Shown here: positions 1 to 64,000 of the stretch, piece after piece
Layout: each line of letters starts with the position of its first letter
How positions within the stretch are numbered: position 1 is the first letter of the stretch
Assembly (NCBI RefSeq): GCF_900115365.1
Contig: NZ_FOWD01000023.1
Coordinates: 1-64,000, forward strand
Origin: Anaerocolumna aminovalerica
GTDB lineage: Bacteria > Bacillota > Clostridia > Lachnospirales > Lachnospiraceae
Direction of reading: 5' to 3'
DNA: 64,000 nt
Notes under the pieces: model-generated
Database searches by the model: none
Seen by the model: only the letters and a program-made list of their open reading frames with translations
Told to the model about the DNA's origin: nothing
Program-made: the position numbers and the translations under genes

Positions 1-2
1 TC

Positions 3-164
3 ATAACTTTAATAGAATCATCAAAAGACTGGATTTACATATATAACGATTTAATTTACGAAATTCAAAAATGTCGTTCACAAATCCGCCGCAACCGGAA
101 ATATGAACGACAAATGACACGTAACAGAAGAAAATATCACAAAAATTCAAAACCAACTTTATAA
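3..164 (+). CDS. C-terminal fragment of an unrecognised basic protein (cut by window edge)
   Basis: An open frame runs from the first bases of the window to a TAA at 162-164, giving about 53 residues. The tail is very rich in Arg and Lys (for example RRNRKYERQ). The 5' part lies outside the window, so neither start nor family can be judged. Basic C-terminal tails occur in transposases and other nucleic-acid binding proteins, but I do not recognise this one. It could also be a chance open frame in AT-rich DNA. Confidence 0.35.
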   Translation: MTLIESSKDWIYIYNDLIYEIQKCRSQIRRNRKYERQMTRNRRKYHKNSKPTL

Positions 165-735
165 GTATATTAAGTGAATATTTGCAAAAAAAGCCTATTC
201 TGTTAGGTGTATTTAGTATACTCTTTTTCTTTAAAAATGAAAATATAAAATATAAATAATATAATATTTTTCATGTAGAGATTTGCTATCATCTAAAGTT
301 GACGACATTGTACGTACGCTTTGCCCAGGAAGTTGTAGAAAACTCTGAAAGTATTACTGGGGCTTTCATAATGACTTAATTTAGGTGTTCTAGGATAACA
401 CAGTATATAGGAATAATTTTGCTACGGCAGACGCTTCTCATCTTTTACTCTCATGCGGCACTCAAAACGCACGACCAGCATCGCAGAGGGCGCTGCTAGT
501 CACTGATTCTCTAGTCGGCCATAGACAGCCTCCTCGGCCAATGTCATTTAGTTAAGACATCAAATATAGTATTTTTAAAAAGCAGAGTATGAAAAACTTA
601 TACTCTGTTTTTTCATAACTAAGTCAAGATTTTTTTATAAATTAAATATATTAAATATTTAATTTAAGGTACACAAAATAATGTTATTTCTAATCTGTCG
701 GTTTTTATTTAATTTAGAAACTTACAGAATATGTA
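165..735. other. Non-coding stretch with a G+C-rich patch at about 416-550
   Basis: No convincing gene is seen on either strand. Most of it is AT-rich, but about 416-550 is clearly richer in G+C than its surroundings and carries several short stop-interrupted frames. On the minus strand a short frame reads LAEEAVYGRLENQ before a stop. The patch may be the remnant of a mobile element or of a decayed gene next to the truncated frame at the window edge. No terminal inverted repeats were found. Confidence 0.5.
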
Positions 736-764
736 TTTACAATAAATTCAAAATATGGTATAAT
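736..764 (+). promoter_or_regulatory. SigA-type promoter of the secreted protein gene
   Basis: A -35 box TTTACA (736-741) and a perfect -10 box TATAAT (759-764) are separated by 17 bases. The transcript would start near 771, about 40 bases before the ATG at 809. The gene therefore has its own promoter. Confidence 0.7.
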
Positions 765-808
765 ATGTATTGTGAGTATATAAATATTTAATAAGGAGGA
801 ATAAAATT

Positions 809-1498
809 ATGAAACAGCTTTTTAAAAAAATTATCTGCATTATTATAGTAACTTCTTTGTGTTCACCATTAATCGCATCTGCAAAAGATAAGAATAACTT
901 AGATAATGCTGAACAATTCATTAATGAAGTAGAAACTAATTTAGGAATTGATATGGAAATAGTAAATTCTGTACCTAACAATGTAATTCCTAAAGAATTT
1001 GATACTTGGGAAGAAGCATTAACTTGGATTGAACAAGTACATACAGAAGTCGAAAATCATAATAATAGCGTAAGATTGTATTCAAACCCATCATTCATTA
1101 ATATATTAAATGATGGATTTGAATTTGTAGGTGACAAAGGTCATGTTGGTTATGATAAAATGCCTTCTGCTTATTCTGGAACACTAAGAAGATCTCTTTC
1201 CTATAATGTTCCTGGTGCATCTGCACAAGTAGTGAATGCATCATATTATTTTGAATATAATAACAAAATGATTACTGATTCAACTGGAGATGCTGGTATA
1301 AGTGGAATTGGACTTGCAACTTTTTCTATTACATATAATCAATTAGAACAAGCTGGTGTTTTTTTTGAACCTAATTTCTATCATGTATTAAGAGGTAATT
1401 TGGGTTATTTTATTAATGTAGGTGGAGTAAATCTTGGATTTTATGATCTTTTAGAGCTTGATTATTGCATATGGAATAATAGTTATATTGATTTATAA
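809..1498 (+). CDS. Unrecognised secreted protein, 229 aa
   Basis: I do not recognise a family. The first 25 or so residues form a classical signal peptide: basic MKQLFKK, a hydrophobic run of Ile/Val/Leu, then a likely signal peptidase I site after IASA before KDK. The mature part (about 200 aa) starts acidic and helical and then becomes rich in Gly, Asn, Tyr and Phe, with short beta-like stretches around residues 110-220. Only one Cys is present, late in the mature part. The start is fixed by AAGGAGG 10 bases upstream. The gene is monocistronic: promoter at 736-764, terminator at 1562-1601. A secreted surface, toxin-like or bacteriocin-like role is possible, but nothing in the sequence shows a function. 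Confidence 0.85.
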   Translation: MKQLFKKIICIIIVTSLCSPLIASAKDKNNLDNAEQFINEVETNLGIDMEIVNSVPNNVIPKEFDTWEEALTWIEQVHTEVENHNNSVRLYSNPSFINILNDGFEFVGDKGHVGYDKMPSAYSGTLRRSLSYNVPGASAQVVNASYYFEYNNKMITDSTGDAGISGIGLATFSITYNQLEQAGVFFEPNFYHVLRGNLGYFINVGGVNLGFYDLLELDYCIWNNSYIDL

Positions 1499-1561
1499 AT
1501 TATATTGATTAAATAAGTTTTAGTTACTGAAGATCTTTTATATACTCACTATAATTAAAAT

Positions 1562-1601
1562 GGGGCTGTCGCACTAATTAAAGCGACAGTCCCATTTTTT
1601 T
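1562..1601 (+). terminator. Rho-independent terminator of the secreted protein gene
   Basis: An 11-base stem (GGGGCTGTCGC / GCGACAGTCCC, one wobble) with a 10-base loop is followed by seven T. It lies 64 bases after the stop at 1498. Confidence 0.85.
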
Positions 1602-1607
1602 AACAAA

Positions 1608-1715
1608 TTATTTATAAATATCCTTATATGCTTCAATAATTGCATTTTTAACTGCATATTTTATAACAAAATATAATACAAATAATATAAGTAAGATTGC
1701 ACCAATACCATTCAT
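1608..1715 (-). CDS. 35-residue membrane peptide, DUF6019-like
   Basis: The frame runs from ATG (1713-1715) to TAA (1608-1610) and gives 35 residues. It begins MNGIGAILLILFVLYFVIKY, a single hydrophobic helix, and continues with a short charged tail containing AIIEAYKDIYK. A perfect AGGAGG (1725-1730) sits at good spacing upstream. Hydrophobic helix plus a conserved-looking tail resembles the small DUF6019 family of Firmicutes; that match is from memory. The function is unknown; peptides of this shape can be membrane partners or regulators. It lies alone between the terminator at 1562-1601 and the 3' end of the PHP gene, in opposite orientation to the secreted protein gene. Confidence 0.6.
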   Translation of the reverse strand: MNGIGAILLILFVLYFVIKYAVKNAIIEAYKDIYK

Positions 1716-1844
1716 TTTTTTAGTCCTCCTATAATTTTAAATGTCTTTTTATTAGTAAAGCTGTTAAAAAGTAGACCTTAAATTCTTTTAATAATTATAA
1801 CCCGTCTCAGAAAATAATTACAGGCCTCTTTATAAAGTCGAATA

Positions 1845-2561
1845 TTATTCTCTAACCAGTGCCCTTAGTACATCTTTTATATCCCTGCTTTCACACCGGA
1901 TAAAGTTTACCGGTTCATTTATGTGTTCTAAATAGTGGGCGTCGGAATTGGTTATAATATTGCAGTTAGTCAGATAGGGGTTTTCTTTTCTTAGATACTC
2001 CATCTTATCCTTGTCATATAATTCCACACAGGAGAATTTCGATTCCGGGGGAATAAATCCCAGATTATATAACAAACTGTTGGCAGTTCGATCAATATGA
2101 GCCGGAAGCATTATCCCATTATAGCCTTTCACCAAATCATATACCTCCTCAAAGGATATGTCGGTGGCATTAATCAGAAGATATGGTTCTTCACCTATGA
2201 CCTTATCCTCTTCATTATAGATTTGCTGTCTGCCGAATATGGACTGGTTATTAGGAACGGGAAGCAGATGTTCATAAACATAACCGTCAAAGTTCATGGC
2301 ATCCTCCAGTCTGGAGAATAAGCAGAGCACATGCACTTCTTCCTGAGTACATAATTCCATTCCCGGAATTGCTATTATGCCATACTGCTTTGCCATTGCA
2401 AGAAAGGCCGGACAGTTCTTGCTGGAATTATGGTCTGTCAAAGCCACCACGTCTAATTTCTTTAGCGCAGCCATGGCAATAATGTTAGCGGGGGTCATGT
2501 CATTATCGCCACAAGGAGATAAGCAGGAATGCAGATGGAAGTCATAAGCCAGCTTAATCAT
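1845..2561 (-). CDS. PHP-domain phosphoesterase
   Basis: A cytosolic metal-dependent phosphoesterase-like protein of the PHP superfamily, 238 aa, a usual length for the stand-alone form. The N-terminal HxH pair is at residues 9 and 11 (DFHLHS), followed by TDHNS (Asp43, His44), Glu69 and His77, PAHIDR near residue 155 and a terminal NSDAH motif near 207. These are the metal ligands of the PHP trinuclear site, so the enzyme should be active. The substrate is unknown. Its start overlaps the end of the DRTGG gene upstream by eight bases, so it is the last gene of the minus-strand H-cluster sensor operon. In this setting it could remove phosphate from a protein or nucleotide signal made by the neighbouring ATPase; that is inference. 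Confidence 0.85.
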   Translation of the reverse strand: MIKLAYDFHLHSCLSPCGDNDMTPANIIAMAALKKLDVVALTDHNSSKNCPAFLAMAKQYGIIAIPGMELCTQEEVHVLCLFSRLEDAMNFDGYVYEHLLPVPNNQSIFGRQQIYNEEDKVIGEEPYLLINATDISFEEVYDLVKGYNGIMLPAHIDRTANSLLYNLGFIPPESKFSCVELYDKDKMEYLRKENPYLTNCNIITNSDAHYLEHINEPVNFIRCESRDIKDVLRALVRE

Positions 2562-2889
2562 GGAGTAATTGATACACAGTTAAAGCAGCTTCAAAAATGG
2601 GTTTATCTGTGCTAAGTACCGTAATCTTTTGTGTCTTTGCCTTTTCCAGCCCGTTCTGGTCCAGTTCTGCCCCCTCAGCTAATATAATGCAAGCTACATC
2701 TGCTAATTTTGCCACTGCTAATGTATTAATATTTCCCATAACTGTTACCCATGCACTGTCAGCAGGTGCTTTACTCATAGCAATGCTTAGCAAATCACAG
2801 CAAAATGGTTCGGATATGCATTGCCCTAAATTATATCCAACTTGATTTACTTTAAATACATCCTTATCTATTAATTCTTGTACTGTCAT
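2554..2889 (-). CDS. DRTGG-domain protein 1
   Basis: A small single-domain protein (111 aa from the chosen start) of the DRTGG type, which elsewhere sits beside CBS domains and binds nucleotides. The motif VLSTDKPIFEAA near the C terminus aligns with LLSTGHRMFSAC in the second DRTGG protein at 4898-5251, so the two are paralogues. The start is uncertain. An ATG at 2901 lies one base after AAAGGAG, while the ATG at 2889 (MTVQELIDKD) is 13 bases after it. I chose 2889 because it aligns with MTVNDIKSIL of the paralogue. It lies 51 bases after the H-cluster gene and overlaps the PHP gene, so the three are probably co-transcribed. It may bind a nucleotide or act as an adaptor between sensor and output; no catalytic residues are visible. 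Confidence 0.8.
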   Translation of the reverse strand: MTVQELIDKDVFKVNQVGYNLGQCISEPFCCDLLSIAMSKAPADSAWVTVMGNINTLAVAKLADVACIILAEGAELDQNGLEKAKTQKITVLSTDKPIFEAALTVYQLLHD

Positions 2890-2940
2890 CTTAATAACCA
2901 TGCTCCTTTCACAGGTTGAAAAGAATGAAATTCCTTCAAC

Positions 2941-4395
2941 CTATTCCTTTTCTGTATCCTCTTTATTGGAATACGTTATAGCTTTGTTTTGATTGTCCAG
3001 CATTGAGATTTCATCCGATATCTTATGAATATACTGACGCAGAATGTGTATGCAGTCTTTTTCACTGGCGACGCCTCTTACAACATCTTCTGCCAGTGCC
3101 TTACAAGTGGGTGCCCCACAAGAACCACAATCAAGCCCCGGGAACTCTTTACATAATTCCTCTACTTTAGAAATCATGGCTATACTTTCTTTCATATCCA
3201 TTCCTAATTTAAATACCGGTTCATATTTCACTTTGTGAGTCCAATAAACATTGGTCTTATCCAATCCTGTTCTGTTGATACCATTTGAATTTGCCATGCC
3301 TTGATTGGCTTCACCTTTATTGGTTTTACCTACATCTTGGTTCTCTGGGGATAGGACTTTCTTTGAACCCCCAGCTCCGATGTTGGTATCATTAATATGA
3401 TTACGGGCAACCGGCAGGTATTTTCTTAACCGTTTCAATTTTACCCTTGCTACAAATGGGTTTTCCACAGTCAAAACACCGCCTACACAACCGCCGTTAC
3501 AGGCATTTAGTTCTATGAATTCCAGCATACCGATCTTTTGGTCTTCTAAGTCCTCCAATACCCGGATTACATTCTCGATTCCATCTGCTGCAAGATAGTT
3601 ATCTGTCAGCAAGCCTCCTGCTTCTCCTCCGGTTCCGCCCCAACTGATTCCAATCTTACCGGATATAGATAGTTCTTCTATCTCCCCTGATACTTCTACC
3701 TCTTTCATTAAGGAAAGCAGCCTGGGATAAACATCTTTTATAGCTAATACCCCGTCTACCTCACTTTTATCAATTCCAAGGGGAGTCCTTACTGCGCTAA
3801 CCTTTGCGGGACAGGGAGAGATAAATATAATACCTATTTTTTCAGAAGAAAGCCCTGTCTCCTTCATAGCCTTTTCCCTTGCCAGGGAAGCTGCCAAATC
3901 CACCGGAGCCAGTATAGGCAGTAAATGTTCTATAAGATTTGGAAAACGAACTCTTATCAGTCGTACTACAGAAGGGCATGCCGTGCTGATAATAGGCCAT
4001 TTGTCTTCATTCTCTTCCACATATTTTCTGGACATTTCAGACACCAATTCGGCAGCACCGCTGACTTCATATACATCATCAAATCCCATACCCTTAAGAG
4101 CGGTAAGAACTATATTAATATCATCCAGGTTATTAAACTGGCCATACAGGGAAGGTGCCGGCAATGCAACCGTATATTCAAATTGATCCAAGATACTGAT
4201 GGGATCATAAAAAGGCAGTTTTGCATGGTGAGGACAAATCCTTATACATTCACCACAATCAATGCAGAACTTCTTAGTAATTACGGCTTTCCCGTTTCTT
4301 ACTCTAATAGCCCCGGTTGGACACCTTTTTATACAGTTGATACAACCTTTACATAAATTTTCGTCCAAACGAACCGCATTAAAAAACTTATCCAT
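2941..4395 (-). CDS. Sensory-type [FeFe] hydrogenase-like protein with H-cluster and C-terminal Fe-S domain
   Basis: Cytosolic H-cluster protein, 484 aa. Residues 15-25 and 44-54 each hold a four-Cys [4Fe-4S] ferredoxin motif. The H-cluster domain (about 70-330) has the four expected cubane ligands: Cys140 (STACPS), Cys195 (SPCPAK), Cys299 and Cys303 (NACNGGCVGG). Ala139 stands where catalytic enzymes have the proton-relay Cys of TSCCP. The same replacement is described for the HydS-type sensory hydrogenases (groups C and D). A Gly/Asn-rich linker (about 340-380) leads to a further four-Cys cluster (Cys423, 426, 431, 448; CGSCGAPTC). No PAS domain is present, so it is not the classical PAS-fused HydS. 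It most likely senses H2 or redox state rather than turning over H2 quickly. The gene sits between the two DRTGG genes and an RsbW/RsbT-like ATPase. Confidence 0.85.
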   Translation of the reverse strand: MDKFFNAVRLDENLCKGCINCIKRCPTGAIRVRNGKAVITKKFCIDCGECIRICPHHAKLPFYDPISILDQFEYTVALPAPSLYGQFNNLDDINIVLTALKGMGFDDVYEVSGAAELVSEMSRKYVEENEDKWPIISTACPSVVRLIRVRFPNLIEHLLPILAPVDLAASLAREKAMKETGLSSEKIGIIFISPCPAKVSAVRTPLGIDKSEVDGVLAIKDVYPRLLSLMKEVEVSGEIEELSISGKIGISWGGTGGEAGGLLTDNYLAADGIENVIRVLEDLEDQKIGMLEFIELNACNGGCVGGVLTVENPFVARVKLKRLRKYLPVARNHINDTNIGAGGSKKVLSPENQDVGKTNKGEANQGMANSNGINRTGLDKTNVYWTHKVKYEPVFKLGMDMKESIAMISKVEELCKEFPGLDCGSCGAPTCKALAEDVVRGVASEKDCIHILRQYIHKISDEISMLDNQNKAITYSNKEDTEKE

Positions 4396-4478
4396 GGCTT
4401 TTCCCCTCTTACTTATACACTGCTAATTTTGTTATCTCATTTAATTACATTACTTCTTTACAACGCAGAATAATCTTG

Positions 4479-4901
4479 TTACAGGAATACCTTCATAGTC
4501 ACTTTGGTACCTGTCCCAATTTCGGATTCTATTTGCATTTCATCAGAATATTTCTTCATATTTGGTAATCCCATACCGGCTCCAAATCCAAGAGAACGGA
4601 TATTATCCGGAGCTGTGGAATATCCTGCCTGCATAGCTTTTTCTATATCTTCAATTCCAGGTCCTTTGTCTTCCAGAATCATACTGATCTCTGTCGGAGA
4701 TATAATAACATCTATGCTTCCGCCATTTGCATGAATCACCATATTAATTTCACCTTCATACATGGCAATTGCCACCTTGCGTACAATCTCTGGTTTTACG
4801 CCCATTTTCTTTAATTTACTTTTAACATCACTGGAAGCTTCTCCTGCTCTAGTAAAATCATCAGCAGAAACTTGATAGGTTAAGACGATTTTATCACTCA
4901 A
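4479..4901 (-). CDS. RsbW/RsbT-like ATP-binding protein (GHKL ATPase)
   Basis: A 140-residue stand-alone GHKL ATPase domain of the anti-sigma factor/serine kinase type. The N box is MYEGEINMVIHAN, the G1 box is LEDKGPGI, and GFGAGMGLPNMKKY is the G2 region with lid glycines. This is the arrangement of RsbT and SpoIIAB-like serine kinases, and the length is typical. No histidine phosphorylation domain is present, so the target would be another protein, possibly on Ser or Thr. Its start overlaps the upstream DRTGG gene by ATGA. No anti-sigma antagonist (STAS) or sigma factor gene is nearby, so the usual partner-switch partners are missing and the target is unknown. A link to the H-cluster protein 83 bases downstream is inferred from the operon. 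Confidence 0.85.
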   Translation of the reverse strand: MSDKIVLTYQVSADDFTRAGEASSDVKSKLKKMGVKPEIVRKVAIAMYEGEINMVIHANGGSIDVIISPTEISMILEDKGPGIEDIEKAMQAGYSTAPDNIRSLGFGAGMGLPNMKKYSDEMQIESEIGTGTKVTMKVFL

Positions 4902-5251
4902 CGGTATGTTGCACCTCCACGTAAACCTTTTTCATACAGAAGGCCACAAGCAGAAAACATTCTATGACCGGTAGATAATAATACAATACCCCTTTCCCGG
5001 GCCAAAGCAATCATACCTTCATCGGGCATTTTTCCCCGAACAAATACAATACATACAATATCCATCATCTCGGCAGTGCGAATAGCCTGCATATTGCACA
5101 GACCCGTTAATAATACCGATTGGTCTTTATTAAACGCAAGAACATCACTCATCATATCAGACCCGCAGGCGGTGTGAACTTCTTTCTCCAAATGTTCTTC
5201 ACCGGAAATAAGACGTGCCTCTAGTATAGATTTTATATCATTTACGGTCAT
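4898..5251 (-). CDS. DRTGG-domain protein 2
   Basis: A 117-residue DRTGG-domain protein and paralogue of the 2554-2889 product. It has SVLLTGLCNMQAIRTAEMMD and a C-terminal LLSTGHRMFSACGLL, plus several Cys (CGSD, LCNM, SACG) absent from the paralogue. The frame extends upstream to 5341, but the ATG at 5251 is the better start: AAGGAGG stands 11 bases before it and the protein then begins MTVNDIKSIL, matching the paralogue. It is the first gene of the minus-strand operon and overlaps the ATPase gene by four bases. A role as nucleotide-binding or docking module is likely from the family; the ligand is unknown. Confidence 0.8.
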   Translation of the reverse strand: MTVNDIKSILEARLISGEEHLEKEVHTACGSDMMSDVLAFNKDQSVLLTGLCNMQAIRTAEMMDIVCIVFVRGKMPDEGMIALARERGIVLLSTGHRMFSACGLLYEKGLRGGATYR

Positions 5252-5395
5252 GGAATAGGTTTCCTCCTTATATACAATGGTTACAAATTTAATATCCTTT
5301 CTATTTAAAATTAGTATAACATTGCTATTTTTAATTTTCAACTGGTATTCCTTGTTTTCAAATTTCGATAATATCTCTTATTTAATTATTAATTT

Positions 5396-5446
5396 TTGTG
5401 GATTTTCTAAAATATTGTGGATTTTTTATCAATATCATGCTATACT
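5396..5446 (+). promoter_or_regulatory. Paired 11-base direct repeat and -10 box before the catalytic hydrogenase operon
   Basis: The sequence TTGTGGATTTT occurs at 5396-5406 and again at 5415-5425, 19 bases apart, close to two helical turns. A -10-like TATACT follows at 5441-5446 with no good -35 box. Two repeats on the same DNA face just upstream of a poor -35 region is the layout of an activator-dependent promoter. They lie between the divergent sensor and catalytic operons. Confidence 0.45.
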
Positions 5447-5502
5447 TAGTTCGGCTAGAATTTACATTACAGACTTAGTAGTGAATTGAAGGAGGTTAAA
5501 AA

Positions 5503-5997
5503 ATGGGTTCCAAGAAAAAAACTGTCCCTTTTGCAGGAACGAAAGAGCAAGAAGCGGAACTTCTCAAAGTCATTAAAACACATAAGAATGACGAAGGTGC
5601 ATTAATGCCAATATTACAGGCAGCACAAGACATATATGGTTATCTTCCGATTGAAGTTCAAACCATGATCTCAAATGAGTTGGATATACCATTAGAAAAA
5701 ATTTATGGCGTTGTTACCTTTTACTCTCAATTTTCATTAAATCCAAAAGGCAAATATAAAATATCTGTCTGTCTGGGAACTGCTTGTTATGTAAAGGGTT
5801 CAGGAGATATCTATTCTAAATTAATGGAATTATTGCATATCGAAGGTGGCGAATGTACACCTGACGGTAAATTCTCTTTAGAAGCATGCCGTTGTATCGG
5901 TGCTTGCGGTCTGGCTCCTGTACTTACTGTAAATGATGATGTGTACGGAAGATTAACTGTTGATGATATAGAAGGTATTTTAGCAAAGTATGAATAG
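5503..5997 (+). CDS. hydC: HydC/NuoE-type [2Fe-2S] subunit of the hydrogenase complex
   Basis: The small thioredoxin-fold subunit of a soluble NAD-linked [FeFe] hydrogenase, 164 aa, full length for the NuoE/HydC/HymA family. The four cluster ligands are Cys90 and Cys95 (CLGTAC) and Cys131 and Cys135 (CIGAC), the pattern that holds one [2Fe-2S] cluster. The N-terminal helical region (about 15-75) matches the NuoE fold, including EKIYGVVTFYSQF. The start follows a clear GAAGGAGG. It is the first gene of the plus-strand operon that ends with HydA at 10771. In the assembled trimer it carries electrons between HydB clusters; the electron-bifurcating use of NADH and ferredoxin is a family inference. 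Confidence 0.92.
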   Translation: MGSKKKTVPFAGTKEQEAELLKVIKTHKNDEGALMPILQAAQDIYGYLPIEVQTMISNELDIPLEKIYGVVTFYSQFSLNPKGKYKISVCLGTACYVKGSGDIYSKLMELLHIEGGECTPDGKFSLEACRCIGACGLAPVLTVNDDVYGRLTVDDIEGILAKYE

Positions 5998-6014
5998 GAG
6001 CTACATGCCATATT

Positions 6015-6572
6015 ATGATGACGGAAATTTCTCTTAATGTATTAGACGTTGCCCAGAATTCTATTGAGGCAGGTGCATCTCATATAATAATAGATATTAA
6101 GGCAGATCATAAAGAAGATTATTTAAAAATTGTAATATCAGATGATGGTTATGGGATGACGGACAGCCAATTGGCAAAAGTGGATGATCCATTTTATACC
6201 ACAAGAACTACCAGAGCAATCGGTCTTGGTGTGCCTTTTTTTAAATATGGAGCAGAAATGACTGGGGGAACCTTCACTATAGTGTCAGAAGCAGGAAAAG
6301 GTACGGAAGTTACCGCCGCCTTTGTGTTATCACATATTGACAGAATGCCTCTTGGTGATATAACCAGTACAATGCTTTCGCTGATTACCTGTAATGAAAA
6401 TATTCATTTTATCTATTCTTACAGTGTTGATGGACGTTGCTTCACTCTGGATACGAAAGAGTTTCGGGAAATATTAGGGGATATTTCTTTCCAGGAACCG
6501 GAGGTATCTAACTTTATCAAAGAGTATCTGCAAGATCATAAAGATGAGGTTGACCAGGGAGAATACATTTAG
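6015..6572 (+). CDS. GHKL ATPase domain protein in the hydrogenase operon
   Basis: A 185-residue protein whose first 115 residues are a histidine-kinase-type ATP-binding domain. It has the N box DVAQNSIEAGAS, the G1 box ISDDGYGMT, DPFYTTRTTRAIGLGVPFFK (a G2/F-type region) and GKGTEVTAAF. There is no phosphoacceptor His domain and no sensor domain; the C-terminal 70 residues are unassigned. Such small ATPases are often found between hydC and hydB in clostridial hydrogenase operons. It lies 17 bases after hydC. A GGAG is 14 bases before the chosen ATG, a long spacing, and a second ATG follows at once (MMTE). It may phosphorylate a regulator or act in cluster assembly; the role is unknown. Confidence 0.8.
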   Translation: MMTEISLNVLDVAQNSIEAGASHIIIDIKADHKEDYLKIVISDDGYGMTDSQLAKVDDPFYTTRTTRAIGLGVPFFKYGAEMTGGTFTIVSEAGKGTEVTAAFVLSHIDRMPLGDITSTMLSLITCNENIHFIYSYSVDGRCFTLDTKEFREILGDISFQEPEVSNFIKEYLQDHKDEVDQGEYI

Positions 6573-6659
6573 AACATGGTATGTATATAAATTGTTAAGA
6601 TATATGGATTAAGCATGTTAAAATTGAATACTAAAAAATCCCTATTATTTTACTGGGGA

Positions 6660-6677
6660 TTGTCAAATATTTAACAT
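6660..6677. promoter_or_regulatory. Candidate Rex operator
   Basis: TTGTCAAATATTTAACAT is an 18-base near-palindrome matching the Rex consensus TTGTTAA-N4-TTAACAA at 12 of 14 fixed positions. Rex is the NADH/NAD+-sensing repressor of fermentation and hydrogenase genes in many Firmicutes. The site lies 32 bases before the [2Fe-2S] ferredoxin gene at 6709, inside a 136-base gap that may hold a second promoter. A hairpin AATCCCTA...TGGGGATT precedes it (about 6637-6660). Confidence 0.5.
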
Positions 6678-6708
6678 TTCTGTAGAATTTATAAGGAGGA
6701 AGAGATAT

Positions 6709-7083
6709 ATGAAAACTCTGGAAGAGTTAAAAGCCATCAGAGAAAAGATGCAAGGCCAAATTGGTTTAAGATCAGAAGATTCTGAAAAAACCAGAGTGGT
6801 TGTAGGTATGGCTACCTGTGGTATAGCAAGCGGTGCCAGACCTGTATTGACTGCACTTTCTGATGCTGTTCAATCAAAGAATTTATCAAATATTGCTGTC
6901 ACCCAAACCGGCTGTATCGGTTTATGTCAATATGAACCCATTGTAGAAGTAATGGAACCTGGAAAAGATAAAATAACTTATGTAAAAATGACTCCTGAAA
7001 AGGCTCTTGAGGTTGTTGAGCAACACTTAATCCGTGGTCAGGTAGTAAGTAAATACACCATAAGTTCCGAAGGGAGGCTGTAA
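6709..7083 (+). CDS. [2Fe-2S] ferredoxin-like thioredoxin-fold protein
   Basis: A 124-residue protein of the thioredoxin-like ferredoxin family found next to hydB in clostridial hydrogenase operons. Cys37 (ATCGIASGA), Cys69 and Cys73 (TGCIGLC) are visible. The fourth ligand seen in the HydB N-terminal copy (CGGTGC) is absent here: the CGIASGARP motif has only one Cys. The cluster would then need a different fourth ligand. AAGGAGG stands before the ATG, and the gene ends three bases before hydB, so translation is coupled. It probably relays electrons to HydB or assists it. The Rex-like site at 6660-6677 is just upstream. Confidence 0.85.
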   Translation: MKTLEELKAIREKMQGQIGLRSEDSEKTRVVVGMATCGIASGARPVLTALSDAVQSKNLSNIAVTQTGCIGLCQYEPIVEVMEPGKDKITYVKMTPEKALEVVEQHLIRGQVVSKYTISSEGRL

Positions 7084-7086
7084 TTT

Positions 7087-8874
7087 ATGTATCGTTCACA
7101 TATTTTAGTTTGTGGTGGTACCGGCTGTACTTCCTCCGGAAGTGTAAAGATTATGGAAGTTCTGCAAACAGAGATTGAAAAACAGGGATTGGCAAAAGAA
7201 GTTTGCGTTGTACAAACCGGCTGCCATGGCCTATGTGCATTGGGTCCAATCATGGTAGTATATCCGGAAGCAACTTTTTATTCCATGGTTAAAGAAGAGG
7301 ATATTCCTGAGATTGTATCCGAACACTTATTAAAGGGAAGAGTGGTATCCCGCCTTGTATATGAAGAAACCATTACAGATGAAGGTATTAAATCTCTTAA
7401 TGAAACTGATTTTTATAAAAAACAACATAGAATTGCACTTCGTAATTGCGGTGTTATTAACCCGGAAAATATTGAAGAGTACATTGGAACCGGCGGTTAT
7501 GAAGCTTTAGGTAAGGTATTAACCGAATATACTCCTGATCAGGTAATTCAGGATCTGCTAGACAGCGGACTTCGCGGTCGTGGAGGCGGCGGTTTCCCTA
7601 CCGGCTTAAAGTGGAAACTTGCAAAAGCAAATGATGCAGATCAAAAATATGTATGCTGTAATGCCGATGAGGGTGACCCCGGTGCATTCATGGATCGTTC
7701 TGTACTGGAAGGAGATCCTCATGTTGTGCTGGAAGCAATGGCCATTGCCGGTTATGCTATCGGTGCTTCTCAAGGATATATTTATGTACGTGCTGAATAT
7801 CCAATTGCAGTACAGCGTCTGGAATTGGCTATTAATCAGGCACGTGAATATGGGCTTTTAGGAAAAGACATCTTTGGAAGCGGTTTTAACTTTGATATTG
7901 GATTAAGACTTGGCGCAGGTGCTTTCGTTTGCGGTGAAGAAACAGCCCTTATGACGTCTATTGAAGGAAATCGCGGTGAGCCTCGTCCCAGGCCTCCTTT
8001 CCCTGCTCAAAAAGGTCTCTTTGGAAAACCAACTATCTTAAACAACGTAGAAACTTATGCAAATATACCACAAATTATTTTAAATGGACCCCAATGGTTC
8101 TCCTCTATGGGTACAGAGAAATCCAAGGGAACAAAAGTATTTGCCCTTGGGGGAAAAATCAAAAATACCGGCCTTGTTGAAATCCCTATGGGTACCACTC
8201 TCCGGGAAGTAATTGAAGATATCGGCGGCGGAATCCCAAATGGAAAGAAATTCAAAGCAGCCCAAACCGGTGGTCCATCCGGCGGATGTATTCCAGTAGA
8301 GCACTTTGACATCCCAATTGATTATGATAACTTAATTAGCATTGGATCTATGATGGGGTCTGGTGGACTTATTGTAATGGATGAAGATAATTGTATGGTT
8401 GATATAGCTAAGTTCTTCTTAGAATTTACTGTGGATGAATCCTGCGGTAAATGTACCCCATGCAGAATCGGAACCAAACGTTTATATGAAATTCTTGATA
8501 AAATTACAAAAGGCCAAGGTACTTTTGAAGATTTGGATAAGTTGGAAGAACTTTGTTATCATATAAAAGAAAACTCCCTTTGCGGTTTAGGCCAGACTGC
8601 ACCAAACCCTGTATTATCCACCCTTCGCTATTTTAGAGATGAATATGTATCTCACGTAGTAGATAAGAAATGTCCTGCCGGAGTTTGTAAAGCACTATTA
8701 TCCTATGTCATTGATGCGGATAAATGTAAAGGTTGTACTTTATGTGCCAGAGTCTGTCCAAATAATGCAATTGAAGGAACGGTAAAAGAAGTGCATATGA
8801 TTCATCAGGATAAATGTGTGAAATGTGGTGCATGTGTGGAAAAATGCCGCTTTGGAGCTATTTCCAAGAGATAA
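7087..8874 (+). CDS. hydB: NAD(H)-binding flavoprotein subunit HydB (NuoF-like) of [FeFe] hydrogenase
   Basis: The 595-residue flavoprotein subunit. An N-terminal [2Fe-2S] thioredoxin-fold domain has Cys9, Cys14, Cys46 and Cys50. The NuoF core follows with the NADH and FMN signatures GLRGRGGGGFPTG (161-173) and CNADEGDPGAF (191-201). A [4Fe-4S] motif SCGKCTPCR lies near residue 452 and further Cys near 495 (NSLCGLG). A C-terminal two-cluster ferredoxin (about 540-592: CKGCTLCARVCP, CVKCGACVEKC) completes it. This domain set is that of trimeric HydABC enzymes that couple NADH and reduced ferredoxin to H2. All visible cluster ligands are intact. The gene is three bases downstream of the ferredoxin-like gene and 154 bases upstream of hydA. 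Confidence 0.95.
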   Translation: MYRSHILVCGGTGCTSSGSVKIMEVLQTEIEKQGLAKEVCVVQTGCHGLCALGPIMVVYPEATFYSMVKEEDIPEIVSEHLLKGRVVSRLVYEETITDEGIKSLNETDFYKKQHRIALRNCGVINPENIEEYIGTGGYEALGKVLTEYTPDQVIQDLLDSGLRGRGGGGFPTGLKWKLAKANDADQKYVCCNADEGDPGAFMDRSVLEGDPHVVLEAMAIAGYAIGASQGYIYVRAEYPIAVQRLELAINQAREYGLLGKDIFGSGFNFDIGLRLGAGAFVCGEETALMTSIEGNRGEPRPRPPFPAQKGLFGKPTILNNVETYANIPQIILNGPQWFSSMGTEKSKGTKVFALGGKIKNTGLVEIPMGTTLREVIEDIGGGIPNGKKFKAAQTGGPSGGCIPVEHFDIPIDYDNLISIGSMMGSGGLIVMDEDNCMVDIAKFFLEFTVDESCGKCTPCRIGTKRLYEILDKITKGQGTFEDLDKLEELCYHIKENSLCGLGQTAPNPVLSTLRYFRDEYVSHVVDKKCPAGVCKALLSYVIDADKCKGCTLCARVCPNNAIEGTVKEVHMIHQDKCVKCGACVEKCRFGAISKR

Positions 8875-9028
8875 TTTGAATTTAAGATTTTTGTGGAATT
8901 TGTGTTGAAGGAATTCCCTTAAACCATGAACCATAAAAATATCCTTATAAGTTAACGATATGATTTTGATTTCTCAATAATATTATTTAATCACATTATT
9001 AAGATTATCAAATAGAAAAGAGGTATAT

Positions 9029-10771
9029 ATGGAGACGGTAAATATTAAAATTAACGGCATGGATATAGCTGCACCAAAAGGTTCTACCATATTGGAAGCA
9101 GCCAGATATGCTCATATAGATATTCCTACTCTTTGTTTCTTAAAGGAGATTAATGAAATCGGTGCATGCCGTATCTGTGTTGTAGAAGTTAAGGGCGCAA
9201 GAAGCCTTGTAGCATCTTGTGTATATCCAATTAATGAGGGTATGGAGGTATGGACGAATACTCCGAAAGTATTAAGCTCCAGAAAAAGAACCCTTGAATT
9301 AATCTTATCCAATCATGATAGAAAATGTCTTTCCTGCGTTAGAAGCGGAGATTGTGAATTACAGAAACTCTGTAAAGACCTTAAAGTTGAAGATGAAGAA
9401 TTCTATGATGGTGAAAGAACCCTCTATGAATTAGACGAATCCGCTGCACATATGTATCGGGATAACAATAAGTGTATTCTATGCAGACGTTGTTCCGCAG
9501 TATGTGAGAAGACTCAGGCAGTTGGTGTAATTGGACCTAATGAGCGTGGATTTAAAACAGTGATTTCCTCTGCCTTTGAAATGGGTCTTGGTGAAACCAG
9601 CTGTGTTTCCTGCGGACAATGTATCGCAGTCTGTCCTACAGGCGCTATCGCAGAAAAAGATAATACGGAAGAAGTATTCCAGGCTATTGCTGATCCAAAG
9701 AAATATGTAATTGTTCAAACCGCTCCTTCTGTAAGAGCCGGACTTGGTGAAGCATTCGGCCTTCCTATAGGAACCAATGTTGAAGGAAAAATGGTAGCTG
9801 CCTTACGCCGTCTGGGATTTGATAAGGTATTCGATACAGACATTGCAGCGGACCTTACTATTATGGAAGAAGCTCATGAATTCATTGAAAGAGTTCAGAA
9901 CGGCGGAACCCTCCCAATGGTTACCTCCTGTTCTCCGGGGTGGATTAAATACTGTGAACATTATTTCCCTGATATGACAGATAATTTATCCACTTGTAAA
10001 TCACCAATGCAAATGTTTGGTGCCACCACAAAGACCTATTATGCCGAGAAAATGGGTATTAATCCAAAGGATATCTTTATGGTAGCAATTATGCCATGTA
10101 CTGCTAAAAAGTTTGAAATCGGACGACTTGATCAAGACGCCGCAGGTGTTCCCGATGTAGATGTATCCTTAACTGTTCGGGAATTAGGTAGAATGATTGA
10201 AAGAGTAGGTATTGACTTTAGCTCACTGCCAGATGAGGACTTTGATTCTCCTCTTGGTATTTCAACCGGTGCCGCAGTTATATTCGGTGCAACTGGCGGT
10301 GTTATGGAAGCAGCTCTAAGAACTGCTGTAGAAACCTTAACCGGGGAAGAATTGGAGAAAGTAGATTTTACTGAAGTCAGAGGAACAAAAGGCATAAAAG
10401 AAGCTACTTATCATGTGGCAGGAATGGATGTAAAAGTTGCTGTAGCCTCCGGACTAAGGAATGCCAAAGAATTATTAACCAAAGTGAAAAACGGAGAAGC
10501 GGATTATCACTTTATTGAGATCATGGGCTGTCCGGGCGGCTGTGTAAACGGCGGCGGTATGCCTCAGGTTCCAGCAAATGTTAGAAACTTTACAGATGTT
10601 AGAGCTCTTCGTGCCAAAGTGTTATATGATTTGGATGCGGGTATGCCAATCAGAAAATCCCATGATAATCCGGCTATCAAGGAATTATACGATACCTATT
10701 TTGGTAAACCTGGCAGCCATAAGGCTCATGAAATATTACACACAAGTTATGTAAAGAGAAGTGTAAACTAG
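9029..10771 (+). CDS. hydA: Catalytic [FeFe] hydrogenase subunit HydA
   Basis: The 580-residue catalytic subunit. Ligands in order: [2Fe-2S] Cys36, 47, 50, 64; the His-ligated [4Fe-4S] His96, Cys100, 103, 109; two [4Fe-4S] sites at Cys149-159 and Cys192-202; then the H-cluster domain with TSCSPGW (299-305), MPCTAKK (Cys357) and MGCPGGCVNGGG (Cys501, Cys505). A small-subunit-like tail follows (YFGKPGSHKAHEILHTSY). The spacing Cys357 to Cys501 equals that of C. pasteurianum HydA. The first motif reads TSCSP rather than TSCCP: Ser302 stands 55 residues before Cys357, the position of a cubane ligand by simple spacing. I recall the same variant in other clostridial HydA proteins. It is the last gene of the operon, with a terminator at 10862. 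Maturases HydEFG are not in this window. Confidence 0.95.
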   Translation: METVNIKINGMDIAAPKGSTILEAARYAHIDIPTLCFLKEINEIGACRICVVEVKGARSLVASCVYPINEGMEVWTNTPKVLSSRKRTLELILSNHDRKCLSCVRSGDCELQKLCKDLKVEDEEFYDGERTLYELDESAAHMYRDNNKCILCRRCSAVCEKTQAVGVIGPNERGFKTVISSAFEMGLGETSCVSCGQCIAVCPTGAIAEKDNTEEVFQAIADPKKYVIVQTAPSVRAGLGEAFGLPIGTNVEGKMVAALRRLGFDKVFDTDIAADLTIMEEAHEFIERVQNGGTLPMVTSCSPGWIKYCEHYFPDMTDNLSTCKSPMQMFGATTKTYYAEKMGINPKDIFMVAIMPCTAKKFEIGRLDQDAAGVPDVDVSLTVRELGRMIERVGIDFSSLPDEDFDSPLGISTGAAVIFGATGGVMEAALRTAVETLTGEELEKVDFTEVRGTKGIKEATYHVAGMDVKVAVASGLRNAKELLTKVKNGEADYHFIEIMGCPGGCVNGGGMPQVPANVRNFTDVRALRAKVLYDLDAGMPIRKSHDNPAIKELYDTYFGKPGSHKAHEILHTSYVKRSVN

Positions 10772-10861
10772 ATATTGGTCTTTCAAAATCTGGAGACTTT
10801 GTTCACAGCACTAATCTCCCGTGGAAGATTTCAATATATTTATAATCCTTAAACAAAAAAC

Positions 10862-10898
10862 GGGCGAAATAAGACTTACGTCTTATTTGCCCATTTTT
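10862..10898. terminator. Terminator after hydA (works in both directions)
   Basis: A stem GGGCGAAATAAGAC / GTCTTATTTGCCC (one bulged base) with a four-base loop is followed by six T on the plus strand and preceded by six A. It can therefore end transcription from either side. It lies 91 bases after hydA. Confidence 0.8.
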
Positions 10899-10953
10899 TG
10901 ATCATATCTATGTTAAGCACCCGAATAAAACTTGTATATTGCCAAAGAAAAAT

Positions 10954-11016
10954 ATATATGGTATAAGAGCTTCGGTTGCGAATTTTTTAGATATGTACTA
11001 CTCTTATTCCATATAT
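10954..11016. repeat. 16-base inverted repeat in the hydA-spoIIQ-like intergenic region
   Basis: Arms ATATATGGTATAAGAG (10954-10969) and CTCTTATTCCATATAT (11001-11016) pair with one mismatch around a 31-base loop. There is no T tract. No gene is seen between 10772 and 11158 other than this and the terminator at 10862; near 11080-11145 the pieces AAAAAAAGTCCG and CAGACTTTTTT could form a long-loop terminator for the minus-strand gene that ends at 11159. Confidence 0.45.
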
Positions 11017-11158
11017 TGATTACTATCATCATATTCCAAATGCCTTAAATGGTTACAGGAACTTTTTTCGGGCAACAAAAAAAGTCCGTGAAAACTATCT
11101 AGATGCATTTACAACACTAGAATAATAATAACAGACTTTTTTAGTGAATCTCTTCGTA

Positions 11159-12049
11159 TTATCTAAGTAATGCCATAGGATTCATAGTCTCTTCATCTTT
11201 TAATACCTGGAAATATAGATTACTGCCTTCTACAGAGTAATATTTAGAAGGTTTTGCAACTTTTCCTATTACTTTACCTTCTTCAATAATATCTCCTACT
11301 TTTGCTGTAACATCTTCCAACTGTCCATATACTAAACTGTAACCATTTCCGATAGATGCAGTCACTGTTAATCCAGTTTCATCTTCGTCAGTAATAGAGG
11401 TTATTTTACCTTTTGCAGCGCTAAGTACCTCTGTACCAACTTCAGCATCAATAATTATAGCGGGATTGGTTTTAAACTGTTCCAAAGTTTCAAAATAAAT
11501 CACCCTGTCCATACTATAATTCATAATAACATTACCAGTAACAGGCCATAATAAACCATTATCAACGTTAAAGTTTAATGTTGCCGGCTGCATAACTGCT
11601 TTTACTTCTTCTTGTTTTTCGGTTTCAGCAGTATTTGCAGATTGTGCAACGGAATTTCCTGCATTCTCAGATGTAGCTGCTGTTTCACCTGAAGCAGTAT
11701 TTTGGGTTTCTTCATAAACATCGAATTCCAGAAGGCTGCCATCTGTAAGGGGAGTTTCAGAATCTCCTTCTGCTACTTCCATCTGCCCGTTACCCATATT
11801 ATTAGCAACATCGGATGGATTTGTGTTATTATTGTCTGGTTGATTTGCATCTTGGTTACTATCAATTTCTCCATCAGCCACATCTGAAATAATTGGTTCA
11901 TTTAAATCTACCAAGTTTTGATTTTTGTTTCTTTCAGATGTACGATTCAGTCCCACCATTGCAATTGTTACGATTGCTAATGCACCAACACATAATAACG
12001 CATAAAAACTTTTGCTTTTAAAAAATTCAGCTAAGTTGTGTTTTTTCAT
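11159..12049 (-). CDS. LytM/M23-domain protein, SpoIIQ-like, zinc site lost
   Basis: A 296-residue membrane-anchored protein. A short cytosolic N terminus (KKHNLAEFFKSKSFYA) is followed by one transmembrane helix (about 17-36), a long acidic Asn/Gln/Thr-rich linker (about 45-160) and a C-terminal LytM-like domain (about 165-296). The LytM zinc ligands are missing. NPAIIIDAEVGTEVLSA stands where HxGVD is expected, and GYSLVYGQL stands in place of the YxHL histidine motif. The domain is therefore probably a binding module, as in Bacillus SpoIIQ, which bridges the forespore and mother-cell membranes with SpoIIIAH. The start at 12049 is set by GAGGTG six bases upstream; an upstream in-frame ATG at 12076 has no ribosome site. 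No spoIIIA genes are in the window, so the SpoIIQ role is inference. Confidence 0.75.
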   Translation of the reverse strand: MKKHNLAEFFKSKSFYALLCVGALAIVTIAMVGLNRTSERNKNQNLVDLNEPIISDVADGEIDSNQDANQPDNNNTNPSDVANNMGNGQMEVAEGDSETPLTDGSLLEFDVYEETQNTASGETAATSENAGNSVAQSANTAETEKQEEVKAVMQPATLNFNVDNGLLWPVTGNVIMNYSMDRVIYFETLEQFKTNPAIIIDAEVGTEVLSAAKGKITSITDEDETGLTVTASIGNGYSLVYGQLEDVTAKVGDIIEEGKVIGKVAKPSKYYSVEGSNLYFQVLKDEETMNPMALLR

Positions 12050-12144
12050 TATTATCACCTCTAGGTATATTTTCACCAGAAATGATACTTTTATTCATTG
12101 CTACCAATCTTACTTGGGCAACTTTCTAATTATTTTATTTAAAA

Positions 12145-14595
12145 TTATTTAGGTTCAATTTTTTCTAAATGCCATATATCCTGTACATATTCTTCTATGG
12201 TACGGTCTGAAGAGAACTTTCCACATTTAGCAGTATTTAAAAGTGCTGATTTTGCCCATCTTTCCTTATCCAGATAAGCTTCCGCTACTCTTTTTTGAGC
12301 AGCTTCATAGGTTCTGAAATCTTTTAATATAAAATAGGGATCTGCCTTTTCATAGCCATTGGAATATAATAAAGAGTCATATATATTTTTAAATAAATTG
12401 GGTTTTTCAGGGGTATAAAATCCATTTATTAATTGATCCAGCACTTCTTTTATACCCAAATCGTTATGATAAATATCCTGAGGGTTATATCCTCCATTTT
12501 TTTCATAATTAATTACTTCATCCGAACTCAAGCCAAATATAAATGCATTTTCCAGTCCTACTTCTTCTACTATTTCCACATTAGCTCCGTCCATGGTCCC
12601 AATGGTGATCGCGCCATTTAACATAAACTTCATATTACCGGTTCCGGAAGCTTCTTTGCTGGCGGTAGAAATCTGTTCCGATACATCTGCTGCCGCAAAC
12701 AAAAGTTCCCCATTGGATACACGGTAGTTCTCTATAAATACAACCTTTATTTTGTTACCAATGGAAGTATCCTCATTAATAACTGCTCCCACACTGTTAA
12801 TCAATTTAATAATTGATTTTGCTCGTTCATATCCTGCCGATGCTTTCGCTCCAAATATAAAAGTTCTTGGGTAAAATTCCATATTAGGATTCTTCTTAAG
12901 TTGATTATAAAGATACATCACATGCAATATATTAAGAAGCTGCCGTTTATATTCATGAAGCCTTTTCACCTGAATATCAAATATGGAATTCGTATCTATG
13001 TCTATCTGATTATGTTCTTTTATATATTTTGCTAGTCTTTTTTTATTATGATACTTAATATCCATAAACTCTCTTAAACTTATGGGATCCTCTGAAAAAG
13101 CAGTTAATTTATCTATATGTGGTAAATTCACAATCCACTGGTCTCCGATTTTTTTCGTTACCCAATCTGCCAATAAAGGATTTCCATGAAGGAGAAATCT
13201 TCTTTGAGTGATACCGTTGGTTTTGTTATTAAAACGCTCCGGATACATTTCATAAAAATCTTTTAATTCCTGATTTTTCAGTATCTCCGTATGAAGTCTG
13301 GCTACACCGTTAACTGAGAAGCTAGCCACAATTGCCAGATTCGCCATCCTTACCTGACCTTGATATAATATAGCCATTTTTTCAATTTTACTTTCATTCC
13401 CCGGATATCTTTTTTTAATATCCATAACAAAACGCCGGTTAATTTCCTCAACGATTTGATAAATTCTTGGAAGGAGCCTTGAGAATAAATCAATGGGCCA
13501 TTTTTCCAAAGCCTCAGACATTATGGTATGGTTGGTATAAGCACAGGTCTTATTGGTAATCTCCCAGGCTTCTTCCCAAGAAAGGCAGTACTCATCCAAA
13601 AGAATTCGCATAAGTTCAGCTGCTGCTACGGTAGGATGGGTGTCATTTAGCTGAAAGCATACTTTCTCAGGAAGGTTTTTAATATTATTATGCTTTTCCA
13701 TATATTTAGAGACTGCTCTTTGAATACTTGCCGATACAAAGAAATACTGTTGTTTTAATCTTAGTTCTTTACCTGCATAGTGATTATCATTGGGATATAG
13801 AACTTCACAAATAATCCTTGCCAGATTCTCCTGTTCCACAGCTTTTTGATAATCTCCTTTATCAAAGGACTCTAAATTAAATGTATTAATAGCCTCCGCA
13901 TCCCATATTCTTAAGGTATTCACTATGTTGTTACCATAACCCACAATTGGAATATCATAAGGAACTGCTTTTACTGATTGATAATTCTCCTGAATAAATC
14001 TATCTCTCCCTTGTTCATCCCGAATCATCCTTACATACCCCCCAAACTTTACTTCCTTTGCATACTCGGGACGTTTTATTTCAAAGGGATAGCCTTCCTC
14101 TAACCAATAATCCGGAACTTCAACCTGATATCCATCTATAATTTTTTGCTTAAACATACCATATTTATAACGAATACCGCATCCATAGGCAGGATAGCCC
14201 AAAGTTGACAAGGAATCTAAGAAGCAGGCTGCCAGTCTTCCAAGGCCTCCATTTCCTAAGGCAGGGTCTGTTTCTTCCTCCTCTATATCCTCTAAATCAA
14301 TTCCTAATTCATCAAGGACTTCTCTTACTACTTTCTCTGCCTTTAGGTTAATAATATTATTTCCTAATGCCCTCCCCATCAAAAACTCCATGGAGAGATA
14401 ATACACGGTTTTTACATCTTTTTCTTCATATGTCTTATGGGTAGCCATCCATTGCTCTATAATAGTGTTTTTAAGGGAATAGGCTATTGCATGAAATAAC
14501 TGCTGATTTGTTGCTTCATCTATATTCTTACGATAAAAAAGTTTTAGGTATTCAATTATGTTTTCTTTAAATTCTTTTTTATTTAACTCTATCAT
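12145..14595 (-). CDS. glgP: Glycogen/alpha-glucan phosphorylase
   Basis: A cytosolic enzyme, 816 aa, normal for GT35 phosphorylases. It releases glucose-1-phosphate from the non-reducing ends of alpha-1,4-glucans and is pyridoxal-phosphate dependent. Visible marks are YLSMEFLMGRALGNN, DPALGNGGLGRLAACFLDS, the VQVKRLHEYKRQLLN-type motif (read here as IQVKRLHEYKRQ), and near residue 650 the cofactor-lysine motif EASGTGNMKFMLNGA, followed by TIGTMDGANVEI. The frame extends upstream to 14649, but the ATG at 14595 (MIELNKKEF) follows GGAGG by seven bases and is the likely start. A promoter is at 14648-14677. It serves mobilisation of stored glycogen. It is monocistronic here. Confidence 0.95.
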   Translation of the reverse strand: MIELNKKEFKENIIEYLKLFYRKNIDEATNQQLFHAIAYSLKNTIIEQWMATHKTYEEKDVKTVYYLSMEFLMGRALGNNIINLKAEKVVREVLDELGIDLEDIEEEETDPALGNGGLGRLAACFLDSLSTLGYPAYGCGIRYKYGMFKQKIIDGYQVEVPDYWLEEGYPFEIKRPEYAKEVKFGGYVRMIRDEQGRDRFIQENYQSVKAVPYDIPIVGYGNNIVNTLRIWDAEAINTFNLESFDKGDYQKAVEQENLARIICEVLYPNDNHYAGKELRLKQQYFFVSASIQRAVSKYMEKHNNIKNLPEKVCFQLNDTHPTVAAAELMRILLDEYCLSWEEAWEITNKTCAYTNHTIMSEALEKWPIDLFSRLLPRIYQIVEEINRRFVMDIKKRYPGNESKIEKMAILYQGQVRMANLAIVASFSVNGVARLHTEILKNQELKDFYEMYPERFNNKTNGITQRRFLLHGNPLLADWVTKKIGDQWIVNLPHIDKLTAFSEDPISLREFMDIKYHNKKRLAKYIKEHNQIDIDTNSIFDIQVKRLHEYKRQLLNILHVMYLYNQLKKNPNMEFYPRTFIFGAKASAGYERAKSIIKLINSVGAVINEDTSIGNKIKVVFIENYRVSNGELLFAAADVSEQISTASKEASGTGNMKFMLNGAITIGTMDGANVEIVEEVGLENAFIFGLSSDEVINYEKNGGYNPQDIYHNDLGIKEVLDQLINGFYTPEKPNLFKNIYDSLLYSNGYEKADPYFILKDFRTYEAAQKRVAEAYLDKERWAKSALLNTAKCGKFSSDRTIEEYVQDIWHLEKIEPK

Positions 14596-14647
14596 TATAG
14601 CCCTCCAAAATTCGATACATAAAAACAATTTATTACAAGATAATAAC

Positions 14648-14677
14648 ATTATATACCATTTAATCTTTATATTACAA
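14648..14677 (-). promoter_or_regulatory. SigA-type promoter of glgP
   Basis: On the minus strand, TTGTAA (14672-14677) and TATAAT (14648-14653) are separated by 18 bases, ending about 53 bases before the glgP start. The rest of 14678-14936 is AT-rich and holds nothing else I can support. Confidence 0.55.
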
Positions 14678-14936
14678 GCACAACTACATACACCACTGTG
14701 GTTTTAGAAGGAATACTTAATGATTACAACCCTATGATATTAAAACTTTTAATATTCATGAATCATATATTTCTATAATTTATTAATCAGATGATTTCTT
14801 AAATTTTATTTATTCCATTCTTTCTATAAATTAATCACTGTATTCTCTTTATTATTTTGTAATTATATGGTATCCTCTTATTAGTAGCATATAGAAAAAA
14901 TTAAAAGATGGAAAAGCACCGGAATTGAGGTTTATA

Positions 14937-15401
14937 ATGAGCTATACAATTAGAAAACTGGAAATGAATGAAATTGATGAAGCTTTATCCCTGGTGTGGG
15001 AAGTATTCTTAGAATTTGAAGCACCTAATTATCCGGATGAAGGAATTAGAACCTTTGAAAATACTATTATAAAAAATGAAGAATTTAAGAATCGTATCTC
15101 TTCAGGAGATCAAATTATGTTTGGTGCATTTTATAGGAACAGGCTAATCGGAATTGCATCCATAAGCTTACGGAATCATATATCACTTTTATTTGTACAT
15201 AAGGATTATCACTGGAAAGGCGTGGCCACCTCACTATTTGAGCACTTGCTAAGAGATTTAAAGAACAGGGGTATTAAAAAAATTACAGTACATTCGTCCC
15301 GTTACGGAATCCCTTTTTATCATAAAATGGGGTTTAAGGATTTAGATGTTGAACAAATCAAAAATGGTATTCCACATACGCCTATGGTATATACGGATTA
15401 A
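14937..15401 (+). CDS. GNAT-family N-acetyltransferase
   Basis: A 154-residue protein with the GNAT fold that transfers acetyl from acetyl-CoA to an amine. Motif A is SLLFVHKDYHWKGVATSLFEHL (about 88-109), in which the R/Q-x-x-G-x-G/A loop reads HWKGVA. Motif B is YGIPFYHKMGFKDL with the usual FYxxxGF element. The C-terminal TPMVYTD strand matches small stand-alone GNAT proteins. The ATG at 14937 follows GAGG by six bases and is preferred over an upstream in-frame TTG at 14925. The substrate cannot be told. It is a single gene between glgP and the sugar module. Confidence 0.85.
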   Translation: MSYTIRKLEMNEIDEALSLVWEVFLEFEAPNYPDEGIRTFENTIIKNEEFKNRISSGDQIMFGAFYRNRLIGIASISLRNHISLLFVHKDYHWKGVATSLFEHLLRDLKNRGIKKITVHSSRYGIPFYHKMGFKDLDVEQIKNGIPHTPMVYTD

Positions 15402-15615
15402 GTGAAGTAACCTTTATAAATGTTATGAGCACAGCTTATTTGTGAACCCCAAAAGCTGTGAAACAGAAAATATCTCCATGGGGTTATTACGGAAAGAAAG
15501 GGAGCTAACTATATGAATAGATTAGTTCCCTTAACCTTAGGAATTTCCCAGCATTTTTTTAATAAATTTTTCTTTATTATTATATCAAGACGGTGATCTA
15601 ATAATAAATAATAAC

Positions 15616-17097
15616 TTAAACAAATGGATTTTCAGATTTATATAACATGGACTTCGGTTGATTAAATCCCAAGTCTTCTACTCCAAGATATTTAAATACT
15701 TCAAATAATATTCTGCCAAAATGTCCAAATGCAACTGCTCCATGGTGGGGAAAATTCTTTTCAATTAATACATGCCTATAGAACCTTCCCATTTCCGGAA
15801 TCGCAAATACACCAATGGAACCAAAGGATCTTGTAGCTACCGGTAGTACTTCACCTTCTGCAATATATGCAGCTAATTTCGTATCTGCTGTACTTTGTAA
15901 GCGGAAAAAGGTAATCTTACCTGGAATAATATCTCCCTCTAATGTACCTCTTGTAATGTTAGGTTCCTGATTCGGTTCCAATGCTCTTGCCATTATCTTT
16001 TGATTTTTCATTTCACAGAAGGAAAGTTTAGAGGAAGCTGTATTACCACAGTGGAATCCCATGAATGTATCCTTATGTGTATAATTATATTTGTCTTTAA
16101 TTTGCTCATTATACATATCTGCAGGCACCGTGTTGTTAATATCTAATAAAGTAACTGCATCATTGCTTACAACCGTTCCAATATATTCACTTAATGCACC
16201 ATAGATATCCACCTCACAAGATACCGGTATACCCATAGCTGTTAATCGGCTGTTTACATAACATGGAACGAAGCCAAATTGTGTTTGAAAGGAAGGCCAA
16301 CATTTATTAGCAAATGTTACGAATTGTCTTGAGCCTTTATGTTGTTTGATCCAATCAAGTAATGTTAATTCATATTGAGCCAGTTTGGGTAAGATTCCAG
16401 GCATTTTATTACCGGCTCCAAGTTCAGCTTCCATATTCTTCACTACTTCAGGAATACGAGGGTCATCCTTGTGATCATTAAAGGCTGCATATAAGTCTAA
16501 TTCAGAATTTTCTTCAATTTCAACACCTAAATTATATAATTGTTTAATGGGAGCATTACAAGCTAAGAAGTCCTGTGGCCGTGGTCCAAAAGAAATTATT
16601 TTTAGGTTGTTAAGACCTATAACTGACTTTGCAATGGGCACAAACTCTTCAATCATATTAGCAACTTCCTGGGCTGTTCCAACCGGATATTCGGGAATAT
16701 ATGCTTTGATATTACGTAAGTTTAAATTGTAACTGGCATTTAGCATACCACAATAAGCATCTCCCCTATCATCTAACAACTTATCTCCTGCCTCTTCCGC
16801 TGCTGCTGCAAACATAACTGGTCCCTTGAATTCTTTTGCTAATAATGTTTCTGAAGTTTCAGGTCCAAAGTTACCAAGAAAAACTACCAATGCGTTACAT
16901 CCTGCTTTATTAATTTCATCAAGTGCCTTACCCATATGTAATTCATTTTCAACCACTGTGGGACATTCATATATGTCCAGTCCCTTTTTAACATATTCAG
17001 CCACAACTGCCCCTCTTCGATTAGCAGAAAGGCTCATAGGAAAACAATCTCTGCTAACGGCTACAATTCCTAATTTTACTACTGGTATATTATCCAT
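15616..17097 (-). CDS. FucI/AraA-superfamily sugar isomerase
   Basis: A 493-residue protein of the L-fucose/L-arabinose isomerase superfamily, which interconverts aldoses and ketoses using a Mn2+ site in the cytosol. The N-terminal part has VVFLGNFGPE (about 70-79) and PVMFAAAAEE. The central part carries ALSEYIGTVVSNDAVTLLDINN, where Asp of LLDINN is the likely metal ligand, and DTFMGFHCGNTASSKL with the C-terminal metal His. The region near 440-460 reads FPHHGAVAFGHFG. It belongs to the 'isomerase-like' branch rather than to classical FucI (about 590 aa) or AraA. It follows a xylulokinase gene and an AraC regulator, so the product is probably a ketopentose for phosphorylation. The substrate is not certain. 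GGAGG stands six to seven bases upstream of the ATG. Confidence 0.85.
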   Translation of the reverse strand: MDNIPVVKLGIVAVSRDCFPMSLSANRRGAVVAEYVKKGLDIYECPTVVENELHMGKALDEINKAGCNALVVFLGNFGPETSETLLAKEFKGPVMFAAAAEEAGDKLLDDRGDAYCGMLNASYNLNLRNIKAYIPEYPVGTAQEVANMIEEFVPIAKSVIGLNNLKIISFGPRPQDFLACNAPIKQLYNLGVEIEENSELDLYAAFNDHKDDPRIPEVVKNMEAELGAGNKMPGILPKLAQYELTLLDWIKQHKGSRQFVTFANKCWPSFQTQFGFVPCYVNSRLTAMGIPVSCEVDIYGALSEYIGTVVSNDAVTLLDINNTVPADMYNEQIKDKYNYTHKDTFMGFHCGNTASSKLSFCEMKNQKIMARALEPNQEPNITRGTLEGDIIPGKITFFRLQSTADTKLAAYIAEGEVLPVATRSFGSIGVFAIPEMGRFYRHVLIEKNFPHHGAVAFGHFGRILFEVFKYLGVEDLGFNQPKSMLYKSENPFV

Positions 17098-17251
17098 ATC
17101 TTTACCTCCATCATCCAGATATTATTGTTCATTCTATTACTGTTCCCACAATCATATAAAGTGGTCATTTAACCAATTCATCTATGGTACAGATTTTAAC
17201 ACTTCTTATTACAAGATGGAAAATAATCTGTCAGCGTCTGAATAAGTTAAG

Positions 17252-18775
17252 CTATATTTCATCTAATTGCTTAAAAGTGTCTTTTAAATCAAGATATAGT
17301 TTCTTATAAATTTCATATAGTTGCTCATATTTCTCTGCATTTTCCTTAATTAGAATATTACTCTTATCTTCCTCTATTAACAAATCACATGCTTTTTCAA
17401 CACTTTCAAACATACCGGTTCCAACACCTGCAAGTATGGCCGCTCCAAGTGCCGGCCCTTCTTCTTGTTTTACAGTCTTCACTCTGCACTGATACATATC
17501 CGCCAGCATTTGTCTCCAGACTGAGCTTTTACCGCCACCACCGCATGCCATCATTTCTTCCACATAAATTCCCATTTCCTGAAGAATATGGTTACAGTCA
17601 TTTAATGAGAAAGATACACCTTCCATTATTGAACGTATCATATCTGGTTTTGTATGGATTGCGGAAAGACCAAAAAAAACACCTCTGCAATTGGGATCTA
17701 AGTGTGGAGTCCTCTCGCCCATTAAGTATGGAAGGTATATTAATTTATCCCCTCCAATTTTTGTATCCGTAACATATTTATCTAATAGATCATAAATACC
17801 CATACCTTGCTTTTCTGCTTCCCATATATAATCCTGGCAGAAATTATCTTTAAACCATTTTAATGATAAACCAGCAGCCTGAGTAACCCCCATAACATGC
17901 CAAGCACCTGGAACAGCACTACAACAAGTATGAACTCTTCCCTTGGGGTCTATGGTTAACTTACTGCTATGAGCATAAACAACACCGGATGTACCAATTG
18001 TAGTAAAGGCAGTGCCATCTCTTACGATACCTGTACCAACAGCAGCTGCAGCATTGTCACCCCCACCGCCTACTACTGCGGTTTCTTTTGTAAGGCCAGT
18101 TATTTCTGCCACTTGGGGTAATATATAGCCTGTTATCTCATAAGATTCATACACTTTTCCAAGTAAAGCTTTATCAATATTAAGTTTTTGTAAAACTTCA
18201 TCGGACCAGCAACGGTTTGGAACATCTAAAAGCTGCATTCCGCTTGCATCAGATACCTCTGTTGCAAATTCACCGGTTAATACATATCTGATATAATCTT
18301 TCGGCAATAAAATATGTTTACATTTTTTATAATTATCAGGTTCATTTTTCTTTATCCAAAGTATTTTTGCAGCAGTCCAGCCAGTCAGGGCAGGATTTGC
18401 GGTAATTTCAATTAAACGTTCTCTTCCAATAATACGATTCAAATCCTCCACTTCTGCTCCGGTCCTCTGGTCACACCAAATAATAGAAGGACGAATTACC
18501 TCACCATTTTTATCAAGCATTACAAGTCCGTGCATTTGACCAGATAAGCCAATACCCTTAATCCTTTCCGCTTTTACTCCTGATATACGTATAACTTTTT
18601 TTAATGTTTCAAGAGTGGCATCCTTCCAATCTTCGGGATTTTGTTCTGCCCAACCATTCTTTGGCTGATATAGAGGATATTCTTTTGACTCAAATGCAAT
18701 CACAGATCCCTTTTCATCAAAAAGAACTGTTTTCGTAGCTGATGTTCCCACATCAATGCCAATTAAATAGTTCAT
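17252..18775 (-). CDS. xylB: Xylulokinase
   Basis: A cytosolic FGGY-family kinase, 507 aa, typical for XylB, which phosphorylates D-xylulose to xylulose-5-phosphate for the pentose phosphate pathway. Marks: GIDVGTSATKTVLFD at the N terminus, GWAEQNPEDW, SGQMHGLVMLD (about 75-85), SIIWCDQRT, GGGGDNAAAAVG and the C-terminal ACGGGGKSSVWRQMLADM. The start at 18775 (MNYLIGID) has AGGAGG six bases upstream; the open frame extends to 18796 without a better site. The gene is between an AraC regulator and the isomerase, with a 154-base gap to the latter. No classical xylA is present, so the isomerase next door may feed it. Confidence 0.93.
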   Translation of the reverse strand: MNYLIGIDVGTSATKTVLFDEKGSVIAFESKEYPLYQPKNGWAEQNPEDWKDATLETLKKVIRISGVKAERIKGIGLSGQMHGLVMLDKNGEVIRPSIIWCDQRTGAEVEDLNRIIGRERLIEITANPALTGWTAAKILWIKKNEPDNYKKCKHILLPKDYIRYVLTGEFATEVSDASGMQLLDVPNRCWSDEVLQKLNIDKALLGKVYESYEITGYILPQVAEITGLTKETAVVGGGGDNAAAAVGTGIVRDGTAFTTIGTSGVVYAHSSKLTIDPKGRVHTCCSAVPGAWHVMGVTQAAGLSLKWFKDNFCQDYIWEAEKQGMGIYDLLDKYVTDTKIGGDKLIYLPYLMGERTPHLDPNCRGVFFGLSAIHTKPDMIRSIMEGVSFSLNDCNHILQEMGIYVEEMMACGGGGKSSVWRQMLADMYQCRVKTVKQEEGPALGAAILAGVGTGMFESVEKACDLLIEEDKSNILIKENAEKYEQLYEIYKKLYLDLKDTFKQLDEI

Positions 18776-18864
18776 ATTTTGCCTCCTTATTATCAACTCA
18801 CTGTATAAGGTTCATTATATAATACTATTAATTGTATTTCGTCCTTAAACTTATCATATCAATG

Positions 18865-19707
18865 TCACTTTCTTGTTATTTCTTTTAACTTTAATTTTTT
18901 TCGGTATTCACTTGGAGGATATCCGTATCTTTTCTTAAACTCTTTAGAAAAAGCCTTGCTATTTGGAAAACCATGATTCATTGCAATATCACTGATATAC
19001 AAATCCGTATTTACTAACTCCCGATACCCATATTCAACACGAATGTTTTGTAGATAGGCTTTATAATTCACTTTCCCGTATATCTTAAATAATTTTGATA
19101 AATATGTAGGTGAAAAGCCAAATGTCTCGGCAACACTTTCCAAGGAAATTTCCTGATTATAATTCTCTTTAATATATTCTGTTATTTTTGATAACCGATT
19201 TAAGTTTTTATTCTGTCTTAAAACTTCTTTATCTAAGTTATTTTCTTTATATCCAGTAATCAAAATATGCAGAAGTTCATAGAAATGGCTTTTTACAATT
19301 AACTCATAACCGTATTTTTTTTCCTCGTATATTCTCCACATTTTAGAGATAAGATCCACAATTTTATTATCCTGTTTTGGATTGCTTCTCCTAAAACCAA
19401 TATATTGGTCTTCCTCCCAATATGCTTCAAAAGTCTTAATTGGAATCTGTAAGACAATTGTAATATTGGGGTTCGGAACTACAACAGAATGGATTTCATT
19501 AGAATTAACCAATGTAAACTGATTCTTTTCTAATGGAAAAAATGTAGCATTAATATAAAAATCAATTTTTCCTTCCAGAACTAAAAATATTTCTATCGAC
19601 CTGTGCCAATGTTTTATTACTTTATAATTACCTTTGTATCCTTCAAAAAGAAACATACGAAAAGGTAAATCCTCATTGGGCAGCACGATCTCATGTTTAA
19701 AATCCAT
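18865..19707 (-). CDS. AraC-family transcriptional regulator
   Basis: A 280-residue regulator with an N-terminal cupin-like ligand domain (about 20-110; WHRSIEIFLVLEGKIDF, VNSNEIHSVVVPNPN) and a C-terminal double helix-turn-helix (about 185-275). The second DNA-binding helix is followed by the family signature PNSKAFSKEFKKRYGYPPSEYRK. It precedes xylB and the isomerase in the same direction, with 89 bases to xylB, so it is probably the local sugar-responsive activator. AGGTGA stands seven bases before the ATG. The effector is unknown, likely a pentose or related sugar. Confidence 0.9.
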   Translation of the reverse strand: MDFKHEIVLPNEDLPFRMFLFEGYKGNYKVIKHWHRSIEIFLVLEGKIDFYINATFFPLEKNQFTLVNSNEIHSVVVPNPNITIVLQIPIKTFEAYWEEDQYIGFRRSNPKQDNKIVDLISKMWRIYEEKKYGYELIVKSHFYELLHILITGYKENNLDKEVLRQNKNLNRLSKITEYIKENYNQEISLESVAETFGFSPTYLSKLFKIYGKVNYKAYLQNIRVEYGYRELVNTDLYISDIAMNHGFPNSKAFSKEFKKRYGYPPSEYRKKLKLKEITRK

Positions 19708-20262
19708 CTCTATCTCACCTGCCTGTCATAATTTTCAATTCAATCTATCTACAATTCATTCTATCATAATAATAATATCCACACAATTATTACTGATTCT
19801 ATCGCTCTTAGTTGAACGAAACTCAATACATCTCAATTTTTATCCCAAAAAATATAGGTATCTGCTGCTATTTTACATGTAGATATTATCCATACTGTTG
19901 TCTTGTATAAATTCTGCTACATGACTTGATTGCATAATTAATAAGCTTAAGAATGTTATTAATCCTTTTAAACATTCTTAAACTCCATGTATAACAAAAT
20001 ATTTAATTCTGATGTATTATGAATATATATTAGATTATTTGAGGAATTTGTTTTTTGAACAGTAGAATTTTAAGATTTATTTTCCCATGGAATTGTATCT
20101 GGGTGCTAAGCTGTAATTGAATAGAGAATATGTAAAATGACAAAGCTGTTCCTAATTCTTCTGAGGATAAATCCAGCAAAGCTGAATTTATCCAGCTCTA
20201 CTGAATTTATTTTTATACTCAGAATTTAAAAAGAAATATTTATATCTACATATTGTAAGAAG
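19708..20262. other. 555-base AT-rich intergenic region with a short hairpin
   Basis: No gene or tRNA is seen. The only clear structure is a 13-base stem with a three-base loop (20165-20193, GGATAAATCCAGC / GCTGAATTTATCC, one mismatch). It is about 70 bases after the ileS stop on the minus strand but lacks a T tract. It may still end or protect the ileS transcript. Confidence 0.5.
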
Positions 20263-23200
20263 TTATTGTATTTTTTCCACTCCAAGGGTTACATCCTCAC
20301 CGTTTAGGTTCCATTCTTTTGTATACCCTTTCACATTATCAAAGACCATATCATCAGCCATTACTTCTGATTTGATTTCTTCTGCATTTTTCTCCATAAT
20401 ATCTTTAACCTTATCATTTCCAGCATGAGATACTACGATGTGGTCCATAACTTCGAAACCGGCATCTTTTCTCATAGTCTGAATCTTACTGATAATTTCT
20501 CTTACAAAGCCTTCTTCAATAAGTTCAGGAGTCAGTTTGGTATCTAAAACTACAGTAACACCATTATAGGAATCAGATATAAAGCCGTCCATCTGGGCAG
20601 TTTCAATTAGTAAATCCTCTTTCTCCAGGAACGCTTCATTTCCTTCTAATAGTACTTTAAGTCCTCCGGTAGCATTAATTTCATCCATGGCTTTATTACC
20701 GTCTAATTCTGAAAGGATTTGTTTAATTTGTCCGATATGCTTACCGAATTTAGGCCCTAAAGTCTTTAACTGTGGTTTGAAACTGTAGGAAGTGAAATTT
20801 CTTACATCATCGGTAAAGGTTACTTTTTTTACGTTTAATTCATCTTCAATGATTTCGGTAAAGAATGAAGGTAAGCCTTTTACGCTGTTTCCTGCTTCAT
20901 CGGTGTAAGCAAAATCGGATTTTACATACATATTTCCAATTGGCTGTCTGTTCTTAATGTTAGCAGCATTTCTACAGGAACGTCCAAGCACAACAATTTC
21001 AAGAAGTTCTTCCATGTTCTTTTCAAGTTCTTTATCAATGTAAGCTTCGTTACAGGTTGGATATAAACATAAATGAATGCTTTCCGGTGCAGTCTTATCC
21101 AGATTTAAAACTAAGTTGCGGTAAATGTCCTCTGTCATAAAAGGAATATAAGGTGCTGACACTTTTGCCAATGTAACAAGAGAAGTGTAAAGAGTCATAT
21201 AAGCATTGATCTTATCCTGTTCCATTCCCTTTGCCCAGAAGCGTTCTCTGCTTCGTCTTACGTACCAGTTACTTAATTCATCTGCAAAATTGTCAAGCAC
21301 TCTGGCACCCTCTGTGATTCTATAATTTTCAAGGTGTTCATCCACTGTCTTAACTACGGTATTTAACTTAGATAACAGCCATTTATCCATAACAGATAGT
21401 TTATGGTAATCTAAAGTATATTTAGTAGGATCAAATTCATCTATGTTGGCATAAAGCACATAGAAGGCATAAGTGTTCCAGAAGGTTCCCATGAACTTTC
21501 TCTGGCCTTCTGTTACGGCACCACCGTAGAAACGGTTTGGAAGCCATAATGCACTGTTAATGGAGAAATACCAGCGAATAGCGTCAGCGCCGTATTCTGC
21601 CAATGCATCAAATGGATCTACCGCATTTCCTTTGGACTTAGACATCTTTTGTCCGTTCTCATCCTGAACGTGTCCAAGAACGATTACGTTCTTAAAGGAA
21701 GACTTATTAAAGATTAAAGTAGAGATTGCCAGTAAGGAGTAGAACCATCCTCTTGTCTGGTCAACTGCTTCACTAATAAAGTCTGCCGGGAAATTGGCAT
21801 CAAATAATTCTTTGTTTTCAAATGGATAATGCCACTGTGCAAATGGCATGGAACCGGAGTCAAACCAACAGTCAATAACCGGTTTTACTCTGTGCATTTC
21901 CTTACCGCACTCCGGACATTTGATGGTAACAGCATCAATAAATGGTCTGTGTAATTCAACATTATCAGGGCAGTTATCGGACATGGATTTTAATTCGGCT
22001 ATGCTTCCGATTGCATGTCTGTGTCCGTCTTCACATTCCCAGATATTTAGAGGCGTACCCCAATAACGGTCACGGCTGATGCCCCAATCCTGTACATTCT
22101 TAATCCAGTCCCCAAAACGTCCTTTACCGATGTTGTCCGGCATCCAGTTAATAGTATTATTATTGGCAATTAAGTCATCTTTTACTGCTGTCATCTTAAT
22201 GAACCAGGAATCCCTTGCATAATAGATTAATGGCGTATCACATCTCCAGCAGAATGGATAACTATGTTCAAATTTCAGAACTTTAAATAACAAGCCTTTT
22301 TCTTTTAAATTTCTCATGATACCTTCATCGGCTTTTTTGCAGAACATTCCTGCAAAATCAGTTACTTCCGGTTTAAATTCACCTTTTGCATCTACCAATT
22401 GTACAAATGGCAGGTCGTATCTGTTACCAACATTGGCATCGTCTTGACCAAAAGCAGGTGCAATATGAACTACACCGGTACCATCTGTTAAAGTTACATA
22501 AGTATCACAAGTTACATAATAAGCCTTTTTATCCGGTGTTACATAATCAAATAATGGCTCATATTCTTTATATTCCAAGTCAGTTCCTACATAAGATTCG
22601 ATTATGGTATAATCGCCTTCAATTACGGAAAGAAGAGCTTTAGCCAGAATATATTTTTCAGTCTTTACAGGTACTTTGTCTTCTTCTTTGCTATCTGCTT
22701 TTATGATATCGCCTTTGCTGTTTAAGTTTACTTCCACTTTTACGTAGGTTTCATTTGGATTTACACAAAGTGCTACGTTGGAAGGAAGTGTCCAGGGAGT
22801 CGTTGTCCAAGCTAAAATATACTCATTATCTGCTCCCTTTACTTTAAATTTAGCAATTGCTGATTTTTCTTTAACATCTTTATAACCTTGGGCCACTTCG
22901 TGACTGGATAAAGGTGTTCCGCACCTTGGGCAGTAAGGTACAATCTTAAAGCCTTTGTACAATAATCCTTTTTCCCAGATTTGTTTCAAAGCCCACCACT
23001 CGGACTCAATAAAGTCATTTTCATAAGTTACATAAGGATCCTCCATATCCGCCCAGTAACCTACTGTGCCGGAGAAGTCTTCCCACATGCCTTTGTATTT
23101 CCATACGCTTTCCTTACATTCATGAATAAATGGTGCTAAACCATATGCTTCAATCTGTTCTTTTCCGTCTAAGCCTAATTTTTTCTCCACTTCCAGTTCA

Positions 23201-23475
23201 ACAGGAAGTCCATGGGTATCCCAGCCTGCTTTACGCAGCACGTTATAACCTTTCATGGTTCTATATCTGGGGATAATGTCCTTAACAACTCTTGTTAATA
23301 CATGACCGATATGAGGCTTACCATTGGCGGTGGGGGGTCCGTCATAAAAGGTATAATTCTTACCTTTCTTTCTTTCTTCTACTGTTTTCTTAAAAATATC
23401 ATTATCTTTCCAAAACTTTAAAACATCTTTCTCACGTTCAACAAAGTTTAAATTGGTTGATACTTTATTGTACAT
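20263..23475 (-). CDS. ileS: Isoleucyl-tRNA synthetase, type 2 (eukaryote-like)
   Basis: Class I synthetase, 1070 aa, that attaches Ile to tRNA-Ile. The HIGH motif is GKPHIGHVL (near residue 52-60) and KMSKS is QKMSKSKGNAVDP (near 610). The editing domain between them starts with LAWTTTPWTLPSN. The length, the sequence TPLSSHEVAQGYKDV after PYCPRCG, and the long C-terminal part without the terminal zinc motif of B. subtilis IleRS place it in the type-2, eukaryote-like IleRS group. Members of that group often resist mupirocin; that is family knowledge, not shown here. The start at 23475 follows AAAGGAGGAAATTAA. A T-box leader with specifier ATC precedes it. Confidence 0.95.
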   Translation of the reverse strand: MYNKVSTNLNFVEREKDVLKFWKDNDIFKKTVEERKKGKNYTFYDGPPTANGKPHIGHVLTRVVKDIIPRYRTMKGYNVLRKAGWDTHGLPVELEVEKKLGLDGKEQIEAYGLAPFIHECKESVWKYKGMWEDFSGTVGYWADMEDPYVTYENDFIESEWWALKQIWEKGLLYKGFKIVPYCPRCGTPLSSHEVAQGYKDVKEKSAIAKFKVKGADNEYILAWTTTPWTLPSNVALCVNPNETYVKVEVNLNSKGDIIKADSKEEDKVPVKTEKYILAKALLSVIEGDYTIIESYVGTDLEYKEYEPLFDYVTPDKKAYYVTCDTYVTLTDGTGVVHIAPAFGQDDANVGNRYDLPFVQLVDAKGEFKPEVTDFAGMFCKKADEGIMRNLKEKGLLFKVLKFEHSYPFCWRCDTPLIYYARDSWFIKMTAVKDDLIANNNTINWMPDNIGKGRFGDWIKNVQDWGISRDRYWGTPLNIWECEDGHRHAIGSIAELKSMSDNCPDNVELHRPFIDAVTIKCPECGKEMHRVKPVIDCWFDSGSMPFAQWHYPFENKELFDANFPADFISEAVDQTRGWFYSLLAISTLIFNKSSFKNVIVLGHVQDENGQKMSKSKGNAVDPFDALAEYGADAIRWYFSINSALWLPNRFYGGAVTEGQRKFMGTFWNTYAFYVLYANIDEFDPTKYTLDYHKLSVMDKWLLSKLNTVVKTVDEHLENYRITEGARVLDNFADELSNWYVRRSRERFWAKGMEQDKINAYMTLYTSLVTLAKVSAPYIPFMTEDIYRNLVLNLDKTAPESIHLCLYPTCNEAYIDKELEKNMEELLEIVVLGRSCRNAANIKNRQPIGNMYVKSDFAYTDEAGNSVKGLPSFFTEIIEDELNVKKVTFTDDVRNFTSYSFKPQLKTLGPKFGKHIGQIKQILSELDGNKAMDEINATGGLKVLLEGNEAFLEKEDLLIETAQMDGFISDSYNGVTVVLDTKLTPELIEEGFVREIISKIQTMRKDAGFEVMDHIVVSHAGNDKVKDIMEKNAEEIKSEVMADDMVFDNVKGYTKEWNLNGEDVTLGVEKIQ

Positions 23476-23586
23476 TTAATTTCCTCCTTTTATAATACAA
23501 TCCCCTAATACATTAATGTTAATACATTAGGGGCTAATATAATCCTTAACACAGCAGCTGCAACAATACCTTTACTGCTAATAAAA

Positions 23587-23885
23587 AAGCTCTCATCCAT
23601 AAACAGGATGAGAGCATGTTTGCTTCATTATACCACCTATTTACATACGTACTTTGTGGTTTAACCAGCTCCTATATACATAATAGTCTGCTGTAAGTTT
23701 TGACCACTTTAAGTCATAATATGCTTCCATATAACGGTGGACACCGGCTCAGCTTACTTATCCCAAAACTTTCAGCCTGCAACTTAGGAGTGATTTTCAG
23801 AATCTGCTACTTGTGTTAGACTTTCACCCTCTCTAACTCGCTTTACCTTTTGCTAAAGATTCCTACTCTCTCCATCATAGTTTTT
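23587..23885 (-). promoter_or_regulatory. T-box leader of ileS (tRNA-Ile sensing)
   Basis: On the minus strand the leader begins with the stem I region (GATGGAGAGAGTAGG, then GAGGGTGAAAG). The specifier ATC is at 23792-23794 in the context GAAAATCACTCC, the usual position for Ile. The T-box core reads AGGTGGTA (23631-23638), and a terminator with stem GCTCTCATCC / GGATGAGAGC and a T tract ends at 23583-23615. Uncharged tRNA-Ile should stabilise the antiterminator and allow ileS transcription. The core is somewhat degenerate against the AGGGTGGTACCGCG consensus. Confidence 0.88.
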
Positions 23886-23910
23886 GTGATTTTCAATTTG
23901 TATTGTGTTT

Positions 23911-23939
23911 ATGATAGTATAGAAATTTCTAATTGTCAA
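23911..23939 (-). promoter_or_regulatory. SigA-type promoter of the ileS T-box transcript
   Basis: On the minus strand, a perfect TTGACA (23934-23939) and TATCAT (23911-23916) with 17 bases between. Transcription would start some 20 bases before the T-box stem I. Confidence 0.7.
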
Positions 23940-23962
23940 TGACATTTTTAAACAATTAAATT

Positions 23963-25282
23963 TTATTCTCCCGTTATGGGAGTTACTGTAGATTCCGGTA
24001 TCTCATTGGTATTGGAATCTGCCGGAAAATCAGTTTCTCCTTCTGTACCGCCATTTGGATCCGGGGTTGGTGTGGGAGTTGTATTCTGACCGTCTTCCGG
24101 TTCCTGGCCGGCATTTGGATCTTTATTTTCTTCTTCCTTGCCGGTATTCTCATTGCCTTTATTAGGATCTTTGGAACCGTCTTTTATATCCTCTTTGCCG
24201 GTATTATCTCCATTCGTTTTATCTTTATCCGGTTTGCCTTTATTTTTATCCGGCTTTGAACCCTCTTCTTTATCGTCCTTTTTCTTATCTTTATCTTCAG
24301 AAGCTTCCTCATCTTCTTTATCTTTCCCGTCTTCCTTTTCAGGAGCTACAGGAGGAGTTGGAGTTACTTTAGGCTTATTCTTTACATCATCTAAATCGAT
24401 TCCGTAGTCTACCAGGTTGTCGTAGCTAATAGAGTCCGAATAATCGAAAGAAGGTTCAAAGCCATAATATTCTTCTAAAGTTAAATCATTTTTATAAAGG
24501 AATGTTGCTAAATCTTTACCTACATATCGAATATGCCAGGGTTCATATGAATATCCGGTAATTTTGGATTTCCCCTCCGGAAAACGTATTATGTAACCAT
24601 AATGGTGGGCATTTTCCGCCAACCATTTTCCTTCTGCCGTTTCTGCAAAGGAACTGTCTAATCGGTAGTTTACCGATTTTGAAGAAACGTCTATGGATAA
24701 ACCGGTCTGATGTTCACTATAGCCTGGAACAGCAGAATATTTAGAGGTATGTTCCATTCCTTTTGTCCGCACATTATTTGTAAATATCTCATATTGTCTT
24801 TGGTAAGAGCGGTAGCCGGATACACCACAAAGGATAATATCTTCTTTAGCTGCACCCTCAAATAACTCTTCCAATGCTTTCCCAGCCTCAGACCTCATTT
24901 GCTTTTTTTCATCAAAATGGTTGAAATTAAAATACACATTGGGAACTACAAGATCTTCCGGAATATATTCCTCAGGAAGGCGCAGTTCTTTGTTTACAAG
25001 AGCTGTAATACTGCTTGGTGTGGTGTCTAATTTAGCCGGTACGGTAAAAATCACATCTTCTGATTTCCCCAAGTCCCTTCCCTCCGATTTATGGGCATTT
25101 ATATAATCATATCCCGATTTAGAATCCGGATCTTCATCATCAAAATAATGTTCATATGCAAAGGTTGCTTCACTGGCCTGTGAAAGAAATGCAATTGATG
25201 CATAGGATAAGGTAATTATAATAGCAATAGGAGCACCCACGATTACCACTTTTCTCATTAGTCTTTTTCTTCTTCTCTTCAT
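23963..25282 (-). CDS. VanY-like D-alanyl-D-alanine carboxypeptidase, membrane anchored (M15B)
   Basis: A 439-residue cell-wall enzyme. A basic N terminus (MKRRRKRLMRK) leads into one transmembrane helix (about 12-33). A stalk is followed by the M15B peptidase domain (about 115-290) with its zinc motifs: SEHQTGLSIDV near residue 190 (SxHxxGxAxD) and EPWHIRYVG near 250 (ExxHxRY). Both are intact, so it should cut the terminal D-Ala from peptidoglycan stem peptides. Residues 310-439 form a Pro/Lys/Asp/Glu-rich low-complexity tail with many DK, KD and TPTP units, likely to span or bind the wall. No glycopeptide resistance genes are near, so a housekeeping wall-trimming role is likely. Confidence 0.88.
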   Translation of the reverse strand: MKRRRKRLMRKVVIVGAPIAIIITLSYASIAFLSQASEATFAYEHYFDDEDPDSKSGYDYINAHKSEGRDLGKSEDVIFTVPAKLDTTPSSITALVNKELRLPEEYIPEDLVVPNVYFNFNHFDEKKQMRSEAGKALEELFEGAAKEDIILCGVSGYRSYQRQYEIFTNNVRTKGMEHTSKYSAVPGYSEHQTGLSIDVSSKSVNYRLDSSFAETAEGKWLAENAHHYGYIIRFPEGKSKITGYSYEPWHIRYVGKDLATFLYKNDLTLEEYYGFEPSFDYSDSISYDNLVDYGIDLDDVKNKPKVTPTPPVAPEKEDGKDKEDEEASEDKDKKKDDKEEGSKPDKNKGKPDKDKTNGDNTGKEDIKDGSKDPNKGNENTGKEEENKDPNAGQEPEDGQNTTPTPTPDPNGGTEGETDFPADSNTNEIPESTVTPITGE

Positions 25283-25400
25283 AGTTGCACCTCAAATAAT
25301 CATTCATCTAACAACATGTGGCTGCTTTTTTAAATACATTATACCACAAATAGTCTAAAAATCCACATTAATGTAAAAAATAGTACATAGTATTTACTGG

Positions 25401-26861
25401 TTAAATATGCCCATTACCGTTATTAATACTGTTTAACAACTGATGCTTCATTTGATAAAGGTCAATGGACAAATCTACATAAACATTGTGAGGATTCACC
25501 AAACGTCTTGTTTCATCCCATAAAGTATCCAATTCTTTTTGACAGTAAGCTCTGATATCCATAACTGACGGAGAGGTATACACACATTCTCCTTTTACAA
25601 ATATAGGAACCAACAATTCTCTTAATGTATAAGAACCACCCTTAAGATTGGTTTTCTTCCAGGTAGCAATAGGATCAAAAAGTTTTAAGGTTTCATCTTC
25701 TGAATATTTTTCAACTGTTAATGCAATAAGATCCGCTTTTACCTTGCCGCTCTCTTTTTCATAAACACGATATATGGTTTTATCTCCCGGATTGGTAATC
25801 TTCCATGGATTTTCTGATAACTTGATTTTAGGAATGAATTTCCCATTCTTCTCTATAGCCGCTAATTTATAAACACCGCCGAAAGCCGGGCAGTCCTTTG
25901 AGGTAATCAGATTGGTACCAACGCCCCAGGAGTCTATTGCCGCACCTTGGGTTTTTAAAGAGTCGATCAGATACTCATCCAGGTCACTGGAGGCTACAAT
26001 AGAAGCATCGGTAAATCCTGCTTCGTCCAGCATCTTTCTTGCCCGTTTGGAAAGGTAAGCCAGGTCACCGCTGTCCAGACGGATTCCATATGTCTTTGGC
26101 ATCTTACCTGCCTCTTTTAATTCCCTGAACACTTTAATTGCATTAGGCACACCGGAACGAAGGGTGTCATAAGTATCCACCAAAAGTGTTGCATTACTTG
26201 GATAAAGTTCTGCATATATACGGAAAGCGGTTAATTCGTCTTCAAAGCTCATGATCCAGCTATGAGCATGGGTTCCAAGGGCCGGAACATTAAAATATTT
26301 AGCACATAATACATTGCTGGTACCAATACAGCCGCCAATCACTGCTGCTCTTGCTCCTAGCGTACCTGCATCCGGTCCTTGGGCACGTCTAAGACCGAAT
26401 TCCATAACGCCATCACCTTGTGCGGCATAGCACACACGGGAAGCTTTTGTAGCAATCAAACTTTGATGGTTAATAATATTTAGTACCGCAGTTTCAATTA
26501 ACTGAGCCTCAATAATAGGAGCCACAACCTTAACTAAAGGTTCCATCGGGAAAATAACTGTGCCTTCGGGAATTGCATAAATATCTCCCGTAAAATGAAA
26601 GTCAGTTAAATAACTCAGAAAATCTTCATCAAATATCTTAAGACTTCTCAGATAAGCTATGTCTTCTTCACCAAAATGAAGATTCTTTATATATTCAATA
26701 ACCTGTTCCAAACCGGCGCAGATGGCATAACCGCTGTCTGATGGATTGGTTCGGTAGAAAACATCAAAAATAACTCTTTCGTTGGTATTGTTTTTAAAAT
26801 ACCCCTGCATCATTGTTAATTCATAAAAATCAGTTAATAAAGTTAAGTTTTCTTTTCCCAT
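25401..26861 (-). CDS. pncB: Nicotinate phosphoribosyltransferase
   Basis: A 486-residue cytosolic enzyme of the NAD salvage pathway that makes nicotinate mononucleotide from nicotinate and PRPP, usually with ATP. Signatures: LLTDFYELTMMQGYF at the N terminus, FDVFYRTNPSDSGYAI, EFGLRRAQGPDAG (about 154-166), GTHAHSWIMSF, LLVDTYDTLRSG and GIRLDSGDLAYLSKRAR. All are typical of PncB type 2. The length is normal. The upstream region holds two tandem copies of a palindromic repeat (26931-27128) that could affect its expression. GGAGTAATAAC stands before the ATG. It is a single-gene unit. Confidence 0.95.
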   Translation of the reverse strand: MGKENLTLLTDFYELTMMQGYFKNNTNERVIFDVFYRTNPSDSGYAICAGLEQVIEYIKNLHFGEEDIAYLRSLKIFDEDFLSYLTDFHFTGDIYAIPEGTVIFPMEPLVKVVAPIIEAQLIETAVLNIINHQSLIATKASRVCYAAQGDGVMEFGLRRAQGPDAGTLGARAAVIGGCIGTSNVLCAKYFNVPALGTHAHSWIMSFEDELTAFRIYAELYPSNATLLVDTYDTLRSGVPNAIKVFRELKEAGKMPKTYGIRLDSGDLAYLSKRARKMLDEAGFTDASIVASSDLDEYLIDSLKTQGAAIDSWGVGTNLITSKDCPAFGGVYKLAAIEKNGKFIPKIKLSENPWKITNPGDKTIYRVYEKESGKVKADLIALTVEKYSEDETLKLFDPIATWKKTNLKGGSYTLRELLVPIFVKGECVYTSPSVMDIRAYCQKELDTLWDETRRLVNPHNVYVDLSIDLYQMKHQLLNSINNGNGHI

Positions 26862-26930
26862 GTTATTACTCCTTTGATTCGGACTCTCAGTCTTGTGACT
26901 TTCTCATTAGCTTATTGTATTGCGCCTTTC

Positions 26931-27128
26931 TCATTCCGTTTTTATTATATCATGAACATAAAGCGTTCATGATCTTGGCACTCCACTGGGATAATGCAAG
27001 CAAGCTTGCCATTTTCCTCATTCCGTTTTTATTATATCATGAACAAAAGCATGTTCATGATCTTGGCACTCCACTCGGATAATGCAAGCAAGCTTGCCAT
27101 TTTCCTCATTCCGTTTTTATTATATCAT
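26931..27128. repeat. Tandem palindromic repeat, about 87-base unit, 2.3 copies
   Basis: Copy 1 starts at 26931, copy 2 at 27018, and a partial copy runs 27106-27128; units are 87 and 88 bases. Each full unit has TCATTCCGTTTTTATTATATCAT, a hairpin (TCATGAAC / GTTCATGA), the segment GATCTTGGCACTCCACT and a second palindrome (GCAAGCAAGCTTGC). The hairpin loops differ between copies while the stems are kept. On the minus strand each unit shows TGATATAAT, a -10-like element. Related copies lie at 55693-55794 and, in part, at 53084-53126. This is a dispersed repeat family of unknown type. Confidence 0.85.
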
Positions 27129-27272
27129 ATAAATTCAAATGTACAACCAATTCGAAAAATTTATAGAGATTTTTTCTCCTTATTGTGGTATAATATTTAA
27201 TGCATTTTATAGGCAATTGGCTTTCAGTCTTTCCGGAATAATAAAAGACTGGCAAATGGAAAGGAAACCAAT

Positions 27273-28001
27273 ATGAGAACCATTATTATATTTTTATTTA
27301 TTCTTTTATTTTTCATAGTTAGTATACCTTTATTTTTCATTGAATATGTCATTGGAAAAATTAATCCACATCTTAAGGTAAAATCCTCCCAGGCAATTGT
27401 GGTTACCATATTAAAGGGCATTTTAGTTTTAGGCGGTGTTAAAAAAACAGTAATCGGTCTTGAAAATATTCCAAAAGATGAAGCCGTTTTATATGTATCA
27501 AATCACCGCAGTTTTTTTGATATTGTAGTAGCTTATGCCACCGTTCCTACCCTTACCGGTTTTGTTGCTAAAAAAGAAATAGGAAAAGTTCCTTTTCTCC
27601 GTACCTGGATGCGATACCTGAATTGTTTGTTTTTAGATAGAGATAATATTCGTGAAGGCTTAAAAACTATTTTAGAAGGTGTAGAATTAGTTAAAAAAGG
27701 ATATTCCATATATATTTCACCGGAGGGCACCAGAAATCACGAAAAAGAAATGCTTCCTTTTAAAGAAGGCAGTTTAAAAATAGCCGAAAAATCCGGCTGC
27801 CCCATCATACCGGTATCTTTAAGCAATACCGACGAAGTATTTGAAAATCATTTTCCTTGGGTAAGAAAAACTCATGTTGTCATTGAATACGGTAAACCGA
27901 TTTATCCGAAAGAATTAACTAAGGAACAGCAGAAACGTTTGGGTGCATATGTTCAAAATGTAATTAGAGATACCTTATTAAAAAATGAATCTCTTGTATA
28001 A
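27273..28001 (+). CDS. plsC: 1-acyl-sn-glycerol-3-phosphate acyltransferase
   Basis: A 242-residue membrane-associated enzyme that makes phosphatidic acid from lysophosphatidic acid and acyl-ACP or acyl-CoA. The N terminus is one hydrophobic helix (about 3-24). The catalytic motif NHRSFFDI (about 76-83) has the HxxxxD pair. The EGTRN motif follows near 150 and PIIPVSLSN near 180, the four-motif layout of PlsC. Length is normal. GGAAAGGAAACC precedes the ATG. It is divergent from pncB across the tandem repeat, so the two genes share one control region. Confidence 0.92.
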   Translation: MRTIIIFLFILLFFIVSIPLFFIEYVIGKINPHLKVKSSQAIVVTILKGILVLGGVKKTVIGLENIPKDEAVLYVSNHRSFFDIVVAYATVPTLTGFVAKKEIGKVPFLRTWMRYLNCLFLDRDNIREGLKTILEGVELVKKGYSIYISPEGTRNHEKEMLPFKEGSLKIAEKSGCPIIPVSLSNTDEVFENHFPWVRKTHVVIEYGKPIYPKELTKEQQKRLGAYVQNVIRDTLLKNESLV

Positions 28002-28128
28002 GTAAAGCAGTTCCTATTAAGACGCCCTAAGGGCCATTGATGTTTGGATGCTTAAGATCTGTATAAGAAAGTCTAAAAAAGACAATTATAAAAATACAAT
28101 TTTAATGACAATTACAACCTTTCAAGGC

Positions 28129-28157
28129 TTGATTGTTTTTTTGAATAATGGTACAAT
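28129..28157 (+). promoter_or_regulatory. SigA-type promoter of the 150-aa membrane protein gene
   Basis: TTGATT (28129-28134) and TACAAT (28152-28157) with 17 bases between, 36 bases before the ATG at 28194. Confidence 0.6.
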
Positions 28158-28193
28158 ATTACCACTGTAATACGGAGGGAAGGAGGTACATAC

Positions 28194-28646
28194 ATGAAAA
28201 CCGGGACAATAATATTTTTAATAATTTTGGCTGTTATTGTAGCAATTTTAGTTGGTTTATATATTTTCGGCTCAAGGCTGCAAAAGAAAAATGAAAAAGC
28301 GCAAGCTGATATGAGAGCAGGTGCCCAAACCGTCTCCATTTTAGTAATAGATAAAAAACGTATGAAATTAAAGGAAGCTGGACTTCCAAAGATTGTAATG
28401 GATCAGACACCAAAATATTTACGTGGTTCCAAAGCTCCTATTGTCAAAGCAAAAATTGGTCCAAAGATTATGACATTAATGTGCGACGACAAAGTCTTTG
28501 ATTTAATTCCAGTAAAAAAAGAAGTAAAGGCCGTTATGAATGGTATTTATATTATGGATGTTAAAGGATTACGTTCTAATCTGGATGCAAAGCCAGTAAA
28601 ACAAGGCTTCTTTAAGCGATTAAAAAATAAGGTAACAAATAAATAA
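28194..28646 (+). CDS. Unrecognised membrane-anchored protein, 150 aa
   Basis: I do not recognise a family. Residues 5-25 form one transmembrane helix (MKTGTIIFLIILAVIVAI then LVGLYIFGSR). The remaining 125 residues are basic and probably cytosolic, with a run of Lys near the end (FFKRLKNKVTNK). The middle has KIVMDQTPKYLRGSKAPIVKAKIG and TLMCDDKVFDLIPVKKEVKA, with no catalytic motif I can name. It has its own promoter and terminator, and GGAAGGAGG stands before the ATG. It looks like a conserved clostridial housekeeping protein, but that is a guess from shape and context only. Confidence 0.8.
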   Translation: MKTGTIIFLIILAVIVAILVGLYIFGSRLQKKNEKAQADMRAGAQTVSILVIDKKRMKLKEAGLPKIVMDQTPKYLRGSKAPIVKAKIGPKIMTLMCDDKVFDLIPVKKEVKAVMNGIYIMDVKGLRSNLDAKPVKQGFFKRLKNKVTNK

Positions 28647-28650
28647 AATG

Positions 28651-28702
28651 AACTCCCAACAGATTTATGCTTATGCATTGTTCTATTGGGAGTTTTTTAA
28701 TT
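28651..28702 (+). terminator. Terminator after the 150-aa membrane protein gene
   Basis: A nine-base perfect stem AACTCCCAA (28651-28659) / TTGGGAGTT (28686-28694) followed by a run of T. It lies 5 bases after the stop. The convergent DUF1934 gene ends 37 bases further on. Confidence 0.8.
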
Positions 28703-28739
28703 CAATATTTATGTTATAATCTATAGCTGGATTGAATTC

Positions 28740-29171
28740 TTATTTTCCAGTTCCCCGGGAAGTAATTTTTACTTGAATCTCGCAATCGGATACATGAGAA
28801 TAATTAATGTCCAGTTCATATTGGATATTTACCAGAATCTGATTCTTTTCCTCCGTTACTTTAATAGAAGTAGTATTAATACCAATTTGCAAATCGCCAA
28901 AAGGAGTACTGTAATAAGTTAAATTCTTTCTATTAACTTCAAATATCATATGGACATTGTTGGCACCCTTTTTTTGAATGCTAACCTGCTCATGGGATAT
29001 TTTGAGAGTACAATTGGTGATACCCTCCATTTCTTCCAATATTTCATCGTATAGTATATAATGCTTTCCGTTGCGGTTATAATATTCACCGGCAGAAATT
29101 ATTTCTACAGCTTCCTCTTTATCTATTTCAAATTGAAGTCCCGATATAGATACCAAAACATCTTTCTTCAT
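28740..29171 (-). CDS. DUF1934-family protein
   Basis: A 143-residue beta-barrel-like protein of DUF1934 (YwiB group). It has IFEVNRKNLTYYSTPFGDLQIGINTTSI in the second half (typical Y-x-T-P-(F/Y)-G-x(3)-(I/M) motif) and a C-terminal INVQYELDINYSHVSDCEI-like stretch, read here as VNIQYELDINY. The frame extends to 29222, but ATG 29171 with AGGAG upstream is the true start. It is the last gene of the ddl-murI-DUF1934 run. The function is unknown; a lipocalin-like fold has been proposed for the family. Confidence 0.85.
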   Translation of the reverse strand: MKKDVLVSISGLQFEIDKEEAVEIISAGEYYNRNGKHYILYDEILEEMEGITNCTLKISHEQVSIQKKGANNVHMIFEVNRKNLTYYSTPFGDLQIGINTTSIKVTEEKNQILVNIQYELDINYSHVSDCEIQVKITSRGTGK

Positions 29172-29185
29172 TGAGCAGCTCCTAT

Positions 29186-29983
29186 CTATACACTTACATC
29201 TTTTGTTTCTACTACTTCGCAAGGCAAAATAGTATTTGCAAACTTTTTAAATTTCTCCGCACCATCACTAACAAAGAATTGGTGCTCTCCCGCCGGTGTA
29301 TTGCTTTCCAATCCTTTACTTTCTAATACTTTCTTTAAACTTCTTGCAGTTTCATAAGCAGGATTTACTAACTTTACCTTGTCACCTACTACGGATGCAA
29401 TTACATGGCGAATCAGCGGATAATGAGTACACCCAAGAACTAAGGTGTCAATATCCGAATCCTTTAATTCTGCCATATATCTTTTTGCTATTTCTTCAGT
29501 AATAGGGTCATTAATCCAGCCCTCTTCCACTAGTGGAACGAAAAGAGGACAGGCCTTACCATATACCTTTACATCAGGATTTGTCTCACATAAAAGTTGA
29601 TTGTAAATACCGCTGTTAATAGTACCTTCGGTACCTATGATCCCGATATTACCATTCTTAGATGTTTCAGCTGCCACTTTCGCACCTGGCCCTACCACAC
29701 CGATAACAGGTATGGGAACCTCTTTTGCTACTACTTCCAGGGCCAAAGCACTGGCAGTATTACATGCAATAACAATTGCCTTTACCTTTTTGGTCATTAA
29801 GAACTTAATGATTTGTCTGGAATAGGTTATTATGGTTTCTTTAGATTTACTTCCATAGGGTACTCTAGCTGTGTCACCAAAATAAATAATTGTTTCATTT
29901 GGAGCCTGCCTTAAAATTTCACGGGCTACAGTAAGTCCGCCAACTCCTGAATCAAAGACTCCAATAGGAGCACTACTGGCCAT
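29186..29983 (-). CDS. murI: Glutamate racemase
   Basis: A cytosolic enzyme, 265 aa, that makes D-glutamate for peptidoglycan. FDSGVGGLTVARE is at the N terminus (Asp10, Ser11), the first catalytic Cys is in ACNTASA (about residue 74) and the second in LGCTHYPL (about 185). Both cysteines and the surrounding motifs are intact, so the enzyme is complete. Its start overlaps the end of ddl by 11 bases, so the two wall-precursor genes are co-transcribed; the DUF1934 gene follows after 14 bases. Confidence 0.95.
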   Translation of the reverse strand: MASSAPIGVFDSGVGGLTVAREILRQAPNETIIYFGDTARVPYGSKSKETIITYSRQIIKFLMTKKVKAIVIACNTASALALEVVAKEVPIPVIGVVGPGAKVAAETSKNGNIGIIGTEGTINSGIYNQLLCETNPDVKVYGKACPLFVPLVEEGWINDPITEEIAKRYMAELKDSDIDTLVLGCTHYPLIRHVIASVVGDKVKLVNPAYETARSLKKVLESKGLESNTPAGEHQFFVSDGAEKFKKFANTILPCEVVETKDVSV

Positions 29984-31058
29984 TTCTGTCTCCTCCTGTT
30001 TCCTCTGCTCTGGCTAAAGCTAATTGTATTAATTTCTCCACTAACTGTGGTTTACCAATACCTTTAGCTTCCCATAGCATAGGATACATACTAATTGAAG
30101 TAAATCCCGGTAACGTATTGATCTCATTAAATACAACTTCTCCCGTTTCTGACTCCACAAAAAAATCCACTCTGGATAAGCCGTATCCGTCAACTGCTTT
30201 AAAGATACGAACAGCAGCCTCACGAATAACTTCTGTTGCATTACCTGGAAGATCAGGCCCTATAATGGTTTTTGAATCGTTGTTATTATATTTTGCATCA
30301 TAATCGTAGAAATCAGCTGCGGCAATAATTTCTCCAACACCGGAGGCTCTCGGTTCATTTCCCCCCAAAACGGCACATTCCAATTCACGTCCCACAATGC
30401 CCTCTTCCACTAATATCTTTCTATCATGTTCTACTGCTAAATATAAGCCTTTTATCAGTTCTTCTTTGTTTTTCGCCTTAGAAATTCCACGAGATGAACC
30501 AGCATTGGAAGGTTTAATAAACACAGGGTATTTTAATGTATTCTCTACTTTTTCAACAACCCGCTCTATTTGAGCCAAATCTTTTTTATACACCGGCACA
30601 TATTTTGCCTGTCTTATTCCTAAAGTATCCACAACAGTCTTGGTATATAATTTATCCATGGAAACCGCAGAAGATAATACACCACATCCTACATAAGGAA
30701 TCTTTGCTAATTCAAGGAGACCTTGTACGGTTCCATCTTCACCATACATTCCATGAAGAGCAGGGAATACCACATCCACCTTTTCCGGAGTAACCTTGTT
30801 TCCTTCTATGAATAATACGGATTTTTGAGTAGCATCCGGAGAAATAATTGCATTTACTTTGCTTTTTACCCATTCACCGGACTTAATATCTTCTACGGAA
30901 GATACTTTTACCCATTTCCCTTCCTTTGTAATACCAATTATAATTACATTATATAAATCATGATTCATATTTGAAATAATAGTCGTTGCTGAGACACAGG
31001 AAACTTCATGCTCTGAAGATTGGCCTCCAAACAATACTGCTACCGTTTTCTTACTCAT
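29973..31058 (-). CDS. ddl: D-alanine--D-alanine ligase
   Basis: A cytosolic ATP-grasp enzyme, 361 aa, normal for Ddl. It joins two D-Ala for the peptidoglycan stem. VLFGGQSSEHEVS is the N-terminal substrate motif; HGMYGEDGTVQGLLE (about 99-113), FIKPSNAGSSRGISK (about 175-189), REL-CAVLGG and FNEINTLPGFTSISMYP near the C terminus are the ATP, Mg2+ and D-Ala sites. It is the first gene of the ddl-murI operon. GGATG precedes the ATG with a moderate ribosome site. No van-type genes are linked. Confidence 0.95.
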   Translation of the reverse strand: MSKKTVAVLFGGQSSEHEVSCVSATTIISNMNHDLYNVIIIGITKEGKWVKVSSVEDIKSGEWVKSKVNAIISPDATQKSVLFIEGNKVTPEKVDVVFPALHGMYGEDGTVQGLLELAKIPYVGCGVLSSAVSMDKLYTKTVVDTLGIRQAKYVPVYKKDLAQIERVVEKVENTLKYPVFIKPSNAGSSRGISKAKNKEELIKGLYLAVEHDRKILVEEGIVGRELECAVLGGNEPRASGVGEIIAAADFYDYDAKYNNNDSKTIIGPDLPGNATEVIREAAVRIFKAVDGYGLSRVDFFVESETGEVVFNEINTLPGFTSISMYPMLWEAKGIGKPQLVEKLIQLALARAEETGGDRNGQ

Positions 31059-31345
31059 AAAATAACATCCTTTCTTTATGGATAAATCTCACATTTATCT
31101 ATAATCAAATCCTTCGATACCATTTCTGATTTCATTTATATAAAGCTTTCTTCACAATATATAAACCATTATACGATTTTATTCTTTATTCATTGTACTA
31201 TTTATTCTTAAAACAATCAATATGTTTTGAATAAGTAGGACGGCGTAAATTAACTGTAGGAAATAAATAGGTGGAGTTCACCAAAGATGAGTTAATCAGA
31301 ATTTGATTTTATTTTTTACAAATAGGACCCTTAAACAATGCCTGG

Positions 31346-31392
31346 CAAAAACTGCCCGTATCCACTTGCATAAGCGGACCGGGCAGTTTTTG
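31346..31392 (-). terminator. Terminator of the beta-glucoside module
   Basis: A 12-base perfect stem CAAAAACTGCCC (31346-31357) / GGGCAGTTTTTG (31381-31392) lies 38 bases after the MFS gene stop on the minus strand. The T-rich arm gives the tract. The rest of 31059-31429 is AT-rich and shows nothing else. Confidence 0.75.
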
Positions 31393-31429
31393 CACTGGAA
31401 GTTTCTGTATTTATAATACTATTTACAGG

Positions 31430-32650
31430 TCAGACTTTATCCTTTACTTTATAAAATATGTAAACGAAAATACTCCCGGTAAAAGCTATCCCTGCAAGGA
31501 CAAAATATCCTGCCTGCATACTGTATTTTGCCACCACATTTCCCGTAATGACAGGGAATAAGGTCATACCGACTGCATAAACTGCCTGGAAGAATCCCAT
31601 CGCCGTGGATTTCTTTTCTTTGGGGACTTCTTTCATAGCCTCCGAAGCAGTATAGGAAAAAAGAATACCGGTGGACATACCGGGCAGAATCTGTAACATA
31701 AATATAATCCCAATGGAATTTACCGTTGGAACCAGTAAGCAATAAATTGCCGTAATGATAAATACTGCCGGGATCCAAAATCTTGGCCCTCTCTTTGCAC
31801 AAAGCCGGGAAGAAGCAAAGCCTGCAAAACCTACCGCACAGATCATATACACAATGGAAGCCAGTCCCACCAATGCTGCAGATGCCCCCAGGTCCTTCAG
31901 GATCTGAGTGGTAAATGACATAGTGGTTGACAGTTGTATTCCCTGCTGTATAAGGGCCGCCAGGGCAAATATCCAAATACGCGTTCCCCCGCAAGCCTTT
32001 ATTAATTCCTTCACCGGAATCTTCTCCCGCCTCTCCGGCGTTTCCTTTAAGGTAAGCCCAAACAGAAAGGCAAGGAACCCTCCTGCAAGGCTGAGGCTGC
32101 ATATGGTTTTCATCCCTGCTTTATCATAAAGCAGGGTACTTGTAATAAATCCAAGGAGCATACCTAAATTGTTAAAAAATATAATACGGCTGGTTGCCTT
32201 CTGCTGTTCTTTTACCGAAAAGCCATTGGTATAAAAAACCATAAAGGAAATCCACATGGAGGAAGCCAGGCCCGACAGTAAGTTAGCTATTAAAAATCCT
32301 AAGCCTCCCGGCAGTAAAACCCGGAAAAGGGAGGCTGCTCCCGAAGCCAGGCCGCCGATGACAATAAAATATTTATGCCGCCCTGCCAGGTCTGCCATCA
32401 GCCCCAGGGGAAAGCGGAGGATTAACTGGGATATACCGTATGCACCTACAATGACTCCTATGAAACTTCCCGTAACTCCCTGTGCGGTTAAAAACATGGT
32501 CTGGTATGGAATATAAATATATTGTGCAAACCAGAATAAAGTAACTGTAATTAAAAATATGATTTCCTGATTCCTTGGCATTCCCTTCTTATTCTGAAGT
32601 AAATTCTCATTCTTGTGAAACTGGTCCATCTTCACTGCCTCTTTTTCCAT
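31430..32650 (-). CDS. Major facilitator superfamily transporter
   Basis: A 406-residue membrane transporter with about 12 predicted helices and the MFS loop motif between helices 2 and 3 (GLMADLAGRHKYF). Helices include LITVTLFWFAQYIYIPY, FIGVIVGAYGISQLILRF and GIIFMLQILPGMSTGILFSY. Such MFS proteins carry sugars, drugs or peptides; the substrate is not set by sequence. It follows licT and overlaps its 3' end by 44 bases, so it is the last gene of the beta-glucoside operon. The chosen ATG follows GGGAG by six bases; MDQFHKNEN at 32629 is an alternative. Its G+C content looks higher than the neighbourhood. Confidence 0.85.
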   Translation of the reverse strand: MEKEAVKMDQFHKNENLLQNKKGMPRNQEIIFLITVTLFWFAQYIYIPYQTMFLTAQGVTGSFIGVIVGAYGISQLILRFPLGLMADLAGRHKYFIVIGGLASGAASLFRVLLPGGLGFLIANLLSGLASSMWISFMVFYTNGFSVKEQQKATSRIIFFNNLGMLLGFITSTLLYDKAGMKTICSLSLAGGFLAFLFGLTLKETPERREKIPVKELIKACGGTRIWIFALAALIQQGIQLSTTMSFTTQILKDLGASAALVGLASIVYMICAVGFAGFASSRLCAKRGPRFWIPAVFIITAIYCLLVPTVNSIGIIFMLQILPGMSTGILFSYTASEAMKEVPKEKKSTAMGFFQAVYAVGMTLFPVITGNVVAKYSMQAGYFVLAGIAFTGSIFVYIFYKVKDKV

Positions 32651-33494
32651 AATGTTCTCCCAACACCCGGTGGATATGAATGGTAAGGTATAATTCTTCC
32701 GGCGCCGTCAGGGTACTCCCGAACTTTTCTTTAATGTATTTGCCTATTTTCTTTACGCAGGCGTATTCCTTCCCGCAATTTAACACGATCTGATCATACA
32801 GAAAATCATTCTGTTCCTCAGGCAGCTGGCAATGGGTAAGCAGCCTTTGTACAAACAATCTTAAATGGGTAATAAATCTGGAATAGGCGGTGCTTTCTTC
32901 ATTATAATTAATTTTAAAGTTATATTTCACAATATCCAGAATATCCTTTACCGTTTCGATAATAATCCGGTTATTTGCATTATATGGATTGTTATGCTGT
33001 GCATTGATAAAATGAAATGCAATATTGCCTGCTTCATCCACGGGTAAGTCTAGTCCCAGTTTTTCTTTGATAAGACCCAGGGCAAAAATACCCACCTGGT
33101 ATTCGTTGGGACTGAATTTTTTCATCTCGGAAATATAGAAATTTTCCAGGACAATACCTTTTTCCACCCGTTTTACCACAAAGGACAGATGGTCGGTCAA
33201 AGACAGATAGATATGTTCCATCAGCTCCATATGATAATTGTCAACCGCATAATCAATTACCGTTTTAGCCAGTTCAAAAAACCTGCTGTCTATTTCGGAT
33301 GCCAGACGGATAATACTTTTGGATATATCCCGGTCTTTCATGACAAATACCTTTTCGACTTCCTCTTTCCGCAGCTGGTGGCCAATTGCTTTATTAAACC
33401 CTATTCCTTTGCCCATGAGGATAATCTCATGGCCGTTATCATCCAGGGCAAGTATCAATGAATTATTCAATACCTTTATGACTCGCATTTCCAC
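32607..33494 (-). CDS. licT: BglG/LicT-family transcription antiterminator
   Basis: A 295-residue RNA-binding regulator of PTS operons. The N-terminal CAT RNA-binding domain (about 1-55; VIKVLNNSLILALDDNGHEIILMGKGIGFNKAIG) is followed by two PRD domains. PRD1 (about 65-170) has HIYLSLTDHLSF with the regulatory histidines, and PRD2 (about 180-285) includes TAYSRFITHLRLFVQRLL and TIHIHRVL. PTS phosphorylation of the PRDs sets its activity. It should bind the RAT site at 37141-37175 and stop the overlapping terminator from forming. It lies between the phospho-beta-glucosidase and MFS genes, 205 bases after the former. Confidence 0.93.
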   Translation of the reverse strand: MEMRVIKVLNNSLILALDDNGHEIILMGKGIGFNKAIGHQLRKEEVEKVFVMKDRDISKSIIRLASEIDSRFFELAKTVIDYAVDNYHMELMEHIYLSLTDHLSFVVKRVEKGIVLENFYISEMKKFSPNEYQVGIFALGLIKEKLGLDLPVDEAGNIAFHFINAQHNNPYNANNRIIIETVKDILDIVKYNFKINYNEESTAYSRFITHLRLFVQRLLTHCQLPEEQNDFLYDQIVLNCGKEYACVKKIGKYIKEKFGSTLTAPEELYLTIHIHRVLGEHYGKRGSEDGPVSQE

Positions 33495-33631
33495 ACCCCA
33501 TGCTTCTTATTCTGAAAACCCTTTATCATCTTCTCCTGTTGTATTTTACAATTGCGTACAAATTGCCGTTGCTGCTTTTTTAATTGCATGCCCCAGGCAG
33601 CCGCACTGTCTAAATCAGGAGTTAAAACATA

Positions 33632-33674
33632 GAAATATGATAATAAAGCTCACCATAGCTATATTATCATATTT
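33632..33674. repeat. Hairpin between phospho-beta-glucosidase and licT genes
   Basis: AAATATGATAATAAAGCT and AGCTATATTATCATATTT pair with about 17 base pairs and a small loop. A second short hairpin GAAACTG-ATTA-CAGTTTC lies at 33679-33696 next to the GH1 stop. Both are AT-rich and may weaken read-through into licT. Confidence 0.5.
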
Positions 33675-33699
33675 CCAAAGAAACTGATTACAGTTTCTT

Positions 33700-35139
<1,440 letters not shown>

Positions 35140-37014
35140 TTAAACCGACAGCCTGATAATATCACTGTTTATAGCAGCCCGCTCCCTTTCAATCCCAACT
35201 ACGGCAGCATATTCATCCGTATTGCTTACAACAACCATAACTGAGGTATCAAAACCTGCCGCCTTTATTTTATCCATGTCAAAGGAAATTAATTTTGTAC
35301 CCTTTCCGACATGGGAACCTTCTTCTACATGTTTTTTAAAATATTTACCATCCAAATTTACAGTGTCAATTCCTACATGTATGATTAATTCCGCCCCGTT
35401 ATCCAGTTTCAGGCCCAGTGCATGTAAAGTCGGATAAATCATTGCTACGGTACAATCGGCCGGTGCGAGTACTTCCCCCTTATCCGGTATGACGGCAATT
35501 CCTTTTCCCAAAGCTTCCGATGAAAATACTTCATCCTTAACATTAGAAAGGGCGACAGCCTTCCCTTCCACCGGTGAGGCAATTGTTATATCCGTATCTT
35601 TTGGAATGATTACATCCTTAGTTTCTGGTTTTGATATTGTCCTTTTTCCTGTTCCCAAATCGTCAAAACCGACAAAATAAGTTAAAATCGCAGCCCCGAA
35701 AAAAGCCACCCCGATACCAATCAGGTAAAATAAAAATTTGGTAAGTCCAAAAGCCGCATAGGTGGCTAACGTCAGGACACCGTTATTGGCAAATGCGTCA
35801 CCGTACACACCGCCGGCACCCATTATGGCCCCGCCTATTGCTCCGGAGATAATTGCACATACCATAGGCTTCTTTAACCTTAAATTACACCCGTAAATTG
35901 CAGGTTCGGTTATACCGCAGACAGCTGCGGAAATGGTAGAAGATGCCGCCACGGTTTTTAAATTCCTGTCACGGGTCTTAAGCATTACCCCTAAGGCAGC
36001 TCCGCCCTGGGAAAAATTAGCCGCTCCTGCAAAGGCCAGGAGATTCTGGTGCCCGAACTGTGCCACATCATTGATACCGATGGGCAGTAATGCCCTATGG
36101 GCACCAAACACTACAAATACACACCACATGCCCCCCACAAAGGCTCCGCATAGAATCGGGCTGATATTCATCATTCCGGTATATAAGAAGTTGATTGCAT
36201 TACCGATATAAATTCCCACCGGCCCGAAAACCATAAATGTGGCAGGCACCATTACAAACAGGGAAATACCCGGAACCAGTATGATTTTCAGTACTTCCGG
36301 TATGATCTTCTCTAAAAATTTCTGTATATAAGAAAGGATAAAAACACCGATAATAATCGGGATAACGGAAGAGGCATAATTTGCCTTTGTTATTTCCATT
36401 CCAAACATTTGAACCGCCTCTTCCCCTGTCATCAGGGAAACAATAGCGGGATAACACATGGTACCGCCCAGAGCCATGGCAATAAATTCATTTGCTTTAA
36501 ATACTTTGGCGCAGGAATAAGCCAGGATCAAAGGCATAAAGTAAAAAATCGCATCCGTGGCCGCAAGCAGGATAATATAGGTCTGATTCACGGTAATATC
36601 CCCGCCGTTATTGGCTGCTATAATTTTGGCAATGGTTAGGAAACCCTTCATTAAACCGGAGGCTGCAATAGCCGGAACCATGGGGGTAAACATGGTGGAA
36701 ACCGCAATAAGCAGACGGTTCCAAATATTACCCTTCACAGGTTCTCTTTCTCCGGAATTATTTTCTTCCAGGGACAGAAAAGGCAGCAGAGCATCATATA
36801 TTTTTGTTACTTTGGCTCCTAATACCACCTGGAACTGCCCGCCGCTTTCCATAACGGAGATCACCCCTTCCAGCTTTTCCGAGGCAGCCTTGTCCGCTTT
36901 CCCGGAATCCCGAAGAACAAACCTTAATCTTGTAAAGCAATGGGTCAGTTCTTTTACGTTGGACGGGCCGCCCACACTATCTAAAATATCCTTTGCTATC
37001 TTATTATAATCCAT
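35140..37014 (-). CDS. bglP: Beta-glucoside PTS transporter subunit EIIBCA
   Basis: A 624-residue membrane permease that imports and phosphorylates beta-glucosides. The EIIB domain (1-80) carries the phosphocysteine Cys26 in LTHCFTRLRFV. The EIIC domain (about 100-450) spans the membrane with ten or so helices and has the motif GITEPAIYG. The EIIA domain (about 480-620) carries the phosphohistidine in ELIIHVGIDTVNLDG. The domain order B-C-A is that of BglP/BglF. It is the first gene of the operon, led by a promoter, RAT site and terminator at 37080-37232. A GAAAGGAAG ribosome site precedes the ATG. Confidence 0.94.
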   Translation of the reverse strand: MDYNKIAKDILDSVGGPSNVKELTHCFTRLRFVLRDSGKADKAASEKLEGVISVMESGGQFQVVLGAKVTKIYDALLPFLSLEENNSGEREPVKGNIWNRLLIAVSTMFTPMVPAIAASGLMKGFLTIAKIIAANNGGDITVNQTYIILLAATDAIFYFMPLILAYSCAKVFKANEFIAMALGGTMCYPAIVSLMTGEEAVQMFGMEITKANYASSVIPIIIGVFILSYIQKFLEKIIPEVLKIILVPGISLFVMVPATFMVFGPVGIYIGNAINFLYTGMMNISPILCGAFVGGMWCVFVVFGAHRALLPIGINDVAQFGHQNLLAFAGAANFSQGGAALGVMLKTRDRNLKTVAASSTISAAVCGITEPAIYGCNLRLKKPMVCAIISGAIGGAIMGAGGVYGDAFANNGVLTLATYAAFGLTKFLFYLIGIGVAFFGAAILTYFVGFDDLGTGKRTISKPETKDVIIPKDTDITIASPVEGKAVALSNVKDEVFSSEALGKGIAVIPDKGEVLAPADCTVAMIYPTLHALGLKLDNGAELIIHVGIDTVNLDGKYFKKHVEEGSHVGKGTKLISFDMDKIKAAGFDTSVMVVVSNTDEYAAVVGIERERAAINSDIIRLSV

Positions 37015-37079
37015 AATTTCTTCCTTTCAAAGGTAATTATTCATTCCACTAATTGGCCGGTTAGGGAAAAGGTGCACAC

Positions 37080-37150
37080 AAAAAAAGATCCAATTGAAAC
37101 GGAATCCATTGAAAAAGCACTGCTTTCTCCAGAACGCTTCAATCCGATCT
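37080..37150 (-). terminator. Leader terminator of the beta-glucoside operon, overlapping the RAT site
   Basis: On the minus strand the arms GATCGGATTGAA and TTCAATTGGATC pair with a two-base internal mismatch, followed by seven T (37080-37086). The 5' arm overlaps the 3' part of the RAT element, so only one structure can form. This is the classical BglG/LicT antitermination layout. Confidence 0.75.
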
Positions 37151-37175
37151 TGCCTGCACTACCAGTAACACGTCG
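37141..37175 (-). promoter_or_regulatory. RAT antiterminator site for LicT
   Basis: On the minus strand the leader reads GTGTTACTGGTAGTGCAGGC followed by AAGATCGG. This matches the LicT/SacY-type RAT consensus, whose core GTTACTG...GCAGGCAAAACC forms the small stem-loop bound by the CAT domain. It sits just before and overlaps the terminator. Confidence 0.8.
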
Positions 37176-37203
37176 TCTTACTATGTTGTTTACAACTACG
37201 GTT

Positions 37204-37232
37204 AGTATATCATACTTCTATCCGGGAATCAA
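37204..37232 (-). promoter_or_regulatory. SigA-type promoter of the beta-glucoside operon
   Basis: On the minus strand TTGATT (37227-37232) and TATACT (37204-37209) are 17 bases apart, leading directly into the RAT site 30 bases downstream. The 37233-37439 stretch towards spoIIR holds no further gene; a small hairpin ATACCGC/GCGGCAT is near 37355. Confidence 0.7.
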
Positions 37233-37439
37233 TAGTAATTTTTTAGGATTTTTACAATCTAAAAAAGCTTTCCTCTTCCTGTTTATCTGTCCGGTTTCTG
37301 GTAATACTCTAGTCAATAGATTAATCCATTTATAAAAGATAGGAAATTTAAAGATACCGCAAAGCGGCATCATGTTTGGAAGATTGAAAGAAAATCTCAA
37401 AGCAATTCTTTCAACCTGTGAAAGGAGCTAGGTTATAAA

Positions 37440-38234
37440 ATGAAAGACCATTACCCACATAAAAAAAGAAATCTTTACTGTACAACGGATCATATGTTCC
37501 AAAAAATAATCCCATCTTGCTTAATACTAATCATAACTATATTCTATATTATTTATCACCTTCAAAATGAAGGCATGATATGGACGGAACATACTTCCTT
37601 TAAACAACAGGATTCCATTTCCACCAACATACATAACGATGTCAGTCAAAGTACCGAAACAGATAGAGAATTACGAATTCAACAGGGTATCGCACAGGAA
37701 ATACTACGGTTCCATGTTATTGCAAACAGTGATTCCGAAGAGGATCAGGCATTAAAGCTAAAAGTAAAAGATGCCGTTACAAGAGCTCTTCAGCCTAAAT
37801 TAGATAAAGCAAGTGATATTACCGAAGCCAGAAATATATTAAGTGAAGAATTATATCATTTAGAGGAACTCTCTGATAAAATCATTCAAGAAAATGGTTT
37901 TACTTACACAGCTTCCGCCTCTATTGAAAAAGGATACTTTCCACTGAAGGTATATGGCGACTTAACCCTCCCTCCCGGAGAATATGAAGCGGTAAGAATA
38001 GAACTTGGTTCTGCTACAGGAAGAAACTGGTGGTGCATTATGTTCCCTCCTTTGTGTTTTGTGGATGCTACTTATAATGTTATCCCTGAAAGTTCCAAAG
38101 AGGAATTAAAATATGTTTTAACAGAAGAAGAATATGACTCTATATTCTCTAATAAAAACGACAAAGAAAAAGTTAAGGTAAAGGTAAGCTTTAAATTATT
38201 CTCCTTCTTAGATAAATGGATAGATAACAAATAA
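37440..38234 (+). CDS. spoIIR: Stage II sporulation protein R
   Basis: A 264-residue signalling protein made in the forespore under SigF. It is exported to activate SpoIIGA, which then processes pro-SigE in the mother cell. The N-terminal helix (about 20-40; IPSCLILIITIFYIIYHL) is the export segment. The conserved SpoIIR core starts with LRFHVIANSDSEEDQALKLKVKDAV (about 90-114), and RNWWCIMFPPLCFVDA (about 194-209) is the second family hallmark. The length is in the usual range. GAAAGGAGC precedes the ATG. No SigF promoter was identified with confidence. Confidence 0.93.
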   Translation: MKDHYPHKKRNLYCTTDHMFQKIIPSCLILIITIFYIIYHLQNEGMIWTEHTSFKQQDSISTNIHNDVSQSTETDRELRIQQGIAQEILRFHVIANSDSEEDQALKLKVKDAVTRALQPKLDKASDITEARNILSEELYHLEELSDKIIQENGFTYTASASIEKGYFPLKVYGDLTLPPGEYEAVRIELGSATGRNWWCIMFPPLCFVDATYNVIPESSKEELKYVLTEEEYDSIFSNKNDKEKVKVKVSFKLFSFLDKWIDNK

Positions 38235-38357
38235 AAACAAACAGAATGTAACCATAAATTGTAACTATTGCAAAATAGGAGGGCAATGTATATAATTAAG
38301 TTATCCTTTAATTTTATTGGATATATAATGCATAAAATAAATCATATTTTAACATAG

Positions 38358-38389
38358 AGGCTGTGGTAAAACATCAACAGCCTTTTTTA
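38358..38389 (+). terminator. Terminator between spoIIR and ispE
   Basis: Stem AGGCTGT (38358-38364) / ACAGCCT (38377-38383) followed by six T. It lies 124 bases after spoIIR and 23 before the ispE ATG, so it may also act as an attenuator. Confidence 0.65.
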
Positions 38390-38411
38390 GAGAAGAAAAC
38401 AGGAGTTGCCT

Positions 38412-39296
38412 ATGGATACTGTAAGATTAAAAGCTTATGCAAAAATAAACCTTGGTTTGGATGTTATCAGAAAAAGAGAAGATGGATATCATGAAGTCCG
38501 CATGATTATGCAGACCATTGGCCTTTACGACAAAATCTCCATAAATCCCACCAATAATCCATCTATAAAAGTGAAAACAAACCTTCACTATTTGCCTACC
38601 GATAAAAATAATTTAGTATATAAGGCGGCTGCTTTAATGAAGGAAACTTACCAGATCAAGGATGGCGTTTACATCCATTTGGAAAAACGAATTCCTGTAG
38701 CCGCAGGAATGGCCGGAGGCAGTACAGATGCAGCCACCACTTTATATGGTATGAACCGATTGTTTCATCTGAAATTAAGCAACGAAGAATTATTAAAACT
38801 AGCTGTTCAAATCGGAGCAGATGTACCTTATTGCGTAATGAGAGGTACCGCATTGTCGGAAGGAATCGGAGAAATACTTACACCCCTGCCCCCTTTCCCT
38901 TCCTGTCACGTACTTATTGTAAAGCCTAATATTAATGTATCTACAAAATTCGTATATGAGAATCTGCACTTAGACTCTTCTACCAATCATCCGGATATTG
39001 ATGGTATTATGAAACACATAAAAGAACAGGACCTTTACGGTGCTTCAAAACTTTTTGGCAATGTATTAGAAACGGTTACGGAAAAAGAATACCCTATTAT
39101 TAATGATATAAAAACCAGAATGCTGGAAAATGGAGCCATCGTGTCCCTAATGAGCGGCAGCGGACCAACTGTATTCGGTTTATTTGATGATATAAAAACA
39201 GCGGAAAAGGCTTTTTACGATTTTAAAGTAAGCCCATTAGGCAAACAAGTTTATTTAACTAACCTATTTCAACCAGATGCTAATAAATTTGTATGA
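38412..39296 (+). CDS. ispE: 4-diphosphocytidyl-2-C-methyl-D-erythritol kinase
   Basis: A GHMP kinase of the non-mevalonate isoprenoid pathway, 294 aa. It phosphorylates 4-diphosphocytidyl-methylerythritol. The first motif is KAYAKINLGLDVI, the glycine-rich ATP loop is PVAAGMAGGSTDAATTL (near 95-111), and LMSGSGPTVFGLF near 245-257 is the third GHMP motif. All three are intact. The ATG at 38412 has AGGAG six bases upstream and is preferred over an upstream in-frame TTG at 38406. The gene just after, an unknown 191-aa protein, starts 49 bases downstream. Confidence 0.95.
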   Translation: MDTVRLKAYAKINLGLDVIRKREDGYHEVRMIMQTIGLYDKISINPTNNPSIKVKTNLHYLPTDKNNLVYKAAALMKETYQIKDGVYIHLEKRIPVAAGMAGGSTDAATTLYGMNRLFHLKLSNEELLKLAVQIGADVPYCVMRGTALSEGIGEILTPLPPFPSCHVLIVKPNINVSTKFVYENLHLDSSTNHPDIDGIMKHIKEQDLYGASKLFGNVLETVTEKEYPIINDIKTRMLENGAIVSLMSGSGPTVFGLFDDIKTAEKAFYDFKVSPLGKQVYLTNLFQPDANKFV

Positions 39297-39345
39297 TACT
39301 TCCGATATAAGGAATACAAAGTATTTTACAAAGGAGGTTACGTTA

Positions 39346-39921
39346 ATGAACGTTAATGGAGTTTTAAGATCCACTTCAGTTGAAAGAAAATCAAGTACCC
39401 CAAAATCAAAAGAAGTACCAACAGCCAAAGAAGAAAATCAATCTTCTGCTGCCATTTATGAAAAAGGGGACAGTAATACACAAAAAGCATCTTATACCCA
39501 AGACACTGCAACCATTGATAGATTAAAAGCAGATCTGGAAAAGAGAGAAAAGCAATTAACTGACCTGGTTAAAAAAATGCTTCTTAAGCAAGGTCAAACC
39601 TTAGAAAGCACTAATATATACCACCTATTAAGAGAAGGAAAAGTTAATATTGATCCTGAAACTGCTAAACAGGCACAAAATGATATCAGCGAAAATGGCT
39701 ACTGGGGGGTTGAGCAAACCTCCGATAGATTGGTTTCCTTTGCCAAAGCCCTAACTGGCGGAAACCCCGAAAAAGCCGATGAAATGATAGCTGCCATCCA
39801 AAAAGGCTTTGAAGCAGCTAAGAAAGCCTGGGGCGGAGAGCTTCCTGAAATCTGTAAGAAAACGATTGACTCTGCCATAGAAAAACTCAATGCTTGGAAA
39901 AGCCCTTCTGCAAAAGAGTAG
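39346..39921 (+). CDS. Unrecognised acidic-helical protein, 191 aa
   Basis: I do not recognise a firm family. The first 70 residues are low-complexity and rich in Ser, Lys, Glu and Gln. Residues 70-110 form a likely coiled coil with many Lys, Glu and Leu (RLKADLEKREKQLTDLVKKML). The C-terminal half has WGVEQTSDRLVSFAKALTGGNPEKADEM and ends with helices (KAWGGELPEICKKTIDSAIEKL). No signal peptide or membrane helix is seen, so it is likely cytosolic. ATG 39346 follows AAAGGAGG by eight bases; the open frame extends to 39277 but lacks another good site. It has no partner gene beyond ispE upstream. Confidence 0.8.
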   Translation: MNVNGVLRSTSVERKSSTPKSKEVPTAKEENQSSAAIYEKGDSNTQKASYTQDTATIDRLKADLEKREKQLTDLVKKMLLKQGQTLESTNIYHLLREGKVNIDPETAKQAQNDISENGYWGVEQTSDRLVSFAKALTGGNPEKADEMIAAIQKGFEAAKKAWGGELPEICKKTIDSAIEKLNAWKSPSAKE

Positions 39922-39962
39922 TATTTTAGTCTCAGGACCCGTTGCCAATTAGAGGTTATTCA

Positions 39963-40022
39963 GACCAACAAGAGTATGGGATGTGTGGGTCTTGTTCCAC
40001 ACATCCCATACTCTCGTTGGTC
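39963..40022. repeat. Long hairpin, 26-base arms, between convergent genes
   Basis: The arms (39963-39988 and 39997-40022) form 25 of 26 base pairs around an eight-base loop: GACCAAC, one A.C mismatch, then AGAGTATGGGATGTGTGG paired to CCACACATCCCATACTCT and GTTGGTC. There is no T tract. It lies 41 bases after the 191-aa protein gene and 66 before the stop of the convergent DUF3795 gene, so it may act as a bidirectional terminator or RNA end. Confidence 0.7.
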
Positions 40023-40088
40023 AAGGTAGTCTTATAAGGGCAAAGCTGTTTTACTTTATAAGGTCTAGCTATAATTACAACTAATCAA

Positions 40089-40646
40089 TTATGTTTTAGA
40101 TGGTTTCTTATTAAGTTTCAGTACAATGTTTTTCTCTTGTGCTATTGTTTGGAAAAGTTTGACAGCAATAGCAGCTTTTTCTTTAAGAGCTAAATCTGTA
40201 GAAGTAGTACAAATCTTAATTCTATCAACAATTTCTCTTAAATCTTGAATATCCAAGAGATTCACAGCAATACAAAAGAAGCTTTTTCTCCGCCCATCGT
40301 TATAATTTTCCAGTAAATATTTAAGTATATCATTCTTTTCTGTCAACTCTAGATGATACTTTTTCATACCAATTAACTGTGCTTTTTCCATATCTTTCAG
40401 CTGATTACGATGTGTAATAAAAGAGTCAAACTCATCTATACCATTGTACTTTTCACAAGGATATTCTATACATTGAAAACAGTATTCTATATTTTGATGC
40501 TGTAAACTACACCTTGCAATAGGGCATCCTTGATTACCTTGCCCGCCACCACAACCGGGACAATAATTATCCAACTTCATTACACATAGAGTACAATTAA
40601 GTCCACATAAAGAAAAAAGTAAATCATTCCTATTAAACCCTTTCAC
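40089..40646 (-). CDS. DUF3795-type Cys-rich protein, 185 aa
   Basis: A cytosolic Cys-rich protein. The N-terminal 65 residues carry LCGLNCTLCVMKLDNYCPGC, CPIARC and CFQCIEYPC, the set of paired cysteines of DUF3795, which probably hold a metal or Fe-S cluster. The remainder is helical, with a Lys-rich end (LKLNKKPSKT). The function is unknown. A promoter at 40707-40734 leads it. The hairpin at 39963-40022 is downstream. It is a single-gene unit. Confidence 0.8.
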   Translation of the reverse strand: MKGFNRNDLLFSLCGLNCTLCVMKLDNYCPGCGGGQGNQGCPIARCSLQHQNIEYCFQCIEYPCEKYNGIDEFDSFITHRNQLKDMEKAQLIGMKKYHLELTEKNDILKYLLENYNDGRRKSFFCIAVNLLDIQDLREIVDRIKICTTSTDLALKEKAAIAVKLFQTIAQEKNIVLKLNKKPSKT

Positions 40647-40706
40647 AACACCCCTCCTTGATGACTATATAAATTCGCTTCGTATCCAATTCTTATTTCA
40701 CAAAAA

Positions 40707-40734
40707 ATTATACCACATTTTCGGTTATACTTAA
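40707..40734 (-). promoter_or_regulatory. SigA-type promoter of the DUF3795 gene
   Basis: On the minus strand TTAAGT (40729-40734) and TATAAT (40707-40712) with 16 bases between, about 60 bases before the ATG at 40646. Confidence 0.5.
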
Positions 40735-40910
40735 CAGTGCTTTATGTGGAAGTATGACAAGAAATAAAGTATAGTATTTTTGATGAAATGGTAGTTGACG
40801 AAGCGTTTTTATACATATGTTGGTTGGAGAAGAATAAAAACCCCGTTCTATGGTACGGAAATTGAAATAGGGATACACTGCTTTGCCCTCAATAACTTAA
40901 ATGGAATTTT

Positions 40911-40983
40911 GAGAATAGGGAATATAGGTTTTTTGTTCCATAGGAAAATTCTATGGAACAAAAAACCTATATTCCCTATTCTC
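40911..40983. repeat. Perfect 33-base-pair hairpin in intergenic DNA
   Basis: Arm 1 (40911-40943) and arm 2 (40951-40983) are exact reverse complements over 33 bases, with the seven-base loop GAAAATT. The sequence starts GAGAATAGGGAATATAGG and includes TTTTTTGTTCC. There is no T tract at either end. It lies 65 bases after the stop of the LysM gene on the minus strand and 177 bases before the DUF3795 promoter. The 69-residue plus-strand open frame 40795-41004 runs through it and is probably an artefact of the palindrome. No other gene is seen in 40647-41047. Confidence 0.8.
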
Positions 40984-41047
40984 GAAGTTCTACACTACTA
41001 TTAAGTATACAAAGCGTACGTTCGCTAATAATCTAAATTTCCCTTAT

Positions 41048-42616
41048 CTATATCAGTTTATCGACTTTTTTCATTATAAGGAGTTTGTCACCAAGTTTAA
41101 TGTGGTCGCCTTCCAATCCGTTTAGTTCTTTGATCTTGTCAATAGTAGTATAATATTTCTTAGCAACGTCCCATAAAGTATCGTTGCCTTTTACTATGTA
41201 GCCTACAACGCTTGGCATAGACTGGAACATTTCATAGTCCAGGCCTGACACTTCAATGTCAGTAATAATAGGCTCTTGTAACACATCAAATACAATGGTA
41301 TTTAAACCGATACCAGATTTTACTTCTATTTCTTCACTGTCCAGCATCATAACACTAAGCTGCTCTAAGCCTGATTTAACCTGATAAATGCTGGATGGTT
41401 TTATATCTTTTACATCAATTACCTGTGTAAATGGTATTAAGCCTTTTAATACATTTAGAGGTCTGTTATCATCAGCACATATGTAGAGAATCTGAACTTC
41501 CAGCACACCGTTTACTTCTAATCCGTTATCTACCAAATTGATCTCATCCATTTTCACTTCTCCGGAGGCATGGCAGATTTGAAGTATTCCCGGTTGATTA
41601 TTCGTTACTTTGATTCGGTCATTTACTCTGACTTTACTGTTGTTTTTAACTAATAAGTTTTCATAATGTGCATCTTTTCTAATAGGAGTCAGTTCTTTAG
41701 AAGGAGAATAAACGTCATGTAACATTTCCAGTTCTTCTTCTTCGTATATTTTAATATCCATTTCAAGAACCACTTCTAAATCTATGATTCTTTCTTCTCC
41801 GTCCACATCCGGCATAATTTCCAGATTCTTATTGGCAATTGAGAATCCGATGTTATCAATCATATCTTCTGTACAACCGTTGCAGTCAATGGAGGCGCTA
41901 AAAGGAAGCTCTGTCTCTAAATATTCAACAGGATTTTCTTCGTCTTCACTTGCATAAATAACAAATACTACTATTTCACCCTTAACCATAAACTTGTTAT
42001 CCTGAAGCCTTACTTCAGGATTTCTTAATTCAACTTCATTATATAGATTTTGCGATATATTACTTTTATTGGACGGAAGATGGATTTGATCTTTAATGCG
42101 GTAAGTGTCTTTCTTATCAACCGCTACATCTGTTACAGTTATATTCTTTGTTAAAAACTGAACATCATCATCGCCTTCAATGGATATGGCAGTTGCTTCG
42201 TCATATAATTCTTCCACTATAACTGTAAGCCGGAGTATGGATCTTACGCTGATTTTCCTTGAATTAATCAGTCCCATTGAAAGGTCTTCCAATTCCCAGG
42301 TGACTATCGCTTCATCGCCAACACAGGCATCATCTAATTGTATTACTTCATCAAAAGGTACTTCTCCTGAAATATTATGTATCGGTCTTCCATTTTCTTC
42401 GGATAAATATAACATATTAAAGCAAAGGGAGCCCTTTACCATTAATTTACCATTTAACATTTTTACATCAGTAATCTTAATATCCCCTTGTTCTTTAATT
42501 ATTTTATAAATATCAGGTTTGACATCCGGAACATTAAAGTCGTCATCCAAAGTTAGCTGAAGGCTGCTTCGACATTTTATTTTATTCATGTGAATATTTT
42601 TCTTAATCAGCTCCAC
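41048..42616 (-). CDS. DUF3794 (SPOCS) and LysM domain protein, spore coat/peptidoglycan type
   Basis: A 522-residue protein. Three repeats of the SPOCS/DUF3794 domain cover about 20-440, with phrases such as SGEVPFDEVIQLDDA, ETELPFSASIDCNG and LKGLIPFTQVIDVKD as the repeated strand motif. A LysM domain ends it (about 466-520; YIVKGNDTLWDVAKKYYTTIDKIKELNGL), which binds peptidoglycan. There is no signal peptide, so it is made inside the mother cell as in SafA/SpoVID-like coat proteins. Location at the spore coat or cortex is family knowledge. GGAGGG stands before the ATG. It is monocistronic, lying downstream of veg and its terminator. Confidence 0.88.
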   Translation of the reverse strand: MELIKKNIHMNKIKCRSSLQLTLDDDFNVPDVKPDIYKIIKEQGDIKITDVKMLNGKLMVKGSLCFNMLYLSEENGRPIHNISGEVPFDEVIQLDDACVGDEAIVTWELEDLSMGLINSRKISVRSILRLTVIVEELYDEATAISIEGDDDVQFLTKNITVTDVAVDKKDTYRIKDQIHLPSNKSNISQNLYNEVELRNPEVRLQDNKFMVKGEIVVFVIYASEDEENPVEYLETELPFSASIDCNGCTEDMIDNIGFSIANKNLEIMPDVDGEERIIDLEVVLEMDIKIYEEEELEMLHDVYSPSKELTPIRKDAHYENLLVKNNSKVRVNDRIKVTNNQPGILQICHASGEVKMDEINLVDNGLEVNGVLEVQILYICADDNRPLNVLKGLIPFTQVIDVKDIKPSSIYQVKSGLEQLSVMMLDSEEIEVKSGIGLNTIVFDVLQEPIITDIEVSGLDYEMFQSMPSVVGYIVKGNDTLWDVAKKYYTTIDKIKELNGLEGDHIKLGDKLLIMKKVDKLI

Positions 42617-42704
42617 AAAAAATCCCTCCTTGTCTTATACCATATCTTATTCACAAGGAGTAATATTTATGTATAAGAATTACACTGCAAATGAATAAAA
42701 AAAT

Positions 42705-42756
42705 GCCTGGGGCTGTTGAAACAATAATAGTTTATTGTTTGCAACAGCCCCAGGCG
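42705..42756 (-). terminator. Terminator of veg
   Basis: A strong hairpin GCCTGGGGCTGTTG / CAACAGCCCCAGGC extended by AAACAATAA / TTATTGTTT (one bulge), followed on the minus strand by a run of T. It lies 11 bases after the veg stop. Confidence 0.88.
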
Positions 42757-42766
42757 TTCTATACTT

Positions 42767-43012
42767 TTATGAACAAAGCATCATCTGTACATCTTTTGTC
42801 AGTACATCGGTATAACTAAAAGTCATAGTTTTTACCGAATCGCTATTTCCATCATCAATTGTAATTAAAAATATACTTGGATATGTTTCAGAAATAATAC
42901 CTTCTGTAATGTCAATTTTATGTCGGCCCTTGTTTGCTTTTATCTTAACTCTTCTTCCAATGTTATTTACTACTTCTCTACGAACTCTGCTAACATCTGC
43001 TTGCTTTATCAT
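42767..43012 (-). CDS. veg: Veg-family protein
   Basis: A small cytosolic protein, 81 aa, of the Veg/DUF1021 family known from Bacillus, where it affects biofilm formation and is strongly expressed. It begins MIKQADVSRVRREVVNNIGRRVKIKANKGR and has an SH3-like barrel with FSYTDVLTKDVQM at the end. GCAAGGAGG precedes the ATG. Two strong promoters lie upstream at 43066 and 43110, consistent with high expression; in B. subtilis the veg promoter is also very strong. It has its own terminator. Confidence 0.93.
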   Translation of the reverse strand: MIKQADVSRVRREVVNNIGRRVKIKANKGRHKIDITEGIISETYPSIFLITIDDGNSDSVKTMTFSYTDVLTKDVQMMLCS

Positions 43013-43065
43013 ATAATAGCCTCCTTGCTAGTGGTAACTCTGTATCACCAGGTTATATTCTATCT

Positions 43066-43094
43066 ATTATAACCATTTGAACAAGTGTGTCGAA
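43066..43094 (-). promoter_or_regulatory. Proximal promoter of veg
   Basis: On the minus strand TTCGAC (43089-43094) and a perfect TATAAT (43066-43071) are 17 bases apart. It lies 53 bases before the veg start. Confidence 0.5.
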
Positions 43095-43109
43095 AATGCA
43101 ACTATTGCC

Positions 43110-43138
43110 ACTATACCATAAATTTAATGATTTGTCAA
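43110..43138 (-). promoter_or_regulatory. Distal promoter of veg
   Basis: On the minus strand a perfect TTGACA (43133-43138) and TATAGT (43110-43115), 17 bases apart, with TGG before the -10. It is 44 bases upstream of the proximal one. The remaining region to 43395 is AT-rich and holds nothing I can support. Confidence 0.75.
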
Positions 43139-43395
43139 TGAATTTTCAGACAATTCAATAATTTCAGCCAACTTGCGTACATAAATTTAGATAAGTTTTT
43201 ATAATTTTCTTTCCTTTTTTAGTGGAATATCCAAACGAAGTTTCTGCTTCTGGAGAAAAATAGCATAAATAATACACAAACTTTCTCAAAATTTCTTTAC
43301 AGAAATATACAATATATACATATTTCTCTTCTGTCAACATTATTTTATTATTAATTTATGAGAAATAAGTGGAAAGATTTAAGAATATTTTTATT

Positions 43396-43440
43396 GTCCT
43401 TCAGAAATACTAAGCAGTTAAGCTGGCATTTCAGAAGGAC
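43396..43440 (-). terminator. Hairpin after the lipoprotein gene, probable terminator
   Basis: Perfect 13-base arms GTCCTTCAGAAAT (43396-43408) and ATTTCAGAAGGAC (43428-43440) with a 19-base loop, 35 bases after the stop of the minus-strand lipoprotein gene. The following tract is A/T-mixed rather than pure T. Confidence 0.55.
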
Positions 43441-43475
43441 ATGATTTGAAAAATAGAATATTTATAAGTAGAAGT

Positions 43476-43892
43476 TTAATTAAACACTACCGGCTTATCT
43501 AAAAACTCGGTTTTTACTACAACATAGGGATATGTTGTCGCATTGGCTACGAATTCGTCTTGTGACGGGCCAATTAAATTAGTATCTATATATATGGCAT
43601 TGGAGGTTAAGAATAGTTCATCCACCGATATACTATATCCGCCGGTGGACTGCTCACCATATCCTACTACTATGTATAAAAAATCTGTGTTTTTATAATG
43701 CATTTTAAAGGGCTGTGCCTTCTTTTCATTAATGATTTCCATTAACGGTTCAGGAACATCTGCATCCTCTACAACTGTAAACTCCAGGTCTCGAATTTTT
43801 TTCACATCCGTATTTTCCCCTTTACATGAAGTAAATATCAAACCTGCTCCTATCACTCCTAATAGTAATACTATCATTTTAAACCTTTTCAT
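43476..43892 (-). CDS. PrcB-domain lipoprotein
   Basis: A 138-residue lipoprotein. MKRFKMIVLLLGVIGAGLIFTSC is a signal with lipobox (TSC, Cys near residue 22). The mature part carries a PrcB C-terminal-like domain: DFLYIVVGYGEQSTGGYSISVDELF and AIYIDTNLIGP, ending YPYVVVKTEF. In other bacteria PrcB works with a dentilisin-type protease, but no protease gene is nearby. It would be anchored outside the cytoplasmic membrane. The start at 43892 follows GGAGG by five bases; an upstream in-frame TTG is less likely. Role unknown. Confidence 0.8.
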   Translation of the reverse strand: MKRFKMIVLLLGVIGAGLIFTSCKGENTDVKKIRDLEFTVVEDADVPEPLMEIINEKKAQPFKMHYKNTDFLYIVVGYGEQSTGGYSISVDELFLTSNAIYIDTNLIGPSQDEFVANATTYPYVVVKTEFLDKPVVFN

Positions 43893-44026
43893 TATTTCCT
43901 CCAAAGGAATTCCTCATTTCATTTTATGATGTATGGTATAAAATCATGCGGAGTTCCTTGGGAGATTCTTTAGAAAATATATAACATTCTTTGATTACCT
44001 TCTTTTATTTATTAATCTCCCACTGT

Positions 44027-45424
44027 CTACTGTTTTAACATTTCCGGAAAATTAAAATATGCATCCTCACCATCATTGGTAGCCTCAATGGTATAGGTTT
44101 TGGTTTCGTACCCGCTTTTTATCAGAGTAATATAATGATTACCGGTTATTTTGGGGAAGCTTACCGGTGCAATACCTTTTAGCTCTCCATCCAGATATAC
44201 GGAAGCACCCTCCGGTTCTAATACATAGATGAGCTGACCGGAAACCTGTTTTCCTCCTTTAGAACTTGGTCTATCATCATCGGAATTCCCGGTATCTCTT
44301 TCTTCTCCGTTATCTGTTCGGCCTGAGGTGTAGCCGTCGGAATCATCCAAATCCTCAAGGGGAACCTCTAACTCAATTACAATGTTTTTACTTGCTTCGT
44401 CCACTATGATGGTATTTTCATAGGTTTCGTATCCTTTAAGGATAACTTTGGCCATATGTTCTCCATATTCTAACTTAATTGGTTCATTATAGGATTGAAT
44501 TACATCATCTATGTATAATTCTGCCCCTTCCGGTAAGATCTCAAAGGATACCAAACTGGACTTTACCGCAGGCTTTCTATATTCACCCATATTTAGCAAA
44601 ACATTTTCATCCCTTTTTAGACGAGCAGTTTTGGTACCTGCTAAACTACCATTTTCCAAGGTAACCTCATATTCACCTTCTCGGACAGTAACAACCATAT
44701 CCTCAGTGATTGGTAGAATGGCGTCATTACCTATATACGCAATTCCTCCTATAAAATCTTCATAGTCTTCAAAGGTTATGGTTCCGTGGCCTTTCGTTAT
44801 CTGAATAGAAAAAATCTCTCTGTCAAAGCCTTTTATAGTCAGCAAGTCTTTTTCGTGCAGATCTTCCGGCTTCAAGAAAGTATCTTTGCTGAGTATACTA
44901 ATATTCCTGTCATATTTATATTTATTGTCTCCGATGGAAAATATTTTATTAATGGTATCTATTCCCCAATTACTTGCATTCTTATATTCCCAGGTCTGGT
45001 TAGATATTTGAAGCTTAACCAGCCCAAGGTTATCCATATTGTAATAAGCATCTACCAGCTCTCCTAATTTCAGTTGCTCTAATACTAATGCCTGTTCATA
45101 CTTATCATATATAATGGTTCCGCTGTTATAATTCACAACAATATCTTCTTTCTTTTTCACATCAAATAAAGTGATACTGTTGTTTTCCCGGTTCACTTCT
45201 TTTAATACACCTATTATTTGTTTATCAAAATCCAGACTGGCTGTTTGTTCTTCTCCATCAGACTCTTTACCAGCTGAAAGCAAGGTTTTCGCACTTCCCC
45301 TGCCTTGTCCTTTAGGAATCGCCATAAATGCAGCCACTATAATAATAAAGCACCCAATTCCTAAAATAATTGGAAATCCCTTTTCTATCCCTTTCGTTTT
45401 TTCGTTAAAGTAATTATTATCCAT
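44027..45424 (-). CDS. PEGA-domain membrane protein
   Basis: A 465-residue protein. A short basic/polar start is followed by one transmembrane helix (about 18-37; IILGIGCFIIIVAAFM). The outer part has two beta-rich regions and then two PEGA domains: ILPEGAELYIDDVIQ...YGEHMAKVILKGYE near residue 300-345 and LEPEGASVYLDGELKG...HYITLIKSGYETKTYTI near 405-455. An acidic Asp/Glu/Ser linker lies between them. PEGA domains are surface-layer-like beta sandwiches. The ATG follows a weak site. No partner is in the same unit. The function is unknown, possibly wall attachment. Confidence 0.83.
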   Translation of the reverse strand: MDNNYFNEKTKGIEKGFPIILGIGCFIIIVAAFMAIPKGQGRGSAKTLLSAGKESDGEEQTASLDFDKQIIGVLKEVNRENNSITLFDVKKKEDIVVNYNSGTIIYDKYEQALVLEQLKLGELVDAYYNMDNLGLVKLQISNQTWEYKNASNWGIDTINKIFSIGDNKYKYDRNISILSKDTFLKPEDLHEKDLLTIKGFDREIFSIQITKGHGTITFEDYEDFIGGIAYIGNDAILPITEDMVVTVREGEYEVTLENGSLAGTKTARLKRDENVLLNMGEYRKPAVKSSLVSFEILPEGAELYIDDVIQSYNEPIKLEYGEHMAKVILKGYETYENTIIVDEASKNIVIELEVPLEDLDDSDGYTSGRTDNGEERDTGNSDDDRPSSKGGKQVSGQLIYVLEPEGASVYLDGELKGIAPVSFPKITGNHYITLIKSGYETKTYTIEATNDGEDAYFNFPEMLKQ

Positions 45425-45639
45425 ATACCCCTGGTTTACCTCTCTTATCCTATGTTAGCGTTATCCTGGTACTATTTTATACTTTTTTATTATTATAGAC
45501 TATCCCAATTATTAATTCAATGATAATAATGTACCCATAAGCAATTTTTACCATGGAGCCAATTCCATTAAGCATAAATAACTATTTGCTGAAGTTACAA
45601 TCTTAGGGAATATTTTGACTCAGGATAATTTACAATAAA

Positions 45640-45679
45640 GGAAAATGCTGTTACAACCCAAGGGGCAACAGCATTTTCC
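45640..45679 (-). terminator. Terminator after the CotS-family gene
   Basis: Stem GGAAAATGCTGTTAC / GCAACAGCATTTTCC (one mismatch) with a short loop, then T-rich sequence on the minus strand. It is 27 bases after the stop at 45707. The nearby 45425-45639 stretch upstream of the PEGA gene shows nothing more. Confidence 0.8.
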
Positions 45680-45706
45680 AGAAGTTTATCTATATACTAT
45701 TTATAA

Positions 45707-46834
45707 TCAACAAAATGTCCGCTCCAAACAGTCAAGAAATTGTCTCTTTCTATCCTTTTGTTCCACAATTCCAATTAATTTTTGAATATTTCTTTGAGGT
45801 ACCCAGGACTTTTTACTATTATAATAGAAATTCGTAATCTTCCAGAACTTTTCTGGATATAACAGTAAAATATATAACAGTTTCTGTTCATCTCTGCTTA
45901 AAGGAAGTATATTATTATATGCTTCTAATATCATGCTTCCAAAATCCAAATCCCAATCATTCTTCTCCATTACTTTTCGCATAAACTGGTATAAATCAGT
46001 AATTTGAATTCCAACATTGGCTTTGTCAAAATTGGTTGTTGCCATATTGGTATTTATGGTCGGGCTTCGAAGTCCTGCTGCGGATAACCCCTCTTTGTGT
46101 TCTTTATATGGGATACTATTTAGCTCATTGGCTTTATCCCAAATAAATGGATTGTTCTGTTCACAAGACATCCGATTTGCCTTAAGCATAATTACATTAT
46201 GATACGTGTAGCTTCCATGACATATATGCCTGTTTAAAGTGGCTTCCTGAAACATATTCTTGTAATTAGAGTTCTCCAGCAGCTCAGTTGCTTCCAAGGC
46301 CTCCTGGTAAAAATCATCATAACAATTCATATAACACATCTCAAACTCGTTTTTTTTTCTTTTATCACGAATATAACTTCTTACCCTCTTTAGTTCTCTG
46401 TTTCTTTTTTCAAACAATTCAATAAGATTTCCACTTGAATTGTATAAGACCTGTTCCTCACTTAAGTTAACCTCACGTAACAAAGAATGGATTACCCCAA
46501 GGTTCGTTGCGGCATCCGCTACATCAGCTTCATCTCTTAAGTTACACTCTTCACCTGGAAACCAGTTTTTTAATACATATCGATTATTCATAGAATCCTC
46601 AGTGATAATCTCACCGGCGGCATTTCGTACATATAAATCAACATAAGGGTAGTCTTGTTCCCTTAATTGCTCAAGCAAAATATTTTCAAATTCTACGCGG
46701 TTTTTAGAGCTCTCAAAGCTCTTCAATAGCTTGAGTCCCTTATCCGTCTCTAGGATTAATGCCCCCCTGATTCTATACGTACTATAGATTTTTATATTAT
46801 ATTGCCGAAATACCTCTTGGTTTTTATCCTCCAT
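45707..46834 (-). CDS. CotS-family spore coat protein (kinase-like fold)
   Basis: A 375-residue protein of the CotS/YutH group, which has the aminoglycoside-phosphotransferase-like kinase fold. The nucleotide-lobe phrase RGALILETDKGLKLLKSFESS (about 23-43) is the family start, NRYVLKNWFPGEECNLRD is the hinge region and ICHGSYTYHNVIM (about 210-222) is the catalytic-loop equivalent; canonical HGDxxxxN is changed to HGSYTYHN, so activity is doubtful. ITDLYQFMRKVMEKNDWD near 280 matches the family's DLxxFxRK element. It is a spore coat or germination-linked protein by homology. It is a single gene with a terminator after it. Confidence 0.85.
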   Translation of the reverse strand: MEDKNQEVFRQYNIKIYSTYRIRGALILETDKGLKLLKSFESSKNRVEFENILLEQLREQDYPYVDLYVRNAAGEIITEDSMNNRYVLKNWFPGEECNLRDEADVADAATNLGVIHSLLREVNLSEEQVLYNSSGNLIELFEKRNRELKRVRSYIRDKRKKNEFEMCYMNCYDDFYQEALEATELLENSNYKNMFQEATLNRHICHGSYTYHNVIMLKANRMSCEQNNPFIWDKANELNSIPYKEHKEGLSAAGLRSPTINTNMATTNFDKANVGIQITDLYQFMRKVMEKNDWDLDFGSMILEAYNNILPLSRDEQKLLYILLLYPEKFWKITNFYYNSKKSWVPQRNIQKLIGIVEQKDRKRQFLDCLERTFC

Positions 46835-47052
46835 AGGAAAGCCTCCTGACCCAAACTATTGCACCGCCCCAAAGGGGTGTCTCTCTCTAATCCTATGATA
46901 AAAGATTATATTTCATGACAGGAAATGCTTTGATTTTAATAAAAAATCAAAGTAATTCTAACTCATTATGAATTATCCAGAGGTTTACTGTTTGGGTTAA
47001 AAGGTACATGTTTTATAAATATTCTTATACTAAGATGGTTAAAGAAATGTAT

Positions 47053-47100
47053 AAAAAGTCTTCGCAAAAGTTTTTATATATGTGTTTTTGCGAAGATCTT
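47053..47100 (-). terminator. Terminator of cca
   Basis: Arms AGTCTTCGCAAAA and TTTTTGCGAAGATCT pair with one mismatch around a 15-base loop. On the minus strand the hairpin ends in a T tract. It lies about 110 bases after the cca stop. The rest of 46835-47210 is AT-rich with nothing else seen. Confidence 0.75.
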
Positions 47101-47210
47101 TTACCTCATTTATACAAGATTAATATTATATTTTATCTAAGTTATAGAACCTCTCTATTCCTTGTTTAAACATTGAATTTATGGATTTTTAGTAAAGTTT
47201 TAATTATAAA

Positions 47211-48632
47211 TTAGCATTCATCCTTTAAATACTTTTGGGCAATATCAATCAGCGTCTTTCTCTCATTGTATTCCGGTTTTTCTAAAACACAATCCAACAG
47301 TTTATTTAAAATATCTCCAATCTTCTTACCAGGTTGGAGCCCCAGGCTAATCAGGTCTTGCCCGTTAATTGCAAGCATCTTTAAATTAATGCATTCCTTT
47401 TTCTCATGAATTTCATAAAACAGTGTCTCCGCTTTCGTTATACTGGTAAGCTTGTCTTCCCATGTATCCGGGTTTTGAGCCAGAACATCCGCTCTCTTTA
47501 CTTCAAAAAGCAATTCCATAATATCTTCCCCGATTTTATTTATTGCCTTTCTCATTCCTGCCGGGGTAAGAGAGAAATCATAATCATGCCATTGTACCAA
47601 TCGAACAACTTTATCCAAGGTTTCATTATCAAATTTTAGCCTTCTTAATACATTTTTTGCTGTTTGAGCTCCCTTTTCCTGATGGCCATAAAAATGATCT
47701 TCTCCGTCTTTTCCCCTAAACTTACAACTTGGTTTTTCAACATCATGAAGAAGGAGGGTCCATTTTAGAATCAGTTTGTCCTTACTTTGAAATTCATGAA
47801 ACTGCCTTGGGAGTCTTAATTCCTTCCACTGCTCCATAGCAGAAGATTTATCTTTTGTTTTCCCTACTGCTTCAATTCCTTTTACTGTATGGACTCCTAC
47901 TGAGTAAATATGATGGTGATTATACTGCCCTGTAGCCATCATAATATCAAATTCCGGCAGTATTACTTTCGTAATGCCGGTTTCATACGCAATAAATAGT
48001 TTCTCCGGATGATCGGATAGCAGTAATTTATTCAGTTCTACCCGGATTCTTTCTGCACTTATATTTTTTAAATGTTCCTTTTTCTCTTTAATAGCTTCTA
48101 AAGTCTCTTTTTCTATCTCAAATCCCAATTGGGCAGAGAATCGGATTGCCCTTAAAATTCTTAGGGCATCTTCATCAAACCGGTCTCTTGCACTTCCTAC
48201 ACACCGTATAATTCCATCTTCTATATCCTTTAATCCACCGAAAATATCTACCATGCCGCCCTTTCCATTATAAGCCATAGCATTAATGGTAAAATCTCTT
48301 CTTCTTAAATCTTCCGCCAGGTTTGCCGTAAACTCTACTGCTTTTGGATGCCTGTTGTCCTCATATTCTCCATCGATCCGATAGGTAGTTACTTCATATC
48401 CTTCTTTCTCTAACATAACCGTAACCGTACCATGTAAGATACCGGTATCAATTGTTCTGTAAAATATTTTCTTTACTTCTTCCGGTTTTGCCGAGGTGGT
48501 AATATCCCAATCCTCGGGTTCTTTTCCCAATATCGAATCCCGAACGCAGCCGCCGACAGCGTAAGCTTCGAAACCATGTTTCATTAATTGATTTATAATG
48601 TAATCCACCTTCTGTGGCAACTGTATCTTCAT
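47211..48632 (-). CDS. cca: CCA tRNA nucleotidyltransferase
   Basis: A 473-residue enzyme that adds or repairs the 3' CCA of tRNA. The N-terminal head has GGCVRDSILGKEPEDWDITTSA (catalytic Asp of the DxD pair near residue 39-41), the RRDFTINAMAYN motif (about 111-122), and RILRAIRFSAQLGF. The central HD domain has LLHDVEKPSCKFRG (HD near 294) and HGHQEKGA-type sequence as YGHQEKGAQTA. The length and HD domain fit the Cca/HD class. GGAGG precedes the ATG. It is probably a single gene. Confidence 0.95.
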   Translation of the reverse strand: MKIQLPQKVDYIINQLMKHGFEAYAVGGCVRDSILGKEPEDWDITTSAKPEEVKKIFYRTIDTGILHGTVTVMLEKEGYEVTTYRIDGEYEDNRHPKAVEFTANLAEDLRRRDFTINAMAYNGKGGMVDIFGGLKDIEDGIIRCVGSARDRFDEDALRILRAIRFSAQLGFEIEKETLEAIKEKKEHLKNISAERIRVELNKLLLSDHPEKLFIAYETGITKVILPEFDIMMATGQYNHHHIYSVGVHTVKGIEAVGKTKDKSSAMEQWKELRLPRQFHEFQSKDKLILKWTLLLHDVEKPSCKFRGKDGEDHFYGHQEKGAQTAKNVLRRLKFDNETLDKVVRLVQWHDYDFSLTPAGMRKAINKIGEDIMELLFEVKRADVLAQNPDTWEDKLTSITKAETLFYEIHEKKECINLKMLAINGQDLISLGLQPGKKIGDILNKLLDCVLEKPEYNERKTLIDIAQKYLKDEC

Positions 48633-48820
48633 GAAAAACCTCCATTACTGCATAGGAATCCTACCTTTCATTATTTATATTATAGCCTAAGATGAAATCT
48701 ATAACAATATTTTTTATATTTCTGCAAATGTTTATATTATTGTAAATGTTTATAATACTAATATTAATATTCCTATAGCTTCTTATCTATATATAATCTC
48801 TTTTTAAACCCCACTAAAAA

Positions 48821-48857
48821 TCCTCTCAAAAAACCAAATTCAAGCTTTTTGAGAGGA
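48821..48857 (-). terminator. Terminator of proS
   Basis: Perfect 12-base stem TCCTCTCAAAAA (48821-48832) / TTTTTGAGAGGA (48846-48857) with a 13-base loop, followed by T on the minus strand. It is 125 bases after the proS stop. The 48633-48820 stretch is AT-rich and shows no gene. Confidence 0.78.
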
Positions 48858-48981
48858 CTTTTTAAGTTTTATTATTAAGATAAGTATAAAATTCCCTTAT
48901 TCCTAAGACATATGATATTTCATATAGGTTTCCCTTTATATGCATCCTGAGAAATATACAACGTACCAGGTATTTGTGATA

Positions 48982-50415
48982 TTAATAAGCCTTGCCCCAG
49001 TAAACCATTGACTTAGCTTTTTTACCGCAGCATACACAAGTGTCTGCAACTTCTTCCTGTTCAAATGGTATACATCGGGAAGTGGCTCCGGTTTCTTCTT
49101 TAATTTTGTCTTCACAGGTTCTGTCTCCGCACCACATGGCTTTTACAAAACCAGGTTTGTTCTCAATGGAAGATTTGAATTCTTCATAGTCAGCTGCAGA
49201 AGATGTATGGGCATCACGATGTGCTCTTGCTCTCTCTAGCATTTCTTTCTGCATAGTTTCAAGAACCTCACCCACTGTTACCTCAATAGTATCTAAGGAA
49301 GCTATGATCTTCTCCCTTGTATCACGGCGTACAATAACAGCCTGATTGGCTTCAATATCCTTTGGACCAATTTCTATACGAAGAGGAATTCCTCTGATTT
49401 CCTGCTCACTGAATTTCCAGCCAGGACTCTTATCGGTATCGTCTACCTTTACTCTAAAGTTTCCTAACTTCTCTTTAAGCTCAGCAGCCTTTTCCAGAAC
49501 ACCTTCCTTGTGCTGTGCAATAGGAATTATCATAACCTGAGTAGGTGCAATTCTTGGTGGTAATACCAATCCGCTGTCATCACCATGAACCATGATAACT
49601 GCTCCAATAATACGTGTTGACATACCCCAGGAGGTTTGATGTACGTATTGAAGTTTATTTTCCTTATCCGTATATTGGATATCAAAGGCATGTGCAAATC
49701 CATCACCAAAGTTGTGGCTGGTTCCGGATTGTAAAGCTTTTCCGTCATGCATTAAGGCTTCAATTGTATAAGTAGAATGGGCTCCTGCAAATTTTTCTTT
49801 ATCCGTTTTTTTACCTTTAATCATAGGAATTGCTAATACCTGTTCACAAAAATCTGCATATACATTCAACATTTGAATGGTTCTATCTTCTGCCTCTTCT
49901 GCGGTAGCGTGTGCAGTGTGTCCCTCTTGCCATAAGAATTCCATGGAGCGAAGGAAGGGTCTTGTTGTTTTCTCCCAACGAACTACAGAACACCATTGAT
50001 TATAAAGCTTTGGCAGATCACGATAAGACTGCACTATATTTGAATAAAAATCACAGAATAAAGTTTCAGAAGTAGGTCTTACACATAAGCGTTCCTGTAA
50101 TGGTTCTAAACCTCCATGTGTTACCCATGCTACTTCCGGTGCGAAACCTTCCACATGATCTTTTTCTTTTTGCAATAAACTTTCCGGTATAAACATTGGC
50201 ATATATACATTCTCTACACCAGTTTCTTTAAATCTTCTGTCCAATTCCTTTTGAATATTCTCCCAGATTGCATAACCGTTAGGACGGATAATCATACATC
50301 CTCTTATACTGGAGTATTCAACCAATTCTGCCTTTTTAACCACATCGGTATACCATTGGGCAAAATCTTCTTCCATAGAAGTAATTGCTTCTACTAATTT
50401 CTTTTCCTTAGCCAT
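48982..50415 (-). CDS. proS: Prolyl-tRNA synthetase, short eukaryote/archaea-like type
   Basis: A class II synthetase, 477 aa, that attaches Pro to tRNA-Pro. It has [15 protein letters not shown] (motif 1 region, about 38-52), [20 protein letters not shown] with the motif 2 loop (about 150-175), THGGLEPL, and [14 protein letters not shown] (motif 3 region, about 290-303). The short length and lack of the bacterial INS editing domain place it in the eukaryote/archaea-like class; the C terminus has the Zn-binding [13 protein letters not shown]...CVCCGK and ends in WGKAY. The start at 50415 follows AAAGGAGAG by eight bases; the frame extends into the T-box leader and should not be used. T-box at 50521-50800. 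Confidence 0.95.
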
Positions 50416-50520
50416 AACGCTCTCTCCTTTCTTAGTTCCAGTCCTGTCATAAAGAATAGTATTATTTTCAATTACTTTTTTGACATTTCTGGTTTTGCAT
50501 AATGCATGTATGAAAGGCAA

Positions 50521-50800
50521 CAAAAAAAGCCTTTCATCCACAAGGGACCGAAAGACCTCGGCGGTACCACCCTAATTAACTGCAGATCATTTCACTGACA
50601 GTTCTCTTTTCTATCCGTTAACGCCGGTTTTACGCTATATTTTCATACAGAGCTCCAAGGTAGGTTCTATAATGCTGTCAAAAGAATCTCACACCAATTG
50701 ATTCTCTCTCTGAGTTGACAACTACTATATACTATTCCTTTTCATCGCTATTAGCTGTATTCACGGAATTCCTTTGTAATACAAATTAATTATTACAATT
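50521..50800 (-). promoter_or_regulatory. T-box leader of proS (tRNA-Pro sensing)
   Basis: On the minus strand the T-box core AGGGTGGTACCGCCGAGG (50557-50573) is a near-perfect match to the consensus. The terminator has arms GTCTTTC and GAAAGGC ending in seven T (50522-50528). The specifier codon CCT is at 50662-50664 in the context AGAACCTACC, assigning proline. Stem I begins near 50800. Uncharged tRNA-Pro should allow read-through. Confidence 0.93.
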
Positions 50801-50819
50801 ATACAGAATTTCTATTCAG

Positions 50820-50847
50820 ATTATAATGAAGATTTTATGCTACACAA
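50820..50847 (-). promoter_or_regulatory. SigA-type promoter of the proS T-box transcript
   Basis: On the minus strand TTGTGT (50842-50847) and TATAAT (50820-50825), 16 bases apart. Sequence 50848-50984 shows nothing else. Confidence 0.5.
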
Positions 50848-50984
50848 ACTTTTTTGTCAAGCAAAATCTGTTAGAAACAATCCTGCTTAAATAAAAAAGT
50901 AAATTCATTAAAAATAATCCAGTAAAATAAGCGTACTTATAAATCTATGTTTTAATTATACTCCCTCTCAAGGATTAAAACCCA

Positions 50985-52049
50985 TTAATAATTTGTTTCC
51001 TCACGATAAGCCAGCCTTATCTCAGTTTCCTTTACAATAGTAATTATAATTACAAGTCCCAAGGGTCCCAGAATAAATCCAAACAAACCGAATAATTTAA
51101 ATCCAACGTACATGGACATTAAGGTAAAAACAGGCTTTATACCAATACGGTTTCCTAACAATTTTGGTTCCACAAATTGACGTACGAACATAATAATAAA
51201 ATAAATAGTCATTAAAATTGCCGCTGAAAATACATCCTGATTAAATAAGGAGATAATGCTCCAAGGTATTAATATAGCACCACTTCCCAACATTGGAAAT
51301 GCATCAAATAATCCAATTCCAATTCCGATCAGCATAGCGTATTTATTCTTTATAATCAACAAGCCTGCCGTACATATAACAGATATAATAGCCATTAAAA
51401 TAACCTGTGTTCTTAAATAAGCCACTCCTGTTTCCGATAACTTACCGGTAATAAGATGTATGTCCTGATAAAGCACACTGCTTCTAAAACTTTTTTTATA
51501 AGCGGCTTCATCTTTCATTAATAGTAGAGCAGAAACCAGTGTAATTAAAATAATACCTATCATCCCTATAATACTAATTACAATGTTTAAACTTTTTGTG
51601 GTAATGGAAGGCATAATATCATTTCGAACTACAACAATCATGGTCTCAAAGTGATCGTCAAACATTCCTCTAACCGTTCCTAATTTCGTACCAAAAAAAT
51701 TATCAAATGAATTGCATAAGGAATCAATTTTTCCAGATAATATAGATAAATAGATAGGCATGTTTTGCAATAATATTATTAACTGTTTTATAAATATATT
51801 ACCCAAATAACACAAAGCCCATACTACCAGACTTCCAAGCACTCCCAAAGATAAGATTGCACTTACTACTCTTGGAAATTTTAATTTTTCAGTTAAAAAT
51901 TTTACCACGGGCAATAAAATCCATGCAATAAAATATGCAATTACAAAAGGAGCAAAGAGAGGTAATATATATTGAAATCCAAAGTATACACCGATAATAG
52001 TTAAAACCATTGCAATAATTAGTTTGGTTTTATTATTTAAGCGAATCAT
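50985..52049 (-). CDS. AI-2E family permease, YtvI-like
   Basis: A 354-residue membrane protein of the AI-2 exporter (TqsA/PerM) superfamily with about eight helices. The N-terminal hairpin (IIAMVLTIIGVYFGFQYILPLFAPFVIAYFIAWILL) and the family signature GAILIPWSIISLF near residue 245, then IVRQFVEPKLLG-like (FVRQFVEPKLLGNRIG, about 282-297), are clear. Length and clostridial context resemble YtvI, a sporulation membrane protein, more than a quorum exporter. GGGAGG precedes the ATG. The substrate is unknown. Confidence 0.85.
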   Translation of the reverse strand: MIRLNNKTKLIIAMVLTIIGVYFGFQYILPLFAPFVIAYFIAWILLPVVKFLTEKLKFPRVVSAILSLGVLGSLVVWALCYLGNIFIKQLIILLQNMPIYLSILSGKIDSLCNSFDNFFGTKLGTVRGMFDDHFETMIVVVRNDIMPSITTKSLNIVISIIGMIGIILITLVSALLLMKDEAAYKKSFRSSVLYQDIHLITGKLSETGVAYLRTQVILMAIISVICTAGLLIIKNKYAMLIGIGIGLFDAFPMLGSGAILIPWSIISLFNQDVFSAAILMTIYFIIMFVRQFVEPKLLGNRIGIKPVFTLMSMYVGFKLFGLFGFILGPLGLVIIITIVKETEIRLAYREETNY

Positions 52050-52074
52050 AGAAACCTCCCTTCTTATACAAAAG

Positions 52075-52106
52075 AAAAAATACAGAAAGACAAATATCTT
52101 TCTGTA
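52075..52106 (-). terminator. Terminator of the cytidylate kinase-like gene
   Basis: Perfect 10-base stem TACAGAAAGA / TCTTTCTGTA with a six-base loop, followed on the minus strand by six T. It is 118 bases after the stop at 52225. Confidence 0.78.
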
Positions 52107-52224
52107 TATATTGTTTGTAGATTATGAAATTGTATGTTAGGTGATTGCTTCATAGATTTCATAAGAATGGTGAGACAGCTTATCCCATGCAACTATTTAA
52201 CAAAAAAGCAAATTACAACCTATA

Positions 52225-53043
52225 CTATTTTAAAATAACAGGTACAAAAGGCTCTTTTGCAATAATGGCAGCAATTACGTTCTCTTTGCCTTCTATAATG
52301 TTTAATTCATTTTTTATTTTTTTAACAAGAATTTCTTGCTTTCTTTTTTCCGGATTTTCTTGTCTAAGCTTCACCAAACCCGCTGTATGTTCTATATCTT
52401 CCTTGGTAATCTCTCCGGGATATAAGATTTGAGGACTTAATAAGATAGTATTGATTCCCTGATTTCCCGGTTCAAAGACTTCTCTTTTTTTCATAGCCTC
52501 ATCAAACTTCTTAGCTTCCTCCAATATAACAACGGCTATATTATCCGGTGTAGTACAAGTACTGTCAATAACTAAATTATAATTGGAGAAATTAAAATAA
52601 TCTAAACCATAAAGTTCCTTATATCGTTTATCTTCGGTTTCTGCTCTGGCTGCCAACAATTTCTTTGCTTCTTCCAAAGAAGTATATTTTTCTTCCTTAC
52701 CTCTGTTGTCATTCATAACTCTCTCAGCTGCCACATCAAGACTTACTGATAAAAAGACTTTAAAAGACTGTTCTACAAAATGCCATGCCAAACGTGAATC
52801 AAATATAATATTCTTATGTCTGTTTTCTCTTGATATTCTGGCAGTTGCGTCGTCTATCATATTATCATATTTAGGATCGCTGCACATTAACCGGTTCATT
52901 TCAAGAGTTGTTATGTTCATTTCCCTTGCAAGTTCTCTTTGTACAGTCCCCGTTGAATATATTTCAAAACCATGCTGATCTCTTAAAATTTTACAAACCG
53001 TTGATTTACCGCTTCCTAAATTACCTGTAATTGTTATATGCAT
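52225..53043 (-). CDS. Cytidylate kinase-like P-loop protein
   Basis: A 272-residue P-loop protein of the cytidylate kinase-like (Cmk2) family. The Walker A loop is GNLGSGKSTVCKIL (about 7-20), followed by FEIYSTGTVQRELAREMNI, the (I/Y)xxxG lid start, and FDSRLAWHFVEQSFKVFL. The C-terminal 80 residues (AKKFDEAMKKREVFEP onwards) hold LSPQILYPGEITKEDIEHTAGLVKLRQENPEKR and are unlike classical Cmk. It probably phosphorylates a nucleoside monophosphate; substrate not certain. The start at 53043 follows AGGTG by five bases; the frame extends to 53100. A partial copy of the palindromic repeat (53084-53126) lies just upstream. Confidence 0.8.
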   Translation of the reverse strand: MHITITGNLGSGKSTVCKILRDQHGFEIYSTGTVQRELAREMNITTLEMNRLMCSDPKYDNMIDDATARISRENRHKNIIFDSRLAWHFVEQSFKVFLSVSLDVAAERVMNDNRGKEEKYTSLEEAKKLLAARAETEDKRYKELYGLDYFNFSNYNLVIDSTCTTPDNIAVVILEEAKKFDEAMKKREVFEPGNQGINTILLSPQILYPGEITKEDIEHTAGLVKLRQENPEKRKQEILVKKIKNELNIIEGKENVIAAIIAKEPFVPVILK

Positions 53044-53083
53044 ATTAACACCTGTTCCTATCTCTCTATTTCGTTTATTAATA

Positions 53084-53126
53084 TTGCAAGAAGCTTGCAA
53101 TTCTTTATTAGGTTTTATTATATCAT
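53084..53126. repeat. Partial copy of the dispersed palindromic repeat
   Basis: TTGCAAGAAGCTTGCAA (perfect 7-base arms) followed by TTCTTTATTAGGTTTTATTATATCAT. It matches the second palindrome and the TTATTATATCAT end of the unit at 26931-27128. It lies 41 bases before the start of the cytidylate kinase-like gene and carries TGATATAAT on the minus strand. Confidence 0.6.
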
Positions 53127-53149
53127 CGCCTGTTCCTTACGTAAAGTAT

Positions 53150-53401
53150 CTACTTTCCGCTTTTAGAATATACCGTCTTGACGCTGATACCCTTTAACAT
53201 ACCCAACTTTCCGGATAGGGAACTTATTACATTATTTTCTGCATCTATTACAATGCTGATGATACTTACATTCTTCTCTCTATAAGGTATCCCCATTCTT
53301 CCCACTATATATTTCCCATATTCATGAAGAATTTTATTTAGCTCTTCCACTACGTCCATATTATCTACAATAATACCAATTAAAGCTATTCTGGTTTCCA
53401 T
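53150..53401 (-). CDS. TM1266-type iron-only hydrogenase system regulator
   Basis: An 83-residue ferredoxin-fold protein. METRIALIGIIVDNMD and HEYGKYIVGRMGIPYREKNVSIISIVIDA, followed by SSLSGKLGMLKGISVKTVYSK, match the TM1266 'iron-only hydrogenase system regulator' family, usually coded next to hydEFG or hydrogenase genes. Here it lies between a cytidylate kinase-like gene and a two-component system, far from the hydrogenase island at 2-11 kb. The fold resembles ACT/NikR ligand domains without a DNA-binding part. It may bind a ligand or protein partner. AGGAGTG stands before the ATG. Confidence 0.85.
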   Translation of the reverse strand: METRIALIGIIVDNMDVVEELNKILHEYGKYIVGRMGIPYREKNVSIISIVIDAENNVISSLSGKLGMLKGISVKTVYSKSGK

Positions 53402-53460
53402 TTCTACACTCCTGTTTTCTTAATTCATTAAACATGGTTATAAAAAGTATAATATACGAA

Positions 53461-54150
53461 TCATACTTTAAATCGATAACCAACCCCCCAAATAGTTTCA
53501 ATATATTGAGGTTTTGAAGTATTAAATTCAATTTTTTCCCGAATCTTTTTAATATGCACGGTAACAGTAGCAATGTCACCAAGAGATTCCATATCCCAAA
53601 TCTCCTGGAACAATTCTTCTTTGGTGTATACATGATTTGGATTCTCAGCCAAAAAGGTAAGCAGATCGAATTCCTTTGTTGTAAAATTTTTTTCAACACC
53701 ATTTACATAAACTCTTCTTGCTGTTTTGTCAATTTTAATTCCACGGATTTCAATCACTTCATTTTCTTTCACCCCGGAACCAATTAATCGCTCATAACGT
53801 GCAAGATGTGCTTTTACTCTTGCCACCAATTCACTTGGACTAAAAGGTTTAGTCATATAGTCATCTGCACCTAAGCCAAGGCCTCTTATTTTATCAATAT
53901 CATCTTTTTTTGCGGAAACCATAATGATTGGAATATTTTTTAAAGTTCTTATTTTCTTGCAGATTTCAAAACCGTCTACGTTAGGCAGCATTAAATCCAG
54001 AATAATTAAATCAAACTCCTCATTTAAAGCTCTTTCTTCCCCTTTATCGCCGGTACTTTCTATCTCTACCTCAAATCCGCTTAATTCCAGATAATCCTTT
54101 TCCAATTCTGCTATGGATGTTTCGTCTTCAATAATTAATATTTTACTCAT
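53461..54150 (-). CDS. OmpR-family response regulator
   Basis: A 229-residue DNA-binding regulator. The receiver has Asp9 (IIEDE), the phosphoacceptor Asp52 in IILDLMLPNVDGFE and the Thr/Ser-Lys pair in MVSAKKDD. The C-terminal winged helix (about 130-229) ends TVHIKKIREKIEFNTSKPQYIETIWGVGYRF, the OmpR/PhoB pattern. Its start overlaps the upstream sensor kinase gene by eight bases. It probably acts on genes outside the window; targets are unknown. The pair resembles envelope-sensing two-component systems of clostridia. Confidence 0.93.
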   Translation of the reverse strand: MSKILIIEDETSIAELEKDYLELSGFEVEIESTGDKGEERALNEEFDLIILDLMLPNVDGFEICKKIRTLKNIPIIMVSAKKDDIDKIRGLGLGADDYMTKPFSPSELVARVKAHLARYERLIGSGVKENEVIEIRGIKIDKTARRVYVNGVEKNFTTKEFDLLTFLAENPNHVYTKEELFQEIWDMESLGDIATVTVHIKKIREKIEFNTSKPQYIETIWGVGYRFKV

Positions 54151-55639
54151 CTTTACGTTTCTCCTCCTCGTACTTTTTTAAGGTGAAATATATGGTTGTT
54201 CCTTTTCCTTCTTCACTTTCTACTCTTACATTGCCCATATGGTCCTGAATAATTGTCTTCACTATGGCAAGACCCAGACCGGTGCCGCCTCTGGATGAAT
54301 TTCTGGATGCATCCCCACGGTAAAACCGGTCGAATACATGAGGCAGATCTTTTCCTGGTATGCCTTGTCCGTTATCTTCTACGGCAACCTCAACAAATTC
54401 TCCTGCGTCTTTAATCCGAATCTGTATAAGGCCTTTTCTATTCACAATATATTTTACAGAATTACCTATAATATTACTGATAACACGTTTTAATTGTTCC
54501 GCATCAGCATGTACTACTAAATCTTTATTTGTTTCATTATTATAAGTAATTTCTATATTTTTTACTTCTAAATCCAGACTTATTTCTTCAATACAATCAG
54601 TAAAGTAATCATGAAGATTTATAAATGTAAAATTATATGGCATGGTATTGCAGTCAATTTTAGAATAAAAGGATAACTCATCAACCAGAATAGACATGTC
54701 ATTTGCCTTGGTATAAATGGTTCTCAAGTATTTTTCCCGCTTTTCATCCGTATCCGCTACTCCGTCCATAATACCTTCTGCATATCCTTTTATAGCTGTT
54801 ATAGGCGTTTTTAAATCATGGGATATATTACTGATTAACTCTTTGGTATCTTCCTCATATTTTAAACGGACATCAATCAACTCTTTTAAACGAATTCTCA
54901 TTTCTTCAAAATCCTCACACAGCCTTCCGATTTCATCCTCCGGATCTCCTTCAATAGAATAATCCAAATTTCCTTCTTTCATTGCATTGGTGGCGGCATG
55001 AAGAATGTTTATAGGCCGTAAGATACTTCGGTATATCCATATAATAAGTACGGAGGAAGTAATTAACATAATCAAAATTGCAGAACATATAATTTGATAA
55101 ATAAAGGACTTTATAAGAGGAATCAATGTGGTTACATCCGTTATAATAAATATGCTTCCCTTCGTTCCGTCTGTAAAATGAAAATCCTGTTGTTTTAATA
55201 AAAAGGGATATTCGCCGTCTATATAAAATCCCCCATCTATATCTATGTTGTTATTACTGAATTCTGGAAGTTGTCTACTTATCTTTTCAAACTTATCCTC
55301 ATTTCCGTTGTATATAATATCATTGCCTTTTCGAACAGCAATAAAAGAATATTTAGCCGTCAGCTGTTCATTCAGGTATTCTATATATTCTTTGTCTTCA
55401 AATTTCTCAGGTTCGTTCATCTCGGTTATAATAATTTCATTATACACACTTCTTGTAATACGGTTTAAAATTCTTAAAGGATTTGTAACAACCTGAATTG
55501 TGTCAGACTTTATATCATAATTTTCTTCTATAGAATTGGTTTGGTACCGGACAAGAGTACCGCCGGTTATCAGCAATAAAATCATAGGCAATGCTGCAAT
55601 GATTAAAAATGCCGTTAATAATCTTCCTCTTAATTTCAT
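54143..55639 (-). CDS. Sensor histidine kinase
   Basis: A 498-residue membrane kinase. Two transmembrane helices (about 8-30 and 178-200) enclose a periplasm-type sensor region of about 145 residues, with a HAMP domain (IYRSILRPINILHAATNAMKEGNLDYSIEG) just inside. The phosphoacceptor His is in NISHDLKTPITAIKGYAEG near residue 272. The ATPase boxes are ISNIIGNSVKYIV, VEDNGQGIP, DRFYRGDASR and SRGGTGLGLAIVK. All are intact. The start at 55639 follows AGAGG by six bases; the open frame to 55678 has no site. Response regulator follows with eight bases of overlap. A palindromic repeat lies upstream (55693-55794). Confidence 0.93.
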   Translation of the reverse strand: MKLRGRLLTAFLIIAALPMILLLITGGTLVRYQTNSIEENYDIKSDTIQVVTNPLRILNRITRSVYNEIIITEMNEPEKFEDKEYIEYLNEQLTAKYSFIAVRKGNDIIYNGNEDKFEKISRQLPEFSNNNIDIDGGFYIDGEYPFLLKQQDFHFTDGTKGSIFIITDVTTLIPLIKSFIYQIICSAILIMLITSSVLIIWIYRSILRPINILHAATNAMKEGNLDYSIEGDPEDEIGRLCEDFEEMRIRLKELIDVRLKYEEDTKELISNISHDLKTPITAIKGYAEGIMDGVADTDEKREKYLRTIYTKANDMSILVDELSFYSKIDCNTMPYNFTFINLHDYFTDCIEEISLDLEVKNIEITYNNETNKDLVVHADAEQLKRVISNIIGNSVKYIVNRKGLIQIRIKDAGEFVEVAVEDNGQGIPGKDLPHVFDRFYRGDASRNSSRGGTGLGLAIVKTIIQDHMGNVRVESEEGKGTTIYFTLKKYEEEKRKDE

Positions 55640-55692
55640 ATGAAACCTCTTTCTATTCCTGTAACTCTTTCCTGCCATAATAATCGGATAAC

Positions 55693-55794
55693 TTTATTAT
55701 ATCATGAATTTAAAGCGTGTTTATGATCTTGGCACTTCAATCGTTATTTTACAAGCAAGCTTGCAAATCTTTCACTCCGTTTGTATTATATCAT
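55693..55794. repeat. Copy of the dispersed palindromic repeat
   Basis: It matches the unit at 26931-27128 in order: TTATTATATCATGAA, hairpin TCATGAA...TTTATGA, GATCTTGGCACTTCAAT, CAAGCAAGCTTGC, CACTCCGTTTGTATTATATCAT. Several stem bases differ from the tandem copies but pairing is kept (a G.T wobble replaces one pair). It lies 54 bases before the sensor kinase start, again upstream of a gene. Confidence 0.8.
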
Positions 55795-55850
55795 ATCCAC
55801 CGAGTAATTACATATAAACTAAATGTGACTAATATAAAGATTTTATGAAA

Positions 55851-55946
55851 AAATGCCATTCCGGGCAGGTTAGGAATCCTAAAACCTTGTTTTAAAGATT
55901 CTTAACCACAATCAGCATCGCTGAATGATTCCTCAGAATGACATTT
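55851..55946 (-). terminator. Long imperfect hairpin after metK (TGTCATTCTGAG-type repeat)
   Basis: On the minus strand AAATGTCATTCTGAGGAAT begins a 96-base imperfect palindrome that closes with AATGGCATTTTTTC. The sequence resembles the dispersed TGTCATTCTGAGCGAAG...AAGAATC type repeat known from several bacterial genomes (from memory). The 3' end has a T tract and sits 111 bases after the metK stop, so it may act as the terminator. Confidence 0.6.
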
Positions 55947-56056
55947 ATATCACTAATTTTATTTAATTAACAGTATCCTGTTTTCTCGTTTACTCCATTG
56001 TTACTAGCCTGCATAATAAATTTTATCTTGCCATGGCAAAACTTAATAATTTCATT

Positions 56057-57244
56057 TTATAAATATTTTTTCAAAGTCTCGACTTTATCTAACTTTTCCC
56101 ATGGCAAATCTAATTCATTCCGTCCAAAGTGTCCATAAGCTGCCGTTTGTTTATAAATAGGTCTTCTTAAATCCAACATCTTGATAATTCCTGCCGGGCG
56201 AAGATCAAAATTTTCTCTGATAATTTTAATTAATTCTTCATTGTCTTTTTTACCGGTATTAAAGGTATCAATCATGATGGAAGTAGGGCTGGCTACACCA
56301 ATTGCATAAGACAATTGAATTTCACATTTATCCGCCAAACCTGCTGCTACTATATTCTTAGCAACATAACGGGCTGCATAGGAAGCAGAACGGTCTACCT
56401 TTGTACAATCCTTACCAGAAAAGGCACCGCCGCCGTGACGGGCATATCCGCCGTAAGTATCTACAATAATTTTACGGCCGGTCAAACCGCTGTCTCCGTT
56501 TGGTCCTCCAATTACGAATCTTCCGGTAGGATTAATAAAGAATTTGGTATTTTCGTCAATCAAATCTTTCGGTAACACTTCATCAAATACATACTTTTTA
56601 ATATCACTGTGAAGTTGTTCTTTAGTTACCTCTGGATCATGCTGAGAAGATAAAACAACTGCATTTAAATGAATTGGTTTTCCTTCCTCATTATATTCTA
56701 CTGTTACCTGGGATTTTCCATCCGGACGAAGATATGGCAGAGTACCATTCTTTCTTACCTTGGTCAGTTGTTTTGTTAACTTATGAGCCAGATGAATAGG
56801 ATAAGGCATATACTCCTCCGTTTCATTGGATGCATATCCAAACATCATACCCTGATCCCCCGCACCAATGGCTTCTATTTCATCTTCCGTCATTAAATTC
56901 TCTTTTGCTTCCAGTGCCTTATTGACACCCATGGCAATATCCGGTGACTGCTCGTCCAATGCAACGATAACGCCACATGTATTAGCATCAAAGCCGTATT
57001 GGGAACGGTCATAACCGATTTCTCTAATAGTATCTCTGACAGTCTTTTGAATGTCTACATAGCCATTCGTAGTAATTTCCCCCATAACTAAAACCAAGCC
57101 TGTAGTAATAGCGGTTTCACAAGCTACCCTGCTCATTGGATCTTGTTCTAATAAAGCATCTAACACTGCGTCAGATATTTGATCACAAATTTTGTCAGGA
57201 TGCCCTTCTGTTACGGATTCTGAAGTAAATAATAATTTATTCAT
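56057..57244 (-). CDS. metK: S-adenosylmethionine synthetase
   Basis: A cytosolic enzyme, 395 aa, normal for MetK, that makes SAM from methionine and [27 protein letters not shown] at the N terminus, [12 protein letters not shown] (about 116-127) and [19 protein letters not shown]-like (read [19 protein letters not shown], about 257-275) are the PROSITE signatures. The chosen ATG 57244 follows GAGG; the frame extends to 57304 without a site. Its leader is a SAM-I riboswitch with terminator (57389-57527), giving feedback by SAM. Confidence 0.96.
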
Positions 57245-57388
57245 AATAACCTCGATTCTGGCGCTTAAGCGCCCTTTTATGACGATAACACTTTGTTCAT
57301 ACAAAATGCGGTGAAAAATATTTTTTCAACCTATCGTATTATCAGTAACTCTTTGCTTCTTATATTGTCAGTGCTTTACAGCAATAAA

Positions 57389-57527
57389 AAAAGTCCGTAA
57401 GACGGACTTGACATCAAGTTAATCAAATCCTCTTATTGTTCGATTACTCGCTCAGGTTGGCACCTTCCGCTAAAGGGGGTTGCCGTGACTTCATAGAGCC
57501 TTTACTCTCCGTCACTCTGAATAAGAG
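57389..57527 (-). promoter_or_regulatory. SAM-I riboswitch of metK
   Basis: On the minus strand the P1 stem CTCTTATTCAGAG...AACAATAAGAG (57430-57527) encloses the S-box core: GACGGAGAGTAAAGGCTCTATGAAGTCACGGCAACC, GGAAGGTGCCAACCTGAGCGAG. The terminator AAGTCCGTCTTACGGACTT with a T tract ends at 57389-57409. SAM binding should favour termination and stop metK. Confidence 0.95.
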
Positions 57528-57557
57528 AAATATAATTATATATTTATTGTATAATTG

Positions 57558-57586
57558 AGCATATCCTATCTTTTCATATTTGTCAA
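57558..57586 (-). promoter_or_regulatory. SigA-type promoter of the metK riboswitch transcript
   Basis: On the minus strand TTGACA (57581-57586) and TATGCT (57558-57563), 17 bases apart, about 30 bases before the aptamer. Confidence 0.7.
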
Positions 57587-57640
57587 GTATAAAATTTGGT
57601 AAGGTATTATAGATGAATGAGAAATAAATTTTTAGCTCGA

Positions 57641-57669
57641 TTGACATATCTTAGCATTCTTTCTATAAT
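57641..57669 (+). promoter_or_regulatory. SigA-type promoter of the HD-GYP gene
   Basis: Consensus TTGACA (57641-57646) and TATAAT (57664-57669), 17 bases apart. The leader of about 125 bases to the ATG at 57802 includes a hairpin GCCACA...TGTGGC (about 57748-57780) with inner ATTCTTTCAAAGAAT, so it may carry post-transcriptional control. Confidence 0.8.
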
Positions 57670-57801
57670 ATACCATAAGAATACAAAATATAAGTGTATT
57701 TTTACGTAGAAAATTGGGGTTGAAAGAAAATAAAAATACGGAAGGGTTGCCACAAAAATCATTCTTTCAAAGAATGTGGCATAGAATGGGTGTAAATAGG
57801 T

Positions 57802-58872
57802 ATGAATAAACGTATATCAATTCAGAATGTTCTGCCGGGTATGACTGTTGCAGAAGATGTGTATACACGTAATAACCAATTAGTAATACCGAGAGGTACT
57901 GTAATAAGTGACAGAATTCTTACACGTCTTAAGGATTATTCTATTTATAATTTAACTGTATTGATTCCTGAAAATCCTGAGCCTATCAAGACAGTAATGA
58001 TTCATTCAGAAAAAATTAAAAACAGTCCCGAATTCAAACAATTCAATAAAGAATTTTTAAGCTCCGTTGATGATTTCAAAAATCAGTTAAGCAATATTGT
58101 AGATAAAGATAATCCCATTGATCATACCGGCCTTTTAGCTGATGTTTCAAAGACTTTGTCCGAAACACGGAACGGCATCCATTTGTTTGACATGCTTCAT
58201 TGCATGCGTGGATCTGATGATATAACTTATGTTCATTCCTTAAATGTAGCTTTAATCTGTAATGTATTTGGACATTGGCTGAAACTATCACAAAATGATA
58301 TAGAAGTGTTAACCTTATGCGGCTTATTGCACGACATTGGTAAGCTAAAACTTCCACATGAAATTTTATACAAAGAAGAACCTTTAACCGATGCAGAATT
58401 TAAAATACTAAAAACCCATCCAAGCTTAGGCTACGAAATATTAAAGTATGAAGATTTAGATCAAAGGGTAAAAAATACAGCCTTGATGCATCAGGAACGA
58501 TGTGATGGAAGTGGCTACCCAAGAAAACTCCTGGGTGAACAAATCGACTCTTTTGCAAAAATTGTAGCCATCGCTGATGTTTACGATGCCATGACTTCTG
58601 AAAGGGTATACAGACCGGCTTTAAGTCCATTTGATGCAATCCGCAATTTTGAATCCGTAGGCCTGCAAAAGTTCGATCCTCATTATATTATGACCTTTTT
58701 GGAAGGAATTATAAATTCCTATGTTGGAAATCATGTTCGTCTTAATAATAATGTTGAAGGTGAAATTATTTTAATAAATAAACAGACTCTATCAAAACCA
58801 GTTATTAAAACAGGTGATACTTTTATAGACTTATCAAAGGAAAATCATTTACATATAGTGGCTGTTTTATAA
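57802..58872 (+). CDS. HD-GYP domain protein, likely c-di-GMP phosphodiesterase
   Basis: A 356-residue protein. The N-terminal 120 residues form a DUF3391-like region (RISIQNVLPGMTVAEDVYT...NNQLVIPRGTVISD). The HD-GYP domain (about 130-300) has GLLHDIGKLKLPHEIL with HD near 177, LKTHPSLGYEIL, ALMHQERCDGSGYPRKLLG with the GYP motif, and IADVYDAMTSERVYRP. All metal ligands expected for a c-di-GMP phosphodiesterase are visible. The last 50 residues form a beta tail. The protein is cytosolic. Ribosome site is weak (TAAATAGGT). It is monocistronic. Confidence 0.9.
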   Translation: MNKRISIQNVLPGMTVAEDVYTRNNQLVIPRGTVISDRILTRLKDYSIYNLTVLIPENPEPIKTVMIHSEKIKNSPEFKQFNKEFLSSVDDFKNQLSNIVDKDNPIDHTGLLADVSKTLSETRNGIHLFDMLHCMRGSDDITYVHSLNVALICNVFGHWLKLSQNDIEVLTLCGLLHDIGKLKLPHEILYKEEPLTDAEFKILKTHPSLGYEILKYEDLDQRVKNTALMHQERCDGSGYPRKLLGEQIDSFAKIVAIADVYDAMTSERVYRPALSPFDAIRNFESVGLQKFDPHYIMTFLEGIINSYVGNHVRLNNNVEGEIILINKQTLSKPVIKTGDTFIDLSKENHLHIVAVL

Positions 58873-58890
58873 TTTGCTAAAAGTATGGTT

Positions 58891-58931
58891 TAAGGCGTAG
58901 AGTCTTAAAGTATTTAAGATTCTACGCCTTA
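58891..58931. terminator. Bidirectional terminator between the HD-GYP gene and murA
   Basis: Arms TAAGGCGTAGAGTCTTAAA and TTAAGATTCTACGCCTTA (one mismatch) with a four-base loop. It serves the convergent genes ending at 58872 and 58946. Confidence 0.85.
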
Positions 58932-58945
58932 TTTATACATTTTAA

Positions 58946-60244
58946 TTAACTTACTCTTAATTTAAACTTTTGAACAGCCTTTTCGTCTTCGATATCTATC
59001 TTCGCCATAGATGCACCTAAACCTTGCATCTTACGTTCAAAGTCTTCATATCCTCTTTCTATATACTCAACCTGCTCTACTATTGTAAATCCTTCTGCCA
59101 CTAAACCAGCTATAACCAAAGCTGCTCCGGCTCTTAAGTCAGGAGCACTTACAATAGCTCCCGTAATACTTTCAACCCCTACGATAATAGCGGTATTACC
59201 CTCTACCTTAATATTTGCACCCATTCTTGATAATTCGTCTACATATTTAAAACGATTTTCATAGATGGTTTCTGTCACAATACTGGTACCTTCTGAAGCA
59301 GCTAATACTGCTGTGATCTGAGGCTGCATATCTGTGGGAAATCCCGGGTAAGGAAGAGTTTTTATATGAGTATGACCCAACTTTTCCGTTGCAATTACAC
59401 GGACTGCATCATCAAATTCTTCTACTGTTACACCAATTTCCACTAATTTAGCAGTGATCGCTTCTAAGTGTTTTGGTATTACATTTTTGATTAATACATT
59501 GCCCTTCGTTGCTGCTGCCGCAAGCATAAAGGTTCCTGCCTCAATTTGATCAGGAATGATGTTATATTCACTTCCTGATAATTTTGATACACCTTTAATA
59601 CGAATCACATCGGTTCCGGCTCCCTTAATATTGGCTCCCATACTATTCAGGAAGTTGGCAACATCAACAATATGGGGTTCTTTCGCAGCATTTTCAATAA
59701 TAGTTTGTCCATTAGCACGACAGGCTGCAAGCATTATATTAATAGTTGCACCTACACTGGCTACGTCTAAATATATATGACTTCCCTTAAGTTCTTTTGC
59801 TTCTGCCTGAATCATACCGTGTTCAATTTTAACGGATGCTCCTAATGCTTCGAAACCTTTAATGTGTTGATCAATAGGACGGCTGCCTATATTACACCCT
59901 CCCGGTAATGCAACCTGCGCTCTATTGTATTTACCCAGTAATGCTCCTAACAGATAATAGGAAGCTCGTATTTTTCTAATAAATTCATAATCTATATTGA
60001 TTGATTTAATGTTTTTACCGTTAATTTTTACAGTATGCTTATCTACTCGTTCTACAGCAGCTCCAATTTCTTCAATAGCTTCTAACAAAACATGAATGTC
60101 ACGAATATCCGGAAGATTCTCAATTGTTACTGTCTCATCAGTCATAATAGCTGCAGCTAATATTCCAAGTGCAGCATTCTTTGCTCCACCAATTGAAACC
60201 TCACCCTGCAATGCTTTACCACCTTTTATAATATATTGCTCCAT
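58946..60244 (-). CDS. murA: UDP-N-acetylglucosamine 1-carboxyvinyltransferase
   Basis: A 432-residue enzyme of the first committed step of peptidoglycan synthesis; it joins enolpyruvate to UDP-GlcNAc. KGGKALQGEVSIGGAKNAAL at the N terminus contains the substrate Lys and Asn of the EPSP-synthase fold. The catalytic Cys, in PGGCNIGSRPIDQHI (near residue 117), is present, so the enzyme should be fosfomycin-sensitive. YPGFPTDMQPQITAV and IFENRFKYVDEL-like (IYENRFKYVDELSRM) are intact. The length is normal. It stands with aroK upstream in the same direction after 143 bases. Confidence 0.95.
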   Translation of the reverse strand: MEQYIIKGGKALQGEVSIGGAKNAALGILAAAIMTDETVTIENLPDIRDIHVLLEAIEEIGAAVERVDKHTVKINGKNIKSINIDYEFIRKIRASYYLLGALLGKYNRAQVALPGGCNIGSRPIDQHIKGFEALGASVKIEHGMIQAEAKELKGSHIYLDVASVGATINIMLAACRANGQTIIENAAKEPHIVDVANFLNSMGANIKGAGTDVIRIKGVSKLSGSEYNIIPDQIEAGTFMLAAAATKGNVLIKNVIPKHLEAITAKLVEIGVTVEEFDDAVRVIATEKLGHTHIKTLPYPGFPTDMQPQITAVLAASEGTSIVTETIYENRFKYVDELSRMGANIKVEGNTAIIVGVESITGAIVSAPDLRAGAALVIAGLVAEGFTIVEQVEYIERGYEDFERKMQGLGASMAKIDIEDEKAVQKFKLRVS

Positions 60245-60387
60245 TGCACACCTCTGATTTTTAATAAAAAATATTCAAATTGCACATAATACACACACCT
60301 AAATTGTATTATTTTACTACATCGCCTTGATTATACCATAAAACTTATGGATGTAAAACAGTTTTTATAAACTACCGTTAGTATCCG

Positions 60388-60906
60388 TTACTTTTTATCA
60401 GGTAATTCATCAAGAACACAAACAATTTTCTCCATTAGTTCTTCCGTTCCAAGCCCTTCACTATCTACTATAATATGGGCATATTTTTCGTATAATGGAC
60501 ACCGTTCTTCATATAAGGATTTTAAGTTCTGTCCCTTTTTCAGTACCACACCTCTTTGTCTTATATTCCCAAGACGTTTTTTTAACGTTTCATAAGATAA
60601 TTTTATATAAATTACAGTGCCAATTTCCCTTAAATGATCCATGGCTTGTGAACCGTATATCACGCTGCCGCCTGTTGCTATTACGGAGCCTTCGGTTATA
60701 ATATCACAATTTACTTGATTTTCTATTTTTAAAAAACCTTCTAACCCTTTGCTTTCAATAATATCTTTCAGTAAACATTTTTCCTGCTCCTGAATTACTA
60801 TATCGGTATCTATAAAATGAAATCCCAGTACCTTGGCTAATATGACACCTATAGTACTTTTACCGGCACCCGGCATACCGATTAAAATTATATTCTTCAT
60901 ATCCAT
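60388..60906 (-). CDS. aroK: Shikimate kinase
   Basis: A 172-residue P-loop kinase of aromatic amino acid synthesis that phosphorylates shikimate. The Walker A loop is IGMPGAGKSTIG (about 9-20), FIDTDIVIQEQ has the shikimate-binding DxD, VIATGGSVIYG is the GGG-type motif and LGNIRQRGVVLKKGQNL the lid Arg region. The frame extends upstream to 61026, but the kinase fold begins at MDMKNIILIG (60906); the ribosome site there is weak. The upstream 40 residues look non-conserved and basic. It precedes murA in the same direction. Confidence 0.9.
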   Translation of the reverse strand: MDMKNIILIGMPGAGKSTIGVILAKVLGFHFIDTDIVIQEQEKCLLKDIIESKGLEGFLKIENQVNCDIITEGSVIATGGSVIYGSQAMDHLREIGTVIYIKLSYETLKKRLGNIRQRGVVLKKGQNLKSLYEERCPLYEKYAHIIVDSEGLGTEELMEKIVCVLDELPDKK

Positions 60907-61058
60907 TACATATACACCGTTTCCTGTTTTTCTATTGTAATTACGCAGATGCTTTATAGAAGTCCCAATTTTATTAACGGTAATACCTTTTTTACTTATA
61001 GACAACTGATTATAGCATCTTTTCATTATTAAGCCAAGTATTTTTTTACTTATTTTAC

Positions 61059-61631
61059 TTATTTTTGCTTCCTTTTTTTAACACTGTACCCAAAAGGACC
61101 CATCATTTCATCCAGTCCGTAATATTCTCCATGAGAATATACTACAGGTTCTGCTTTATTTAGCTCAAATTTACCCGTTTTATTTAAGTACTGGGGATTA
61201 ATATGAACACCTAATACTTCCCCCACAAACATATGATGGGATCCAAGGGGAAGAATTTGTTTCACTTTGCATTCAATATTCACAGGGGATTCTTCAATCA
61301 TAGGTACTTTAACAAATTTCCCTGTTACGGGAGTCAATTTCATATCCTTAAATTTATCTGTATTTCTTCCTGATTTAACACCGCAATAATCCGCTGCTTT
61401 CACTAATGCTTTTGTAGTTAAATTAATAATAAATTCTCCAGATTCTTTTATCATATCATAAGAATATCTTTCCGGTCTTACTGATATATATACCATAGCA
61501 GGGTTGGTACATACGGTTCCTGTCCATCCAATGGTAATTATATTGGGCCTTTCCCCCTCTCTTTGACAAGTTACCATAACTGCAGGTATTGGATATAACA
61601 TATTACCTGCCTTCCAAAATTCTTTTTCCAT
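61059..61631 (-). CDS. Flavin reductase family protein
   Basis: A 190-residue FMN-binding split-barrel protein of the flavin reductase-like family. MLYPIPAVMVTCQREGERPNIITIGWTGTVCTNPAMVYISVRPERYSY (about 11-58) is the flavin-binding region, FIINLTTKALVKAADYCGVKSGRNTDKF the dimer region. YSHGEYYGLDEMMGPFGYSV closes the C terminus. It may reduce flavin or act with a partner; the substrate is unknown. The ATG follows a weak AAAGG site. It ends 153 bases upstream of aroK and is oriented likewise. A hairpin at 61700-61746 lies in the divergent gap. Confidence 0.9.
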   Translation of the reverse strand: MEKEFWKAGNMLYPIPAVMVTCQREGERPNIITIGWTGTVCTNPAMVYISVRPERYSYDMIKESGEFIINLTTKALVKAADYCGVKSGRNTDKFKDMKLTPVTGKFVKVPMIEESPVNIECKVKQILPLGSHHMFVGEVLGVHINPQYLNKTGKFELNKAEPVVYSHGEYYGLDEMMGPFGYSVKKRKQK

Positions 61632-61699
61632 GTATATAAACCTTTCAATCTATTTAATGTTTTAAGCATTTTAATACAAAATAATCTGTTTTCACATTT

Positions 61700-61746
61700 A
61701 AATGCTGTTACAAAAAACAAAGGTTTCCAGTTTTGTAACAGCATTT
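61700..61746. repeat. Terminator-like hairpin in a divergent intergenic region
   Basis: Arms AAATGCTGTTACAAAA (61700-61715) and TTTTGTAACAGCATTT (61731-61746) pair perfectly with a 15-base loop. It lies between two genes that point away from each other, where a terminator is not needed. A small RNA or a long leader is possible. The AAATGCTGTTAC arm also occurs in the terminator at 45640. Confidence 0.65.
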
Positions 61747-61886
61747 TATATCTTAATAAAAATATTGTATACCATTTCTCAATTACTATTTTAATTTTAT
61801 AACAATTTGAACTACCCTATTTCGACAAAATATAGTATAATTATGCATACACATATTAAATGGACAAAATAACTGAGGTGATTTCT

Positions 61887-62228
61887 ATGTATAGCAATTA
61901 TATTAAGATTGAATCTGTTTCTGATGAAGCACAAGATAAAGTTAGACAAACATTAAAGTTTCCTACTGGTGACTTTGTATGGAGAGTAAAATTTTCAGCA
62001 CCATTGAATCCTGCAACCGTTAATAATCGTAATCTTTACGTTACATCTTTGAATAAAACACCTTTAAAAACCAATATTCGTTATGATTCTATTAATCAAT
62101 ATATTGAAATTGAACCTTTAGAACCTTATTCTCAGAATGAATCTTATATATTAACTGTTACCACAGATGTAAGATCTCAAAAGGGACAATATTTAAAAAA
62201 TCAGGTTCAAATTCAATTCCGGTTGTAG
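61887..62228 (+). CDS. Small Ig-like (Big_5/SbsA-type) protein, 113 aa
   Basis: A single Ig-like domain. VWRVKFSAPLNPATVNNRNLYVTSLN (about 33-58) matches the F-x-x-x-x(D/N)xxTVN-xxN(L/V)YV strand of SbsA-type domains that occur in surface proteins, and YSQNESYILTVTTDVRSQKGQYLKNQ is its usual end. There is no signal peptide or membrane helix from the chosen start. ATG 61887 follows GAGGTG by six bases; the frame upstream to 61860 adds only nine residues. Role unknown; it may attach to an external partner or be a degraded part of a larger protein. Confidence 0.75.
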   Translation: MYSNYIKIESVSDEAQDKVRQTLKFPTGDFVWRVKFSAPLNPATVNNRNLYVTSLNKTPLKTNIRYDSINQYIEIEPLEPYSQNESYILTVTTDVRSQKGQYLKNQVQIQFRL

Positions 62229-62271
62229 CTTGGGAAAAACCTTTTCCTTCTCATCTTGAGGTATATGCTCC

Positions 62272-62330
62272 AACTAGGGTATGCCCTGCGGGTTACACCC
62301 TAGTTTGGGTTATACCCTTTTTAGGGTATG
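62272..62330. terminator. Double hairpin between the Ig-like gene and the pyrophosphatase gene
   Basis: AACTAGGGT...ACCCTAGTT (62272-62305) is followed by a second short hairpin ATACCC/GGGTAT around a TTTTT loop. Convergent genes end at 62228 and 62337, so it can serve both. Confidence 0.65.
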
Positions 62331-62336
62331 TCTTTA

Positions 62337-63983
62337 TTAACTGTCGTGTTGTAATGTAAACATTAAGGCTGGTATTACTTGCTTTTTCCTGGATACCACT
62401 CCCGGCAAATAAATATTTTCTGTATTTCTATCCAATCTATAAGCATTGATTGCCAGCTCCCGTGCTCCATGTCCACGGCATAATAATTCTGTTGAACTTT
62501 CTAATATATTCGTTAACATGAAGAATAGCATTGCAACTCCGTGATCACCATGCGCTTTTTCCATATATGGAATTAGCTTATCTTTTATTTTTTCCAATTC
62601 TTCTTTACTCATGGAGTTGATTTGCCCCACACCAAAGGTAATATCTCCCGCAGTAAATTTTTTAAAATCCTGATAGAATATTTCTTCCGGTGATTTGGAG
62701 CTTAAATTGCTTCCTGCATCAAACATTTCTTTTGCATATTTTTCCACATTAATATTTGCTATTTTAGCTAATTCCTCCGCTGCTGTCCGGTCAACTTCCG
62801 TACAAGTCGGTGAACGATATACTAATGTATCTGAAAGTATAGCGGAGCATAACAGGCCTGCAATCTGAGGTTCTACCTCCACATTATTTTCCTTATACAT
62901 AAGATACACGATGGTTGAGGTACATCCCAGGGGCTGATTACGGAAGAATACGGGACTTATGGTCTCTAAACTGCCCAATCTGTGATGATCTATAATTTCT
63001 AGAATCTCTGCCTCTTCGATGCCATCAACTGCCTGAGATTTTTCATTATGATCCATTAATATAACTTTCTTCTTCCTGGCTCCTAATAAGTTTCTTCGGG
63101 ATATCATACCAAAATAGCAGCCATTTTTATCAATAATAGGAAAATGACGATGGCGCTTCTTTGCCATAACTACCTGAATATCCTCAATATAATCTTCACT
63201 GGTAAAAGTAATTAAATCCTTGGTACTCATAAAGAAGCTGATTGGCATACTTTGATTGATTAATCTTGATACGGTGAAGGTATCATAGGGTGATTTTATA
63301 ATAATACATTGATTGTTCTGTGCCATTATTGTGATTGATTTTGATACAGCAGCTCCATCACATACAATAATACAGCCTGCTTTCATTTCTATGGAACTTA
63401 ATTGAGATTCATATCGGTTACCTAATATGACAAGGTCTCCTTCTTCAATATAATCTTCCATTAAGTCAGGATTAGCGGCAGATACCAGAACTTTTCCTTC
63501 GGACAAATAATCATTCTCATCACCAACAACTAACTCCCCGTCCAAGGTATCAATAATATTTTTAATTGGCGTTTTAGCAGTAAATAAAACTTTATTATCA
63601 TAAACATCCATATAGGATTTTGCAATATCACCTACTGTAATTAAACCTACCAGATGATTCTGATCATCTACAATAGGTAACGTTACATCACTGTTTTGTC
63701 TCATGGTACTCCATGCTGTTTTTAATGATATATTTCCATCTACTCCGGGTGATTTTCGTATCTCAACATCTTTAACCTGCGTGCGGACATCCGGTTGATA
63801 ACTGGGTGCCGGAACACCGAATCTTTCTAAAACAAATTTTGTTTCTGAATTAATTTGCCCTGCTCTTTTGGCTTTATAGTTACCGCCAGTAATTTTTTTC
63901 TTTAACTCTGCATAAGCAATTGCCGAACATATTGAATCCGTATCCGGATTAGTATGGCCAATTACAAAAATCTCTGAGTTCAT
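62337..63983 (-). CDS. Manganese-dependent inorganic pyrophosphatase with CBS and DRTGG domains (family II)
   Basis: A 548-residue DHH-family enzyme that hydrolyses pyrophosphate. GHTNPDTDSICSAIAYA (His10, Asp14, Asp16) starts the DHH domain, interrupted by a first CBS domain (about 70-125), a DRTGG domain (about 130-240) and a second CBS domain (about 245-305). VILMDHNEKSQ and ILEIIDHHRLGSLETI follow, and the DHHA2 part closes with RGHGARELAINAYR. This is the CBS-PPase type, in which AMP inhibits and diadenosine polyphosphate activates through the regulatory insert. The stop at 62337 is 109 bases after the Ig-like gene. GAGGTTAAA precedes the ATG. It is near the window edge but complete. Confidence 0.93.
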   Translation of the reverse strand: MNSEIFVIGHTNPDTDSICSAIAYAELKKKITGGNYKAKRAGQINSETKFVLERFGVPAPSYQPDVRTQVKDVEIRKSPGVDGNISLKTAWSTMRQNSDVTLPIVDDQNHLVGLITVGDIAKSYMDVYDNKVLFTAKTPIKNIIDTLDGELVVGDENDYLSEGKVLVSAANPDLMEDYIEEGDLVILGNRYESQLSSIEMKAGCIIVCDGAAVSKSITIMAQNNQCIIIKSPYDTFTVSRLINQSMPISFFMSTKDLITFTSEDYIEDIQVVMAKKRHRHFPIIDKNGCYFGMISRRNLLGARKKKVILMDHNEKSQAVDGIEEAEILEIIDHHRLGSLETISPVFFRNQPLGCTSTIVYLMYKENNVEVEPQIAGLLCSAILSDTLVYRSPTCTEVDRTAAEELAKIANINVEKYAKEMFDAGSNLSSKSPEEIFYQDFKKFTAGDITFGVGQINSMSKEELEKIKDKLIPYMEKAHGDHGVAMLFFMLTNILESSTELLCRGHGARELAINAYRLDRNTENIYLPGVVSRKKQVIPALMFTLQHDS

Positions 63984-64000
63984 TTTAACCTCTATTCCAG

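What the first reader, a model, noticed from the sequence alone, without database searches (positions are those of the whole stretch)
1845..5251. Candidate H2/redox-sensing operon: PHP phosphoesterase, two DRTGG proteins, sensory-type H-cluster protein and RsbW/RsbT-like ATPase
Seen: five tightly packed minus-strand genes with overlaps (4901/4898, 2561/2554) and an H-cluster protein with Ala139 where the catalytic enzymes have the proton-relay Cys and with an extra C-terminal Fe-S cluster. Known: the relay Cys to Ala change is described for HydS-type sensory hydrogenases. Inference: H2 or redox state is read by the H-cluster protein and passed to a Ser/Thr-type ATPase, with the PHP enzyme removing the signal and DRTGG modules binding a nucleotide. 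The operon lies back to back with the catalytic hydrogenase. No STAS or sigma partner is present, so the output is not explained.
Basis: partly seen in the sequence, partly recalled or inferred. Interest (0 to 1): 0.65.

Follow-up and report, generated by a model that had tools for sequence, protein, structure and literature searches.

The report
Hydrogen-sensor operon with swappable sensor
A set of five genes beside a hydrogen-making enzyme is kept together across many anaerobic bacteria and looks like a small signalling machine in which a slow hydrogenase reads hydrogen or electron pressure; in some relatives that sensor is missing or replaced by another one, which makes it testable how such sensors pass on their message.

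Summary
The five genes are there and the set is strongly conserved. The H-cluster protein is a group D (M2e) sensory-type [FeFe] hydrogenase. Natural fusions link the chain: DRTGGa::ATPase (10 loci), ATPase::HydS (1), HydS::DRTGGb (2). Nine genomes hold the ATPase without HydS; in four of them, and in a second cassette of a fifth genome, the ATPase carries a CBS pair instead. In one family ATPase and HydS stand with a two-component system. The ATPase folds like SpoIIAB/RsbW; the window's genome has a single STAS protein, on another contig. I read this as a modular signalling hub: exchangeable sensor, switch ATPase, DRTGG partners, PHP phosphoesterase, Fd/NAD enzyme as target. That group D hydrogenases lie near a kinase and HydABC is in print (PMC3561251, PMC3608648, PMC8163306); the DRTGG/PHP cassette, fusions and sensor exchange I did not meet in ten library searches. 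Kinase activity, PHP substrate, signal and output are unproved.

The parts
4898..5251 (-). DRTGGa, upstream DRTGG-type protein (117 aa, ATG at 5251)
   Evidence: D32, S35, D36, T49-G50-L51, Q55, R58, E61, R72-G73-K74 invariant in 20 aligned rows; fused to the ATPase in 10 loci
4479..4901 (-). SpoIIAB/RsbW/RsbT-type GHKL ATPase (140 aa, TTG start)
   Evidence: E49, N53, D78, G80, G82, T96 and the glycine box 216 of 216; AF2 model of an orthologous fusion (L233) matches SpoIIAB 1til and RsbW 6m36
2941..4395 (-). HydS, group D (M2e) sensory-type [FeFe] hydrogenase (484 aa)
   Evidence: Ala139, E258, E295, D271 match TamHydS A137, E252, E289, D265 (TamHydS numbers from PMC10407848, passages)
2554..2901 (-). 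DRTGGb, downstream DRTGG-type protein (115 aa)
   Evidence: fused to the C-terminus of HydS in L160 and L274
1845..2561 (-). PHP-family phosphoesterase (238 aa)
   Evidence: metal ligands kept in 187-191 rows of 191; model pLDDT 96.6, nearest EndoQ, TM0559, RNase AM
5503..5997 (+). HydC (NuoE-like), first gene of the divergent hydrogenase operon
6015..6572 (+). Second GHKL ATPase (HATP2) with a C-terminal extension; recurs with the cassette
   Evidence: near the cassette in 41 of 45 named and 94 of 104 unnamed loci with full flanks
6709..7083 (+). [2Fe-2S] thioredoxin-like ferredoxin subunit
   Evidence: Pfam 23.7 bits, just under its cut-off 24.8
7087..8874 (+). HydB (NuoF-like)
9029..10771 (+). 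HydA, A6 NADH-dependent (bifurcating-type) catalytic [FeFe] hydrogenase
   Evidence: NF040763 911.9 bits v cut-off 765
5417..5447 (+). Conserved hydC promoter element GTRGATTTTT-N10-RTGNTANAAT (extended -10, unusual -35)
   Evidence: 41 of 57 intergenic sequences score over 12 bits on the hydC strand with a matrix learned from them; best of 171 block-shuffled sequences 10.0

Best explanation
The operon encodes a cytoplasmic signalling module that reads H2 and/or low-potential electrons and acts on the adjacent ferredoxin/NAD enzyme. HydS binds H2 at a slow H-cluster; its redox state, relayed through the N- and C-terminal Fe-S clusters, is passed by direct contact to the SpoIIAB/RsbW-type ATPase, which in turn acts on the two DRTGG proteins (as kinase or as ATP-gated clamp) in the place that STAS proteins hold in classical partner switching; the PHP phosphoesterase resets the module by removing a phosphate from a partner or a nucleotide ligand. 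The sensor is a plug-in part: elsewhere a CBS pair fused to the ATPase takes the place of HydS or joins it. Shown here: gene set, order, conservation, conserved catalytic residues, fusions, sensor exchange. Inferred: signal, direction of signalling, kinase reaction, PHP substrate, and that the target is HydABC (through its expression or directly).
For: All five genes together in 66 of 69 named and 89 of 111 HydS-bearing unnamed loci with room on both sides. In a 348-genome sample the ATPase family (strong matches) and HydS co-occur in 134 genomes, ATPase alone in 13 (4 of these a split HydS gene or contig ends), HydS alone in 2 (6 weak ATPase matches left out). Fusions along the chain: DRTGGa::ATPase in 10 loci, ATPase::HydS in L189, HydS::DRTGGb in L160 and L274. 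CBS::ATPase without HydS in L219, L220, L221, L222, L227, L228, L230; with HydS in L161/L232 (one genome) and L193. In family f106 ATPase and HydS stand beside a histidine kinase and a response regulator in 4 of 4 loci read. ATPase catalytic residues 216 of 216; H-cluster Cys in every row that has the column, 200 or 201. HydABC or Rnf near in 83 of 95 HydS-bearing unnamed loci with full flanks. One STAS protein in the whole genome, on another contig.
Against: No biochemical datum on the ATPase, DRTGG or PHP proteins. No DNA-binding protein in the window's operon. Of unnamed loci with room, 18 of 134 lack DRTGGa, 10 of 132 DRTGGb and 20 of 127 PHP by my rule (in L193 a DRTGGa lies further upstream), so none of them is indispensable. 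Coevolution gave no specific HydS-ATPase signal: 11.8 strong pairs per 10,000 against 12.3 for the control HydC-HydS. The placing of DRTGG and ATPase in the fusion model is unsure (pTM 0.65). 114 of 251 genomes with an A6 hydrogenase lack the ATPase. In 12 of 95 HydS-bearing unnamed loci neither HydABC nor Rnf was found near.
Confidence: 0.6

Rival explanations
1. Nucleotide-messenger reading: the PHP enzyme sets the level of an adenine-type nucleotide that DRTGG (and CBS, where present) bind; the ATPase is controlled by that ligand and HydS modulates the complex.
For: PHP model is closest to EndoQ, TM0559, BAD_1165, RNase AM and an AMP-bound hydrolase; CBS domains replace or join HydS; DRTGG fold matches include the CBS+DRTGG regulatory region of a pyrophosphatase (3l2b).
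Against: PHP is missing in 20 of 127 unnamed loci with room; PHP enzymes share one fold, so the match does not fix the substrate.
Confidence: 0.2
2. Not a sensor but a helper of the catalytic complex: HydS passes electrons or protects, and the GHKL ATPase acts as an assembly or repair chaperone for HydABC or Rnf.
For: 137 of 147 genomes with the ATPase also have an A6 hydrogenase and it is often adjacent; Fe-S and H-cluster ligands are kept; TamHydS shows reversible H2 conversion (PMC8163306, passages).
Against: HydS swapped for CBS while the rest stays; ATPase and HydS beside histidine kinase and response regulator in f106; 114 of 251 A6-hydrogenase genomes do without the ATPase.
Confidence: 0.15
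3. Classical partner switch: the ATPase is an anti-sigma factor or RsbT-type activator whose STAS protein, SpoIIE-type phosphatase or sigma factor is encoded elsewhere in the genome.
For: Fold and sequence nearest SpoIIAB and RsbW. The genome has SpoIIE-domain proteins, three matches, and one STAS protein.
Against: The only Pfam STAS match in the genome is on contig C73, by its length (140-aa frame) perhaps the sporulation protein SpoIIAA, my guess; no SpoIIE match is on the window's contig, and one of the three lies between the PAS-type hydrogenase genes of C66. Among the 25 commonest neighbour clusters printed I saw no STAS or sigma protein (by eye).
Confidence: 0.08

Closest known systems
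Group D (M2e) sensory-type [FeFe] hydrogenase, TamHydS (PMC8163306, PMC10407848, PMC13104023; passages read)
   Same: Ala for the relay Cys, group D proton path, two N-terminal cluster motifs and one C-terminal, no PAS; [quoted passage not shown]
   Different: The word DRTGG is in none of these texts, and the passages I saw tell nothing of PHP, the fusions or the CBS exchange; window has Asn297 where TamHydS has Leu (CpI M497; position assigned by me from recall of CpI)
Group C (M2f) PAS hydrogenases: Ruminococcus albus HydS, T. maritima HydS, Thermoanaerobacterium HfsB (PMC11837493, PMC10055695; passages read)
   Same: H-cluster protein beside other hydrogenase genes, taken as sensor
   Different: PAS domain in the same protein; hfs operon holds a serine-phosphatase-like protein; DRTGG not mentioned in these texts
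SpoIIAB/RsbW/RsbT switch ATPases
   Same: GHKL fold, N-box Glu/Asn, glycine-rich lid; best fold matches
   Different: No STAS substrate or sigma factor in the conserved set; DRTGG proteins and a redox or CBS sensor instead
CBS-DRTGG pyrophosphatase of Clostridium perfringens (3l2b, title seen)
   Same: CBS and DRTGG domains in one regulatory region
   Different: There the regulated enzyme is part of the same protein (recalled); here a separate ATPase and, in most loci, HydS

Membership tests
Group D (M2e) [FeFe] hydrogenase | Relay Cys (C299 CpI) replaced, mostly by Ala | tested here: met
   Ala139; across 201 HydS rows A 154, S 39, T 6, H 1, N 1
Group D (M2e) [FeFe] hydrogenase | Group D proton path E252, E289, D265 (TamHydS) | tested here: met
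   E258, E295, D271 in the window; 194 of 201, 200 of 200, and 191 of the 199 rows shown; TamHydS numbers
Group D (M2e) [FeFe] hydrogenase | Two N-terminal [4Fe-4S] motifs and C-terminal CX2CX4CX16C | tested here: met
   Eight N-terminal Cys 201 of 201; C-terminal motif 198 of 201, the other 3 are cut short
Group D (M2e) [FeFe] hydrogenase | No PAS domain | tested here: met
   No PAS hit at E 0.01
Group D (M2e) [FeFe] hydrogenase | CpI M353 to Ser and M497 to Leu, as in TamHydS | tested here: inconclusive
   Ser193 fits; Asn297, not Leu, in the window; 6 of 16 rows of A1 have Asn, 10 Leu (read by eye; positions assigned from recall of CpI)
Group D (M2e) [FeFe] hydrogenase | Low activity and H2-dependent signalling | not testable with these tools
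   needs protein
SpoIIAB/RsbW/RsbT-type switch ATPase | GHKL fold with N-box Glu and Asn, DxGxG, glycine-rich lid | tested here: met
   216 of 216 rows; 1til TM 0.81, 6m36 TM up to 0.86 by target length (model of L233)
Sigma-factor partner-switch system | Linked STAS substrate and sigma factor | tested here: not met
   one Pfam STAS match in the genome, on another contig; none seen by eye among the commonest neighbours
DRTGG domain (PF07085) | Pfam gathering score 25.2 | tested here: not met
   22.9 and 22.7 bits; orthologous domain of L160 25.7
DRTGG domain (PF07085) | DRTGG fold | tested here: met
   orthologous domain of L233 matches 2ioj, TM 0.79 by target length; the window's own proteins were not folded
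PHP phosphoesterase | PHP fold and metal-binding His/Asp/Glu set | tested here: met
   PF02811 35.7 v 26.4; ligands kept in 187-191 rows of 191; fold
Group C (M2f) sensory hydrogenase | C-terminal PAS | tested here: not met

The most novel reading that the evidence does not exclude
A signalling architecture not yet described: a DRTGG/GHKL hub with plug-in sensors (H-cluster protein, CBS pair, or both) that controls the ferredoxin-NAD enzymes HydABC and Rnf, perhaps directly and without any DNA-binding protein, with DRTGG proteins in the role that STAS proteins hold in partner switching.
Probability: 0.35. Interest if true: 0.85.

Novelty: new variant of a known kind. Interest (0 to 1): 0.68.

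Why it matters
How group D hydrogenases pass on a signal without a PAS domain is stated as an open question (PMC8163306, passage). The fusions name the likely direct partners, the CBS exchange gives a natural control, and the link to both HydABC and Rnf points to control of main electron valves of anaerobes, of use for hydrogen and ethanol production.

Tried and rejected
Coevolution between HydS and the ATPase: at first it seemed to stand out, but HydS gives about the same count with the non-partner HydC and more with PHP, DRTGGb and HATP2; random re-pairing gives 0.7-0.9 per 10,000, so the signal is mostly shared ancestry. Dropped.

A Rex operator in the hydC promoter: no full TTGTTAA-N4-TTAACAA in 60 intergenic sequences; the half site TTGTTAA in 15, relaxed forms in 1 and 3. 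The promoter element that is conserved was learned from the same sequences, so its 47 of 50 hits before HydC in 1.40 Mb of named loci show that it is peculiar to that promoter, not what binds it.

Alignment A6 misplaced the DRTGG rows and A8 the first cluster of HydS; neither was folded. First presence counts undercounted DRTGGa and were replaced by domain midpoints; one search failed on a missing key and was rerun.

HydS as a fast catalytic enzyme of group A: rejected on the group D features. Missing HydS in L216 (split gene), L224 and L225 (contig ends) and G469 (match at a contig start, locus not read) was not counted as true absence. L265, an ATPase locus without HydS, comes from G406, which has HydS on another contig, and was not counted either. 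Calusinska 2010, cited as the source of the M2e grouping, was not looked for by id and not read; it may tell more of the neighbourhood. Papers: passages only were seen of PMC11837493, PMC13104023, PMC10055695, PMC8163306, PMC10407848, PMC10102598, PMC3561251, PMC4374699, PMC9431212, PMC3478167 and PMC3608648; of all others the listing only.
Full report
What is there. The five minus-strand genes at 1845-5251 are confirmed: DRTGGa (4898-5251), a GHKL ATPase (4479-4901), an [FeFe]-hydrogenase-like protein HydS (2941-4395), DRTGGb (2554-2901) and a PHP phosphoesterase (1845-2561). Both DRTGG proteins score just under Pfam's cut-off; the fold of an orthologous domain matches solved DRTGG structures. 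Back to back lies HydC-HATP2-Fdx-HydB-HydA (5503-10771); HydA is of the A6 NADH-dependent type. HATP2 (6015-6572) is a second GHKL ATPase.

HydS is group D. The features that papers give for group D (PMC8163306 and PMC10407848, passages) are met: Ala139 for the relay Cys, E258, E295 and D271 for the group D proton path, eight N-terminal and four C-terminal cluster Cys, no PAS. Over 201 HydS rows: the four H-cluster Cys in all rows that have the column (200 or 201), eight N-terminal Cys 201, E258 194, E295 200 of 200; the relay position is A 154, S 39, T 6, H 1, N 1; the C-terminal motif 198 of 201, the other three cut short. One point differs: Asn297 where TamHydS has Leu (6 of 16 rows of A1 have Asn; read by eye, position assigned from recall of CpI).

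Conservation. Counts by domain midpoints, with loci that end too soon left out. Named loci: DRTGGa 79 of 79, DRTGGb 71 of 74, PHP 68 of 70, all five 66 of 69; with full flanks HydABC 41 of 45 (34 divergent, 7 on the same strand). Unnamed HydS-bearing loci (126): DRTGGa 103 of 121, DRTGGb 113 of 119, PHP 101 of 114, all five 89 of 111; with full flanks HATP2 89 of 95, HydABC 81 of 95, Rnf 10 of 95, HydABC or Rnf 83 of 95. The 140 unnamed loci include seven second loci from genomes already counted (one pair, L161 and L232, is the same place), and the named set was found with HydS, so it cannot show cassettes without it. In the unnamed set hydrogenase genes mostly follow on the same strand (73 of 95) rather than back to back (8 of 95). 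Genome tallies over 348: HydS 136; ATPase family 153 at E 1e-15, 147 after leaving out six weak matches; both 134; ATPase without HydS 13; HydS without ATPase 2; A6 hydrogenase 251, of which 114 lack the ATPase; ATPase without A6 hydrogenase 10. So the cassette hardly occurs without an A6 hydrogenase in the genome, but many such hydrogenases do without it.

Fusions. DRTGGa::ATPase in 10 loci; ATPase::HydS in L189 (7293-9170, 626 aa); HydS::DRTGGb in L160 and L274. A tree of 136 ATPase domains puts nine of the ten DRTGGa::ATPase rows together and L234 apart (FastTree, few columns). Each link of the chain DRTGGa-ATPase-HydS-DRTGGb is thus fused somewhere, which is the best evidence here for a physical complex.

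Sensor exchange. Of the 13 genomes with the ATPase but no HydS at the threshold, four are a split gene or contig ends (L216, L224, L225, G469). Of the other nine, G235 (L219), G262 (L220, L221), G294 (L222) and G462 (L227, L228) have a CBS pair fused to the ATPase, and G154, G181, G303, G447 and G481 have neither (L217, L218, L223, L226, L229). G445, which has HydS in one cassette (L195), has CBS in a second one (L230). G184 (L161/L232) and G415 (L193) have CBS and HydS together. On the tree CBS rows lie among HydS rows; the fewest changes of HydS presence are 8 and of CBS 5, on a poorly resolved tree. Rnf genes lie near CBS cassettes in L161, L221, L222 and L227, HydABC in L219 and L193; neither was found near L220, L228 and L230. 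In family f106 (L179, L260, L286, L294) ATPase and HydS stand without DRTGG or PHP beside a large histidine kinase and an OmpR-type response regulator in 4 of 4 loci.

ATPase and PHP. The ATPase keeps the N-box Glu49 and Asn53, DxGxG and the lid in 216 of 216 rows. The model of the L233 fusion (pLDDT 80.7, pTM 0.65) matches SpoIIAB (1til, E 1.3e-9) and RsbW (6m36) with one part and DRTGG AF1212 (2ioj) with the other; how the two domains lie to each other is unsure. No classical partner is at hand: the genome has one Pfam STAS match, on contig C73, and three SpoIIE matches, none on the window's contig. PHP keeps its metal ligands in 187-191 rows of 191; its model (pLDDT 96.6) is nearest EndoQ, TM0559, BAD_1165, RNase AM and an AMP-bound hydrolase, so a nucleotide substrate is as likely as a phosphoprotein.

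Promoter. The hydC promoter of the divergent loci keeps GTRGATTTTT-N10-RTGNTANAAT (41 of 57 sequences over 12 bits; best of 171 block-shuffled sequences 10.0). In the window it is 5417-5447. Its -35 part is not the usual one, which would suit an activator; none is known. In the named loci 47 of 50 hits over 20 bits in 1.40 Mb precede HydC, with a matrix learned from the same sites.

How it may work. I commit to a modular switch: sensor (HydS here) to ATPase by contact, ATPase to DRTGG partners, PHP as reset, HydABC (or Rnf) as target. Shown: composition, order, conservation, residues, fusions, exchange. Inferred: signal, reaction, direction and output. A test that could have helped, coevolution of HydS and ATPase, was not specific (11.8 against 12.3 strong pairs per 10,000 for HydC-HydS).

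Known and new. In print: group D proteins upstream of bifurcating hydrogenases with a kinase near, classed as sensory (PMC3561251 of 2012 and PMC3608648 of 2013; passages); [quoted passage not shown] In the held library 'hydrogenase'+'DRTGG' and 'Rnf'+'DRTGG' give one and the same unrelated paper and 'DRTGG'+'anti-sigma' none; subscription papers, Calusinska 2010 among them, were not read. So the DRTGG and PHP partners, the fusions and the sensor exchange appear new within that limit; the kind, a sensory hydrogenase with a switch ATPase, is known, hence 'new variant of a known kind'.

Noticed in passing
L179:6437-8347 and L260:6037-7947: A 637-aa protein joins an [FeFe]-hydrogenase H-domain and a C-terminal FeS domain to a methyl-accepting chemotaxis signalling domain (Pfam MCPsignal 106 bits); the H-cluster Cys motifs look intact by eye. 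A possible H2 chemoreceptor; CheW next door in L179. Found in 2 of 4 f106 loci. One paper search for such a protein gave none.
   Followed up: partly
window 5417-5447 and 27165: Conserved hydC promoter element with an extended -10 and an unusual -35; a second window hit at 27165 (22.0 bits).
   Followed up: partly
window 6015-6572: Second GHKL ATPase with a C-terminal extension in the hydrogenase operon, kept beside the cassette also where HydABC was not found near (L159; L178).
   Followed up: partly
own genome, L002:1498-3237 (contig C66): The same genome has a PAS-type (group C) sensory hydrogenase elsewhere, with a SpoIIE-domain gene and another hydrogenase protein (L003) beside it on C66, and a further one at L005.
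   Followed up: partly
L194, L197, L169, L178 and others: RseC-like proteins (named by me from recall) and Rex-like genes recur near the cassette: Rex within 5 kb in 17 of 104 and RseC-like in 14 of 104 unnamed loci with full flanks.
   Followed up: no
L153, L201: Family f50: a second HydS with DRTGGb but no ATPase or PHP beside Fdx-HydC-HydB-HydA, in genomes whose other HydS stands with ATPase, DRTGGb and PHP but no DRTGGa found (L154, L264).
   Followed up: no
window 2941-4395, residue 297: Asn where TamHydS has Leu (CpI M497, position from recall) near the H-cluster in the window's clade.
   Followed up: no
L218:4636-6869: Genes that look to me like NfnAB (by recall, not tested) stand between a DRTGGa-ATPase pair with Rex and an Rnf cluster.
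   Followed up: no
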